Assembly (NCBI GenBank): GCA_963576725.1
Contig: OY755247.1
Span: forward strand, 12,280,534 to 12,344,533
Length of the DNA stretch: 64,000 bases
Origin: Azorinus chamasolen
Lineage: Eukaryota; Mollusca; Bivalvia; Cardiida; Solecurtidae
Direction of reading: 5' to 3'
A program made the position numbers and the translations under genes. Shown here one piece after another: positions 1 to 64,000 of the stretch. The notes under the pieces were generated by a model. That model did not search any database. It was not told the origin of the DNA and saw nothing but the letters and a program-made list of their open reading frames with translations. The stretch's first letter is position 1. Every line of letters starts with the position of its first letter.

Positions 1-275
1 CTCACACTTCTCTCAAAGTCACCCTAGCTTTACAAATATTGTAAATAAAGGTATCCCCGCTGGACTTACCCACAACATAGACGACGGTGAACACAGGACA
101 ACATGTAAAACATAGCATAATAACTGTGACAATCCGTCAAATATGTACTCAATGACTTTGCTGAAGTCAGAGCACCTGCAGGCAAGCCGTTAAGGGCACG
201 ACAGGGAAAAAATAATACATGAGTCTGGTAAGCTCCTCCTGTATCCAAGTTTAAGAGTATACCATCATAGAGTAC
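1..275 (-). other. Naiad-like Penelope element, 3' untranslated region and tail
   Basis: This sequence lies just past the stop codon of the reverse transcriptase ORF on the minus strand. Recognisable homologues occur at 8040-8640 (minus), 18430-18720 (plus) and 19553-19640 (minus). It is therefore the 3' part of the element and not unique flank. In the other copies the tail continues into a CA/GT microsatellite and ends near a CTACTTTTCCATT-like terminus. Here the window edge cuts it off. A SECIS-like fold sits at its start (214-276). Confidence 0.7.
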
Positions 276-276
276 T
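214..276 (-). promoter_or_regulatory. Candidate SECIS-like element in Naiad 3'UTR
   Basis: Read on the minus strand, an ATGA (268-265) is followed by 12 bases and then AAA, the spacing expected between a SECIS quartet and the apical adenines. The 12 bases TGGTATACTCTT pair in large part with GAGCTTACCA on the 3' side, with an internal mismatch. That arm is followed directly by GA, which supplies the partner for tandem G.A pairs. A lower helix AGTAC/GTATT can form outside. The ATGA, the AAA and the GA are kept in the diverged copies near 8594-8640 and 18436-18490. The fold was read by eye. The lower helix is short and overlaps the stop codon, so this is a candidate only. Confidence 0.45.
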
Positions 277-1744
277 ACCCTCGGCCTGTCATCGCGCAAG
301 CAAAGAGGGAAGCGTAGCTACCGACTGTAAAAGGGTCGATAACCAAACATGCAGTGTGTTGCAATATAATAGGATCATAACCTTTCTTTTTAAATTTTTT
401 AATGCGTTTTATAAACAAATCATGAAAATGGATATGACCCCGAATTTTCCTAAGTTTGTAGATAACATCCCCATAAAATTCTGGTTGAGAAATGCCTTGT
501 CGCAGTAACGTCCGTAGATTGCAATTATATTTACTAATGAGAGGTAAATTTCGATAATAAAATTTAGAAAAGGTTTTCCGAAGTTTGTGATATCTGTAAC
601 CTTGCTTAAGAAGTTTATCAGTTATAACTAAATTACGTCTGTTAAAATCTTCAAGCAAAGAACAGGCTCGGGCAAACCTAATAAGTTGAGAAATATAAAC
701 ACCATAAGATGTAGAACGTGGCACATCCCCATCTAGAAAAGGATAATTAACAATTTTAAAATTAAAATCTTCTCTTTTATCGTATACTTTGGACGAAACT
801 TTATCATTTGTAATTGAAAGATTCAAATCTAAAAATGAAGCATTAATGTCAGATTGATTAGCTTTGTTTAAAGACAGTTCTTTTAGGTAGATTGAAGAAA
901 CCATAGTATCAAAATAAGGATTATCTAAATTCAAAATATCGTCTAAATACCTTGAAGTTTTATTAAAAGCATTAACAATATCGGTCTGTGTATCAGGTTT
1001 TAAGCTAAGCATAAAATCCCTCTCGTAGCAATACAAAAACAAATCTGCAACAAGAGGGGCACAATTTGTACCCATGGGTATACCAACAACTTGACGATAT
1101 ATGGTATCTCCATAACGCACAAATATATTATCTAAAAGAAAGGTTAGAGATCTACAAACATCAAGGCAAGTCCACATTGTGTAATGTTCAACTTCTGAAT
1201 TCGAAAAGAATGAACGTTGAACATTACAAGCAATGAACATTTTGTTTTCTCTGGCAAAGGTTTTTTCTATTAATTTAATAAGTCTATCCTTTATAAGATG
1301 GTGAGGTAGAGTAGTATAGAGTGTAGAGAAATCATAAGAGCTCAGTAAAGAAATGTTATACTGTTCATTTTCAAGTTTTGTTAAAACATCATTTGAATTT
1401 TTTATGGACCAAAAAACATTAATACCAGAATTTTCATATATTTTATCACAGTAGCGTTTAACATGTTCTTTGATCGTAGTAAGACAGGACGTCAAAAGTA
1501 TAGATAATTTAGTAGTGGTACAACAGCTAGAGTTGGCAATAAAACGCGACTTATAAGGGTTTTTATGTAGTTTCGGAATCCAGTACAAAGTAGAAAGTTT
1601 ATGTTGTTTTATGTTAGGACCAGACTTAAAATCATTGCACATTTTTACATGTTCCGAGACTATATCTTTTTCAGGTGTTTGAACTGTTATATAAGTTTTT
1701 GAATCAGTTAGCTCCTTCTTTAAAACATCAACATAATACAATCT

Positions 1745-1747
1745 TCA
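1745..1747 (-). other. Second in-frame TGA at a family Cys position (possible selenocysteine)
   Basis: The codon falls between SNNVIII and RLYYVDVL. Related proteins, as recalled, read V-V-C-R here, so the TGA again stands where cysteine is expected. The frame is open for 29 codons before it and about 490 after it. Two TGAs, both at cysteine positions and with no TAA or TAG in the same stretch, fit recoding better than random decay. Confidence 0.5.
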
Positions 1748-2157
1748 AATAATGATTACATTGTTTGATGCCTTGTCAGCAGGAACAAGAACATAATCTG
1801 AATGAAAATTAGAAATGTTTTTCTTCAAGTAGCGAAATGTAACTCTAGGTCGAGGTGGTAAAAGATGGTTATTTGATTTGTAAAAGTTATTCGTGTATCA
1901 ATAATATCGAAAATACATTTCTTCCAATCCGAAAGGGCATTAACATCGGCATGTTCTCGTCGACACCATTTGATGCAGAATTCTTGAATAGCTTCCGCAA
2001 TATGAGTTCGACAAGCGTCAAAATCAATAAGGGAAGGTAATCTATATTTAGGTCCTTTAGTTAGGAGGGTCCTGAGACGTTGATCCTTAATGATATCAAA
2101 ATTACCAGTAATGACATGACCAACTGGTTTATAGCAAAAGCTAGAAATGCTACAATC

Positions 2158-2160
2158 TCA
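2158..2160 (-). other. In-frame TGA at the first Cys of the CxC motif (possible selenocysteine)
   Basis: The reading frame continues in family sequence on both sides: NTPIS before the TGA, and DCSISSF and GHVITGN after it. The TGA replaces the first cysteine of the C-x-C motif that defines Naiad/Chlamys elements. Selenocysteine in place of cysteine is the natural reading if the element has a SECIS. A TGC to TGA nonsense mutation is the alternative. Confidence 0.55.
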
Positions 2161-3312
2161 AGAAATAGGGGTATTAACATCAATATTTAAGTCAGAGACA
2201 ATTTTATTGTAGTTCAAAATAACATTTCTAATAGGTTTATTATATTTATAACAGATGATAGGTGATTCAGAGTTGATGAAATATTTTGGAATAGCCTCGA
2301 TTACATTCTTATCACGAAATATACTTTGAATATCAATAAAATCGATACCTTTATTTAGGAACTGAAGTTTCAGAAAATGTCTTTTATGTTCAGATTCTTT
2401 ATCAATACGTGGACGAAGAACATGCTGTGTGTAACTTTGTATAAGTGAGGCAGTATTAATTAACGGATCTGTACGCATATAGATTTTATCAGCCTCTTCG
2501 TCTATTGACTTAAGACAGGAAAAGGGTAAAGACGATAAACAAGATAACATAGAATGTTTACCAGTTTGTTTTAGAATAGTATGTAAATCATGAATAGACA
2601 TATTACGACGTAATTTACGCTTGATATTACCATTTCTACGTCTGCCATGTGATCTACTTTTACGTTTTCGAATAGAAAATATAGAGAAAATATCGATACT
2701 TGGATCTTTAGAAATATTGCCGCTGAAAGTCAAGTCACAAGATTTCGTACCCCTGACGATTGATCCATTGGACAACTGTCATTTTGTCTGTACGAATCAA
2801 TATATTGTGATTCTTGATTTGAGGAAGAAAATGTCTGACTGACTGAATCACTGCTTCCATTTCCAGACAATTGATGTGTTGCAGTTTTTGATTCATGTGT
2901 CCTCCCTATCCGAAAAGACTGGCATCGGTTGTCAATATTACAGGAAAAACCTTTGGTTGAAAAGCTTGACCCTTTAGAATATTTGCTTCTGTTACCGACT
3001 TGATTCTAGCAAAGGTGTAAGTGGAATCTGATGAAACATGTACATTATCAACGGACTCCAATTCTGTAAATTGTATATTTGGATAGAACGCACGAAAAGT
3101 CGTGCATTGGGAATCAAATCTAGACAAGAAGCTATATTTCTCAAGGGGTCATTTCACCGAGAAATCTTCCCGGAAGACTGAGCTGCGATCTCAGAGCGTG
3201 GCTTGATCGCCGCAGGTCGCACGTAGTCGACAGTTGACCGAGGGTTGGTCGTGCCTTGGTCTCCCGTGGTCGCACATGGTCGAGGATTGGTCTCCCGGAA
3301 AAACAGATCGTA

Positions 3313-3344
3313 GCTCGGTTTTTTGACATGTCAAAAAACCGAGC
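3313..3344. repeat. Perfect 32-bp palindrome
   Basis: The two halves, GCTCGGTTTTTTGACA and its exact complement, meet with no spacer. Each half ends in GCTCGG, which recurs near the element's right end (AGCTGCGAT and CCGAGC context). This may mark an older internal terminus, for example two element ends joined head to head. Confidence 0.85.
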
Positions 3345-3678
3345 CTCGACCTAAAAGTCGCACGGAGAGCGTCGAAAGAGCGAACAAGATCGAGGAAAGA
3401 ACGCATTGGTCGCGGGACGATCGAAACTAGAGCGGGGATGAGCTAGGCTCAGTCTTCTCGAGCGAGAATTGGTCGCGCGAATGGTCGTGCTGCTCGACCC
3501 CTGCTCGATCCCCGCTCGATCCGTGCGATCTATCTTCGCTCTTTTGCGATTAAGCCTCGCTCCGCGAGACCTGTCCCAGACCTTCCCTAGACCCGTACGT
3601 TCCATATTATTTCCATTGGCGGCCTCTGTGCACTTAAGCTTCAACCAAATAAGATCGACCCTCGCTTAACTTGCGGTT

Positions 3679-3948
3679 CTATAGATCTTCTATAGTTAGT
3701 ATCCATCTTTGCAATTCTAGGCCCCACCCTGGCCAAAAGTACGTCAAACATCTCCGGGGCATACGGAGATAGGTCCGGTAGGTAGCTTCATCTCCCAGCC
3801 TCAGTTCTGTCATGAGGGAGGTGTACTGACCATAATGTTCCCTCTGGTGTTCACGAGGCTCCTTTTCAGCATGGTTAGCATGGCCAGGGAGTCTTGCTGC
3901 AATTTCAGGGTATGGTGCTGTAATACATGTACAAATGTACACTAGCAT
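3679..3948 (-). pseudogene. Harbinger transposase N-terminal remnant
   Basis: The 89-residue frame includes EHYGQYTSLMTELRLGD followed by TYRTYLRMP, the pattern at the start of HARBI1-like transposases (short linker, L-x-x-x-L-R-L-x-D, Y-x-x-Y-L-R-M). The DDE catalytic domain that should follow is absent. The frame runs into non-coding GTCG-rich sequence, so the element was left non-autonomous by internal deletion. Confidence 0.5.
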
Positions 3949-4751
3949 GATGCAGAGCGATTGGGTCCATGTTATCCCTTCGGAGACTGGTCAAAAACTG
4001 ATGGTCGGCCAACGATCGCCGGGTATTGTTTAACGATCGCAGTGAGTCGCGCGCAAATCCGTGCAACCAAAACCAATGTGCGCGTAGCTCGGGCGAGACT
4101 CTGTCGAGAAAAGATCGAGAATTGGTCGTCTGAGCGAAGCTAGAACGTTCGAGATCGCATCTAAATCGTATTGATCGAGGGTACATTGCAACTCGTACGT
4201 AGCTAGATCGGTCGGGAACGAGTCTTGGTCGGTCGAGGTCGCGCGCTTGCGAAGATAGATCGCCGAGTGATCGAGGCAATGTCGCAGATTGGTCGAACAG
4301 AACGAACCTTGGTCGTGTCAAGATCGCTTCAGATCGAGTGGATAGACGTAGGTAGAGCGTATACAGAGCGTGTGTAGAGCGTATAGGACGTATATAGAGC
4401 GTACACATCGAAGGTCAAACGAGCTAACATCGAACATAGAGCGTGCACAGAAAATAATGGGGCAGGTCGCACGATTTTTGCCCGCGACCATGGGAAAACC
4501 GAGCTGCGATTAAGGTCGCGCGTGGTCGCGTGCGACTTTTCCAGGTCGTACTCGGTGAAATGGCCCCATCAACAGAACTTTAATAATAGCGTGTCGAAAT
4601 CAGTCCCTTTCAACCCCAAAATTCTCTCTGACTGAAATTCCATCCTATATATGATATGTCCTGACAGGGAACTTATTATGATTTGTTTCTTGTTCGCTAT
4701 AATTCCTAGACGAAAATGAGACTTAATGTTGTAATACGATTTTTCCAAAGT

Positions 4752-7078
4752 ACTTTTTATACGGCCGTCTTCAGACGGGTCGTATAATGTGAAACCCTTC
4801 GGCCAGTGGTCGGGTGGTGGTCGGGCAGGCAGGCGGGTGTCTTGATTCGTTTCCAGACGATAACTTTAGTTCTGTATATCCAATCTTCATGAAAATTTAC
4901 ATGTGCATTGATACTAATTAGAGCAGGAACCATATTGATTATGGGCTTTATTAGACCAATGTCAAGGTCAATGTTTCTAAAAACAGATTTTTTTCAGTAG
5001 TATTTTTCCGTTTCCGGACGATAGCTTTAGTTCTGTATGCTCGATCTTCATGAAACTCCACATGAGCATTGACATAGCGAGGGCAGGAACCCTATTGAGT
5101 ATGGGCTTTGCGTGACCAAGGTCGAGGTCGTCGTTTGTTTTCTAAAAATATTGTTTTCCTGAAGAATTTTCTCGTTTCCGGACGATAACTTTAGTTCTGT
5201 ATGTTCGATCTTCATGAAACTTCAAATGTGCATTGATATCAGTGAGGGCAAGACTCCTTATGAATATGGGCTTTGCCCAACCAAGGTCAAGCACACTTTT
5301 TCTAAAATTAGATTGTTTTTCAGTAGAATTTTTCCGTTTCCGGAAGATAACTTAAGTTCTGTATGCCCGATCTTCATGAAACTCCACATGTGCATTGATA
5401 TCTGTGAAAGCAGGAATCTTGTTGAATATGGGCTTTGCCCGACCAAGGTCAAGGTCATTTGTGTTCTAAAAATAGATTGTTTTTCTGTAGAATTTCCTAT
5501 TTCTGGACTATAACTTTAATTCTGTATGTCTGATCTTCATGTAACTTCACATGTGCATTGATATCAATGAGTGCAGGAACCCTATTGAATATGGGCTTTT
5601 CCCGACCAAAGTTAAGTTCATTTTTTTCTAAATATATATTGTTTTTCTGTAGAATTTTCCCGTTTCAGGACGTTAACTTGTTCTGTATGTTCAATCTTCC
5701 TGAAACTTCACATGTGCATTGATATCATTAAGGGCAGAAGCCCTATTGAATATGGCCTTTACCAGACCAAGATTAAGGTCACCGTTCCTAAAAATAGATT
5801 GTTTTTCAGTGGTATTTTGCCGTTTCCGGACAATAACTTTAGTTCTGTATGCCCAATCTTCATTAAACTCCACATGTGCATTGATATCAGTGAGGGCAGG
5901 GACCCTTTTGAATATGGGCTTTGCCCAACCAAGGTCAAGCACACTTTTTCTAAAATTAGATTGTTTTTCAGTAGAATTTTTCCGTTTCCGGAAGATAACT
6001 TAAGTTCTGTATGCCCGATCTTCATGAAACTCCACATGTGCATTGATATCTGTGAAAGCAGGAATCTTGTTGAATATGGGCTTTGCCCGACCAAGGTCAA
6101 GGTCATTTGTGTTCTAAAAATAGATTGTTTTTCTGTAGAATTTCCTATTTCTGGACTATAACTTTAATTCTGTATGTCTGATCTTCATGTAACTTCACAT
6201 GTGCATTGATATCAATGAGTGCAGGAACCCTATTGAATATGGGCTTTTCCCGACCAAAGTTAAGTTCATTTTTTTCTAAATATATATTGTTTTTCTGTAG
6301 AATTTTCCCGTTTCAGGACGTTAACTTGTTCTGTATGTTCAATCTTCCTGAAACTTCACATGTGCATTGATATCATTAAGGGCAGAAGCCCTATTGAATA
6401 TGGCCTTTACCAGACCAAGATTAAGGTCACCGTTCCTAAAAATAGATTGTTTTTCAGTGGTATTTTGCCGTTTCCGGACAATAACTTTAGTTCTGTATGC
6501 CCAATCTTCATTAAACTCCACATGTGCATTGATATCAGTGAGGGCAGGGACCCTTTTGAATATGGGCTTTGCCCGACCAAGGTCAAGGCCGTTTTATTCT
6601 AAAAATAGATTGTTTTTCTGTAGAATTTTCCCGTTTCCAGACGATAACTTAAGTTTTGTATGTCGGATTTTCATGAAACTTCAAATATGCATTAAAATAA
6701 ATGAGGACAGGAACCCTATTGAATATGGTCTATGCCTGACCAAGGTCAAGCTCATTTTTCCAAAAAATAGATTGTTTTTCAGTAGATTTGTTTTCGTTTC
6801 CAGACGATAACAAGTGTTGTTTATCAAATCCTCACGAACATTTACATGTGCATTGATATCGATAGGGGCAGGAACCCTTCTGAATATGGGCTTTGCCCAA
6901 CCAAAGTCAAGGTCACGTTTCCTTAAAATTGATCGTGTTTCCTTTTTCGTTTAGGGACCTATATAGATTAAACGTAAAAAAATATTTAAGTGAGCTATTG
7001 CTACCTGATATGGAGTAATGGCCTTTCAACTGAAGACATTTGACGGGCGTATTTTGTGACATTTTGGCACTAATGTTT
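4752..7078 (+). mobile_element. Pearl-like tandem-repeat element A
   Basis: A near-palindromic cap (4758-4786, TATACGGCCGTCT and its complement) is followed by a G-rich GGTCGGG/GGCAGGC stretch. About 13 monomers of roughly 162 bp come next, each containing GGACGATAACT and ATGAAACTTCACATGTGC. The right end, GACGGGCGTATTTTGTGAC at 7042-7060, matches the right end of element G near 56082. Only chance ORFs occur in the array. The overall plan is that of bivalve pearl elements. Confidence 0.75.
5263..6558 (+). repeat. 648-bp higher-order duplication inside pearl element A
   Basis: Four consecutive monomers (about 5263-5910) are repeated almost without change at about 5911-6558, an offset of exactly 648 bp. 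The single monomers within the block differ from each other by far more than the two blocks differ. This is the mark of a recent unequal exchange. Confidence 0.85.
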
Positions 7079-7154
7079 GGATTTGATTCAGGTAAATTGC
7101 TAGACGTATGCCTCAAATGACCGACTACGACTGAAGTGATCTTTACCCCATACC
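7079..7154. other. Unassigned gap between pearl A and Naiad tail
   Basis: Short unassigned stretch. It may be more DIRS pol, but no clear motif is visible. Confidence 0.3.
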
Positions 7155-7345
7155 AATGACTTTTGTCACTGACCGTTCCAAGGCGGTACTTCCATCTTCC
7201 CCCTATATTGTATGTTTGTTTTGTCTTTGTGCGTCTCTTGATGTTTTTATAGTTATGTACATTTGCTGTTTCCTGGTGTTGCTGTTCGGGCGGCTGTTTG
7301 TTCTGTATGTGGTGTTTCCTGCATGACTCATTTTTGTACTTTTGT
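7155..7345 (+). mobile_element. Naiad 3'-tail fragment (variant)
   Basis: The fragment starts CTGACCGTTCCAAGGCGGTAC, as do the tails at 18760 and 38066. It then follows a diverged version with CTGTATGTGGTGTTTCCTGC and ends TTTTTGTACTTTT. The same variant occurs at 63183-63325 (plus), 13180-13252 (minus) and 27005-27070 (minus). No coding sequence is attached, so it is a strongly 5'-truncated insertion. Confidence 0.55.
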
Positions 7346-7695
7346 AAATACTCTTGGAGAAACTTTTAGCCGAAAATTGGTAACATATTTTATTTAAAAA
7401 CTGAATCGAATATATTTCCGACTTTTTTAATATTTTGCTGTGAAAGTATGCGTCTTTGACATTTACTGACCAGTCTCCTTGTTCTACAAGGCCTGGGGCT
7501 TTGCTCATTGTGGCCATTTTGAAATATGTTTTGATGAGATACCGATTTAGGGGTTTCAAATTTATGACAGGTCGAAGCTTGTCTGAGCCTTGTTTGGTAC
7601 TAAGAATAATGTGCTGTAAAACCTGTAATTTAGTCCTGAACTTGTACCTCTTCGATGGCATTTTTACCAAAATAGTTTCTATTTTTTTCTAACAA
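7346..7695 (-). pseudogene. DIRS-like reverse transcriptase, N-terminal part (part b)
   Basis: The minus strand reads HLLEKN-x-x-x-x-GKNAIEEVQ, then in a shifted frame GSDKLRPVINLKPLNRYL, FKMATM, GDWSVNVKDAYFH, and YQFSAKSF. These are the RT fingers and motif A of DIRS/Ty3-type elements, with Asp in KDAYFH retained. At least one frameshift lies near 7650, and the piece is cut on both sides by Naiad sequence. Confidence 0.65.
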
Positions 7696-7794
7696 ATGAG
7701 TTTGATGATTGGGAATGAAAAAGTAGTTAAGACAAGCAGGAAAAGGCACGTACAAAACGCAAACACCAAAACAAACAGCATATCCACACAATCA

Positions 7795-7890
7795 AACACA
7801 CGCACGCACGCACACACGCACGCACGCACACACACACACGCACGCACGCGCGCACGCACGCGCACGCACGCGCGCGCACACGAACACACG
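7795..7890. repeat. CA/CGCA microsatellite in Naiad tail
   Basis: This is a run of CACACA and CGCACGCA units. The same position in the tails at 19310-19365 and 38215-38256 also holds a CA/GT run, so the microsatellite travels with the element. Several overlapping open frames here (Thr/His/Arg-rich or Cys/Val-rich) are products of the repeat. Confidence 0.9.
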
Positions 7891-8265
7891 CCACAAAAAC
7901 ATCAAACAAGAACAAAAGCACAAATACAAAGACACAAAAACAAAGGCAATAAACAAACGCAAAGGCAAGGGTGACAAAGAGAGTACCGCCTTGGAACGGT
8001 CAGTGGCAAAGCCACTACTGGGGGTTTAAAACGGTTCACGGAAGTCCGAACCTCAAACTGATCTTAAAGTCACTCTCGCTTAACAAATAGTGTAAATAAA
8101 GGTATTCCCGTCAGACTTCTCCACAACATAGGAGGTGGTAAGCACAGGACAATATGTATAACATAAGCATGACAACAACTGTGAAAGTCAGTCAAATATA
8201 TACTCAATGACTTTGCTGAAGTCAGAACAACAGCAGTGCAGCCATTAAGGGCACGACAAAGAAAA

Positions 8266-8569
8266 GTAAAGTACCTTGTTATAGTCTACTTTCAGTCCGA
8301 ATGACCACTCAGCCGACTGTACATTTACTCCCCTGGTCATTGAGTCAGTCGCCTACAATATTGAGCACTGCTAACATATGGCGCAATCATGCAGCCGCAG
8401 TACCGGCTAGTGACACTTATGAGTACTCATCTAACACTTGGGTGGAGAGGAAGTGCGGATGGGAGACACTGAAAAGCATCTCTGATATTTCCGGGATGAA
8501 CCGGGATTTGAACCCCGGACCTCCGGACTGATAGTCAAGCGTGTTATCACTAGACCATCGCACATCACA
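8266..8569 (-). mobile_element. tRNA-derived SINE inserted in Naiad copy 2
   Basis: The minus strand begins with a tRNA-like head: box A-like TGGTCTAGTGATAAC and box B GGTTCAAATCC, between GTCCGGG and CCCGG arms. About 200 bp of SINE body follow. The undisturbed 3'UTR sequence is seen at 200-230. The SINE interrupts it, with a short imperfect duplication (GAAAAGTAA and AAAAGGCAA) at the two sides. The acceptor stem is degenerate, so this is not a functional tRNA. Confidence 0.7.
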
Positions 8570-8972
8570 AAAGGCAATACATGAGTCTGGTAAGCTCATT
8601 CTGTTTCTGGGTTTAAGAGTATACAATCATAGCGTACTACCCTCGGCCTGGCATCTTGCGATCAAAGAGGGAAGCATAGCTACCGACTGTAAAGGGGTTA
8701 TTAACCAAACATGGAATGTGTTGCAATATAATGGTCCATAATCTTTCTTCCTAAAAGTTTTAATGCGTTTAATAAACAAATCATGAAAATGGCTATAACC
8801 CAGGCATTTTCTAAGTTTGCAAATAACATCACCCTATTATTCTAGATAAGAATTTCCTGTTGCAATAACGTCCGTAAATGGCAATATATATTTACTAATT
8901 ATAGGTAAATTTCGATAATAAAATAAAGAAAAAAAACTTTCCTAATTGTATGATATATGTAACTTTGCTTAA

Positions 8973-9209
8973 AGGCATTTCGAAAGGAATGTTGACCCAT
9001 TAACCCCATGCTGTGCATTTGGGGAGTTGACTGTCAAGCATCTGATACACAAACTGATAAGGCGAGCTACCATCACAGAGGATCAATGGATAATTGCATA
9101 ACTTTATCTCTTATGGATATGGACCCTGACTGGACACTGCAGGAGCACAGCTGGATACTGTGTATATAGGGGGGGGGGGGTCACTTATATAAGGAGCTTT
9201 GAAATGCCT
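8973..9209. mobile_element. TTAA-type (piggyBac-like) MITE, copy 1
   Basis: The ends are AGGCATTTCGAAAG and CTTTGAAATGCCT, flanked by TTAA on both sides (8969-8972 and 9210-9213). The empty site is visible in the intact Naiad copy (CTTGCTTAAGAAG near 601-613). Removing 237 bp plus one TTAA restores it exactly. A second copy lies at 48705-48944. It has no coding capacity and contains a G run near 9170. Confidence 0.85.
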
Positions 9210-9335
9210 TTAAGAAGTTTATCAGTTATAATAGAATAACGACTATTATTTTTTCTAGCAAAGAACGGGCGGGCACATCTCATCTAGAAAAGGATAATTA
9301 ACAATTTCGAAATCAAAATCCCTTTCTTTTATCCC

Positions 9336-11900
9336 ACGAAACTGAGATTTTGGAAGAAATGCGAGTTTGTTACCATATCGAATAATTTCCAGAATCCAAT
9401 TGTCTGTGGTAATGTCTTACCATGCACGCAGAAAATGAGACAGCCAACCCCCTACCAGTATCTCAGAACTTTTTGCAATTATGTAAACCTTGTCATTTTC
9501 TAGCTGCTTTGTCAGCTATGTCTCGTCTACTTCCCCTGTTGTAGGGAGAAGACCTGTTTTGCTGATTGTAAGACCTTTTGGAGTCCCATTCTCTCTGTGG
9601 AGCCCTTGGGATACGAAACTCATTCCAATGATTTTGGTGTATTGCCTATCGACCCAAGTATGCAGTATTGTAGAATCTGGAGCCACTTTGAGACTGATCT
9701 AGTTTATCTAGACGTGTACGAATGAATGAGGATGAAGCACTAGAGTCTAGTGTCCTCTTTTTCACATCGGAGACTAGATCCTTCAGCTGTTTTTTCTAGG
9801 GATGGGAACGAATACCAAATTTGTTATTCGAATATTCGGTCAAACTAGTATTCGAATATTCGAATATTCGGAAGAATTTGCGATCGTGTATCCAAAGTTC
9901 AAACATGTACTTCTCTGAGTGTGAAAGATTGACACTGTTTTTTTTGCGGATAGAACACGCTAGTTTTCGCTAGTTTTTCCACCTATGAAAATGTAAAAAC
10001 AAAGGTTTTATTCCAATTGTCTTGTATCTAAAGGATTAACAGCTTTTGAATGTCGTGAAGTAGCGTAAACTTTCGTGCAGTAGTAGATCTAACCCGTATG
10101 TTCGCTCAACCTATAACGTTTACGTGTGAACTGCAGTGTACGTAGAGCAGGGTTTCCGATAGTAATTGAACAACATAAAGATTGAAAAGGTGAAGAAATA
10201 CATTTGTATCACAATCATGTTTAATCACGTTCATAATCACATTCATTGGTAGAACCAGATTAAGTTACACATTCATTTCGAAGCGATACTCTTGACAACG
10301 GTGTTACTATGTGGTTTCGTAATATTTGCACATCATAATATTTACAACTGATCAAACTTGTTTCAATCAAAATGACTCGAGTGTCTGATCAAAATATAGG
10401 GAAACAGATAAAAGTGACAAACAGAGTGGCTCCTGGTAAGAAAGATCACGCTTACATCGTTAACAAAAGTACAAAAATGAGTCATGCAGGAAATACCACA
10501 TACAGAACAAACAAGTCGAGGGCAAAAGACTAATAGAATCAAACGTAGGTTTTGTTAAAGACATGGGGCTTCTATATCCGATGTTGGTCTGTTCCCAGTC
10601 GAGAACAAGCTTTAGCGAGTTTCCGACAGGAATAGACCAACACAGGTATAGAAGCCGTCGGCTTTAACAAAACCAGTGTTATATAGTTTTTCTCGCTTAA
10701 ATTCACCTTAAAACCAAGCAAATTAACGGATGTTGTAAAGTACTACTTTCCATTGCGTATTGTGACTTCCGTTTCCAACAGCAACAGTAACATCGTACTA
10801 TTTTAGTCTCGCTTTGAAATTTACACAACAAGACAACTCCCCTTGTATTGATTTCGCCTAAATCGCGCGTATGAATACACAGGACAAGGGGTGTTCCAGA
10901 AAGGGATTTCTGGTACTTCCATATTTAGTAACTCGTGTTATCTAGTACATCTGAGAAGCGAGAAAATATGTGTTGATTGCACCACAATTACTCCGTGATT
11001 GCACGGTGGTTTGGACTGTCGAGCATGGTTATCTTTAGGGGATTGATAAGGGATTAGGGTCATTAAACACCCCAATCAGTGGACCATGTAATAGGTAAGA
11101 AGCAATCACGTGTCATATTATCAGATATCTCCAACTAATCAACACAGGGATTAGGGTCATAAATACCCAAATCGGCGTACCATCCATCGGACCGTGTATT
11201 GGGAAAGTGATTGTCACGTGTCAAACTGTCAAAGTTAGGTTGGCTTTTGATGTGGAAGAATAAAGACGAGAGAAAAATTATGAATTTAATATTTTTTATA
11301 TTTTTTTTCCGAATATTCGAATAGCAGTATTACTACTCGATATTCGGAACGGTATTCGAATATTCGAATATCCGACTATTCGTTCCCATCCCTAGTTTTT
11401 TCTTTTTTTCCCTTGGTTTTAACAGATTCTCAAGGTACATGCCAAACACACCTTTTCCTATTAACAGAAGGTTTGTGAATTGTCTTGCACCCCAACTCAT
11501 ACAGGGCCGTGTCAGTCATTGCAGCTATGCGTCTAACAATATGATTGAACGCTCCTGCTATGCCAAATATTCTGAAAATGGGTGATCCCTCGAAAGCAAA
11601 AGAAGAAATGCAAAAAGAGAAAATTGCAGACTCAGCCAAAGTTAGTTGATCTAGGCACTTTGTTGTCAAGGCACGAATGTTTTACACATGTTTCACAATC
11701 TGGTCTTTCTTATATTTTTCAGATTGAACATTTTCACTAAAAGAGGTAGGAGAGTCTGGAAATTTAGTACTATAATTGTTTCCTAGTACTTCTAAATGAG
11801 CGGAGTCAATTTTGATACCACCCTTTTCTTCCGCCCCAATAATTTGTTCTAATTTGACTGACAAACTTTCGAACTTTGCATTCCACGACCCATTCGAGAC
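9336..11900 (-). pseudogene. DIRS-like element, 5' region (part c), split by hAT
   Basis: On the minus strand, 9789-9336 encodes a basic Gln/Asn/Arg-rich stretch. It is followed by GGWLSHFLRAW-x-DITTDN, then WILEIIRYGNKLAFLP, the conserved entry to DIRS RT domains. Several stops are present. The right-hand part (11403-11900) keeps open frames such as SAHLEVLGNNY, which I cannot place. It may be the gag-like ORF of the same element, but that is a guess. Confidence 0.5.
9797..11394. mobile_element. Non-autonomous hAT element, 1.6 kb
   Basis: Terminal inverted repeats start TAGGGATGGGAACGAATA on both sides. A perfect 8-bp target duplication GTTTTTTC (9789-9796 and 11395-11402) fits the hAT superfamily. 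The sub-terminal regions are built of overlapping TATTCGAA palindromes (near 9829-9872 and 11310-11370). No transposase-like frame exists inside. A scrap near 10468-10515 matches the Naiad tail variant. Confidence 0.85.
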
Positions 11901-12429
11901 GTTTGTATTTCGATGTTCTCCGTTTTTTTCCCATGGCGTGACAACGACGAATGTTTCTCGCCATGGTCACTACAAACAAAAGTGGCATCCGCTGATTCCA
12001 CTTAAAGGCTCTTCAAAGGCTTCATCCCTTTGTCTATACTTACGCTCACCAACTAACAGCTGAACAAACACAAATTTCATAGAGCGCGAGATGTGTCTTC
12101 GATAGCGCCGAGATATTGAATGGCCACATTTGGAAAGTGATACCGGTATCAGGGTAGATTTTTCACTCACGAGATCGAATCCAGTCGGTATATTAGGTAG
12201 GTTATTTACGAAATGAGACTTTTAGAACTCCGGAATTTTGACCATTTTGAATAAGTTTAAATCTTGATTTCTTGATTTTCATAACTGCCATGTCCTAATT
12301 AATTCGGCATCTTATCAGAATAAAGCTGTTTGATACTCGGTTAATAGTTTCTTAAACGTTCTCAAAATCAGTGAATCAGAGATTGACCAGGCATTATATC
12401 AGCATGAGAAGTTTTAATCAAAGCGCCGC

Positions 12430-12955
12430 AGGCACTGTAGGCCTGGGCATAAGAAGGGCTGATCGTGTGTTCAAGAAGTTTTTGGGTTTTATTTTCCATG
12501 TAAACAATACAAATTCCAATAACTCTGCATTTGCAGAATATCATTGAACCGGAACAGGAATAATATATACACAACTAGGCATGGCGCTGATCAATCCTAT
12601 GAAGTTTCAGGAAAATCCTACCAAAAATTTGGAGAAACCGAAGAGACAAAATGCTCCATGTAAACAATTCAAAGTCCCATAACTCTGCAGAAAATCATTG
12701 AGCCGGGACAGGAAAAAAATATGCATAACTAGGCATGGTGCTAATCAATATTTTGAAGTTTCATGTAAATATGACCAAACAGTTTCCAGAAACAGCGCGG
12801 ACAACATTGTTCATGTAGAAAAATCAAACTGGAACAGGAATAAGATATGCACAAGTAGGCATGGTGCTGATCAATCCTATATAGTTTCGATGAAAATCTG
12901 ACCAAAGGATTTTGAGAAACCGCTTGGACAAAGTAAAATCAGACTGACGGACGTT
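12430..12955 (-). mobile_element. Pearl-like monomer array B, three units
   Basis: Three diverged direct repeats of about 160 bp contain CCATGTAAACAAT, GGAACAGGAATAA and AACTAGGCATGGTGCTGATC. They end on the right at GACTGACGGACG, a short remnant of the GTCC-type microsatellite that marks the 5' side of pearl elements, so the orientation is minus. It lies in the part of segmental copy 1 that copy 2 lacks. Confidence 0.6.
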
Positions 12956-13159
12956 CTAACATATGTACACTTGTTAGGCATTTCCTTCGTTTTAATTTTT
13001 GAACAATTCTAATGTTCTATAGTAACTGTTCCTTTTACATAGATTAATTCAAAAATGTTATCAGGATGCTTGGCGATGCCCTAATGACAAGACCCAGCTT
13101 CATACCTCAAAATAACAAGCAGTGATCGTTGATACTTGCTCAAGTCCAATCATATGTAT

Positions 13160-13641
13160 ACAGTTTTCATTAATCTGAGTAAAAGTACAAAAATGAGTCA
13201 TGCAGGAAACACCACATACAGAACTAACACTCGCCCGAACAGCAACACAGTAAATTAGCATATTAACAGTTTTTTATTCATATTAACTATTTTGATTGAC
13301 CAACCGCCTAACACATTCGAATATATACAAAGGCCTAATTTTTATAAGGTATTAAACAAACAAAATAAGGTTTGAAAGTGAAATAACACAACGAATTATT
13401 ACTAACAGTCAAAAAGGGAGATAATCCTGTTTCCATTAATCTGAGTAATTTCAGCAAATTGGCATATTAACAGTTTTTATTCATATTAATTATTTCGATT
13501 GACCAACAGCCTCACACTTGAAAATATTCAAAGTACTAATTTTTATAAGGTATTAAATAAAACAAAATGAAGTTTAAAAGTGAAATAACTTTGATACTCT
13601 ACGAATTATTACTAACAGTCAAAAAGGAAGATAATCCTGTA
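13160..13641 (+). repeat. Two-copy direct repeat, about 200 bp
   Basis: The stretch from CATTAATCTGAGTAA through AGGGAGATAATCCTGT is present twice (about 13171-13431 and 13434-13641). Copy one is longer because about 72 bp of Naiad tail variant (13180-13252, AAAGTACAAAAATGAGTC onwards) is inserted in it. Confidence 0.75.
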
Positions 13642-14469
13642 TATACAGAGATACATCAAATCGCTTACCTAGCGATATACTACAGGTTTTCTTGACAGAG
13701 GTTGGCTCTAAAAATAGTCTAGGGGATGAGTTAAATGTACCCAAGAGGGCCACAAAAGTACTCAACAATATAGATGGAATGAATAGACTTTAGCGTTATC
13801 TATTGCTCTCCATACATTTCCATTCAATTCAACCAAGCTTTTCCGTAAGTAATCGGACATTTCCGTACAATTTCGCATTATATTTGTGCACTATGCTGTG
13901 CGTAGAAATATGTAGGTATGAAATAATGCATTTATATGCCAAACTCCTACTCATTGTTTTTTTCACTCTTAAAATCCCATTTTGCCAAGTTTTATTAGTA
14001 AATGTTAACAAACTTTAAATGTTGAAGCCCAAACAAATTGGAACTTCACCGATCTATTTGCTTAGGCGTATTGGCATTTTGTGCAAGCGGTAAATCGCAC
14101 TTTTACTCGGTTTTCTTCGGAAATGTTTGGGTAGGGGTTGAAATTATGGTATGACTACTATGGCCTTCGGCTTGGCAAGCCAACCCAGGCCAAAAACAGC
14201 ACATTGACACAGGGTACATTGTTTAGTTATAAATGCTGATTGTAAACAAAACCGACAATGCTTCGCGGGTCGTACGGAAGTAGCCCAACATCATTGAGAA
14301 AATGTGATTGTTTATTCTAATGGAAAGAAATAAATGGATTAAAGAAGCGAATAGATTAATTGTGTTTTTAATTATTCCATAATCATTTGAACATTCTTTT
14401 GACATGTTCAGTTCCACGGCGCAGTTAAGTTCATGTTCAGTTCCATATAAGCCGTTGCTAGGGGTGTGA

Positions 14470-14565
14470 GCAGTGTTGCACTATAAATTACTGTTCATGA
14501 ATATACTCAATAAAACCGAGTCTGCAATATTCTCTTTTTGCAATGCTGTTTTATCTTTCGAATGA
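14470..14565 (+). repeat. LTR-like repeat fragment with AATAAA hairpin
   Basis: The fragment contains GTTGCACTATAAATTACTG, then an AATAAA flanked by CTC and GAGTCTG arms, then a T-rich CTCTTTTTGCA stretch. Relatives occur at 26242-26476 and 26512-26610 (minus), 39655-39860 (plus) and 58855-58955 (plus). A TATAA-like box followed by a poly(A) signal in a hairpin suggests the R region of a solo LTR, but no element body is seen. Confidence 0.4.
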
Positions 14566-14645
14566 TCTCATCTTATCAGAGTTTATCTATTTAATCTGTC
14601 AGCTCTATAACCAAATCAACTATTGCAATAAACAATAATATTTAA

Positions 14646-14896
14646 CCATTTATTTTATGAATACGTTTTTCTACTCCTTTGCAAACAGAGTAGACTTAGA
14701 TCAGACGTCTCCCATAGGACCCGTCTGATCAGGGTCTCCTCGCGTTACTTATGATATGGCATAGGTATGAATCTACATTTTCTACCATGGTCAATATTTC
14801 CAGTGACAGTGTGCTATTATAACAATTTGATCTGATTGATATTCATTACATTATCATTTCGTACATAAATATCCATGAAGGAAAGGAATAATACGT
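14646..14896. mobile_element. TTAA-flanked MITE with GATCAGAC hairpin core
   Basis: TTAA lies at 14642-14645 and 14897-14900. The core is GCAAACAGAGTAGAC followed by a GATCAGACG..CGTCTGATC hairpin. The duplicated copy is at 59036-59286. The terminal inverted repeats are poor. Confidence 0.5.
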
Positions 14897-14943
14897 TTAA
14901 GTTTCTCCTCTATTTCGACCAGTATATAAAGTCATAAACTTAC

Positions 14944-15039
14944 ATGTTTAGTATCATCCAAGCTGATTGCGTAATAAACGACTTCAATTAGCACAACTCC
15001 CACCAAGGCGACTAATATAGCTTTTATACGCGTTTTCAT
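14944..15039 (-). CDS. First exon of an HtrL-like glycosyltransferase paralogue (copy 1)
   Basis: The exon has 32 codons from ATG (15039-15037), beginning MKTRIK, followed by a hydrophobic AILVALVGVVLIEVVYY segment, then ISLDDTKH and the splice donor GTAAGTTTATG. This is a type II signal anchor: a short basic cytoplasmic tail and one membrane span. It differs from the 59334-59429 exon at 5 of 96 bases, with no stop or indel. The fitting downstream exon (53326-54228) lies 38 kb away across repeats, beyond the other first exon. Copy 1 may therefore serve a paralogue left of the window, act as an alternative first exon, or be a relic. Confidence 0.5.
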
Positions 15040-15384
15040 GGTTAAGTACGATGTGTATTCCTGTTTAACTACACAAAGTGTGAATATTATTGTCATATAT
15101 ATCGTGCCAGTGTGTGTGTGTAACAGGCCTTGCTGTGCGGAGCTTCGGTGTACAATATACAATGTATATTGCTGAATAATATATTCATAATTGAAAACTA
15201 GATTAATTATTTGGTATGGTCGATAATGATGAACAAACGGATTGGCAGATAAATAAAATGACTGGTACACTTTATGTCCACTTTGGACAACTTATCATAT
15301 CATTCTTATGTTTATTCATGTAAGGTAAATGATACATTAGTAACAACTTTCTTTGGTAATATCAGTCAACTAATCGACCATTAA

Positions 15385-15617
15385 TTCTTTACTCCGAGAA
15401 TATTCATGTAAGAAATAATGACACCATGAACATTGATTTGATTAATTTATGAAAATGGCACATGAACACAGCAATTTTTGTCCACGGCAGAAAATACAGA
15501 ATCATATTTATGTTATATCACAAGCAAACACAGCAGACACTGATCAGACAGCTCCTACAGGATCTGGGTCTACCATGTTTGTTAAGGCATAGACAGGCGT
15601 ATTCATGGAGAAAAAGG
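15385..15617. mobile_element. TTAA-flanked MITE with GATCAGAC hairpin core
   Basis: TTAA lies at 15381-15384 and 15618-15621. The left end TTCTTTACTCCGAGAATATT and the right end (minus) TTTTTCTCCATGAATACG are inverted repeats. The core is GCAAACACAGCAGAC with a GATCAGACAG hairpin. The duplicate is at 62754-62986. Confidence 0.65.
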
Positions 15618-15707
15618 TTAAAGCTTAAATGTGGTGAATAAGGTTAGAAATAGAACGTATATATAGTATACACACGGACTTTAAATTTAGTACAAATATC
15701 GGTCTTG

Positions 15708-15815
15708 GAGCAGGTGGCAGCTAAATGTTGGAGACAGGTGGCACTTAATGCAGGGTGAAAATCATCCAGAAAGCTCCTTAAGGATGCAGGTTGAAAGTCA
15801 TGCAGAAAATATATA
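15708..15815. repeat. CAGGTGG / GAAAGTCATGCAG hairpin-module fragment
   Basis: Partial copy of the palindromic module seen complete at 19996-20089. It contains AGCAGGTGGCAGCTAA, TGCAGGGTGAAAATCAT and GAAAGCTCCTTAAGGA. It is duplicated at 63072-63181. Confidence 0.6.
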
Positions 15816-17265
15816 ATCTTTTATCTACTGGAATTCCGGTTTAGATGGGGTTTACTGTGCAGTACACCTCTGATAGTTCGAACCCTAAAACAAGTATCAT
15901 TATCTTACGTTTACGTTATCCATGAGTACTGAAATGTTACACAGTTGTGTAAAGAAAAACTCTTTGCGCCCATAAGTCTAGCCAGACACTTCATCGAGAC
16001 CCTTCCATAGGGGAGTAATCTCTGTGGTAAGTTTAATTGACAATACAGTGATTTTTCAAACAGAACACATTATTTGCAGTAGTACTAGCGCAAAAATGCC
16101 TCTAGTAGTATTTTATAAAGATAACACAGTCTCAACTACATATAGACATCGCTCCCATTTACGGTCATAGAAGCATACAGACAACATCTTATTTCGCTGC
16201 ATAAGCCAGGAATTTTCTACATATTTATGGAAACCTGTCTAGTTTATGATCCAGCTTCTACCATAAACAGTTTTAAATTGATCATCAGTAGTACGACAGA
16301 GTTTCGTAATATTGAAGTAATGCAGTTTTATTGTGTGTAAACTGCAAATTATACAGTTTTACCATTTACATAAGTATGTCACGAGTTTAATCTCTGATGC
16401 TATATTGATTTTATATAATTTACAGCGTAGATATTTTTTTAAATGCATTTAACCTCTGTTATTGGGTTTTAATTTATCGTCATCGTTGGCGCGTGTTCAT
16501 AAATTAAACATACCCCTTGAGCATTCCAGGGCCTCGGTTGAAAGTATTAATAGGTTATGCAACTTTATGCATGCACCTCTTTAATTGTACAGTTACTTTC
16601 GATGGGATGGTCTTCAATAGACTCATTCGCTACAAAGTAACGCATCAGACCAAACCCGCATCCATCTAATTCTTTCCATTAGAATAATTAGTCATACCGC
16701 TTTTTATTGACGTTGGGCTAGTTCCGTTCGACCCGCGAGGCATTGTTGGTTTTGTTTTCAATCGGCATCTATAACTAAATGTATCGGGTTTAAATAGGGT
16801 GGTTCCTTTTAATTATTCAGTACGAATCTTTCGCGGGTCGAATATATTATGGGACGAAGGCGTATCCCATTTGCGCGTGAAACTCTCCTGTGCGTGAAGT
16901 GTATGACAGACCGAGGGTAGTACTCTACAAGTTGGCTTCCTTCTGAAAGGAAGCCAAAGAGAGACCTGCAGCGGTTTTTATCGAACGTTTGCTATATACA
17001 GGGGTCGTTTGACAAGGTTTTGGCACCGGATCGTAAATAGGTTTCTATAAATAACTATTGTGCATATCAAGTAGTACGTGCGTTATAAATATAACGAAGA
17101 CGATGAATATCAAGCGCCACTGCTTAGGAAATATATAATGCTTTAATCGTTGCAAGTACATTTGCAAGAACAGTAGTTCTTTGAAAAAAAAGAGTATTCT
17201 TTGCTATGGAATTTATCCAGTCAGCAAGTTTCTCTAGTGTCGTAATAAAGGGGTGTGGATAAACT
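15816..17265. other. Region without recognised gene
   Basis: No coding exon is supported. Bases 16590-16860 hold a reverse-strand relative of the repeat at 14190-14370 (shared CGACCCGCGAGGCATTGT and TTCTTTCCATTAGAATAA). A perfect 11-bp stem with a 4-base loop (TTGGCTTCCTT/AAGGAAGCCAA) lies at 16932-16957. The rest is AT-rich and unassigned. Confidence 0.5.
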
Positions 17266-17269
17266 TAGG

Positions 17270-17420
17270 TTTCTTAGAATAGAATAGAATATATATTAGA
17301 ACAGGTTTTATTTACCAACCATGGACCCTCTCGTGTTACAAATGAATGCATACTAAAACATTTATGTGACATGACATGAAACTAAAGCACGTGTATCCAC
17401 ATCTTAGGCACATATTGGTA
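17270..17420 (-). mobile_element. Possible LINE 3' end with TTCTA tail
   Basis: The minus strand reads GGTCCATGGTTGGTAAATAA, then a terminal TTCTATTCTATTCT microsatellite. This is the usual look of a 5'-truncated LINE 3' end with a short tandem tail. No coding part is visible. Confidence 0.35.
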
Positions 17421-17740
17421 AATCACATATAAACAACAATACATTTTATTCATCTTGCTTCCTCATGAATATCTCAGGCACATGGACACACCAGTCAAAA
17501 CATTGGTTTATGTATCTAGCAAGCACTTCCAAGTGAGCTAGATCCTCCTATCAGGTTTCTTCCGGTAGTATCTAGAAGGTTTATTAGGTTAGTGATAATA
17601 CTAGCCGTTTCTAAGGCAGAATGATCCTTAACAATGTAAGTACATGTATTTCAATGTTCTGTAAATATGCATATGTTGATGGAATAACGGAAAAATCACC
17701 AATAGAATTATACAAATAAGAAAAAAAAGAAAAAAAATGG

Positions 17741-17837
17741 GTTATAGTTGGATTCGAACCCACGCCAGGTCATACAAAACCTAAAGTGAAACGCCTTTTC
17801 TCCAACAGACTAGCCCGCTCGGTTACTGCGCCACCGA
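17741..17837 (-). ncRNA. tRNA-like sequence (class II tRNA-derived SINE or tRNA pseudogene)
   Basis: The minus strand has GGTGGCGCAGTAACCGAG (box A region) and GTGGGTTCGAATCC (box B). Their spacing leaves room for a long variable arm, as in Leu or Ser tRNAs, and a long T run (pol III terminator) follows. The T stem has a mismatch and I cannot form a good acceptor stem or anticodon arm, so it is not a working tRNA. Confidence 0.5.
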
Positions 17838-18424
17838 TGTTAAACAGCGCTGATTTATCACTTTTATTAACTTAATTCACCGCTGGAGAAACGCGGTTTA
17901 ATAAAAATCAAATCGGAAAGCAAAGATTAATGGATAAAAAGTACATTTTCCCATTCTACTCGCATGCTAATTAGATTAAGAAGCTCTTAAAGGGACGGAA
18001 AATGGCATAGACATAACTAATATGTTCAGCTCCATCGATTTATGAGTAGGTCAATCTAAAAATACAAACTGAGCCGACCGTTACTCGAATCTTATACAGA
18101 ATGCAAAAATCATTGCACTTTGTTCTGGGATAAAATAATCATGTCTATTTGAGTTAAAATATCGACAATCTGGATTCAACTGATCATATTGTTCAAATTC
18201 AATCACGTTTTCTATAAATACTTAAATATTCAAACTCCTTATTGGTTAGTGATAGTTTGCGTATGTTTTATATAACCAGAACTCGCACATGCGAATAGCC
18301 ACAGCTCGTCCCGTCCGGTAGACGGCGATATTAATTTTAATATCCCAATTCAAAACTCCTTGAGATAAATTGTAAACCATCCCAGAATACTCCGACATCC
18401 AATTCCATCGCTGTGGGGAGACCT
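17838..18424. other. Region without recognised feature
   Basis: AT-rich sequence with no open frame or repeat that I can support. Confidence 0.5.
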
Positions 18425-19010
18425 GAGGGTCTCTCCAATGATGGTATACTTTTAAACACAGAAACGGGATGAGCTTAACAGACTCATGTATTACCTTTTC
18501 CCTGTCGTGCCCTGAACGACTTACCGTCAGTTGCTCTGATATCAGCAAAGTCATTGAGTACATATTTGATGGATTTTTTCACAGTTGTTATGCTATGTTT
18601 TACATATTGTCATGTGTTTATCGTCTTCTATGTTGCGGGAAAGTCCGGCGGGGATACCTTTATCTACTCTATTTGTTAAGCTAGGATGACTTTGAGATAA
18701 GTGTGAGGTTAGAACGTCCGTAAACCGGTTTAACCCCCCCCCCAGTGGTGATTTTGATACTGACCGTTCCAAGGCGATACTCTCTTTGTCATACTTACTT
18801 TTGTTTGTCTTTGTACGTGTGCTTTTCTTCATGTTTGGAATGTTTATCTCTGGTGCTTGTGTTTTTGTTGGCGTTTTCTGTGTTCATCTCGTGTGTGTAC
18901 ATGTGTTTGGATGTATATTTGTGGCATGCTGTTTATCGATGTTTTGATAGTGGTTGCGTCTTGTATGTGGCTTTGTCTGCTTGACTTTACTACGTTTTCA
19001 TTTAAATCTC
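18425..19010 (+). mobile_element. Naiad 3' end, 5'-truncated, plus strand
   Basis: The fragment follows the 3'UTR (SECIS-like block at 18436-18490, then the CCCTGTCGTGCCC and AAAGTCATTGAGTACATAT blocks) into the tail (CTGACCGTTCCAAGGCGATAC at 18762). It ends near 19010 after GCTTGACTTTACTACGTTTT. The GT run is shorter here. It faces the copy at 19207-19640 tail to tail. Confidence 0.7.
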
Positions 19011-19206
19011 ATTGTACTCCTAAACCATCGGGGAATTTAATAAACGGTTTAAGCTGGCTATTGAGTATCGTTTTTATAAGGTTGTTATACGAGAAAAGCT
19101 TGACCTTGGTAAACGTGTAATGTGTTTTCACAACCACGAGAGGGTTGTGATTGTTGATTAACATCAGGTTTGATACTCCCACGGTACTCACCTTTATCTG
19201 TAGTTT

Positions 19207-19640
19207 TTAGTTAGCATAATGTATTAATGGAAAAGTAGTAAAGTCAAGCAGGCAAAGCCACATGCAAGACGCAACCACCACCAAAACACCGATAGACAGC
19301 ATGACACACACACACAACCACACACCCAAACGCACGCACGCACACACACACACACACACACACACGAAATGAACACAGAAAACACCAAAAGAGACACAAG
19401 AACCAGGGACAAACGTTCCACAACATGAACAAACCACAAGCACAAAGACGCAAGGCAAACAAAAGGAAGGGTGACAAAGAGAGTACCGCCTTGGCACGGT
19501 CAGCAGCAAAAACACCACTGGGGGTTTAAACCGGTTTACGGACGTCCTAACCTCGCACTTCTCTCAAAGTCACCCTAGCTTTACAAATATTGTAAATAAA
19601 GGTATCCCCGCTGGACTTACCCACAACATAGACTCCACGA
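19207..19640 (-). mobile_element. Naiad 3' tail, 5'-truncated, minus strand
   Basis: The tail contains AAAGTAGTAAAGTCAAGCAG, a CA run at 19310-19365, GTACCGCCTTGGCACGGTCA, and then the segment identical in large part to window bases 1-80. The 200-bp spacer to the plus-strand copy is AT-rich and holds no gene. Inverted pairs are common for Penelope-like elements. Confidence 0.7.
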
Positions 19641-19800
19641 ATATTCATGTTAGATATAAATGATTTCATGAATATCAATAAGATTGATTGTTGTCGAATC
19701 ATATCTATATTAGATCGTAAGCAAACAGAGAAGACCCTGATCAGGCGGCTCTCATGGGGGTCAACTGTTTGCAATGGCGTAGAATGACGTATTTAGGGAC
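19630..19800. repeat. GATCAGAC hairpin MITE fragment
   Basis: It contains GAATATTCATGTTAGAT, then AGCAAACAGAGAAGACCC with GATCAGGCGG, and the return arm TGTTTGCAATGGCG. The right end is diverged. Confidence 0.5.
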
Positions 19801-19940
19801 ATACCATGAAACTTGTACAATACGTTTTCTACTGCACAAGAATATGATTACGAATTGCAAACAGGAGAGACCCAGACCCAGTCAAAATTCTCCTGGAAGA
19901 GCCATCAGGCCAAGGTATACACGGTTGTTACCACAATATA

Positions 19941-20144
19941 CATTAAAACCTCGCTATAGCGGCCAGTAAATTGTGTTAATTAGTTGGAATTTAAGGCAGG
20001 TGGCTGCTTAAAGCAAGGTGAAAGTAAAACAGAACGCTCCTATAGGAGCGTTCTGTTTTACTTTCACCTTGCTTTAAGCAGTCACCTGCATATAACACAA
20101 AATATTTAATGTAGTTTAACGGTCGTTATAGAGAGGTTTTACTG
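19941..20144. mobile_element. Tigger/pogo-like MITE 1 with 94-bp palindrome
   Basis: TA duplications flank inverted repeats CATTAAAACCTCGCTATAG and (complement) CAGTAAAACCTCTCTATA. The centre (19996-20089) is a 47-bp-arm palindrome with one mismatch, centred on GCTCCTATAGGAGC. A transcript would fold into a long perfect hairpin. Confidence 0.8.
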
Positions 20145-20282
20145 TATGACAATATAAAGTACATAAAGGTGTATCAAGATTCGAAATACGCTTTATCAAA
20201 CAGAGTAGAGATCAGACGGCTCCTATAGGACCTGTCTTATCATTGCATGTCTGATATAATATAAATATAATTCTACAGGTTT
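20145..20282. repeat. GATCAGAC hairpin MITE fragment
   Basis: It contains ATCAAACAGAGTAGAGATCA, the CTCCTATAGGA centre, then CTGTCTTATCATTGCA. It is truncated by the following pearl element. Confidence 0.45.
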
Positions 20283-21728
20283 TATACGCTCACCTAATAA
20301 AGGTGGTCGTATATTGGCGTGGCCCTGTCCGTCCGTCCGTTCGTTCGTTCGTTCGTCCGTCAACATTTTGTTTGTCCGCAGTTTTTTTGGAAAACTATTG
20401 GACAGATATTAATGAAACTTCACACAAATGTTTAATGCAGCAAGATCTGAAGCGGATTTGATTCGGAGGTTCATTTGATTTTTCGTTTCAGAGTTATGGC
20501 CCTTGCCTTAAAAAATAATGCAAATACATGCAAATAGTTTGTCCGCTGTTTTCTGGGAAAACTATTTGAGATATATTAATGGAACTTCACTTAAATGTTT
20601 AATGCATCAATATCTGTAGCTGATTCGATTCTGAGGATCATTTGGTTTTTCGTTTCAGAGTTATGGCCCTTGTCCTAAAAAATTAATGCAAATACATGCA
20701 AATAATTTGTCCGCTGTTTTCTGGGAAAACTATTTGAGATATATTGTTGAAACATCACACAAATGTTTAATGCATCAAGATCTGAAGCTGAATCGATTCT
20801 GAGGTTCATTTTATTTGTCGTTTCGGAGTTATTGCTCTTGTACTTGAAAAATAATGCAAATACATGCAAATAGTTTGTCCGCCGTTTTCTGGGAAAACTA
20901 TTTGAGAGATATTAATGAAACTTCACACAAATGTTTAATGCATCAAGGTCTGAAGCTGAGTTGATTTTGAGGTTCATTTGATTTTTCGTTTCAGAGTTAT
21001 GACCATTTTATTTAATAGATAATGCAAATATATGCATATAGTTTGTCCGCTGTTTTCTGGGAAAACTGTTTGACAGATATTAATGAAACTTCACACACAT
21101 GTTTAATGCATCAAGACCTGAAGCTAAGTCAATTCTGAGGTTCAATTTCATTTTTTGTTTCGGAGTTATAGCCCATGCACTTAAAAGAAATAATGCAAAT
21201 CTATGCAAATATGAGGATGGCCATAACGTTTTCATTTGAAATGATACTTATTTCATTTTTTTATATGGTTAAACCTTAATATGAATTTTCACATATATTG
21301 CGGGGTTTTGATAGGTCATTTTATTCTAAAGTTATGGTGCTTGAACTTTGTGTGTTTGTTGCTTTGTTTGTCGGTCAACTTTTAGTTTGTCTGTTGTTTT
21401 CTGGGAAAACTATTAAAATGATATAAATGAAACTTAACACAAATGTTTTAAGCAACAACATCTGAAGCTGAGTTTATTTTGAGGTTCATTCAGTTTGTCT
21501 TTACCGAGTTATGGCCATTGCACTTTACAAAAATCTGCAAATATGAAGATTAGCTGTAACTTTTTTAATTAATAAGATATTCACTTCAATCTTTTTAAAA
21601 ATAGTATCACCTTAATATGGAAATCAAGATCTGAAGCACAGATTAGAAAATGTCAACACTTATAAGGCATGTTGAATCTGAGAAAGTTTGCAAGTGGGCG
21701 TATTATGTACCGTATGCGGTGCTCTTGT
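20283..21728 (+). mobile_element. Pearl-like element C
   Basis: The cap TATACG..CACCT-AATA-AAGGTG..CGTATA (20283-20313) is followed by (GTCC/GTTC)n at 20329-20356. About six monomers of roughly 165 bp come next, each with TTTGTCCGCTGTTTTCTGGG, GAAACTTCACACAAATG and GAGTTATGGCCCTTG. The right end has GTACCGTATGCGGTGC, a small hairpin, then TCTTGTTT. Confidence 0.75.
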
Positions 21729-21938
21729 TTATCATGGCCAAACATTCATGTGTTCATGTGTCATCATAAAAGTAGTCTCATTAATTTTCATGACGTTATC
21801 ATTCCTAATATGAATATTCATGAAGTACAGGGTTAAAGTAACGGCACAGTGCCTCTGTGTTTTACAATTGTGAACCAACACGAGCTGCACGGGGAATGTG
21901 TGTTGATACCTCGGAACGATTGCAATCAGCAAGCACTA

Positions 21939-22155
21939 CAGTAGAACCTGTCTTAAACGGCCGTTTAACTATGGGTCTGTAATGCATGTGGTAGCTTAAT
22001 GTGGTAGCTTAATGCAGGTCAAAAGTAATACAGAAAGCTTCTATAGGAGCTTTCTGTATTACTTTTGCCCTGAATAAAGCAACCACCTGCGTTAAAAACT
22101 CCTGTGTTCAATAAATGAATGGCCGTTTAGGACAGGTTTAGGACAGGTTCTACTG
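21939..22155. mobile_element. Tigger/pogo-like MITE 2
   Basis: Inverted ends CAGTAGAACCTGTC with TTAAACGGCCG. The right end carries an extra tandem copy of TTTAGGACAGG. The centre is the same GAAAGCTCCTATAGGAGC-type palindrome as MITE 1. The left flank is TA; the right flank has become TT. Confidence 0.7.
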
Positions 22156-22215
22156 TTTATGCAAAATGAGAAGAATAATCACGTTTAAAGTGTATCACCG
22201 TGTGTAAATATTAAG

Positions 22216-22740
22216 TCTACATGTTACTCTGAAAAATCAAAGGTGTGCAAATACAATCATAGGACAGTGATAAACATATTGAATATACATGTGTAAGGCT
22301 TAATTGTTTGCTTGGACACATTTTGGATTTTATTGGAGGTGTGACAATTCTGTGAGCATGGATGCAGTTTAACGAAACAAACAGTAACAATGATTGATTG
22401 AGAAGTACATGTGTAGTATGCCAAATGATTATATCAGTCAGCAAAGACGGGGTAAGTTTTTGTAGTCCAGTAATCAGCACTTGATCGAAACAGACTATAC
22501 TTGTGTAATATAATAGTCATATCATATTAATGTACTAGTTACTATAAATAAACTATAGTCTTTTTCGATCATTTGCCAGTGGTAATCATGTAATATAAAG
22601 GAGCATGTTTTGACTATTTTGTACTAAATTATATATATCTGTATATACTGTATATAGTTCTTGCAATATGCAGATCATAAAAATAAGTTTAATGGGAATT
22701 ATAGATAAAATTTCTATACAGCTCCAACAAAAAGCTGTTG
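22216..22740. other. Unassigned AT-rich stretch
   Basis: No supported gene or repeat boundary; a short minus-strand frame here has no recognisable domain. Confidence 0.4.
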
Positions 22741-22743
22741 ACA

Positions 22744-23023
22744 CTTCGATATCTCGAACAACACGGATAACTCGAAGTAACAGTTCGGCCCTTCCAACAT
22801 TTACCGAAGTGTTCTAAGATGCAATAGTATGCATGTCTAGAAACACACGTGACATCTTAATGCAGGTCGAAAGTAATGCTGAACGCTCTAGAAGTTTTCA
22901 GAATTACTTTAGGCCAGCATTTAGCTGTAGGTTTGAGAAAGTGTTCAGATTAAAAACCGGATGACTCGAACCTCTGTTATGACGAGTAATATGTATGGTC
23001 CCTTGAAGTTCGAGATATCGAAG
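22744..23023. mobile_element. MITE with CTTCGATATCTCGAAC inverted ends
   Basis: Perfect 16-bp inverted repeats lie at 22744-22759 and 23008-23023. The core contains TTAATGCAGGTCGAAAGTAA and a GAACGCTCTAGAAGTTTTC centre, a decayed form of the hairpin module found in MITEs 1 and 2. The same kind of core thus sits within unrelated ends. Confidence 0.65.
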
Positions 23024-23089
23024 CCTCTAGCATTACACAGACTGTTTAATAATATCATCGTGCTAATATCGACCTGAATCACAGTTTAA

Positions 23090-23452
23090 CCCTTTCACTG
23101 TTGAATATTCATGCAAGAAATATTGACACAATGAATATTTGAATATTCATGCAAGAAATATTGACACAATGAATATTTGAATATTCATGCAAGAAATATT
23201 GACACAATGAATATTTATTAGATTATTTTGTTATACTGGCATATAAAGTTTTTGATATTAGGATCTATTATGATTTCATAGGCAAAAAGCCGTCTGATCT
23301 AGGTCTACTGTATTTGCAAACGCGTTAGTATGAAGTATCACAATGGTTTCTAAACTACACTTTTCTAAAAGTTCCCTTGTGTGTAGTAATTACTCCTTTT
23401 CGGTAGATTGTTCAAAGCGGTTGAGTCTAAAAATAGCCTATGAGGTAAAGGG
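23090..23452. mobile_element. TTAA-flanked MITE with internal 38-bp triplication
   Basis: TTAA lies at 23086-23089 and 23453-23456. The ends are CCCTTTCACTG and CCCTTTACCTCAT. Bases 23103-23216 are three exact 38-bp units, starting GAATATTCATGCAAGAAA. A GATCAGAC-type hairpin remnant is at 23280-23330. Confidence 0.7.
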
Positions 23453-23456
23453 TTAA

Positions 23457-24050
23457 ACAGCTGTCAACAGATTGGATGCAGGTAAGACACCGAGTTTACA
23501 TGACGTCACACAACAAAAAACAAATTTCAAAATAAACCAAAATGTATTTTAACCCATTCCCACATCTGGACTTTTTGTAAAGTCCATGCATTGACTTTAC
23601 AATTTCCACAACTTTGTAAATCAAATTATACAGGATACTAACTGATATTATTCCCCATAACACGGCATACTTATACTGGTGTTGAAAGTTTATCTGTCAT
23701 CTACATGTAATCAAAAACACATATCGATTAGATTTAATTCTGCGCATATTGGTACTTTCCGTTCACTCATATCACAGTTGCCATTTACATACATTTGAAT
23801 GCAAATCGGTTGGACTAAATTTTGCGTAAAATGACTATATTTTGTAATGGGACCGAAACGACCAAGCCCGAAACGGATTTGGACCGAATCTTTCGTAATA
23901 AATAAGCTCTTCCAGGCAGACGGTAAAAATGTTACCCCAGTGCAAAAAAGTAGGTCATTAAGATCATCACATACTCTGTGCTGCGGGCATCATGGATATT
24001 AAATTGATTTTATAATGTGACATCAACACAGGAATTTTAGTCATGGCAGA
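23457..24050. other. Unassigned stretch
   Basis: AT-rich. It contains ATTTTAACCCATTCCCACATCTGGAC-like text near 23550 that recurs near 24612 and, in part, near 39530. No gene is seen. Confidence 0.4.
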
Positions 24051-24054
24051 AAAA

Positions 24055-24140
24055 GTGTACAATTTCATTAGCAAACAGCGTAGACCCTGATCAGACGGTT
24101 TCTATAGCAGCCGCCTGATTTGGGTCTTCTCTGTGCAAAG
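24055..24140. repeat. GATCAGAC hairpin
   Basis: AGCAAACAGCGTAGACCCTG, then GATCAGACGGTTTC, then GCCGCCTGATTTGGGTC and the return arm. This is the core of the TTAA MITE family without clear ends. Confidence 0.6.
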
Positions 24141-24159
24141 GCGTTTAAAAGCGTATATA

Positions 24160-24470
24160 AGGAGCAACTAGTTAATGCAGGAGGAATGCCATGCAGAAAA
24201 CTTCACTAGGAGTTTTCTTCATTACTTTTATCCTATATTAACCCTTTCGGCACCAACTTTTTTAATTATCGTCTGCAATCCAAGTTTGTTAAATCATTCA
24301 GTAAAATAAGGAAATGAGATAAATAAATGCAAATTTCAAAGGAATAAAGCGCATATATAGAAAAATAGTGAAGTCCCTGATCAGACGCCGCCTGATCTGG
24401 GACTGCACTATTTGCCGTGGTGCATTTATGCGACTGCGGCGGTGAAAGGGTTAAACAATCACCTGCTTTT
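24160..24470. repeat. Hairpin module interrupted by a MITE
   Basis: The left arm TTAATGCAGGAGGAATGCC, an AAAACTTCACTAGGAGTTTTC centre and a right arm are split at TTAA. The rest of the right arm (ACAATCACCTGC) resumes after the inserted MITE at 24451. Confidence 0.6.
24242..24450. mobile_element. TTAA-flanked MITE nested in the hairpin module
   Basis: TTAA lies at 24238-24241 and 24451-24454. Inverted ends are CCCTTTCGGCACC and CCCTTTCACCGCC. The core is CCTGATCAGACGCCGCCTGATCTGGG. It landed in the conserved GCATTAAGC of the module. Confidence 0.75.
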
Positions 24471-24474
24471 AACC

Positions 24475-25040
24475 CTTTACTCCATTAATACGCCTCTCTG
24501 TGCTTTTGCAAACAGAGTTGACCATTATCAGACGGCTCATATCAGGATCTGCTCTGTTTGCTTATGAACTAATATAGATCTGATTTTACAGTGTCTGCAG
24601 AGATACAAAATGTATTTTAACCCATTCCCACATCTGGACAGTTTTGGCACAAATCTAAACAGAAAAGACTCGGATTGGACAGCTCCTACACGAGTCGTCT
24701 TACCAGGGTCTACTCCGTTTGCTATGGAATGATAATAAAGATATCTATAATTTCGGAAATGGCCAAAAAGCCATTTTATTAGTCAGCATACACATTCTGG
24801 TAAAGAATATTCATGAAGTCACATCTACTTTTATAAATATTCTTGAGGGAAAGCGTTAATTAAAATTACGAAGTATACTTCATATTCATGAAAATATAAA
24901 ATGACCTAATAAACAGTAATTAGCTTTGTTTTATAATGGCATATGTAGACAAAATATTTTGATATTGGTAGAAACCATGGAGTAAGATCTGCTATAAATC
25001 CATGATCAAACAGAGTGGACCCTGGTTAGACGGCATTCCA
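24475..25040. repeat. Cluster of GATCAGAC hairpin fragments
   Basis: Three more copies of the hairpin core lie at 24507-24565, 24650-24730 and 25008-25045, with CCCTTTACTCCATTAATAC-type ends beside the first. They are separated by AT-rich spacer with repeated GAATATTCATGAAG words. Confidence 0.5.
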
Positions 25041-25049
25041 TATCTAGTA

Positions 25050-25240
25050 CAGTAAAACCTCTCCAAACCGGAATTTTAGTCGAGACGACTGTACATACTT
25101 TTAGGCAGGTGGCTGCTTAATGCAGAGTGAAAGTCATGCAGAAAGCTCTCTGCGTGACTTTCACCCTGCATTAAGATGCCACCTGTCTCCATTACCGAAA
25201 TTATATTTAAAATAACGTCCGGTTTAGAGAGGTTTTACTG
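25050..25240. mobile_element. Tigger/pogo-like MITE 3
   Basis: TA flanks. Inverted ends are CAGTAAAACCTCTCCAAACC and CAGTAAAACCTCTCTAAACC. The centre carries the CAGGTGGCTGCTTAATGCAG palindrome. It is 191 bp and non-coding. Confidence 0.8.
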
Positions 25241-25379
25241 TAGCATAAATATATTTACTAAACGGCTAAGTTTACCAAACGCAAACTACAAAACAAGTAT
25301 TAACGCAAGTTTTGTGCTATTCCAGACGTGTATTTACGTAACCCTTTAATCGGTGAATATTTATTGACTTGTCTTGTAG

Positions 25380-25500
25380 ACAGGAGGCAGCTTAATTTAA
25401 TGCATGAAATTTAATGCATAAGTCATGCAGAAAGCTCCTAGAGAAGATTTCTGAATGAATTACACACTGCATTAAGCCACCACCTGCGTCTGACCTGCGC
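25380..25500. repeat. Hairpin-module fragment
   Basis: CAGGAGGCAGCTTAATT, AAGTCATGCAGAAAGCTCC, then TGCATTAAGCCACCACCTGC. It contains a small internal duplication of TTTAATGCAT. Confidence 0.55.
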
Positions 25501-25504
25501 ATTA

Positions 25505-25850
25505 CGTTTCGTAAAATAGAGGTCGAGATGATCGGGTACAGATCAGGTAAATGACTTCATCCCGACTGCACTAGATCTCTACACGAATGTCTCCCAATCA
25601 AGTCGACCCTCTACTCGATCAATACCCCACCGCATCCCGATCGCTTCTCGAGCGCATGGCTACTCGATCTCTGTCCGAATGTTTTTGACCTGTCCAAGAA
25701 AATCGGGTAGGGCGTCCGAGAGCTGCCGATCAAGGTAGACTTCACCGATCACTTCCGATCACTCATGCCGATCAAGCTTGACAAGTCCCCGATCTTTTGA
25801 TTGGGCTTGATCGAGTTGATCTGATCGGCAGTGGGAACCTAGCTTAACAG
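25505..25850. repeat. GATCG/CCGATC-rich block
   Basis: The block is dense in GATC, TCGA and CCGATC words. In composition it resembles the Harbinger-like element at 3145-4568 and contrasts with its neighbours. The left part (GATCGGGTACAGATC) and the right part (GATCTGATCGGCAGTG) may be worn inverted ends. No coding content. Confidence 0.4.
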
Positions 25851-25959
25851 CCCGGACTTGGCGCCTTGCGATTTTGATGTCGCCTGTGATGCATTTCAGA
25901 CACATAGGGATCACTTTGTCCGTTGTCGTCACACTTGTCCGGCATGTATTCTACTGTAC

Positions 25960-26715
25960 CATTGACTTCAATTGACTTCAATCTTCACACGTGGAATAGG
26001 CCTGACAAGAGGAAGTGTCATGCATAAGGTCCATTACTCTAATTTCAGAATTTTGGAGCATTTCCCCTTTTTCATTTGTTTGGTCCCGCCAATAAGTCCT
26101 GTTCTACTGATGCCATTGACTTTAAACTTCACATATGGAACAGACCTGAGAGGAGCGTCATGCACAAGATCCATAGCTCTACCTTCAATATATTTGAGTT
26201 ATTTCCCTTTTCATATTGCCTGATTCTGTCTATAAAATCTGAAGGGAGGTGATCCCCCGAAAGCAAAAATTGCAACACAAAAAGAGAAAATTGCAGACTC
26301 GGTTTTATTGAGTCTGTTCATGAGCAGTAATTGAAAGTGCAACACTGCTCACGCCCACTAGCACCGGCTTAAGCGGTATTCAATTTTCAGAACAGCAATT
26401 CATGATCTCGAAGGATCAGAAGGTATAACAACACTGAGAATGAAGTACGGGGCGACGTTTTACTGCCGCCACACAAGCACGTAACACCTGCTTTTGCGAA
26501 GATTATAAATTCTGAAGGGAGGTGATCCCCCGAAAGCAAAAATTGTAACACAAAAAGAGAAAATTGCAGACTCGGTTTTATTGAGTCTGTTCATGAGCAG
26601 TAATTCTATACTGCTGATACAGTTGAATTGAAATGTCATATATGGAACACGTATGATGAGAGAAAGCATTGTGCACAAGGTCAATAACCCAGGCTTCAAT
26701 ACAGTTAACTCCCTC
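25960..26715 (+). mobile_element. Pearl-like H-type monomers split by LTR-like repeats
   Basis: Two monomers with CTTCACATATGGAA, GTCATGCACAAG and ATAGCTC lie at 25965-26230. Part of a third resumes at 26612-26712. They match element H (59639-60781). The two LTR-like repeats at 26242-26476 and 26512-26610 sit between. Confidence 0.55.
26242..26476 (-). repeat. LTR-like repeat (solo)
   Basis: The minus strand runs from TGTGGCGGCAGTAAAACG to GGGGGATCACCTCCCTTCAG. It includes GTTGCACTTTC, and AATAAA inside a CAGACTC/GAGTCTG hairpin. The homologue at 39655-39860 is on the plus strand. A second partial copy (26512-26610) repeats the last 90 bp almost unchanged, 273 bp downstream. It looks like a solo LTR, but no retrovirus-like body is near. 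Confidence 0.45.
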
Positions 26716-26984
26716 TAAACCAGACAAAGTTGGGGACATCTGAAAATTCTGGATTAGAAGGGTGTACAGTTTGGATGGGATTTCTATTTTGGACCCTTTG
26801 AAAAGTTACTCAGGTCATTTTGACGTCATTGGAGGCGCTGGGACACGGTGTTTCACGGGTTCATCTTCTTTTCTACAGCATTTAGTGTCTGTTCTGTTAG
26901 TACACTTTGGTCATTATTCTGATTATTATTTTGTCTTAGTTTCATACTTCTTACATATAGATCATATCCCAAGTTACGTAGCAT

Positions 26985-27075
26985 CGTAGATGGAATTATG
27001 TTATAAGTACAAAAAACACCACATACAGAACAAACAGTCGCCCGAACAGCAACACAGGGAAACAGCACCTATATA
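26985..27075 (-). mobile_element. Naiad tail-variant fragment
   Basis: AAGTACAAAAAACACCACATACAGAAC through CGCCCGAACAGCAACACAGG matches the complement of 7270-7345 and 63240-63325. Too short for any coding part. Confidence 0.5.
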
Positions 27076-27249
27076 CCTATTTATCATGCAACGTCACCAA
27101 ATACAGTCACTTCCTACTAGCATAATATTTTCCACGTCGACGCTGTATTTTGTGAGGTATAAAGCATATGTACTGACCCCACTGGAATGCAAGTTTTGTT
27201 CAGCCAATAGGAGGTACACAGAAGGACGAAAAAGGCATAACTAAACATA

Positions 27250-27550
27250 AACATCAAATTAACACATTTGCTCACCTTTGTCTCAACTTTTTGTCCATAT
27301 AAAAGGATTAAATCAAGTTTGTTTATGTTATAAAAGTCGATGACGTCACTGCATGCCAACATGACGTTACGTAAATTCGTACTTGCATGTATTTTCATTC
27401 TGGGGACGAAACCGCTTTAGCAATCTTTCTTTTTCTTCATTTTCTTCATTTTTCTTGGAGTTGCCAAGGCTCGCATTTAACAACTTTTCTGACTCACCAA
27501 AATACAGCTGAACTTCCAAACTACTAGCATAGTAATTCTTATATACATGT
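27250..27550. other. Unassigned stretch upstream of a possible exon
   Basis: AT-rich, non-repetitive as far as I can see. No promoter element could be named with confidence. Confidence 0.35.
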
Positions 27551-27592
27551 ACTGTGATTGTGTCAAGTTTTAGATTAGTAGGAAGAGTCAGT

Positions 27593-27833
27593 ATGCAAGC
27601 AGGCGACACATGTGTTTCGAGGAACACCTTTCTAGTTCTACTTTCCAGCGCTGAAACACGTCCTCCGCGGACAACAGTTCGACTTCCGACAGCCGCTCAG
27701 GCGGCAATCTCGTCGCCTCCTAAGAACAGTTTTGGTGGATCATTTACCTCCTGGATGAAGAGGTGTAAAAATGTATATTGTTTTGCGGCGAATACTTTGA
27801 AAAAGGTTAAATATGAGACAACTCTATCAGCTG
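27593..27833 (+). CDS. Possible first coding exon, protein not recognised
   Basis: The frame runs from ATG 27593 (an earlier in-frame ATG is at 27554) to a good splice donor, CTG|GTAAGTG, at 27834. The sequence is CpG-richer than its surroundings and not repeated elsewhere in the window. The product begins MQAGDTCVSRN, has a Pro/Thr/Arg-rich middle (RPPRTTVRLPTAAQAA), then KRCKNVYCFAANTLKKVKY. A basic, Ser/Thr-rich N-terminus could be a mitochondrial presequence, but that is a guess. The next exon would have to lie beyond the CR1 insertion that starts 90 bp downstream, and I did not find it. Confidence 0.35.
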
Positions 27834-27924
27834 GTAAGTGATTAGTAATACATGACGTCGACGATGACGTTCAATGACGTTTGGCCGGTTTTTCTATGGT
27901 GGGTATTATAGACGTTAACTATTT

Positions 27925-30900
27925 TGTTATTATTATTATACCACATTTATATAGCGCTCTTTTCACACAGGATGTGTGCGTTCAAAAGCGCTTCACATGA
28001 TTAAATTGCATGAACATAATTGAATATATATAATTCGTATAGAATATTAAAAAAAAAATGAAATTTACGATAGAGATATCAATAAAACTATCAACAATTG
28101 AATTAATTTAAGAATTATAGACAAAAACAAAATCATCCCTTTCTGTACATTTTTGTCCGCAATTCAAGGGAAACAGACGCACACCGTGACTACCGGTATA
28201 TTGTGTCCGCCCATTTATCAAACTCAAATGAAACATTATATATACAATGTCAGTACATCATACAGTTACGACCAAGAAACATCTGGATCGGGTTTATGTA
28301 TGACATACAACACTATACATTATATATTGCCTTACATATGTAGGACAATGGGTTAACAGAATAGGTCATTTTTGTAGCTAATGCATATAAACAAACACAA
28401 TGCAATTACAACAATTACAAACAAGCCACCAATATATACACCCCGTATGCAAAATTGGCAAAGGAGTATCGTAATATCAATCCAACCGACACTGAACGAG
28501 ACAAACAATGCCGTGCCAAGCCGCGGCCCAAGTGGTTTCAAAGAGATTGGGCTATCCCTACCATCAAGATCCACCACTCAGCACAAAGCGACACACACAT
28601 CAAGTGCCTAGGAACAGTGGCCATCCAAACAACTGACAGGATATACCTTGACCAATAATTTGCAAGTAACAAAATGCTCGAGATGGGAGGGATTCGAAAA
28701 TGTCCCATGGCCAAGGCAACAGTTATCATGATTGATAATTATTAGCTACGTTCTCTTAATTTGCCTAATAATTTCCTAGTAAAATATGCCAAAGAAACGC
28801 GTTTTTCAGGCATCAACTGACACTGAATGAGACACACAATGCTGTCCCGAGCCGCAATCCGAGTGGTTTCAAAAGAGATTGGGCTATCCCTACCGTCAAG
28901 ATCCACCACTCCGTGGCCAAAGCAACAGTCATCGCGATTGATAGTCATCAGTTACGCCCCTTAATTTCCCTAGTAATGTCCTAGTGAAATATGCTAAAGA
29001 CAAGCATTTTTAGACATCAACTGACACTGAATGAGACACACAATGCTGTCCCGAGACGCAATCCGAGTGGTTTCAAAAGAAATTGTCCCTACCGTCAAGA
29101 TCCACCACCCAGCACAATGTGACACACAGAGTGCCTTCAAACAGTGGCCAACTAAATAACTGACAGGTAATTAATTACTCGACAAATATCTACCATCCTA
29201 GTAAAATATGTTGAAGAAATGAGTTTTTAGACATCTTTTAGAAGATGCCAGTGAGGTGGCATCTTTGATGCCAAACGGCAGAGCATTCCAAAGTTTTGGA
29301 GCTGTATGCATGAAACTTCTATCTCAGTATTTTACCGTCCGACATTTTGGCACAACCAACGACACTGAACTACTTGCTGACCTTAACTCTCTGCGAGGCC
29401 TGTGCACGTCAATCATGTTGACAATGTACTTGGGGGATTCATTGTGCATGGCTTTGTACGTAAGTGTCAAAATTTTGAATTCGATCCGATGTTGAACCGG
29501 AAGCCAGTGAAGTCATTTTTCAGGCGTTTTAGCAACGCTTCATGATCAATAGTATCAAACGCAGCCGATATGTCCAGCATCACCAGAATTGTAATTACGT
29601 TTTTATCCAGGGATTGAAGGATGTCGTTCTGAACTTTTAGAAGAGCAGTCTCTGTTGCATGATAATTCCGGTATGCAGACTGATGATGCTCATGCAGATT
29701 GTTTGAGGTCAGGTGTGACTCTATGCGTTTGTCGACCACTTTGTCTAACACCTTAGAGACAAATGGCAAATTTGATACAGGCCTATAGTTTTTAAGTTCA
29801 TTTGAATCGAGACCCGGCTTCTTTAGAAGGGGCTTGATATGTGACACCTTGAACTGGTTTGGAACGTACGCTGTGTCTAAAGAGGAGTTTACAATTTTTG
29901 TCAAAAACGGTAGGAGTTCATCAAGGCATGACTTTAACAGCCATGTATGTATTGGGTCCAGTTCACAGGACTTGCAGGGGGATGCCTTAATTATTTCTTC
30001 TACTTCTGCTGGTGTAGCTGGATCAAAACTATCTAAAGGGTATGTTGAATGCTGCGTTTTAGTGGTAACTTGACCACAATTGGGTACAGAACCTGATGCA
30101 ATATCTGCCTGTATTCTGTCTACTTTGTCAATGCAAAATTCGCAGAAGTCTTTCGCAAGTTGTTTTTGAAGAAGACGTTTCAGGCAATGTGATGACGCTA
30201 GTAGCACCCAGCATATGCTTGGTGACTTTGAAAAGGTTCTTTGGGTCCCTTTGGTATGATTCTATTTTCTCTGAGTATAAATCAACCTTTGACTGTTGCG
30301 CACTGTTCTCCGTACAGTTGATTATCTACTGTGAGTACGGAATTTTTCCAGTCCGTTCCAACTTGCGCCTTACATGTTTAGCATCGTGCAGTTCCTGGGT
30401 ATACTACGGACAACATGGTCTGAGAGTTATGGTTTTTAGTACACAATGGTGCATGTTTATTTGCGAGTGCCGACAGTGTTTGCGCATATGTGTTGACCAG
30501 CTCATCAACATATGTCATTTGCATACTTGCTTTGATGGATCCAGAGTTGAGGAGATCTCTTTTGAATGAATCGACGTTAATTGCCCTAAGTTTCCGAAAA
30601 GAAACAGTTTTTCTCACTGTAGGAGGTTTTACAGCCTTTGCTTCGAAGGTTACAGCGAAATGATCACGAGAAATTTTACCACTATTGTCATAAAGGCCTG
30701 GCTCGGTGACTTTAATATTTGACACACAGTCATCACCATCTCTCGTAAAAATGACATCAAGCGTATGTCCGCCAATGTGAGTGGCTTCACTCACATGCTG
30801 TTGCAATCCAAATGAATCCAGTGTTCTAACAAAGTTAGCCGTGTTTTTGTCATCTGGAATGTCAAGATGAATGTTTAAGTCTCCCACAATGACGACTGGT

Positions 30901-31370
30901 CTGTTTGTGGTCGTAAGTTTAGATAAGAAAAGTGGCCATTCATTCTCAAGAAAATCTCCAGTTTTAAGACAATTTCCCCGCGATGGTGGTGGTCTAAACA
31001 ACTGCTAGGCGCAGAGTGAAATCTCGTATACTTAAAGTACAGTCCATGTACTCAAAGTTTGAGAATTCATTGTCTCTTGTTGATGTAAAGAGACGAAGTC
31101 CTATTGAGACCTTATGTATGACTGCTACCCCGCCGCCACGGTTGCCACTGCAACGAGGGACATGTTCAATTTTGTAATAGGTGGGATTCAGTTCGCTTAA
31201 GCATGATTTATCTACAGAACCACCGAGCCAGGTTTCTGTAATGGCTACTACATCAAAGTCATTTGAAACGATATAGTCACAAATAGAAAGAGCCTTGTTT
31301 GTTACTGATCTAGGGTTTATACTGCATACTTTTACAAACGTTTGAATTCTGACTGGCATCGGAGTTTCAC
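27925..31370 (-). pseudogene. CR1-like LINE with deleted RT core
   Basis: The minus strand encodes an AP endonuclease: INPRSVTNKA, ITETWLGG, NRGGGVAV, then in a second frame VGDLNIHLD and HTLDVIFTRD. RT follows, with LKNYRPVSNLPFVSKVLDKV, HQSAYRNYHATETALL and motif A LDISAAFDTIDH. At 29510 the sequence jumps directly to the thumb-like LHWLPVQHRIEFKIL (other frame) and APKLWNALPF. About 1 kb, including the catalytic F/YADD, is therefore missing. The 3'UTR (29210-27925) has three diverged direct repeats (near 28490, 28815 and 29030) and ends GCGCTATATAAATGTGG plus an ATT microsatellite. Copies of this 3' end lie at 40259-41165 and 43566-44350. It cannot move by itself. Confidence 0.8.
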
Positions 31371-31600
31371 GCCTTACATGTACAAGAGTTTTCCTTTCCT
31401 TTGAAAAGCGTACTGCTGAGAATTTACTAGTGTTCTGGTGAATTTTCGAAACAATGGGGATTATCTGGGGGAACTCTTTAACACCATTTGAGCGTTACTG
31501 GGCGAGTTACCATTTTTGTTTTAATTCCCCCACAGGCCTACGGGTCATGCTTTGGTTTTTTCTTCACGCATGGTTGAATACAATGATGTTAGCGGTTTTT
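31371..31600. other. Junction between two head-to-head LINEs
   Basis: Upstream sequence of both the minus-strand CR1-like element and the plus-strand LINE; no separate feature seen. Confidence 0.4.
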
Positions 31601-31620
31601 GATTGAGAACCGTTACGCTA

Positions 31621-32218
31621 ATGGAGCATACCGATGCTAAACGGACTGGTGATGCCGCTACGCCCACGGGAAATACACGGGATGATAATGATGTCCACTG
31701 GTATGATCAACGCCTTACGGCGGTGCAACACAAAAAGGCCAGTAGATCACAGACGAAAACAAGTGTTTCCGTATCGGCACGTGAATTGATACGTGTTGGT
31801 GAGGAGAACGTGGAAGAAGTATTCAGCAGCCTATCAGAAGAGAAATGTATGATTATCAAGCTTCAGTCTTGGTTCAATTCGTATACAAAGAGTGAATTTA
31901 TTTCAGGGCTTATAGCTGACAGTGCGGCAGACGAGGCGCTGCTTGAGGAGACTCTTGACATACTCTTCGAAGAAACGCGCTCGCTCGGAGAATATCTGTA
32001 TCCCTATCCGGCGCATCAGCAGACATAATTACTGGAATATCTAAGATGAAGAGTGATATAAAGCCCGTTAAGGCGGAAATGGCTTCAAATGGCGACGAAA
32101 TCAGCCGTACAATGGAGAAAATAGAAACTCAATCGAAGCTTGCTAATAGGAGACTGAATCGTATTGAAGGCAAAGTGAAAATTGCGCAAAAAGACAAGAG
32201 GCTTTTACGTAGGCATTA
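31621..32218 (+). pseudogene. LINE ORF1-like protein, frameshifted
   Basis: The frame from 31621 (31603 if an earlier in-frame start is used) gives an acidic, helical protein with EELIRVGEENVEEVFSSL-like composition. It shifts near 32010 and continues as SADIITGISKMKSDIKPV and MEKIETQSKLANRRLNRIEG up to TAG at 32218. The second half looks like a coiled coil, as in many LINE ORF1 proteins. The weakly coding stretch to 32470 (IWPDNIQCLPWYSKNGYPK) may be its C-terminus or the start of ORF2. Confidence 0.5.
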
Positions 32219-32507
32219 GAGTGGAGTGTATTAAGCACTACATAGAAGGAAACGGAGGGCCCATAGTTGATAAAATTGAAATATTTCGCCGCGACATGGT
32301 AATGACGTGTTTCTGAGTATCAGTGTTGAAGTACATAACTGTTCTGTTTTAACCGAGTCCGAAATTTGGCCAGACAATATTCAGTGTCTCCCGTGGTATT
32401 CTAAAAACGGTTACCCGAAAAATAAGGATCAAGCACGTGAGAAACACAGTCTGGCAGGCATAACACTTCATAACTTGGAATGCTAGTGGACTTATGTCCA
32501 GTGCTTT

Positions 32508-33625
32508 TTAGCTCGCCTATTCGAAGAATAGTGGGGCTTATGGAATCACCTCGGAGTCGGCGTCGGCGTCGGCGTCGGCGTTGGCTTTTGCTGTTGGTTA
32601 AAGTTTTGGGGTAAGTGTTGAAATGCACTAATACTACATGAAATATTTGCCTTAGGAAGCTGATACTATCTCAAGGTTAAAGTTTTGGGGTAAGTGTTTA
32701 AATGCACTAATACTACATGAAGTATTTGCCCTAGGAAGCTGATACCTGAACTGGAGGTTCCAGGTGTGTTGAACATTGATGTAGTGTAGTTGAAATATAA
32801 AATAAAACTGAATTTTAGTCAAAATTTTACCTGTTTTGGACTTAGCTTTGTGGGCTGAAATAGGAAGGTTCAAGTTTTGGGGTAAGTGTTGAAATGCAAT
32901 AATACTACATGAAATATTTGCCCTAGAAAGCTGATATTTAGAATGGAGGTTTCCTGTGTGTTGAACATTGATGTAGTGTAGTTAAAATGTAAAATAAAAT
33001 TGAATTTTAGTCAAAATTTCACCTGTTTCGGACTTAGCTTTTTGGGCTGAAATCTCAAGGTTAAAGTTTTGGGGTAAGTGTTGAAATGCACTAATTCTAT
33101 ATGTAATATTTGCCGTAGGAAGCTGGTACTTGAAATGGAGGTTCCCGGGGTGTTGAACATTGATGTCGTGTAGTTAAAATGTAAAATAAAACGATTTTAG
33201 TCAAAAATTTTACCTGTTTTGGATTCAGCTTTTTGGGCTGAAATAGGAAGGTTAAAGTTTTGAGGTAAAAGTTGAAATGCACTAATACTACATGAAATAT
33301 TTGCCAGAGAAAGCTGATATCTGGAATGGAGGTTCCTTGTGTGTTGAACATTGATGTAGTGTAGTTAAAAATTAAAATAAAATTGAATTTTAGTCAAAAT
33401 TTTACCTGTATTGGACTTAGTTTTTTCGGCTGAAATCTCAAGGTTAAAGTTTTGGGGTAAGTGCACTAATACAACATGAAACACTTGCCATAGGTAGCTG
33501 GTATTTGGAATAGAGTTTGCCAGTAGGTTTAACATTGATGTAGTTCAGTTAAAATAGAAAATATATTGGACATCATCTTTGTAGACAAGGTCTACAATAG
33601 GCTTTGCTGTCCTGCGACAATCTAG
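32508..33625 (+). mobile_element. Pearl-like element K, precise insertion in LINE
   Basis: The cap CGCCTATTC-GAA-GAATAG (32513-32530) is followed by (GTCGGC)n at 32556-32582. About six monomers of roughly 175-180 bp follow (AAAGTTTTGGGGTAAGTG, TTGAACATTGATGTAGTG). The 3' end is a small hairpin TGTC-CTGC-GACA followed by AT and CTAG (33622-33625), then host TT. No target duplication can be seen. Confidence 0.75.
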
Positions 33626-34003
33626 TTATCTTAGCAATTTGCTAGTAATAAGTGATACTCATATATACGGGATATCTGAACATTGGCTGTATAGCCATGA
33701 TTTACACTTTTTGAATTCTATTCAAAAGGATTTAATGGATTTGGCAAATTTGACACTTCCCTTCTGATATCTAGTAACATACGTGTAGGTAAGGGTGGGT
33801 TAGCTTTAATTTGGCATAGAAGCCTAAATGATCAGGTAACGCCACTTACTGTTGATAACGATAGAATTATAGGCATTCAAGTACAGTTATCTAACCACAG
33901 TTTTATGTATGCATTGCAGGCATTCCCTTGTACTAATCACCTATTGAAAGTTACAGGGATTCAATCAGTTTACTGCATGCTTGTGTTAATGCATACGAGG
34001 GTA

Positions 34004-34121
34004 GAGTGATAGTTATGGGATATTCAATACTCACCGACATGGTGGATCATTTCTTAAACGTAATGACATTCGCAGTCGTGAACTCGTTTCGTTTATGGAA
34101 ACAAATAATGTTGTAGCTATT
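34004..34121 (+). repeat. LINE segment duplicated at 34940-35058
   Basis: GAGTGATAGTTATGGGATAT through AATAATGTTGTAGCTATTGA occurs here in LINE context and again 935 bp downstream inside pearl monomers, with only a few differences. Confidence 0.85.
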
Positions 34122-34454
34122 GACACGTTAGCGTTATGCACGGGTACTCATTCTACCTTTGTACCGTATGACGGTAAACACGAGTCCCTTTATTGATCAT
34201 GTTCTCGTTCCATGTGAATCGAATGATCTGGTAAATAACTGTTGCATTATGGATGATAATTGCTTAAATGTTTCAACTCACAGACCAGTTATATTCTCAA
34301 TGAGTATTCCTACAATGAATTATGGTGGCAAAGTACCCTCTGTTAAACCTATGGAATAGGTTTAAATGGAATAGAGTTAGCCAAACAGAGATCAATGGAT
34401 ACTGTAGTATGCTGTCTAATTTATTGTAAATACTTTAGACATAGGTTCATTAAT

Positions 34455-35652
34455 CTGTAGGCAAGAGTACATAACTCTGTCAAGCATTTTGACATAATTA
34501 TGGCACTTTTTAACTTGTTAAAGTCCACTTATTTACATAACCCCAAAATTTTTAACAAAGGCCAATAAATCCAAAAGTATTGAAGCCATAGTTATGGCCC
34601 TTGTTCATGACACTTTCTCTCATAATGCTCTTTCCATGTATGAAATTTCTATACGATGACAAGAGCCATGTAGGAGTTATCGTCCGGACAAGAAAGCGTT
34701 AAACAAATGTACAAGGGGCAATAACTCTAAATTTATTGAAGCCCGAGTTAAGGATCTTATGCATGACACTTTCTCTTATCATGATCTTTCCATGTATGAA
34801 GTTTCACTTCAATGGCATGTGCCATATAGGAATTATCGTTCTGACAAAATATTGTGATTTTTTTACAAAGGGTAATAACTCCAATATTATTGAAGCCAGA
34901 GTTGTGGACCTTGTGCATGACACTTCCTTTCGTCAGTTAGAGTGATAGTTATGGGATATTCAATACTCACCTACATGGTAGATCATTTCTTAAACGTAAT
35001 GACATTCGCAGTCGTGAACTCGTTTCGTTTATGGAAACAAATAATGTTGTAGCTATTGATAATATAAAATAATGTTGTAGCTACATGTATTGGACACGGG
35101 ATTACCTCAATATATATGAGGTTTCAATCCAATGACATGACCATATAGGAGTTATCGTCCGGACAAAAAAGTGTGATTTTTTTACAATGGCAAATAACTC
35201 CTGTTAGTGAAGCCAGAGTTATGGGCCTTGTGCATGCCACTTTCTCTTATCATGCTCTTTACATGTATGAAGTTCATTCCAATGGCATGTGCCATATAGG
35301 AGTTATCGTCCTGACAAAAAAAAATTGTGCATGACACTTCCTCTTGTAATGATCTTTCCAAATATGAAATTTCAATCCAATGGCATGAGCCATACAGGAG
35401 TTATCGTCCGGACAAAAAGTGTGATTTTTTATAAGGGGCAATAACTCCTATATTAGTGAAGCCAGAGTTATTGACCTTGTGCATGACACTTCCTCTCATT
35501 ATGCTCTTTCCATATATGAAGTTTCAATCAACTGGCATCAGGCGTATTGAAGTTAACGTCCGGACAATAAGTGTGACGGACAGACGGACAGACATACAGA
35601 CCACTCTCACAAAAACGATATGTCTCCCCCATATAAATATGGGGTAGACATA
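34455..35652 (-). mobile_element. Pearl-like element D (H type, minus), chimeric
   Basis: The cap TATGTCTCCCC..GGGTAGACATA lies at the right (35621-35650), preceded by a CAGACGGACAGAC microsatellite. The monomers are the complement of those in element H and in the same order. The left edge (34455-34545) is a monomer of the element G type in the opposite orientation (GTAGGCAAGAGTACATAACT). A LINE piece (34940-35058) interrupts the array. Confidence 0.65.
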
Positions 35653-35770
35653 ATAAGAGTAGGGCATCACGCCCGGGTTTCTCTGTATCCTCTCCCTTCT
35701 CTCTGGGGCGTCCAATTAGCGCATAGTGAGCAGAAACTGTCGGTAATCAACACAAACAAACAACCATAAT

Positions 35771-37066
35771 TATGTCTCCCCCATTTATGGGGAGACATAT
35801 TATTTTTTCCAGAGTTGTCTGTCTGTCCGTCCGTCCGTCTGTCCGTCCGTCCGTCCGTCTGTCTGACTGTCCGTCACAAACTTGTGTCGCGTGTATCTCT
35901 GAAATTAGTTGGGCTAGAGTCACCAAACAGGAATGTTCACCAGCATAAGTTGTTGTGCACCTGGGGGTTTGAATTGTCTCCCCCTGATAACTTTGGAGTT
36001 ATTGCCCCTGATGACTTAAAATTAGAAAAACTTTGTGTCGCGCGTATCTCTGAAACCGCTAGTACTAGAGTCACCAAACTTCACAGGAATGTTCACCAGC
36101 ATAAGTTGATGTGCACCTATGTTTTTTTAATTGGCTCATCTTGATAATTCTTGAGTTATTGCCCCTGATATGAACACTTAAATTTATACAAACTTTGTGC
36201 TGCGCGTATCTCTAAAACCAGTAGGGCTAGAGTCATTAAACTTCACAGGAATGTTGACCATGAGTTCTTGTGCACCTGTGATTTTTAATTGTATCCCCTG
36301 TTAATTTTGGAGTTACTGCCCCTGATGACTTAAAATTAGACAAACTTTACTTAGTGTGGTGCGTATCTCTAAAACAACTAGGGCTAGAGTCACCAAACTT
36401 CACAGGAATGTTGACCAGCATGAGTTCTTGTGCAACTGGGATTTTTGATTTGTCTCCCCTTGATAACTTTGGAGTTATAGCCCCTGATACGATTACTTAA
36501 AATTAGAGAAACTTTGTACCATGCATATCTTTAAATCCATTAGGGCTAGAGTCACCAAACTTCACAGGAATGTTGACCAGCATGAGTTGTTGTGCACCTG
36601 TTTTTTTTAATTGTCTCCCCATGATAATTCTTGAGTTATTGCCCCAGATATGATAACTTAAAATTCGAGAAATTTTGTGCTGCACGTATTTCTGAAACCA
36701 GTAGGGGTAGAGTCACCAAACTTCACAGGAATGTTCACCTGCATGAGTTGTTGTGCATCTAGGGTTTTGAAATGTCTCCGCCTGATAACTTTAGAGTTAC
36801 TGCCACTTAAAATAAGAGAAACTTTGTGTCGTGCGTACCTCTGAAACCACTAGTACTAGAGTCACCAACTTCACAGGAATGTTGACCAGCATGTGTTGTT
36901 GTGTACCCGGGGTTTTTGAATTGTCTCCCCAGATAATGTTGGAGTTATTGCCCCTGATGACTTTAAATTAGACCGTGATAAGTTTGGATTTACAGAAATT
37001 ACACTTGTGTGTTGGAAAGAGAATGGGAGGGGAGACATCTGTTTTGTGACAAAAACAAACACCTAG
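35771..37066 (+). mobile_element. Pearl-like element E
   Basis: The cap TATGTCTCCCCC and its complement (35771-35799) is followed by (GTCC/GTCT)n at 35816-35872. About seven monomers of roughly 160 bp follow (GAGTCACCAAACTTCACAGG, TTGGAGTTATTGCCCCTGA). The 3' end is GTTTTGTGACAAAAAC, a hairpin, then CTAG (37063-37066). Cap and 3' end match element H, but the monomers do not. Confidence 0.8.
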
Positions 37067-37164
37067 TTAAATATTAGCTGTCAGGGTGCAGACCGGCTTT
37101 ACGCTGGTTTTGTTGATTGTATTTATATAACGTCTGAGGTTAATCTCCCTTATAAGAGTTACCG

Positions 37165-38215
37165 CTCGTAGCTTAAGCCATATTGGGACCAATCTTTGAA
37201 AGATTTACATGCAGTTATGAAATTAAGACGAAATGAGTGCGTGTTCGAAGGCAAACCACACTATCCAGTCTCGCAATCCTTTTCTACGTACAAGTCCGCT
37301 AAGTGTGAGTTTCGGGCTTGTCATAGAAGAAGGGTAGGTGAGTATTTAAGAGAGTTAAATGACGAGATTGACCGATCGGCTGGTGTAGACTGGCTTATTT
37401 TGGCGTCTATTTAGCGCAAGAAAAAAAGATAGAATACTTAAAGCAGGCTGTGAAATTAAGTTTAAAGGATAAACATTGAAGGACACAACAGTCGCTTGGG
37501 GACACTATTTTTCAGCATTGTATTCAGATACGGAAAATAATTGTTATGACGAGGAGTTCTATGAGCGCATCACCAACACTATGGATGATATTAAACGTAT
37601 GGATATTACTGTAAATGAAAATGTTATTGAAAGTGAAATTCTAATGTGTGATTTTGATGGCATCTTTAATGAGCATTTTCTTTATGGAGGCATTACATTG
37701 CAATTATATATTACCACTTTATTCAATATGCTGTATAAGCTGTCAAATATCCCAGCTGACCTTAAAAGGAAGCTATAGTTACCCTTCATAAGGGGGGGGG
37801 GTATGCCTAAAGACGATCCGAAGAACTATCGTGCAATCACGTTATCATCTTGTATACTGAAGTAATATAAGAGTGTTTTGCTTGAACAACTGAAGAATAA
37901 TTTAAGCATGTCTGTCCATGGACTTCAGGATGGGTTTTAGAGTAACAGAGGCTGTATCATGACGTCATTTTTTTGAGAATGATATCACTTTATATGCATG
38001 TTTCTTGGATGTAAAACAGGCCTCCGATCGAGTTTGGCACGATGGTTTGTTTTACAAACTTTACCGTGCCAAGGCGGTACTCTCTTTGTTACCCTTCCTT
38101 TTGTTTGCCTTACGTCTTTGTGCTTGTGATTTTGTTCATGTGTGGAGTGTTTGTCTCAAGTTCTTCTGTGTCTGTTGGTGTTTTCTGTGTTCATCTGGTG
38201 TGTGAGTGTGCGTTT

Positions 38216-38257
<42 letters not shown>

Positions 38258-39410
38258 TGCTATCTATCGGTGTTTTGGTGGTGGTTGTGTCTTGTATGTA
38301 GCTTTGCCTGCTTGACCTTACTACTTTTCCATTTACAAGAACGATTTACCGTTACACAGTGTGATAGAGATGCATAGTAATATGTTTAGTTGTGTTTTAC
38401 ACAAGGGTTTTAGGTCTGACTGGTTCTCCATTAGACAGGGAACGAAACAATGTGGAATATGGTCACCATTTCTATATCTGTTTCATCAATGAATTAATCG
38501 AAAGGCTAGTGGATTTAGACGTTGGTTTTTCTTTGAGTGAAGGTAATAGCTTTTGTGCCCCTACTGTGGCTGGCGATATGCTTTTGCTTTCACTTACAAA
38601 GATATCTTTACAGGTTATGTTGAACGATTGTTACCGCAATTCTTGTCTTTGGAGATATCAATATAACCATAGTAAATGTGGTGTACTACTTTTTGCTTGT
38701 AAGCAGCAAAGACAGCTATAACAATGTGACCTATTTCTACCTTGGGACTGATGTGTTACCGGCAGTGCAGACCTACAAGTATGTCGTTGTTTTATTCGAG
38801 GGGAATATATAATCTCATGCTCTTATTAAAGAATCTTGTAACAAGATAAGGGGTACATTCTTTAATTTGACAAATTATGGTTTAAGTGACGATGGCTTAC
38901 AACCGACCAGTTGTAAGTGTATATATAATGTTGTAGTTATACCTAAAGCTTTATTCGGATGCGAATGTTGGCCACTGTTAAGTAAATTTGAGTTACTGCT
39001 ACTTGAGCGAGCCAATCGTTTATGCTTAAAGTACATATAGGGTTTCAGCTCAAGGACCAGTACAGACTGCGTTTTAATCATGATTGTTTTGCCTACCGAT
39101 TGCCTCGGAAATAGAGCGGAGGAAACTTACCCTTTTGGGTCAGTTATGCAGGTTAGAAGCCGATTGTGATGTAAAACAAATGTTTTTATTTAGATTAAGT
39201 TCATACTTTTTAAGCAAAGTTAAGCTTGGAGTTATGCCGGATACAGACCAGATACTGATCAAATATAGTTTGAGACATTTCATAGTGCAATATGTAAATG
39301 AAGGATCTTTTCCTAGTAAGGATTGTTGGAATCGCACGATTAAAAGAGCGATAAGAAATTCCTGTTTTAGAATGGAATACTCGCACATCTGTTGTGAGAT
39401 TTGGTAGATT
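37165..39410 (+). pseudogene. LINE ORF2 reverse transcriptase and C-terminus, split by Naiad tail
   Basis: The order is KDLHAVMKLRRNE linker, NEHFLYGGITLQ, LKDDPKNYRAITLSS-like text with frameshifts, motif A CFLDVKQASDRVWHDGL (38005-38060), the Naiad tail insertion, IRQGTKQCGIWSPFLYLCF, and CAPTVAGDMLLLSLT. The last should be A-D-D but reads A-G-D, a lost catalytic Asp. KALFGCECWPLL and LLLERANRLCLKY follow. Many stops. It is the downstream half of the LINE that starts at 31621. Confidence 0.65.
38066..38335 (+). mobile_element. Naiad 3' tail inserted in LINE RT
   Basis: The tail starts CCGTGCCAAGGCGGTACTC, has a GT run at 38215-38256, and ends GACCTTACTACTTTTCCATT. It sits 5 codons after LINE motif A. 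This is a minimal 270-bp tail, so it arose by strong 5' truncation. Confidence 0.7.
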
Positions 39411-39654
39411 TAGATCTGTCCACTGTAACTATCAACTGTGTAATTAATGGACATTTTCTCAACTGTTTCCTAAAGTGTTAACCTATGTTAAGCCAGTTGC
39501 TCAGTTAGTGAACTCCAAAGTTGTGGAAATTGTAAAGTCAATGCATGGAATTTACAAAAAACCATGGTTAATTTTGATAGTGGAATTTTATTGTGATAAG
39601 AAACAATAAGAAATCACCCATTTTCAGAATATATGTACTTCACAAAAACAGTGA

Positions 39655-39860
39655 TTGTGTGGCGGCCGTTAAAAGTCGCCCCATACTTCATTCTCAGTGT
39701 TGTTATATTTTCTAGTCCTTCGAGATCATTAGTTTTGATGTTATTAGTTTTGAAAATTGAATACTTCTTAAGCCGGTGCTAGTGGGCGTGAGTAGTGTTG
39801 CACTTTTAATTACTACTCATGAACAGACTCAATAAAACCGAGTCTGCAATTTTTGGCCGG
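39655..39860 (+). repeat. LTR-like repeat (solo), plus strand
   Basis: TGTGGCGGCCGTTAAAAG, GTGTTGCACTTTTAATTAC, AATAAA within a CAGACTC/GAGTCTG stem. It matches 26242-26476 in the other orientation. The end is cut by the pearl array at about 39860. Confidence 0.5.
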
Positions 39861-39884
39861 ATTGCTCGCAATCCAGGCTTATAG

Positions 39885-42265
39885 ATTGGCGAATGCCGTC
39901 CGTCCGTCCGTCCGGTTGACCTGTGTTAGTTATAGCCAAAGTATAATACCTACAGTAACCAAACTTGGCATGTGGGTCAGAATGATGGCCACATTACATG
40001 TCATAGGTTAGCAGGTTACTATGACCCCTTTGTGACCTAGATTTTACGCTTCAATGACTTAGAGAATTTCCAGGTTGACCTTTTTGTTTGTGTTAGTTAT
40101 AGCCAAAGTATAACACCTACAGTAACCAAACTTGGCATGTGGGTTCAGAATGAGGGTCACATTACATGTCATAGGTTAGCAGGTTACTATGACCCCTTTG
40201 TGACCTAGATTTTACGCTTCATTGACTTAGAGAATTTCCAGGTTGACCTTTTTGGTTTTTTTATTATTATTATACCACATTTATATTGCGCACTTTTCAC
40301 ACCGGATATGTGCGTTCAAAGGCGCTTAACATAAATAAGTTGCATGTACAAAACTGAGTATATATAATGCTTACAGAATATTTAAAACAAATGAAATTTA
40401 AGATAGAGATATCGATAAAAATATTAAAAGTGGAATTAATTTAAGAATCATAGAACAAAAATAAAATCAAAATCATCCTTTTCTGTACGTTTTATGTCCA
40501 TAAATCATAGGAAATAGACGAATGCTGTGACTATATTGTGTCAGTCCACTCATATCACTGAAACTGTAATGAAACATTATATATATGATCAGTGTCGGTA
40601 CGCCAGAACCACCTGGATTGGCATACAACACTATAATAAGATATTGTCTTACTTATGTAGGACAATGGGTTAACAGAATAGGACAATTTTGTAGCTAATG
40701 CATATAATGCATATAAACTACACAATGCAATACAAACATTACAAACAACCAACCAATATAATTATACACTCAGCATGCAAAGCTGGCGAAGGAGTATCAT
40801 AAAATCAGTCCAGCCGACACTGAAATGAGGCACATAATGCCACCCGAGCCACAAACCTCAAATAGATCAGGGACTATCCCTACCATCAAGATCCACCACC
40901 CACACAACACGAGCCACACATCAGGCGCCCACAAACAGTGCGCAACTAAAACAACTGACAGGACACTCCTCAACCAATATTTTGCAAGCAGGAAATGTCT
41001 GAAAGGAGAGAAATGTCCCGACAGTCACAAGAGAATGGCAGGATCGACACTCCGTGGCTAAGGCAGCAGTCATCATGATTAATAGTTATCTACATTTACC
41101 TGTCTTTGCAATGTCCTAGTAAAATAGGTTGAAGAAATGCGTTTTCAGACATTTTTTAAAGGATGCAAGTGAGTTTATTTTCGATCGCTAACTTATAAAC
41201 GACTTGGCCTAGAATCTTCAAACTTGCTGTGGTGGTTGGTAATGACAACTAGATGACCCCTATTGTTTTTGAGCTCACTAGGTCAAAGGTCAAGGTCACA
41301 ATGACCTTAACTGATGAAATAGTTTCCGATCAATAACTTCTCAAGGGTTTGGTTTGGGATTTTCAAACTTGCTGTGGTGGTTCGTCATGACCACTAGATG
41401 ACTCCTATTGTTTTTTTTCTCAAAGGTCAAGGTCACCATGACCTTAAGTCGTAAAATGGGTTCTGATCAATAACTGCTCAAGGGTTTTGCTTAGGATCTT
41501 CAAGTTTGCTGTGGTGGTTGGTCCTGACAACTAGATGACCCCTATAGTTTTATGACACTAGGTCAAAGGTCAAGGTCACCATGACCTTAACTCGTTAAAT
41601 GGTTTCCGATCAATAACTGCTCAAGGGTTTGGCTTAGAATATTTAAACTTGCTGTGGTAGTTGGCCATGACCACTGGATGACTCCTATTGTTTTTGAGGT
41701 CAAAGGTCAAGGTCACCATGACCTTAACTAGTAAAATAGTTTCTGATCAATAACTGCTCAAGGGTTTGGCTTAGGGTCTTCAAACTTGCTGTGGTGGTTG
41801 GTCATGACAACTAGATGACCCCTATTGTTTTTGAGGTCATTAGGTCAAAGATTAAGGTCACCATGACCTTAACTGATGAAATGGTTTGTTTCCGATTAAT
41901 AACTGCTCAATGGTTTGGTTGGGGATCTTCAAACTTGATGTGATGGTTGGTCGTGACCACTAGATGACCCTATAGTTGTTGAGATCACTAGGTCAAAGGT
42001 CAAGGTCACTATGACCTTAACTTGTGAAATGTTTTCAGATCAATAAATGATTAGTGGTTTGGCTTAGGATCGTCAAAATTGCTGTGATGATTAGTCATGA
42101 TCACTAGATGACCTCTATAGTTGATGTCACTAGATCAAAGGTCAGGGGGTCTGAGGGGTATACCTGTTTTACAAACATCTCTTGTTTTTTACGCTTCAAT
42201 GAATTTCTAGGTTGACCTTTTTAACATGTGGAGTCATAATGAGGACCTCATTACATGCAATTGGA
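39885..42265 (+). mobile_element. Pearl-like composite F
   Basis: A (CCGT)n start at 39898-39913 leads into two 167-bp monomers (GTTAGTTATAGCCAAAGTAT). After a CR1 3' end (40259-41165) comes a second array (41166-42187) of about seven monomers of roughly 150 bp with AGGTCAAAGGTCAAGGTCAC and ACTTGCTGTGGTGGTTGG. Its end is TTTACAAACATCTCTTGTTT. A piece of the first monomer type then resumes (42191-42265), so the second array lies within the first. Confidence 0.65.
40259..41165 (-). mobile_element. CR1-like 3' end, copy 2
   Basis: It matches 27930-29250 in order: ATT microsatellite and CCACATTTATATTGCGC at the 3' end, GTAGGACAATGGGTTAACAG, and ATCCCTACCATCAAGATCCACC. It ends (5' truncation) at GGATGCAAGTGAG. 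Confidence 0.75.
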
Positions 42266-42574
42266 ATATGTTTAACTATTTATTATGCCTTCAGCATCTG
42301 CTGATACAGAAATGTACAATGATTGACTGCTCATCTATATAACTTTAATCGGCAATTCGGCCATACCGACATTGGTGGTGTCTTGTCTCTTTTTGTATTT
42401 CTACTTTTGCTTTTGAAGGATCACCCATTTTCAGAATGTATCAAACAAGTATTCCGAACAAATATGAATGAGCAAACATACTAATCAAGCAAGAAATATA
42501 CGGAGCAAACAGATAAGGAATAAATAGCAACGATTGAGCTATATAGCGACATGATAAAAAAAATATATTTCATA

Positions 42575-42660
42575 AGCAAACAGAGCAGACCCTGATCAGA
42601 CTGATCCTACAGGAGTGTCAAATCTTGGTATGTTCTATTTGCCAAAGTGTTAAAATGCAT
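42575..42660. repeat. GATCAGAC hairpin
   Basis: AAGCAAACAGAGCAGACCCTG, GATCAGACTGATCC, return arm diverged. Confidence 0.5.
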
Positions 42661-42784
42661 ATGTACAGATATAAGTACATTTATAGTAAAATATAGCACG
42701 ATATAGATCTATTGTCTGAGAAGGGTAAACTATTTTGCATCAGTCAAAATCTCATGCACGGAACTAACTCTGTGTGCGTGTATA

Positions 42785-42930
42785 TTGAATGAATGAATGA
42801 ATGAATGAAAGACTTTATTTAACGAGGGTAGCTCAATTAGTCATAATGACTAATCGACATTGAGGCCCTCAAACAAGAATTTCATACAAAATACAAAACA
42901 GCAAAACATAGATCTATATGCACTAACAAC
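42785..42930 (-). mobile_element. LINE 3' end with ATTC tail
   Basis: The minus strand ends GCTACCCTCGTTAAATAAAG, then TCTTTCATTCATTCATTC. It contains a GATTAGTCATTATGACTAAT inverted repeat. Such an end with an (ATTC)n tail is usual for CR1/Rex-type LINEs. The coding part is missing. Confidence 0.55.
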
Positions 42931-43565
42931 AAATCAGTTTTCAGAAATTAACTCTTTGCACGCTAAGTAATGTTGCATCTGAAAAAATAATAACTATTGT
43001 ATGCATCAATTTGCAGATTCTTCAAGGATACGCAGTCGGGACCTGATAAAACTCCGTGTAATTTGGCGTTTAATCAGGATCCAATCTGTTATAATACATT
43101 CGATTTGACACTAACATCCAAAAAGTTAATTTAAAGCTAATAAGTTAATAAGTTAATGTTGCACAGGCAAATGAAAAGGACAGCTAGGCTAAATACCATT
43201 TGACCCTGATTCAGGTGGGTGCATTGTATACATGTATACACGTGCTATTAAAACCACATATTTGTGACGTCATTTACCCACACTGTCATTACTATATAAA
43301 TACGAGAAAATAGGTTAAGCTCAGTGGATCTATTAGTTAAATAACATGTGCTCTGCTTTATTTTTTGAAAAATGCAGTTAGAGTGTAAACTAAGTTAACC
43401 TAATGAGACTTTGAGTTATTCAACGTCTCATTTGAATCCAAACTGTATGCACACTGTTTATGCAAGACGAATGGCGTGGAATGAATGAATGAATGAAAGG
43501 CCTGAGAGTAACTATCACCTTATCTTCCCTAGGGTCCTCAAAAACATTCCAAACAAAACATAACA

Positions 43566-44350
43566 CATTATTATTATTATTATTATTATACCACATTTAT
43601 ATAGCGCTCTTTTCATACAGGATATGTGCGTTCAAAAGCGCTTCACAAAGATACATTTTATGTACAATAATGCGTAAATTATAGAACATTTAGAATAAAA
43701 TATATTTAATACTTATATATAGATAATAATAATAATAAAATAGAATTAATTTAGGACATAGGTAAATCAACTACATCTTTTTCGTAAGTTTATCTGTTTG
43801 TGTCGTATTATGCTCTATTATATTGTGTCAACGCACTCAGATCATAAAAAACAAAAACTTGAATGCAACATTCTATGCGCAGTGCCAGTACGTCACATGC
43901 TTTTGACCCAGACTCAACAGACTTGGGTACATTTGTTTTGGCATACAACACCGCACATAAAATATTGCCGGAAAATTGGATAACAGAACAGATCAATTTG
44001 GAGTTCATGCATATAAACTAAGCAATACAAATAAACAACTGTTATATACACGCACTATGCAACCCCTCCAGTCAAACACTATTCGACCCGCTATGGCAAT
44101 GAGGGAGTACACAGCGGATCATATTTTAATAGAGTTGTAATAGGGTATATCCAAAATTTAATTACAAAATAAAATGTCTTATTATGGGAACCCAAAAAGC
44201 CCAACCAAAGTAGAGCTAAAGAAGGTATCCCGTATACTGTTCCTACAACATATCCCACCGGCTGCAATGGCAAAGGAATCACATCGGACAAATCGAGACT
44301 GATTGAGACACGCGATGCTGCATTAGACCGTACAGGCTTAATCTGCCCGC
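43566..44350 (-). mobile_element. CR1-like 3' end, copy 3
   Basis: ATT microsatellite, CCACATTTATATAGCGCTC, GTGCGTTCAAAAGCGCTTCA. Similarity to copies 1 and 2 can be followed, more diverged, up to about 44345 (GAGACACGCGATGCTG). Confidence 0.65.
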
Positions 44351-44960
44351 TGCCCATATATTACACGACCCAGTTCACTGGTAAGCATAAATAAGGAAAC
44401 TGGGTTAGCTTAACAGGAATCCCTGGCACTGGTTATAAGGGCAGGGTATCAAGTCATGCCAGCAAGACTCCCAATGTACCAGCGCGGAATTATAAAGGTT
44501 TAGCTTAAGATCTGGTTTCATTTTAAATCGAAATTGTATATTCTCAATATTTTCCATTAAAGCGGAGACTCAGACAAGAGAAGTTAAAGATGTAACTTTC
44601 TGATCTGCATCTGCACAGTATGTCATATTTTTCTGGAAAAAGATATTCAGAGTTCAAAATAAAGAAATGGTATGATCTATTATTTCCGATATTGCAGGCA
44701 TCCAGATAAATAATGGACAATGTAATGTGTTATTTAGCCCTTCTGGCATGCCAGATAATTCTTGTTTTCCCTGTTGTCATGTTAAACATCAGAGATAATA
44801 GTATTGTTTTCTGTATCCTCATATTTTGAAGTAATAAAGTATTTGTGGCAACCAGTGTGTATCTCAGATCAGACACGCGTAAACGTTCAACCTGGTCTGA
44901 ATCCAAACTGTTTACTTATGTTTTCAATGGATAGAAAGTTACGCTAGGAACCGGCAAAGA
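44351..44960. other. Region without recognised feature
   Basis: No supported exon or repeat. Confidence 0.4.
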
Positions 44961-44967
44961 GTTAAAA

Positions 44968-45905
44968 CAAGAGCTGTCACAGTCACGTGACGAATGCCCC
45001 CAAAAATTGTACCCTGTGACCTTGACATTTGACCCATGGACCAGGGAGTTGACACATCGTCTTTGTGTGGTGAACATTTGTGCCAGGTTACTTTGAAATC
45101 CATTTACAGATAAACAAGTAATTGTACCCTGTGACCTTGACCTTTGACATATGGACCAGGGAGCTAAACGCGACACATCGTCTTTGTCTGGTGAGCATCT
45201 GTGCCAAGTTATATTGAAATCCATCGATAGATAAAGAAGTTACAGACCGGACACAAACTTTGTGACAAAGTAATTGTACCCTGTGACCTTGACCTGTGAC
45301 CCATGGACCAGTGAGTTGAAAGCGACACATCATCTTTGTCTGGTAAACATTTGTGCCAAATCATATTGAAATTCATTGATATATAAAGAAGTTACAGACC
45401 GGACACGAAATTTGTGACAAAGTAATTGTACCCTGTGACCCTGACCTTTGACCCATGGACCAGGGAGTTAAAAACGAAACATCATCTTTGTCTGTTATCA
45501 TTTGTGCCAAATCATATTGAAATCCATTGATATATAAAGAAGTTACAGACCGGACACGAAATTTGTGACAAAGTAATTGTACCCTGTGACCTTGACCTTT
45601 GACCCATGGACCTAAGCGTGAAATCCATTGATAGATAAAGAAGTTACAGACCGGACACGAAATTTGTTACAAAGTTATTTTACCCTGTGACCTTGACCTT
45701 GACCTTTGACCCATGGACCTGGGAGTTGAACGCGACATATCGTATTTGTGTGGTGAACATTTGTGCCAGGTTATTTTGAAATCCATTCACAGATAAAGAA
45801 GTTATAAAAGGGACACGAAATTTGGGACGGATGGACAACGTGACGGATGGAAGGACGGACGGACAGACGGACGGACAGTCGGACGGAAGGACGGACAATG
45901 GTCCC
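44968..45905 (-). mobile_element. Pearl-like element I
   Basis: On the minus strand, a (GTCC)n start (45905-45825) leads into about six monomers of roughly 140 bp (complement of ATTGTACCCTGTGACCTTGA and GACCCATGGACCAGGGAG). The 3' end has a GTCACGTGAC palindrome (44980-44989) and then CTCTTGTT. No clear 5' hairpin is seen. Confidence 0.65.
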
Positions 45906-46199
45906 GGTGTGAAAAGAGTGAAAGACAAAGTTAAGAAGGTACAAGGGAAAAAGACAAGTGATGATAGAGAGAAATCCGGGACCAGGGGGCGTTCCGACTC
46001 AGCAAGGTTTACAATCCTTTGTTCACTGCCACATCCGGTAGTAACAAAGGAAAGTAACACCCCATCGACTACAGCTCAGTCGCCAGTGAACAAGTGAACA
46101 GTCCAGTTCACGAAACTGTCTGGGTAAACATACCTCTTTTAGCAGTGCATAAGAACTCTCACAATGGATTATAATACCTGCTAAATGAATCTTTTTACA

Positions 46200-46823
46200 T
46201 ATCATGAACATGTTTTTCGAGAAGTTTAGTTAGGGTAGGGAGGATGGAAATAGGTCTGTAATTATTTACATAGTACTTAGAACCAGCCTTGCATAATGGA
46301 TTAACCTTTGCTGAGTTCCACATAGCTGGAAATGTACTTTGTGATATACTCAGATTTAATATGTAATGAATAATCGGGTAAATACTATTTGCTGATAGTT
46401 TTAAAAACCTCGGACCAATGTCATCAAGTCCCGTGGATTCGAAATATCAAGATTTAATAAGATCTTACGGACCTTTTCCTGGTCTTCAAAAGGAATATTG
46501 AAAGACATTGGTGAAGGAACTCGACTATTTATAAAGTCTTTGACATCTCTAAAGTCAACGAAAGGAATATTTTCTTTCAGATTTGTAGCAATATTTGTGA
46601 AAAAGGTATTGAATTCATCTGACATATTTTCCAGATCACGGATTTCTTTACCATCAACTGTTAGAGTGCGAATGGAACTATTATCACGACTAAATTCCTT
46701 AAATAGCTTCCAAATAGTGGATGGATCGTTTTGACCTTCAGTCATTTTCTTTTCATAATTAGCCCGCTTTGCATTATCAATTAGACAAGTGACTTTATTT
46801 CGATAAATTCTAAAGTTATCCAT
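46200..46823 (-). pseudogene. LINE reverse transcriptase fragment
   Basis: The frame to 46401 holds a pre-RT linker (RNKVTCLIDNAKRANYEKKM, STIWKLFKEFS, EFNTFFTNIATNL). It shifts near 46440 and continues GLDDIGPRFLKLSANSIYPI, FPAMWNSAKVNPL and NYRPISILPTLTKLLEK. The last is RT motif 2. The catalytic part is missing. It differs from both other LINEs in the window. Confidence 0.65.
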
Positions 46824-46829
46824 ACGTTT

Positions 46830-48455
46830 CTATACACTCCCAAGCCGTAATGAAGTACTTGGGTATTCAGTCACCTATTCGTTCAGCAAAGAAGGTCTGC
46901 ACTTCATTAAAATATTATTCATTAAGACAATGATTAACAGTAATTCCATTTTTGTTTTTTATGAACTGTACATTACAATTTGGAAAGCGGTGCCAGAATA
47001 ACGGCCCAGAAACCATTCAACCACAGGATTTATGTGCAATTCATTTGTAAAATATGTGCATATCAGTTAAAGCATTTTGACATTTGTTTTTGGAGGAATG
47101 TGGCCTGAGAACTAGTAATACCAAAAGGACAATACGTATTCAATATCATATGAACCTGTAAATCTGTCATGATAGCCTCACCAATAAGATAATTAGGGCA
47201 TTCTTTATGAGCCCTCATATCAGAATCTGCACTGTTAGCTAATTCAGAACAATATCTGTAAAATATCCGTAGTTTCTAGTAAATAATACATATTTAGGTG
47301 TCAAAATATTTACATTGGAAATAAAAGTTAATTGATTTTGAGAAGATTATAGTATTCACTTATTTCTATAGTCTCATTAGAGGTTTTTGATTTGTTTACT
47401 TATGGTACAAAGTCTTGTATATTACACTGTTCTTTTGTCATCACTGCTTTACACAAATATGTTGCCTACTTTCTTTGTGTAGATTAGATTGTTTCATATG
47501 CTTATTTTAACATTTTCTCACAAATATACATTTAAACATTTACGTTTGAGACAAAACTCAGACCTGAAAGATCCTAAAGAAGCTGTTTCATTTTTGTCTG
47601 CTACATTTAAAGATAATATATTATAGTTAAAATACTGTACATCTCAATTAACACTCCTAATGTCAGTGAAAATTAGTTTGTTTTTATTTTACCTAATGAT
47701 TTAATCAATAAATTATTCAACAAAAATAAACTACCATATAAACGACTTTTGATCTGCTTATTACTTCGTAGCATAATTAATACATATCAGCATCAGAAGA
47801 CTAGCCTTTCCTTTACTAGTATACGCGAAATAAAAATGGTATTTTACCAGTGTCAACACTGTTAAAACTACCGTGCTTTCAATGATCAAATAATAAACAC
47901 TTTATAATTCAGTCAAAGTGGAGTGCTATTAATAAGAATAGCACATTTTGTTTGCGGGTAAAATCCGTTCCTTTTTGGTAGTAAAGTTTCTTTGTAGTTA
48001 TTGTAATTTTACAAACACATAGAAAGTACATGCCATTTCCTTTCCGGTTTGAAATTTGGAGGGAAATCAGGTCGATTAAATTGTTTCGTTAAAAGGCAAG
48101 GTAGTGGACGTGAACCTCTTGTTAGGCCTTGCTGCCGCTTTTTGGCGGTGGGAGAGATATGAATGCAGGCTTAAGGCCCTTATTCATTTCTCTCCCATTT
48201 GGCCATCAGTTGCGGCCAAACTGCTGCCATTCTGTGCTAAGCTTTTAGTGAAACCAGTTGTTGCTTTGCTATTTTTTAGCACTATGTGAAGTTTGAGACT
48301 ACATTAAAGTTTAGTTGAGACGAGATACCATGTTTGTACTTTAAAGTACACGTCCGGGACCTGCTGCTATGAGTGCTTTGCTTTGCTGATTAGGTGCCAT
48401 ATTGCTATTTTGCGTCGCCTGCATTACAATTAGGTTATTCAAAAAGAAGTGTTAT
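46830..48455. other. AT-rich region without recognised gene
   Basis: A less AT-rich part at 48090-48290 has a 61-codon frame (LLGLAAAFWRWERYE) that matches nothing I know. It is not called a gene. Confidence 0.45.
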
Positions 48456-48461
48456 AACAAG

Positions 48462-50056
48462 AGATGTTTGTAAAACATGTGCACCCCCAGACCCCCTGAC
48501 ATTTGATCCTAAGCCAAACCTGACCTTTGATCCTAAGCCAAACCACTGATCATTTATTGATCTGAAAACATTTCACTATTAAGGTCATAGTGACCTTGAC
48601 CTTTGACCTAGTGACCTCAACAACTATAGGGGTCATCTAGTGGTCACGACCAACTACCACAGCAAATTTAAAGATCCCGAACCAAACCATTGAGCAGTTA
48701 TTAAAGGCATTTCGAAAGGAATGTTGACCCATTAACCCCATGCTGTGTATTTTGGGAGTTGACTGTCAGGGATCTGATACACGAATTGATAAGGCGGGCT
48801 ACTATCACAGAGGATCAATGTATAATTGCATAACTTTATCTATTGTGGCTATGGACCCTGACTGGACACTGCAGGAGCACAGCTGGATACTGTGTATATA
48901 GGGGGGGGGGGGGGTTCACTTATATAAGGAGCTTTGAAATGCCTTTAATTGGAAACCATTTCATCAGTTAAGATCATGATGACCTTGACCTTTGACCTAG
49001 TGACCTCAAAATCAATAGGGGTCATCCAATTGTCATGACCAACCACCACAGCAAGTTTAAAGATCCTAAGCCAAACCCTTGAGCAGTTATTGATTGGAAA
49101 CCATTTCACAAGTTAATGTCATGGTGACATTGACTTTTTGACCTCAAACACGACAGGGTCATCTAGTTGTCATGACCAACCATCACAGCAAGTTTGAAGA
49201 TCCTAAGCCGAACCCTTGAGCAGTTATTGATCGCAAACCATTTCACCAGTTAAGGTCATGGTGACCTTGACCTTTGACCTAGTGACTTAAAAACAACAGG
49301 GCTCATCTAGATGTCATGACCAACAGGCACAGCAAATTTAAAAGATCCTAAGACAAACCCTTGAACAGTTATTGATCAGAAACCATTTACCAGTTAAGGT
49401 CATGGTGACCTTGACCTTTGACCTAGTGACCTAAAAAACAATAGGGGTCATCCAGTGGTCATGACCATCTACCACAGCAAGTTTGAAGATTCTAAGCTAA
49501 ACCCTTGAACAGTTATTGATCGGAGACCATTTAACCAGTTAAGGTCATGGTGACCTTGACCTTTGACTTAGTGACCTAAAAAACAACAGGGCTCATCTAG
49601 ATGTCATGACCAATCACCTAAGCAAATGTGAAGATCCTAAGCCAAACCCTTGAGCAGTTCTTGATCGGAAACCATTGAACCAGTTAAGGTCATGGTGACC
49701 TTGACCTTTGACCTAGTGACCTAAACAACAATAGGGGTCATCTAGTTTTCATGACCAACCACCACAGCAAGTTTGAAGATCCCAAGCCAAACTCTTGAGC
49801 AGTTATTGATCGGAAACTACTTCACCATTTTAGGTCATGGTGACCTTGACCTTTGACCTAGTGACCTCAAAACAATAGGGGTCATCTACTTGTCATGACC
49901 AACCACCACAAGTTTGAAGTCTCTATGCCAAGTCGTTTATTAGTTATCGTTCTGAAACCATCGATCTACCGACCGACCGACAGACTGACCGACCGACCGA
50001 CCGACATGTGCAAAGCAATATACCCCCATTTTTTCAAAAAAAGGGGGGGGGGGTTA
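48462..50056 (-). mobile_element. Pearl-like element J
   Basis: On the minus strand, a hairpin cap TATAACCCCCC..GGGGGTATA (50056-50019) is followed by (GGTC)n at 50007-49970 and about nine 150-bp monomers of the same family as the second array of F. The 3' end TTTACAAACATCTCTTGTT is at 48482-48462. A TTAA MITE interrupts it. Confidence 0.75.
48705..48944. mobile_element. TTAA-type MITE, copy 2
   Basis: It has the same ends and interior as 8973-9209 (240 bp versus 237), with TTAA at 48701-48704 and 48945-48948. The interrupted monomer can be restored by comparison with its neighbours (GAGCAGTTATTGATCGGAAA). Confidence 0.85.
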
Positions 50057-50104
50057 TAATAATGAAGATTCGGTTTGCTGGTGCTAATCAACTATTTAAT
50101 ATAC

Positions 50105-50345
50105 CAACTTAAAGTGAGATTGGAAGTGCTATCTGGAATATTTTGTTGCTTTGTGTTAAATCCAAGTGTATATTGGCAGTGCTTACTTGAACATTTGTGC
50201 TTTATCTAAGTGTATATTGGAAGTGCTATCTTGAACGTTTTATGCTTTTGTTTAAAGACCAACTGAATATTGGCAGTGCTTACTTGAACATTTGTGCTTT
50301 ATCTAAGTGTATATTGGAAGTGCTTACTTTAACATTTGTGCTTTA
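50105..50345 (+). repeat. Tandem repeat, about 55 bp x 4-5
   Basis: Units read AAGTGTATATTGGAAGTGCT, then a variable ACTTGAACATTTGTGCTTTA part. Unit length alternates slightly. Confidence 0.7.
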
Positions 50346-51024
50346 TTTATTAAGGACAATTATTGTTTCAGTAATAACAAACTGGTTCACGCCCATATAT
50401 GCCATTGTTAGGGAACTCCAAGTAATAAAAAATATAGAAGTGAAACCTAGTTTGTGTACAATTCTCTTCCTATCATACAGTGTAAGGAAAAAAATAGACC
50501 AAGCACAATTTATCAGATTGAATCACATTAAGCATGCTTCTTACTAGTGCTAAACGTTTTGGAGGAACTACATTTTCTTTCTTACACAATCTGAGGGGGA
50601 GAAAGCGGAGAAGGAAAAAGCATTCTACCCAGCCAAATAGATTTTAATTGCCATTAGATTCCGCCCCCCCCCTTTCCTTTATCTAATTTTCTCCCAAACA
50701 ATACTTATTGAGCTAATAAGTAGATTTACGTTAAATCGTAAGTTTTGTATTGCCGCAGCACTTATTCATTTGCTGTACATGTACAGCAATTTCTTACTCC
50801 CAGGTGAGTGATCATCAGAAGAATCTGTTGACGGAGTTTTGAAGGACATGCGACTCAGTGTGCCGCAGGCCTTAACATGGTATATTGTAGCTCTTTACAC
50901 ACTAAATGCGGATTTTTCCGCAATCAAGGTCTGGATCCAGATCAAGTCTCACCAAAACACGGGGTCTGATCTATGACCCATGTGGTTCGATACTCTATCT
51001 CGGCACATTTAACTGCTATCACTA

Positions 51025-51078
51025 CTACTACTGTTACCACCACCACCACCACCACCACTACTACTACTACTACTATCC
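51025..51078 (+). repeat. CAC/TAC trinucleotide microsatellite
   Basis: A run of CAC units followed by TAC units. Confidence 0.9.
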
Positions 51079-51349
51079 ATCATTTGTACATTAGCCTATA
51101 CGAAATTGCTCATGACACATTTCATTGAAGCGAGACAAAAAACTATTACCAGAGTTGCAGATAAGATGCGTAAGTGTAAACATTTTCCAGAAAAGCTCAT
51201 TTATTCCCCCACCAAACCATATACTGTGACCACTCTTAAGAATCGTCTCGAAGAGGTTTTAATATGCGGGTACGCACCGTCACCTGTATCTCTGATTACG
51301 ATAGTATTTATTTATAGTCATGACACACAGTTTACTGACAGGTAAGCCA

Positions 51350-52255
51350 ATTATCAGATGATTTTCTGAAATGCTAGCGTGGACATATGAACGCTACTAT
51401 GTCTTTTGTTCACACGTTAAGTGATTAGTCTTTTATTCGACACATTCACACGAATATGTTAGTGAAATGTAACCCTTTATTCCATGAGTATTCATGTAAG
51501 AATGAATGTCCTCGTGAACAATTAAGAATTAATAAATTCATACCAGTGTTTTATCGTGCAATCGAACACGGGTAGTCGTTGAGATGCTTATAATTAAATC
51601 ACTCGGCCGATAAAAATTTATTATTTCGATTCTAACACTTCAATTTAACTATAATTTGCACCGCTACAACGGCACTACGTTTCTTGACGTACGAATTTTC
51701 GAAGCCATATTACGTCACGTTAAGCCGTTAAAACTCGTGCGGTGTTTTATGGAGAATTCAAACATAGATACGTCCCTTCTTTTATGTAGATGTGTGCGCG
51801 AGGTGTGTTAGAATAGTTAGATAAATTATTATAATAGTACATGGAGTTTTGACCAAGACAGGAACGGTAGAATCAGTACTTTGTTATATCATAAGCAAGC
51901 AGAGCAGACTCTGATCTGAAGTTTTTAGTCTTTTATTTATAACATTAACACGAACATTTTCGTGAACGTTAACCCTTTACTCCATTAATATTCATCGTGA
52001 ATAATATTTAGATAAATTGTTATGATGGTACATGGACATAGAAAGTTCTGGCCCAGACATAAACTGTAGAATCATGTCTACATTATATCATAAGCAAACC
52101 GAAGAGACCCTAATGAAAACATTAACACTAGCTACACCCTGCGTAATAAAAAAAATCTCAACTTGTTTGATAAAACTGGTATTACTTATAAATACGACAC
52201 TAGTAACATATCGTTCTATATACGTTAAACTTTGATATTTTAGTACAGAAAACTG
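51350..52255. other. MITE fragments, no gene
   Basis: Several partial copies of the TTAA hairpin MITE family: AACCCTTTATTCCATGAGTA near 51472, AACCCTTTACTCCATTAATA near 51970, and a GATCTGAAG core near 51905. The rest is AT-rich. Confidence 0.5.
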
Positions 52256-52329
52256 CCTCATGCAGGTGGGATGTAATGCCGGAAGCTTCCAATTTTCACT
52301 CTGCATTAAGCTGGCCCGTCTTAACCAGT

Positions 52330-52435
52330 CTTTACTCAATAAATATGCCTTTCTACGCCCTTGCAAACAGAGTAGACCCAGTTCAGACGGCTCCTATAAC
52401 CGTCTAATCAGGGTCTATTTTGTTTTCTTATGGAA
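52330..52435. repeat. GATCAGAC-type hairpin with flanks
   Basis: GCAAACAGAGTAGACCCAG, TTCAGACGGCTCCTATAACC, then GTCTAATCAGGGTC. Beside it (52258-52325) is a fragment of the CAGGTGG module. Confidence 0.55.
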
Positions 52436-52446
52436 TTATATAGTTC

Positions 52447-52690
52447 TGGGCCCATATTCATAAAGCTCCTAAGGAATATTTTAACCTCAGGACAACTTAA
52501 GGAATATATTTCTATCTACATCTGTAGCAAAACTATACAGTGAATTTTCAATTCAAATATATATTTGATAAACATCTTTATTTTTCGGAAATATTTTAAC
52601 TTGTATTGATTTTATAAGACATAAGGAATATTCAAGAAACTAAGGAATTTTCTTAAGTTTCTCCTTAGGAGCTTTATGAATACAGGACCC
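52447..52690. mobile_element. MITE with GGGCCCATATTCATAAAGC ends
   Basis: The left end GGGCCCATATTCATAAAGCT and the complement of the right end GGGTCCTGTATTCATAAAGC share CATAAAGCTCCTAAGGA. The length is 244 bp and it is AT-rich inside. No clean target duplication could be read. The superfamily is uncertain. Confidence 0.65.
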
Positions 52691-52916
52691 TGGTTCTACA
52701 GTGTGTACTATGGTCTACATTTTCTAAAACAGTTGTGCCTATGCGCCACTTCGAATTGATATTCATGATGCCAATATTTCCCGCACAATTATTCATGAAG
52801 TAAATAATTAAAAATCAATAATGCTATGTCTTTGAGTGTTCGAAAAATCGAGTTTGTCCTGTATGTTTAATTGTCTACTTAACAAAGGTGATTAAATGCC
52901 CTCATTTTGACTACTA

Positions 52917-53120
52917 CAGTAAAACCTCTTTATAACGGCCACTTAATTACATCAAGTATATTTTGTTCAAGGCAGGTGGTTGCTGAAAGCAAAATGAAAG
53001 TAAAACAGAACGCTCCTATTGGAGCATTCTGTTTTACTTTCACCTTGCTTTAAGCATCCATCTGCCCTAAATACCAACTAATTAACACAATTTGGTGGCC
53101 GTTATAGAAATGTTTTACTG
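52917..53120. mobile_element. Tigger/pogo-like MITE 4
   Basis: TA flanks, ends CAGTAAAACCTCTTTATAAC and (complement) CAGTAAAACATTTCTATAAC. The centre is a palindrome like that of MITE 1 (AACGCTCCTATTGGAGCATT), with more mismatches. It lies 200 bp past the 3' end of the glycosyltransferase-like gene. Confidence 0.75.
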
Positions 53121-53318
53121 TAGTCAACTACGACGTGCGAATGTCATAGACACATGTCTAGATGCTAAGGTCAGGAGGGTCTGCACTCTGTACCCAGTGT
53201 ATCCCCCGAAACAGAAAGTAAGATGCGTGCTGGGGACATTTCATTCAGTAAAATTGACGTTAGTATGTCAGTTAATTACACATTAGATTTTCCTCGATAA
53301 TACTGACGATACCCGGGT

Positions 53319-53324
53319 GTTTAT
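53319..53324 (-). promoter_or_regulatory. Poly(A) signal AATAAA
   Basis: AATAAA follows the TGA of the HtrL-like exon by one base (TGAAATAAA on the minus strand). If used, the 3'UTR would be very short. A downstream signal cannot be excluded. Confidence 0.4.
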
Positions 53325-53325
53325 T

Positions 53326-54228
53326 TCAGGATAAGGTATTATTCACTTCGTTGACTTCTCGAACCATATTGTATGCAAGGTGAAACCAATTGCCCAGAGC
53401 TCTGTATGCTTGTATTTTAATTGTCGGTTTAATATTTCTTAATCCCTCTTGCGAGTACATTCCATAAAGAATCTGTTGGTCCGTATTCATTAAACCACGA
53501 GAAAGAAAGTAGTCCACGGCTCTTTGGTATTCATCCGCATGCAAAATCATGACGTCAAATCGTCCAAAAAATAAACCGCCACACACCCATATCATGTTAT
53601 GTAGGAATATATTCTCAACGGTGGCTTTTTCATTTCTTATTCGAAGTTCCGACATAACAACTGACGAATCGTTATATCCTTTAGGCTTGACCAGATGAAA
53701 CATTTTTGTTGACTGACGACTACGGAATAAACCGACATCTATCCAAGTGAAATATTTCGTCTGGAAATAGTTCTGCACCGCTGCCCTTTTAACGGCGTCA
53801 TATTTCGCATGTTGTGTGCATGGATACTCTGGAACCACGGTATTTGGGAGGTAACGAGGATATCCGGGACGGGAATATATTTGTTTAATCTTTTCCATAC
53901 GTTGAAATGCCCACGACGAGTTTCTGTCAACCAGAAGAATACGCGTGCGATATGCTGTATTGTTCCGGATACGTCTAACAATATCGTAAAAGTCCTTAGA
54001 ATCTGTGTATACAACGAATGGATTTAGAATAAACTGGAACGCCTTTGCCCATTTGTGGTATAGCTGATTGTCTCTGGAATTATATGCCATGCGTTTTGTG
54101 AACTGTCCAATGTTCCAGTACGCAGATACCACTGTTATTTCGTCCGAGAGTTGTTGTGTGTTGACGAAGAATGATCGGTTGTCGCCAACTGGTAACTGGT
54201 GACCGTTATGACGTGTTGCTATCTGTAA
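53326..54228 (-). CDS. HtrL/YibB (WlaTC-type) glycosyltransferase-like protein, terminal exon
   Basis: This is the only long intact frame in the window with a cellular look. An acceptor (TTTTCACAAATATTTCAG) ends at 54229 and the exon opens in phase 0, giving about 300 codons to TGA at 53328-53326. Family marks, numbered on the two-exon model with the 59429-59334 exon (332 residues), are SAYWNIGQF (about 67), NPFVVYTD (100), a PNTVVPEYPCTQHAKYDAV block (159), YFTWIDVG (190), WVCGGLFFGRFDVM (242) and NTDQQILYGMY (281). The W-x-D-x-G site probably takes the place of a DXD-type metal/nucleotide-sugar site. With its signal anchor the product should be a Golgi-type II membrane enzyme. Substrate is unknown. 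The 5.1-kb intron holds pearl G, a TTAA MITE and part of segmental copy 2. Confidence 0.8.
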   Translation of the reverse strand, partial: LQIATRHNGHQLPVGDNRSFFVNTQQLSDEITVVSAYWNIGQFTKRMAYNSRDNQLYHKWAKAFQFILNPFVVYTDSKDFYDIVRRIRNNTAYRTRILLVDRNSSWAFQRMEKIKQIYSRPGYPRYLPNTVVPEYPCTQHAKYDAVKRAAVQNYFQTKYFTWIDVGLFRSRQSTKMFHLVKPKGYNDSSVVMSELRIRNEKATVENIFLHNMIWVCGGLFFGRFDVMILHADEYQRAVDYFLSRGLMNTDQQILYGMYSQEGLRNIKPTIKIQAYRALGNWFHLAYNMVREVNEVNNTLS

Positions 54229-54381
54229 CTGAAATATTTGTGAAAATCATGATTTGAAAAGTATTATTCGATAAAGCGGTGGTCCAGATAAGATTCGTAA
54301 ATTGAAACATTTTCAAGAATAACTTCTTTATTTCTCTTTTATTTTTTATAACTCTTCAGTACAGGAAAAGTAAACCCTTTT

Positions 54382-54450
54382 ATGCAGATGACTGCTTCAT
54401 GCAGGTAGGATGTCATGCCCGAGCTTCCAACTTTCACTCTGCATTAAGAG
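54382..54450. repeat. Hairpin-module fragment in intron
   Basis: TATGCAGATGACTGCTTCATG, GTCATGCCCGAGCTTCC, TTTCACTCTGCATTAAG: a worn copy of the CAGGTGG module. Confidence 0.5.
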
Positions 54451-54736
54451 ACGATTCTAAAGAGTGGCCATAATAGGGTTTGGTGGAGAAATGGAGACTT
54501 TATTATTTGAGTATGCATATTTATATGTTGCTCTGATTAAGCATATGTTGCTCTGATTAAGCATGCATTATTATCTATGCATATCAGCTTCGGCCCCGAC
54601 TGTGATCTCTGTTAGACTAGTTTGACATACCATTCTCGCTTCTCAGATGCACCAGATAACCCGAGTTACTAAAATAGAAGTACTAGAAATCCTTATCTAG
54701 AACACCCATTGGCTGATGTATTCTTTCATGACTTTT

Positions 54737-56117
54737 TATACGCCCGTTTGAAAAAACGGGACGTATTATGGAATGGCGCTGTCTGTCCGTCTGTCCGTCT
54801 GGTTGTCTGGTTGTCTGTCCGTCTGTAACATCTCTAACTCAAGTTCCGCTTGGTGGATCCTTCTCAAATTTAGCCACAATGTTTATCTAGACATGCTACA
54901 GTAGCCTGCCAAGTCCCGGTTTGTTTATCCAAGGTCAAGGTCACACAATTGGACTTAGAATTTGCGTTTAGCAAAAATGTTAACCGGTCTGTCTGTCTGT
55001 AACATCTCTAACTCAAGTTCCGCTTGGTGGATCCTTCCCAAATTTAAACAAGATGTTTATCTAGACATGCTACAGTAGCCTGCCAAGTCCCGGCTCATTT
55101 ATCTAAGGTCAAGGTCGCTTAATTGGACTTATAATTTGCGTTTAGCATTTGCGTTAAGCAAAAATGTTAACCTCAATTTATGTGGAACAAGTCCACTTAT
55201 TTACATAACACTTTGTGATAAAGCTTTGAAACTTGGAACACTTGTTCACTGTCACAACCTTCACCTGTAGGCAAGAGTAAATAACTCTGTCAAGCATTTT
55301 GACTGAATTATGCCCCTTTTTAACTTAGAATTTTTGGTTAAGGCTTTGTTAAAGTCCATTTATTTACATAACCCTTTGAGATAAAGCTTTTAAACTTAGA
55401 ACACTTGTTCACCGTCACAACCTTCACCTGTAGGCAAGAGAAAATAACTCTGTCAAGCATTTTGACCGAATTATGCCCCTTTTTAACTTAGAATTTTTGG
55501 TTAAGGCTTTGTTAAAGTCCATTTATTTACATAACCCTTTGAGATAAAGCTTTTAAACTTTTAACACTTGTTCACCATCACAATCTTAACCTGTAGACAA
55601 GAGTACATAACTCTGTCCAACATTTTGACAGAATTATGCCCCCTTTTAACTTAGAAATTTTGGTTAAAGTTTTGGTTAAAGTCCACTTATTTACATAACC
55701 CTTTTAGATTAAGCTTTTAAACTTGGAACACTTCCTCACCATCACAAGCTTCACATGTAGGCAAGAGTACATAACGCTGTCTAACATTTTGACATAATTA
55801 TGACGCTTTTTAGCTTGGAATTTTTGGTTAAGGTTTTGGTTAAAGTCCACTTATTTACATAATCCTTTCAGATAAAGCTTTTAAACTTGAAACATTTGTT
55901 CACCATCACAAATTCATCTTCATCTCAAGCATTTAGACACAATTATGGCACTTTTTAATTTAGAATTTTTGGTTAAGGTTTTTTGTTAAAGTATGCCTAT
56001 TTACAACCTTGAAACTTGGTCGCAAAATTAGAATTTGAATTTAGCAAATACGTTAACCCCAGTTTATGTTGAACAAAACCTCGACGGGCGTATATTGTGC
56101 CCACTGGCACTCTTGTT
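54737..56117 (+). mobile_element. Pearl-like element G
   Basis: The cap TATACGCCCGTTT-GAA-AAACGGGACGTATT (54737-54767) is followed by (GTCT/GTCC)n at 54780-54828. About eight monomers follow of two lengths (AACATCTCTAACTCAAGTTC type, then GTAGGCAAGAGTAAATAACT type, about 155 bp). The 3' end is a perfect hairpin GTGCC-CACT-GGCAC (56097-56110), then TCTTGTT. It lies in the intron of the HtrL-like gene. Confidence 0.8.
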
Positions 56118-57332
56118 GTGATTAGGCTAAATCAATACAAGGGACAGCATTATTCACAGAATCTGACAGAATTATTCACAACTTTCTATTCAATGAGTTT
56201 ATAAATTAAAAATGTATACTAAGCATGAATGTGAGATTCTATTTCTTATATAAAAATTTAAATAGCGTATTAAATTAACCGAAAACGTAGTTTTGTAATC
56301 TCTCCGCCATTTATATTTTTCGCCCAAACGTAACGTTTATGGTAATGTCATGACGAATTACGTCATTTGGCGTCCCGCTTTATGGTTGTTTCTATTGGAT
56401 ACGGAGTCGTACTATGCACTTTTATTTGCAAAATCCGCTACTTTACTTGTTTTGTGTGTAATTAAGCGAGATAAATAAACATATGTTTTGTTAAAACCGG
56501 GCTTCTATACCCTCGTTTGGTCTGTTCTTGTCGAAATAACCAGGCAGCATACTTCCATTACCATATCAAATGTGGGCAGAGCAACAACTCCCTTATTACA
56601 AAGTTACTTCAGTGCTACATGGAGCGTTATAACCTTTCTCTGTTCTTTATTTAGTTCAATTTTAATGACTACTGAATACTCATGTATAAAATAGCTATTA
56701 TGGAATATGGAATGAGAACATGATACGCATTAGCCCAATGTAACAGCACTGTTACAGTAGATGCCAAGAGGTGTCGATCCGCCGTTAAACGAAACCTCAA
56801 TCAAGCTCTTGAAAACAAAATAGACGATATGACGCAATAATTTACATAGGAGTAAAATATAGAGGATCTGCTGCGAGTTGTTTTTTGATATTTGATCTTA
56901 AAAGACAACTCGCAACAGATTCTTTTTTTCACATAACCAAAACATTGTGTTTTCGCTGTTTTAATAACATGTAAACATTGATTTCCCAAGTTTGACCAAA
57001 TTACACCTTGGTTATATTTAAACATGTAGTACATCGGGAAGAATAGTTCCAATCAAGTAATTGCTTTATAACATATTTAATATGAAAGTGAATGATTTAT
57101 GACTGAGAATTATTCCTTTACCGCGACCGTCGATTTCAACACTTGAGTGGACAGGAAATGCGAGGTCAGCCATGTTTGTGAACACGCGTATGAATACAGT
57201 CAGGTCAAAGAGATCGCATGACGTCATATATATTCTAAGGTTACTGCTAAGGGGTCTTTACACGTAGACCAGGGAATGTGTGTGAGAAAAGACATAACGT
57301 CACAAAACGCCGTACTGAAAAGTATTATCGGT
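56118..57332. other. Intronic sequence with one inverted repeat
   Basis: No exon was recognised. Arms ATCTGCTGCGAGTTGT and ACAACTCGCAACAGAT (56865-56920) form a 15/16-bp stem. The rest is AT-rich. Confidence 0.45.
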
Positions 57333-57336
57333 TTAA

Positions 57337-57555
57337 CCAATTTGCTCCCACGATCCCATATATGGGACATAGGCAAACAGTGTAGACTCTGTTCAGACGC
57401 CGCATCATGCGGCGTCTGGTCAGATTACATTTTTTGCTGAAAGGAATTTCAATATGATACAAAACGAAATTGAAAATTTAGGCCAGGTACCCCTTAGATA
57501 AAGAATGGATTAATCCAATATATAATCAGGGAAGAATCCACTGGGAGCAAATGTG
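57337..57555. mobile_element. TTAA-flanked MITE with CAATTTGCTCCCA ends
   Basis: TTAA lies at 57333-57336 and 57556-57559. Inverted ends are CCAATTTGCTCCCA and CACATTTGCTCCCA. The core is GGCAAACAGTGTAGACTCTG with GACGCCGCATCATGCGGCGTC, a perfect 21-base palindromic loop region. Confidence 0.8.
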
Positions 57556-57689
57556 TTAACTGGATCTTAAATTGGATCGTTTGGAGTTTAACGCACTGCG
57601 AAACTAAACACATAGAACAAAAGGATGTTGAACATCGGACGGGGTTTTGTCATACGACAGCAAACTGGAAAACACACGTGCCAAAAATA

Positions 57690-57960
57690 AGTAAAAGAAG
57701 TGACGAAATTCTTTCGACCAGTAAATTTTCGTTCAAAGTCTATTCGAAATTATGCAACCGTCTCCCAGCCAATATTCAAACCGTTTCATGGCGATACTCT
57801 CTTTGTCACAAACGGACATTCCGCCCGCCCCTTAGCTTATGCCAGCAAAGCCTTGAAAGAAGTTAAAAGACGACACAATCAGCTGGAAAGAGACGATGCC
57901 TTGCCACGACATAGGGAGCAAAACTATTTCGAAAGTCCTCAAATTTCAAGGTGATCACAT
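57690..57960 (+). pseudogene. Ty3/Gypsy-like pol fragment
   Basis: VTKFFRPVNFRSKSIRNYAT-like text (57700-57770) matches the RT thumb of Gypsy elements (F-L-G-x-V-N-Y). After a deletion, ARPLAYASKALKEVKRRHNQ matches the RNase H start. Catalytic residues are lost and there are stops on both sides. Confidence 0.65.
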
Positions 57961-58854
57961 GGTCACAAACTACTGGCGAACATTTTAGACCTTAACACAG
58001 CCCATCTGCTAGTATTACATGTATGCTGTTGAACTACTACACGTTTACTGTAGGTTATCAGCCTGGACATTTGAAAGTAGAAGGCGTCCTTTCAAGTTCC
58101 CCCATTCAACAGAGGAAAACTTTAAGCCTTTCCTTCATATAAACGTGTTCCTCGCCATGGTCACTACAAACATAAGTGGCATCCACTGATTTCACCGAAA
58201 GGCTCTTCAAAGGCTGGATATATTTGTCCATACTTACGCTCACCAACTAACAGCTGAACAAACACAAATTTCATAGAGAGCGAGATGTGTCTTCGATAGC
58301 GCCGAGATATTGAATGGCTACATTTGGGAAGTGATACCGGTATCAGGGTAGATTTTTCACCCACGATATCGAATTCAGTCGGTATATTAGGTAGGTTTTA
58401 GAACTCCGGAATTTTGACCATTTTGCAAAGTTTAAATCTGGATTTCCAGATTTCCATTCCTAAATAATTCGGCATCTTATCAGAATAAAGCTGTTCGACA
58501 CTCGGTTAATAGTTTCTTTAACATTCTCAAAATCGGTGAATCAGAGATTGACCAGGCATTGTATCAGCATGAGAAGTTTTAAAAACAGCACATTGACACA
58601 AGGTACATTGTTTAGTTATAAATGCTGATTGTAAACAAAACCGACAATGCTTCGTGGGTCGTACGGAACTAGTCCAACATCATTGAGAAAATGTGGTTGT
58701 TTATTCTAATGGAAAGAAATGATTGGATTAAAGAAGCGAATAGATTAATTGTGTTTTTAATTATTCCATAATCATTTGAACATTCTTTTGACATGTTCAG
58801 TTCCACGGCGCAGTTAAATTCATGTTCAGTTCCATATAGGCCGTTGCTAGGGGG

Positions 58855-58955
58855 CGTGAGCAGTGTTGCACTATAAATTACTGTTCATGAACAGACTCAA
58901 TAAAACCGAGTCTGCAATTGTCTCTTTTTGCATTGCTGTTTTTGCTTTCGAATGA
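58855..58955 (+). repeat. LTR-like repeat fragment with AATAAA hairpin
   Basis: Duplicate of 14470-14565. It keeps the full CAGACTC/GAGTCTG stem around AATAAA, which is mutated in the other copy. Confidence 0.45.
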
Positions 58956-59333
58956 TCTTATCTTATCAGAGTTTATCTATTTAATCTGTCAGCTCTATAA
59001 CCAAATCAACTATTGCAATAAACAATAATATTTAACCATTTATTTTATGAATACGTTTTTCTACTCCTTTACAAACAGAGTAGACTTAAATCAGACGTCT
59101 CCTATAGGACCCGTCTGACCAGGGTCTCCTCTAGTTACTTATGATATGGCATAGGTATGAATCTATATTTTCTACCATGGCCAATATTTCCAGTGGCAGT
59201 GTGCTATTATAACAATTTGATCTGATTGATATTCATTACATTATCATTTCGTACATAAATATCCATGAAGGAAAGGAATAATACGTTTAAGTTTCTCCTC
59301 TATTTCGACCAGTATATAAAGTCATAAACTTAC

Positions 59334-59429
59334 ATGCTTAGTATCATCCAAGCTGATTTCGTGATAAACGACTTCAATTAGCACAACTCCCACCAAGGCG
59401 ACTAATATAGCTTTTACACGCTTTTTCAT
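59334..59429 (-). CDS. First exon of the HtrL-like gene (signal anchor)
   Basis: ATG at 59429-59427 in a good context (AACAATGA) opens 32 codons: MKKRVK, a hydrophobic AILVALVGVVLIEVVY span, then HEISLDDTKH. The donor GTAAGTTTATG follows at 59333. It ends in phase 0 and the acceptor at 54229 begins in phase 0, so the two join without shift to give a 332-residue type II membrane protein. The membrane span is short (about 17 residues), which fits Golgi residence. A large insertion begins 52 bp upstream of the ATG and may separate the exon from its original promoter. Linkage to 53326-54228 is inferred from phase, order and topology. Confidence 0.65.
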
Positions 59430-59638
59430 TGTTAAGTACGATGTTTATTCCTGTTTAACTACACAAAGTGTGAATATTATTATGGCGTTCGGAAAGCCAT
59501 ATAGCAGACGGTCTCTTTACGGCAACGTGTTCACTATTCTAGTGAACATGCGCAAGACAAAAACAATCAATTCTGCACTAGTTTCATGTATTTGTTTACT
59601 CTTCGTGTATTTAATAATGTTGCGCTATGTAAGATAAT

Positions 59639-60781
59639 TATGTCTCCCCCCCCCCCCATATTTATATGGGGGAGACATATTGTTTTCGTGAGAGTTGTCT
59701 GTCTGTCTGTCTGTCCGTCTGTCCGTCACACTTTTTGTTCGGACGATAACTTCAATATGCCTGATGCCAGTTGATTGAAACTTCATATATGGAAAGAGCA
59801 TAATGAGAGGAAGTGTCATGCACGAGGTCCATAACTCTGGCTTCACTAATATAGGAGTTATTGCCCCTTGTAAAAACAAAAAGCACTTTTTTGTCCGGAC
59901 GATAACTCCTATATGGCTCATGCCATTGGAATGAAACTTCATATATGGAAAGATCATGACAAGAGGAAGTGTCATACACAAGGTCCATAACTCTGGCTTC
60001 ACTAATAATGGAGTTATTGCCCTTGTAATTTTTTTCACAATTTTTTGTCCGGACGATAACTGCTATATGGCTCATGCCATTGGATTGAAACTTCATATAT
60101 GGAAAGATCATGACAAGAGAAAGTGTCATGCTTAAGGTCCATAACTCTTGTTTCAATAATATTGGAGTTATTGCCCTTTGTAAAAAAATCACAATTTTTT
60201 GTCAGGATGATAACTCCTATATGGCACATGCCATTGGAATGAAACTTCATACATGGAAAGATCATGATAAGAGAAAGTGTCATGCATAAGGTCCTTAACT
60301 CTGGCTTCAATAAATTGAGAGTTATTGCCCCTTGTACATTTGTTTAATGCTTTCTTGTCCGGACGATAACTCATACATGGCTCTTGCCATTGTATTGAAA
60401 CTTCATACATGGAAAGAGCATGATGAGAGAAAGTGTCATGAACAAGGGCCATAACTCTGGCTTCAATACTTTTGGAGTTATTGCCCTTTATTACATTTTT
60501 TGTCTGATAACTCCTGTTCGACTGATGCTATTGGAATGACATTTCATTTATGGAAAGAGCATGATGAAAGTAAGTGTAGTGTCGTGCACAAGGGCCATAA
60601 CTCAATATCAATATATTTGGAATTATTAGCTGTTATCATTTTCTTCTTGAAAAATGTGGTGTGGAAAGTGCATAATGAGGGGAAGTATCAATCATCAAGT
60701 CCATAACATTTTTAGTGATTTCCCTTTACATATTGTTTTTATTAGAGGGGAGACATCCGTTTTTGTGACAAAAACCTCTAG
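59639..60781 (+). mobile_element. Pearl-like element H
   Basis: The cap TATGTCTCCCCC..GGGGGAGACATA (59639-59679) is followed by (GTCT/GTCC)n at 59696-59730. About seven monomers of roughly 155 bp follow (TTGTCCGGACGATAACTCC, GAAACTTCATATATGGAAAG, GGAGTTATTGCCC). The 3' end is GTTTTTGTGACAAAAAC, a hairpin, then CTAG (60778-60781). Same ends as element E. Confidence 0.85.
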
Positions 60782-61175
60782 TTAATACTAATATACACAA
60801 AGATAAACTAATGTTTTAATAAAATCCAAAGAAGACGCGAACGAATATTTTTACCGTAGTTTTCGCAACATCTTGGCGTTCTAAAGTAGAAGGAATATCG
60901 CCGAGGTTTCCGATTGCATTTTTTAATACACATTCGTAACTAATTAGCATATAGACCTACATTTTCAGCCAATCAAACTGCCTTTTGCGTCGTTTCGGTC
61001 ATTTCCGTTTGACCCGTACTCAAATTAGAAAATAGGAAGTTTCATAAAGGACAAGGTCAAAAAAATCTAAAATTATCAACCAATGAAATTCGGAATTCCA
61101 ATATACACATGTATCACGCAACGAACAGCGTGTTTTGACAATAACACCCAACGTCAAGAGAAGTCTAATTCTTAA

Positions 61176-61417
61176 CCCTTCGCTTGCTATTCACGTCAAT
61201 ATACATACCAGTAAAAAGTGAAGACCCAGATGAGACAGCTCCTGCAGGAGCTTTCTCATCAGGGTCTGCACTATTTACAAGTTGATTGTGCAACCAGTGC
61301 ACTCCACAGCAGTGATTGCACAGCGAAATACTTGTACACAGTGAAAATATATGTAATTATACAACAGGGCATGGGTAAAGAAGGAGAAATGTATTTTAAA
61401 ATTAAGCAAGCGAAGGG
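61176..61417. mobile_element. TTAA-type MITE with CCCTTCGCTTGC ends
   Basis: Ends CCCTTCGCTTGC at 61176-61187 and GCAAGCGAAGGG at 61406-61417; flanks TTAA and GTAA. The core is GACCCAGATGAGACAGCTCC with TGCAGGAG centre and CTCATCAGGGTCTGCAC return arm. Confidence 0.75.
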
Positions 61418-61639
61418 GTAAAAGAAGTAAAACCGTAAAAACACAGGGTTCTATCTGCTTATCAAAGTAGGTATTATCCAAAGAAGGTTTTCAACACATA
61501 TGCAATCAAATTATATTCCAGTGTCAATAATAACTTTGAAAATATAGCCTCTGGTATTTATCGTGTAACCGCCGACACTGTCATTTTGCTCAAGGCGTTT
61601 GTGTCGTGTAAAAGCGAAAGTGGGTAGCAATTTGTTGAA

Positions 61640-61721
61640 ATGTCTTTCCCAGATTACAACTCTACTTCAGACTGTAGTTCTGAATTTGAGTTTCAACAGG
61701 TTCCACGCAACTACCGTAATT
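61640..61721 (+). CDS. Possible first exon, unassigned
   Basis: ATG at 61640 opens 27 codons (MSFPDYNSTSDCSSEF, then EFQQVPRNYRN) followed by GTAAGTATGG, a strong donor. It lies within the insertion at 59481-62460. It could be the first exon of a transposon-encoded protein of the kind with an acidic Ser-rich N-terminus. No downstream exon was found. Confidence 0.3.
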
Positions 61722-62430
61722 GTAAGTATGGATCTACTTAGTAATTGAAAATAAAACCAGTCTACCTTCAATGTGTAAGCAGACTACAGTTATTCAAAAT
61801 AAATGAGTGCTGAACATGGAAAAATAAATGTAATGTGTAAGAATTAGTAGAACATAAAATGTAGGATTATAGATTATAGGTAGCCTTTGTATATCTTTGA
61901 CGTTGTGCTTCAGTTTTTGCATCAGCTTTGGATATGAAAGCATTAATTGACCCTTTACTCCATGAATATTCATATAAGAAATAATGACATCATGAATACA
62001 AATAAGATACTTCTTTTGGCCATAGTGGAAACTAGAAGCATGTCTATATATGTAAACAGCAGACCATCAGATGGCCCCTTTGGTTTCAGTCCGTCATATT
62101 TGTATGCCCCAGTCAATGAGGAGGGGGTGATTGTGCCCTGTTTGTTGGTTTGTTGGCTTGGCTCAAACTTTAATGTTGGCATGCCTGTGCAACTTACGGA
62201 GGTGAACTATTTTTTTTTCGGGGGGGGGGGGGGCTTATTAAAATCAAGGTCATATAACAGTTAAATGTCAAATTAAATTACGGGTCAAATTTATATTGGT
62301 GACAATCAGTGGCATAGTGTTTCACAAACACGTGCTGTTAATTAATATTTTTATCAATTCCAAGACGTCAGGCATTGTTATTAACGTGTACAGCAAGTTC
62401 TCCCCTTACACTTAACATCCATATCTAACC
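61722..62430. other. No recognised gene; MITE scraps
   Basis: A left end of the TTAA family (ACCCTTTACTCCATGAATA) is at 61951. A G run is at 62220-62232. No exon is supported. Confidence 0.4.
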
Positions 62431-62753
62431 CGAACGCCATTATGGCCATTCAGGCCTTTGATTGTCATATAGATCGTGCCAGTGTGTGTGTAACAGGCCT
62501 TGCTGCGCGGAGCTTCGGTGTACAATATACAATGTATACTGTTGAATAATATATTCATAATTGAAAACTAGATTAATTATTTGGTATGGTCGATATGATG
62601 AACAAACGGATTGGCAGATAAATAAAATGACTGGTACACTTTATGTCCACTTTGGACAACTGATCATATCATTCTAATGTTTATTCATGTAAGGTAAATG
62701 ATACATTAGTAACAACTTTCTTTGGTAATATCAGTCAACTAATCGACCATTAA

Positions 62754-62986
62754 TTCTTTACTCCAAGAATATTCATGTAAGAAATAATGACACCATGAAC
62801 AATGATTTGATTAATTTATGAAAATAGCACATGAACACAGCAATTTTTGTCCACGGCAGAAAATACAGAATCATATTTATGTTATATCACAAGCAAACAC
62901 AGCAGACACTGATCAGACAGCTCCTACAGGATCTGGGTCTACCATGTTTGCAAAGGCATAGAAAGGCGTATTCATGGACAAAAAGG
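62754..62986. mobile_element. TTAA-flanked MITE with GATCAGAC hairpin core
   Basis: TTAA lies at 62750-62753 and 62987-62990. It is the duplicate of 15385-15617 within segmental copy 2 and keeps the complete return arm ACCATGTTTGCAAAGGC. Confidence 0.65.
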
Positions 62987-63182
62987 TTAAAGCTTAAATG
63001 TGGTGAATAAGGTTAGAAATAGAACGTATATATAGTAAACACACGGACATTAAATTTAGTACAAATATCGGTCTTGGAGCAGGTGGCAGCTAAATGTTGG
63101 AGACAGGTGGCACTTAATGCAGGGTGAAAATCATCCAGAAAGCTCCTTAAGGATGCAGGCTGAAAGTCATGCAGAAAATATC

Positions 63183-63325
63183 TATTGTATGTTTGTTTTG
63201 TCTTTGTGCGTCTCTTGTTGTTTTTTCTACCTATGTACATTTGCTGTTTCCTTGTGTTGCTGTTCGGGCGAGTGTTTGTTCTGTATGTGGTGTTTCCTGC
63301 ATGACTCATTTTTGTACTTTTATTA
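63183..63325 (+). mobile_element. Naiad tail variant, possible pseudo-LTR upstream of an ORF
   Basis: TATGTTTGTTTTGTCTTTG through CATGACTCATTTTTGTAC matches 7200-7345. A Naiad-like ORF in the same orientation starts 260 bp downstream. Penelope-like elements often carry a copy of their 3' end upstream of the ORF (pseudo-LTR), which this arrangement would fit. Confidence 0.5.
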
Positions 63326-63581
63326 TCACAACAGTGTTGCTTGTGCCGTGTGGTGGCCTTAAAAAGTCTCCCCGTACACGTAATCGATGTTGTTATCATT
63401 CTCTTGCAGGATATGCAAGTAACATACACAACTCTCATTCGCCTCTTACATCATCATAAGTATGTCATGCACCTCGTGGTAGGTGTTGTGTTCACCAACA
63501 ATTTGATGCACTTGGTAGCTACACTAATGTAATTGACGTGTTGATGAACACAATACAGGTGCCCCTCTATCACTTTCCAAT

Positions 63582-64000
63582 ATGAATAAAGTTAAAATAC
63601 CTCGAATAGAACTAAAAGCTTTAAATATGCAATCTGTGTCGTCTGTACAAGTACCCAGAAATATTTCTAATTTCTCTTCCCTTCAACCATTTGTTCGTTT
63701 AAAACAACTTAATCTTCAGTCGGCTTCATCTTTTCACATACCATCTCTTTCTATTAATAAATGTTTTTTCAATGGACCAAGAGTTGTACTTTCACCTTTA
63801 AAATCTGTTATCCAAAATGTTTCTTCTATTCGTAAACGGTCCTTATGCAGACGACACAGAGTGTATCCAATTATCCAAAAGTGCTTTGCTAAGAGGTGCA
63901 TATGTTGTAGTAACATTTCTTGTAATTCCACTATAAAATCTACAGTTAATGGTAGAACATTTAATGTCAAGATAAACTCAGACGTTGATTGTACTACTAC
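63582..64000 (+). CDS. Naiad-like ORF, N-terminal part, runs off the window
   Basis: ATG 63582 opens a frame with no stop to the window end (139 codons); an in-frame TGA lies 54 bases upstream. The product is basic and Ser/Asn-rich (MNKVKIPRIELKALNMQ, RKRSLCRRHRVYPIIQKC). It then has a Cys cluster (KRCICCSNISCNST) followed by VNGRTFNVKINSDVDC. In Penelope-like GIY-YIG endonucleases and their relatives, a Cys-rich segment and a short V-x-G-R-x-F strand come just before the GIY-YIG core. An N-terminal endonuclease is what defines Naiads. The core itself would be past 64000, so the assignment is inference. Confidence 0.45.
   Translation, partial: MNKVKIPRIELKALNMQSVSSVQVPRNISNFSSLQPFVRLKQLNLQSASSFHIPSLSINKCFFNGPRVVLSPLKSVIQNVSSIRKRSLCRRHRVYPIIQKCFAKRCICCSNISCNSTIKSTVNGRTFNVKINSDVDCTT

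Follow-up and report, generated by a model that had tools for sequence, protein, structure and literature searches.

The window, i.e., the whole stretch of 64,000 nucleotides of Azorinus chamasolen DNA that was analyzed, holds at its left end a minus-strand copy of a retrotransposon that is very probably a Naiad-type Penelope-like element (family 1), followed by further fragments of related sequence, and at its right end the beginning of a second, plus-strand element of the same kind (family 2) (Table 1). The 3' end of the family 1 copy lies 322 bases past window base 1. Its 5' start corresponds to codon 248 of the intact open reading frame (ORF), and it is therefore devoid of the N-terminal GIY-YIG domain and of two further TGA codons (137 and 148) that are present in complete copies. 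The original prediction had placed the element at 275..2740; the lower limit does coincide with the stop codon TAG of the ORF, whereas the element itself starts at 2724 and continues beyond the window. The region downstream of the second TGA contains KLHKNPYKSRF, YDFSTLYT, GIPMGTNCAP and YLDD, which we take to be reverse transcriptase (RT) motifs.

Two in-frame TGA codons had been predicted at 2160-2158 and 1747-1745 of the minus strand, and both are present with open coding sequence on either side. The first was said to lie in a C-x-C motif, and codons 436-438 indeed read U-D-C, with U denoting the TGA. Likewise, the expected absence of TAA and TAG from the coding stretch was confirmed for the pieces 2739-1861 (frame A, 293 codons) and 1867-278 (frame B, 530 codons). 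The idea of one RT frame running through both TGA codons had to be given up, as the codons are 413 bases apart, in different frames, with a 1-base deletion between them. Of 47 genomic copies, just one carries an indel within the aligned ORF stretch, namely that of the window, which has lost one base in comparison to the full-length copy L015. Being both truncated and frame-shifted, the window copy is dead. Under a model of random nonsense substitutions, 5-7% of them would create a TGA at a Cys codon, and finding two of two TGAs at such codons has a probability of ~0.003-0.005, provided that both codons once encoded Cys.

Table 1. Positions of the element copies and of their parts within the window
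Feature	Positions	Strand	Basis
Family 1 Naiad-like element, 5'-truncated	1..2724	-	Identity of 99.4% to full-length L015 (alignment of 2725 columns)
In-frame TGA, codon 436, first residue of CxC (U-D-C)	2158..2160	-	Family 1 copies and family 2
1-base deletion with change of frame, approximate place	1860..1900	-	Frames differ; indel private to the window copy
In-frame TGA, codon 574, start of RT region (VIII-U-RLYY)	1745..1747	-	Family 1 copies and family 2
Open stretch of 489 codons with the RT and C-terminal region	278..1744	-	Open in all 87 scored genome copies
ORF stop codon TAG	275..277	-	TAG in 47/47 copies
SECIS-like hairpin, begins within the stop codon	214..276	-	Rfam SECIS_1, fold, identity among copies
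Older decayed fragment, C-terminal coding part and 3' UTR	8052..9333	-	blastn pieces, 78-87% identity
Older fragment with 3' UTR only, its 5' side truncated within the SECIS region; 3' limit approximate	18438..19000	+	
Young 3' UTR-only fragment	19230..19633	-	Forms a tail-to-tail pair with 18438-19000
Family 2 pseudo-LTR, 142 bases	63182..63323	+	Second copy with 100% identity after the ORF (L057:5142-5283)
Family 2 ORF, first 139 codons	63582..64000	+	Remainder outside the window, in L057

Architecture and class of the element

The order of GIY-YIG, CxC linker and RT defines Naiads among the Penelope-like elements. In full copies from the A. chamasolen genome, the GIY-YIG region is located N-terminal to the CxC and RT motifs. 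When the domain was scanned alone, Pfam GIY-YIG (PF01541, cut-off 22.6 bits) matched family 2 with 27 bits at about aa 142-235, and family 1 with 20.8 bits, which is under the cut-off; the same profile gave no match when the whole proteins of both families were scanned. A Naiad with an N-terminal GIY-YIG domain had been predicted from the window copy; the domain was recovered from full copies, above the Pfam cut-off in family 2 only, and has been lost from the copy for which it was proposed. The CxC motif is encoded as TGA-D-C (U-x-C) in both families and is a CxC motif only if the TGA stands for Cys or selenocysteine (Sec). The family 1 copy L015 is bounded by pseudo-LTRs that form a 331-bp direct repeat with 100% identity, and family 2 possesses a shorter repeat of the same type. 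Among the Rfam matches listed at E up to 10 for the window, and at E up to 5 for L015, L018 and L057, there was no hammerhead ribozyme. Structure prediction (AF2) was of low confidence, with mean pLDDT values of 34 and 30, and PDB searches returned nothing significant (best E 0.29 and 0.08).

It is improbable that the element belongs to a non-Naiad clade of retroelements that acquired a permuted endonuclease. Such an assignment would draw on the fact that the Pfam RT profiles matched neither the 489-aa piece of the window, nor the full ORF of either family, nor the RT piece of family 2; the RT clade is therefore judged by motifs only, recognized by eye, and the Naiad identity is read from features of the element. 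Those features, i.e., the N-terminal GIY-YIG domain (27 bits), the CxC linker, the pseudo-LTRs and the tandem arrays, nevertheless fit the Penelope-like elements with an N-terminal endonuclease.

Relatives were also sought outside this genome. None were confirmed in viral contigs, and phages and plasmids gave no match to the element. Among genome contigs, one search confirmed none, and a second gave one record, labelled as a mussel symbiont (L001, JACCHT010000015.1). This record contains a Penelope-like RT fragment on the minus strand at 3246-3582 (tblastn E 1e-21), and its significant matches do not span the TGA sites. The fragment is probably host contamination of the record of the symbiotic bacterium.

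In-frame TGA codons in two families

The 1.72-Gb assembly (137 contigs) was searched using the 489-aa C-terminal piece as the query. At least 87 family 1 copies were scored out of 48,801 first-look candidates, all with 100% identity and an open frame, and several of them are arranged in tandem arrays with a spacing of 4.19-4.21 kb. For the tallies at individual sites, 47 of the 87 scored copies, including the window copy, were aligned to L015, in which the ORF comprises 1063 codons from the presumed start; 13 of the 47 reach codon 1. Full copies of family 1 carry four TGA codons. TGA was found in every copy that covers the respective site, i.e., at codon 137 (22/22), codon 148 (24/24), codon 436 (40/40) and codon 574 (47/47), as had been proposed for a test in which TGA is kept while other stops vary between copies: the aligned stretches contain only two additional in-frame stops, both TAA and each private to a single copy (L027 and L056). 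The copies are nearly identical, with a median difference from L015 of 0.50%, so TGA retention inside the family constitutes weak independent evidence, and the lack of variants at the TGA codons is uninformative given so few bases.

The variation among family 1 copies nonetheless carries a signal of selection. Variants common to at least two copies comprise 26 synonymous and 13 nonsynonymous changes, which, when compared with a mutational opportunity of 2029 synonymous, 7047 nonsynonymous and 455 stop changes, indicates that the family 1 lineage has been under purifying selection. Singleton variants comprise 43 synonymous and 44 nonsynonymous changes and 2 stops.

The ORF of family 2, which is completed in L057, also has 1063 codons, and its arrays are spaced 3.96 kb. 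Its TGA codons are located at positions 148, 436 and 574, all beyond the window, while codon 137 is TGT (Cys; window 63990-63992, plus strand), in contrast to the TGA of family 1. Exactly three TGAs were present in each of the 43 scored full-length matches in the genome (43/43, of 49,356 candidates), one of which also holds one TAA. The two families share 70% identity over 1061 aligned codons, and the frame of neither L015 nor L057 is interrupted by TAA or TAG. Comparison of the two gave an overall dN of 0.21 and dS of 1.97 (NG86), and hence a dN/dS of ~0.1; this ratio is rough, because dS is undefined in two of the five segments delimited by the TGA codons (1.0-2.1 in the other three), with dN per segment ranging between 0.19 and 0.36.

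Two young families that are distant in sequence thus keep the same three TGA codons, and at the fourth site a TGA in one family faces a Cys codon in the other. The original prediction had stated that TGA stands where relatives have Cys. This was borne out at codon 137, a site that the window copy does not include; a Cys-bearing relative is known for this one of the four sites, and the two codons to which the statement referred, 436 and 574, are TGA in both families, as is codon 148.

SECIS-like hairpin and reading of the TGA codons

A SECIS element was named beforehand as something to look for, and the search was successful in part: a SECIS-like hairpin begins at the stop codon in both families, with Rfam scores that remain below the SECIS_1 gathering score of 35. 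In family 1, the match at 276-214 scores 23.2 bits, with an E value of 0.35 over all 4227 Rfam families and 4.2 kb scanned, which by division is ~8e-5 for the single family that had been named. It is also the sole SECIS_1 match within the 64-kb window at E up to 10 (all-family E 5.3). The match at the same place in family 2 scores 26.0 bits, with E values of 0.01 in 701 bases and 0.25 in 17 kb. The family 1 hairpin contains AUGA at 268-265, UAAAC in the apical loop and GA on the 3' side. A strict SECIS pattern of our own design recovered one site in the two strands of the window taken together (at 268), against ~0.6 expected by chance, and did not find the hairpin of family 2.

Folding of the family 1 sequence (289-201) gave -29.7 kcal/mol with a z score of -3.28, and 2 of 200 shuffled sequences folded as well; for 276-214 alone the z score was -2.02. 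The family 2 sequence folded at -21.0 kcal/mol (z -2.12, 6/200 shuffles as good). Although each was folded alone, the two adopt a common shape, in which the outer stem is followed by an internal loop with AUGA opposite GA, then by the inner stem, the AAA and a further small stem. Of the 30 base pairs of family 1, 26 are kept in family 2, and seven are changed on both sides. Covariation was evaluated in an alignment of four sequences, two of which are decayed copies. In this alignment, 82.6% of the cells pair, a fraction reached in 20 of 500 shuffles (shuffled mean 79.9), and slid versions of the structure gave 42-55%. Seven pairs are altered on both sides against 3.6 in shuffles (8/500 reach 7), and the covariation score was reached by 26/500 shuffles; the counts of pair types were not raised, with 385/500 shuffles reaching the observed value. 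The old copies at 8640 and 18438 yielded no Rfam SECIS match and folded poorly. Within family 1, the 64 bases from the second base of the TAG are identical in 47/47 copies; immediately past this conserved stretch, L026 shows 3 differing bases.

The hairpin bears on the question of how the TGA codons are read. Translation through them by a SECIS-independent route, i.e., read-through or a suppressor tRNA inserting Cys, Trp or Arg, would account for the selected frames that stay open past the TGAs, which suggest that these are translated somehow. We regard this route as improbable, since the hairpin possesses the SECIS core motifs together with paired changes and the sole exchange observed at a TGA site is with Cys. 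Furthermore, the window pieces use TGT or TGC for each of their other 24 Cys codons and also contain 5 Trp codons, which opposes a general reassignment of TGA; general reassignment was rejected on this basis.

Also improbable is the view that dead copies, mobilized in trans by intact ones, have spread the TGAs as plain nonsense mutations. The window copy is itself truncated and frame-shifted, and because copies are near identical within a family, one inherited lesion would look fixed. Against this view, three TGAs are common to two families separated by a dS of ~2, unaccompanied by TAA or TAG and with a dN/dS of ~0.1; both families are young and multi-copy; and both have the SECIS-like hairpin at the stop codon. 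Random decay was rejected given the shared TGAs, the missing TAA and TAG, the low dN/dS and the hairpins.

We therefore favor, with a probability of roughly 0.9, the interpretation that the element is a recently active Naiad-type Penelope-like retrotransposon whose single ORF is a selenoprotein gene, with Sec insertion inferred. In the proposed mechanism, a single SECIS hairpin starting at the stop codon would recruit the host Sec factors, and these would decode UGA as Sec at codons 137 and 148 in the endonuclease domain, at codon 436 in CxC and at codon 574, where the RT region starts. The endonuclease would nick DNA and the RT would copy the element RNA, presumably by target-primed reverse transcription, and the Sec residues may serve in metal binding or in the redox chemistry of the endonuclease and RT. 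Truncation at the 5' end and tandem insertion could then generate fragments like those in the window. An element that needs UGA recoding would depend on tRNA-Sec, EFSec and the SECIS-binding protein of its host, and its movement should consequently follow the selenium supply. In addition, as the hairpin starts inside the stop codon, a terminating ribosome would be expected to open it.

A more far-reaching and speculative possibility, which we consider unlikely, is that Sec has a function of its own. In that case Sec would replace a Cys of a cysteine-histidine cluster in the endonuclease, the first Cys of CxC and a Cys of the RT region, so that the rate of transposition would depend on the redox state of the host and on how much selenium it supplies. 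The one SECIS at the stop codon would then serve all Sec codons, and its melting by terminating ribosomes would act as built-in feedback.

Host selenoprotein genes have a SECIS in the 3' UTR and in-frame UGA codons at conserved sites, where Sec exchanges with Cys. The element resembles them in its conserved in-frame UGA codons, the exchange with Cys and a SECIS-like fold with a small extra apical stem; unlike them, it is mobile and high-copy, has up to four UGAs, and its hairpin overlaps the stop codon. Naiads were reportedly described by Craig, Yushenova, Rodriguez and Arkhipova in 2021 as Penelope-like elements with an N-terminal GIY-YIG domain, and those of clams and spiders are said to encode several selenocysteines. 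With Sec-coding clam and spider Naiads reportedly already published, the present element adds to a known kind. It is like Naiads in the order of GIY-YIG, CxC and RT, the pseudo-LTRs and the lack of a listed hammerhead, as well as, by description, in its several in-frame TGAs and the SECIS-like hairpin after the ORF. Earlier descriptions of Naiads may already include the set of four or three TGAs, the exchange of Cys and TGA between two families of a single genome, and the hairpin that starts in the stop codon.

Pseudo-LTRs and tandem copies are described for Penelope-like elements in the account of an Anolis element (PMC11167929), and this canonical Penelope/Poseidon element likewise combines a single ORF encoding RT and GIY-YIG with pseudo-LTRs and tandem copies. 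In contrast to the elements described here, where GIY-YIG is N-terminal, no hammerhead is listed and TGAs are in frame, the same account gives a C-terminal GIY-YIG and a hammerhead for Penelope/Poseidon (PMC11167929).

Two young families with four and three TGAs in one genome form a natural pair for the question of the change from Cys to Sec, i.e., why a retrotransposon swaps one for the other and what effect this has on the endonuclease. Annotation that reads TGA as a stop would call such elements broken.

Other fragments and neighboring sequences

A repeat has inserted into the older fragment at 8052..9333, at about 8575-8266. This insert (minus strand) is SINE-like, has a head that resembles a tRNA (22.2 bits for Rfam tRNA, under the cut-off) and splits the 3' UTR of the old copy directly after its hairpin. 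The two 3' UTR-only fragments can be aligned with each other (18438..19000 with 19633-19230); the older one shares 86% identity with the window copy across 270 columns, and the young one agrees with the window copy at 81 of the 82 bases of their overlap. A 25-bp piece at 16903-16927 (plus strand, 96%) matches the Naiad ORF end to just past the stop and is joined to sequence with no match to the element.

The truncated Naiad copy adjoins the remains of another element at 2780-3150 (minus strand), which encode an RNase H-like peptide (INCLEMEAV..., LIRTDKMTVVQWINRQG) and resemble DIRS/Ngaro-type elements; the two pieces of it that were scanned gave no Pfam match. Odd tracts rich in cgacca/ctcgac-like words lie beside the Naiad copy at 3050-4400. 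Upstream of the pseudo-LTR of L015, at a distance of ~175 bases, a 5S rRNA gene match was detected (L015:137-255, 119 bits). Further into the window, a decayed LINE-like element occupies 29467-31004 (minus strand), with an RVT_1 match of 52.5 bits and endonuclease-like matches under the cut-off. An open frame of 306 aa at 53326-54246 (minus strand) matches HtrL_YibB (PF09612, 42.8 bits) and is perhaps an exon of a host gene.
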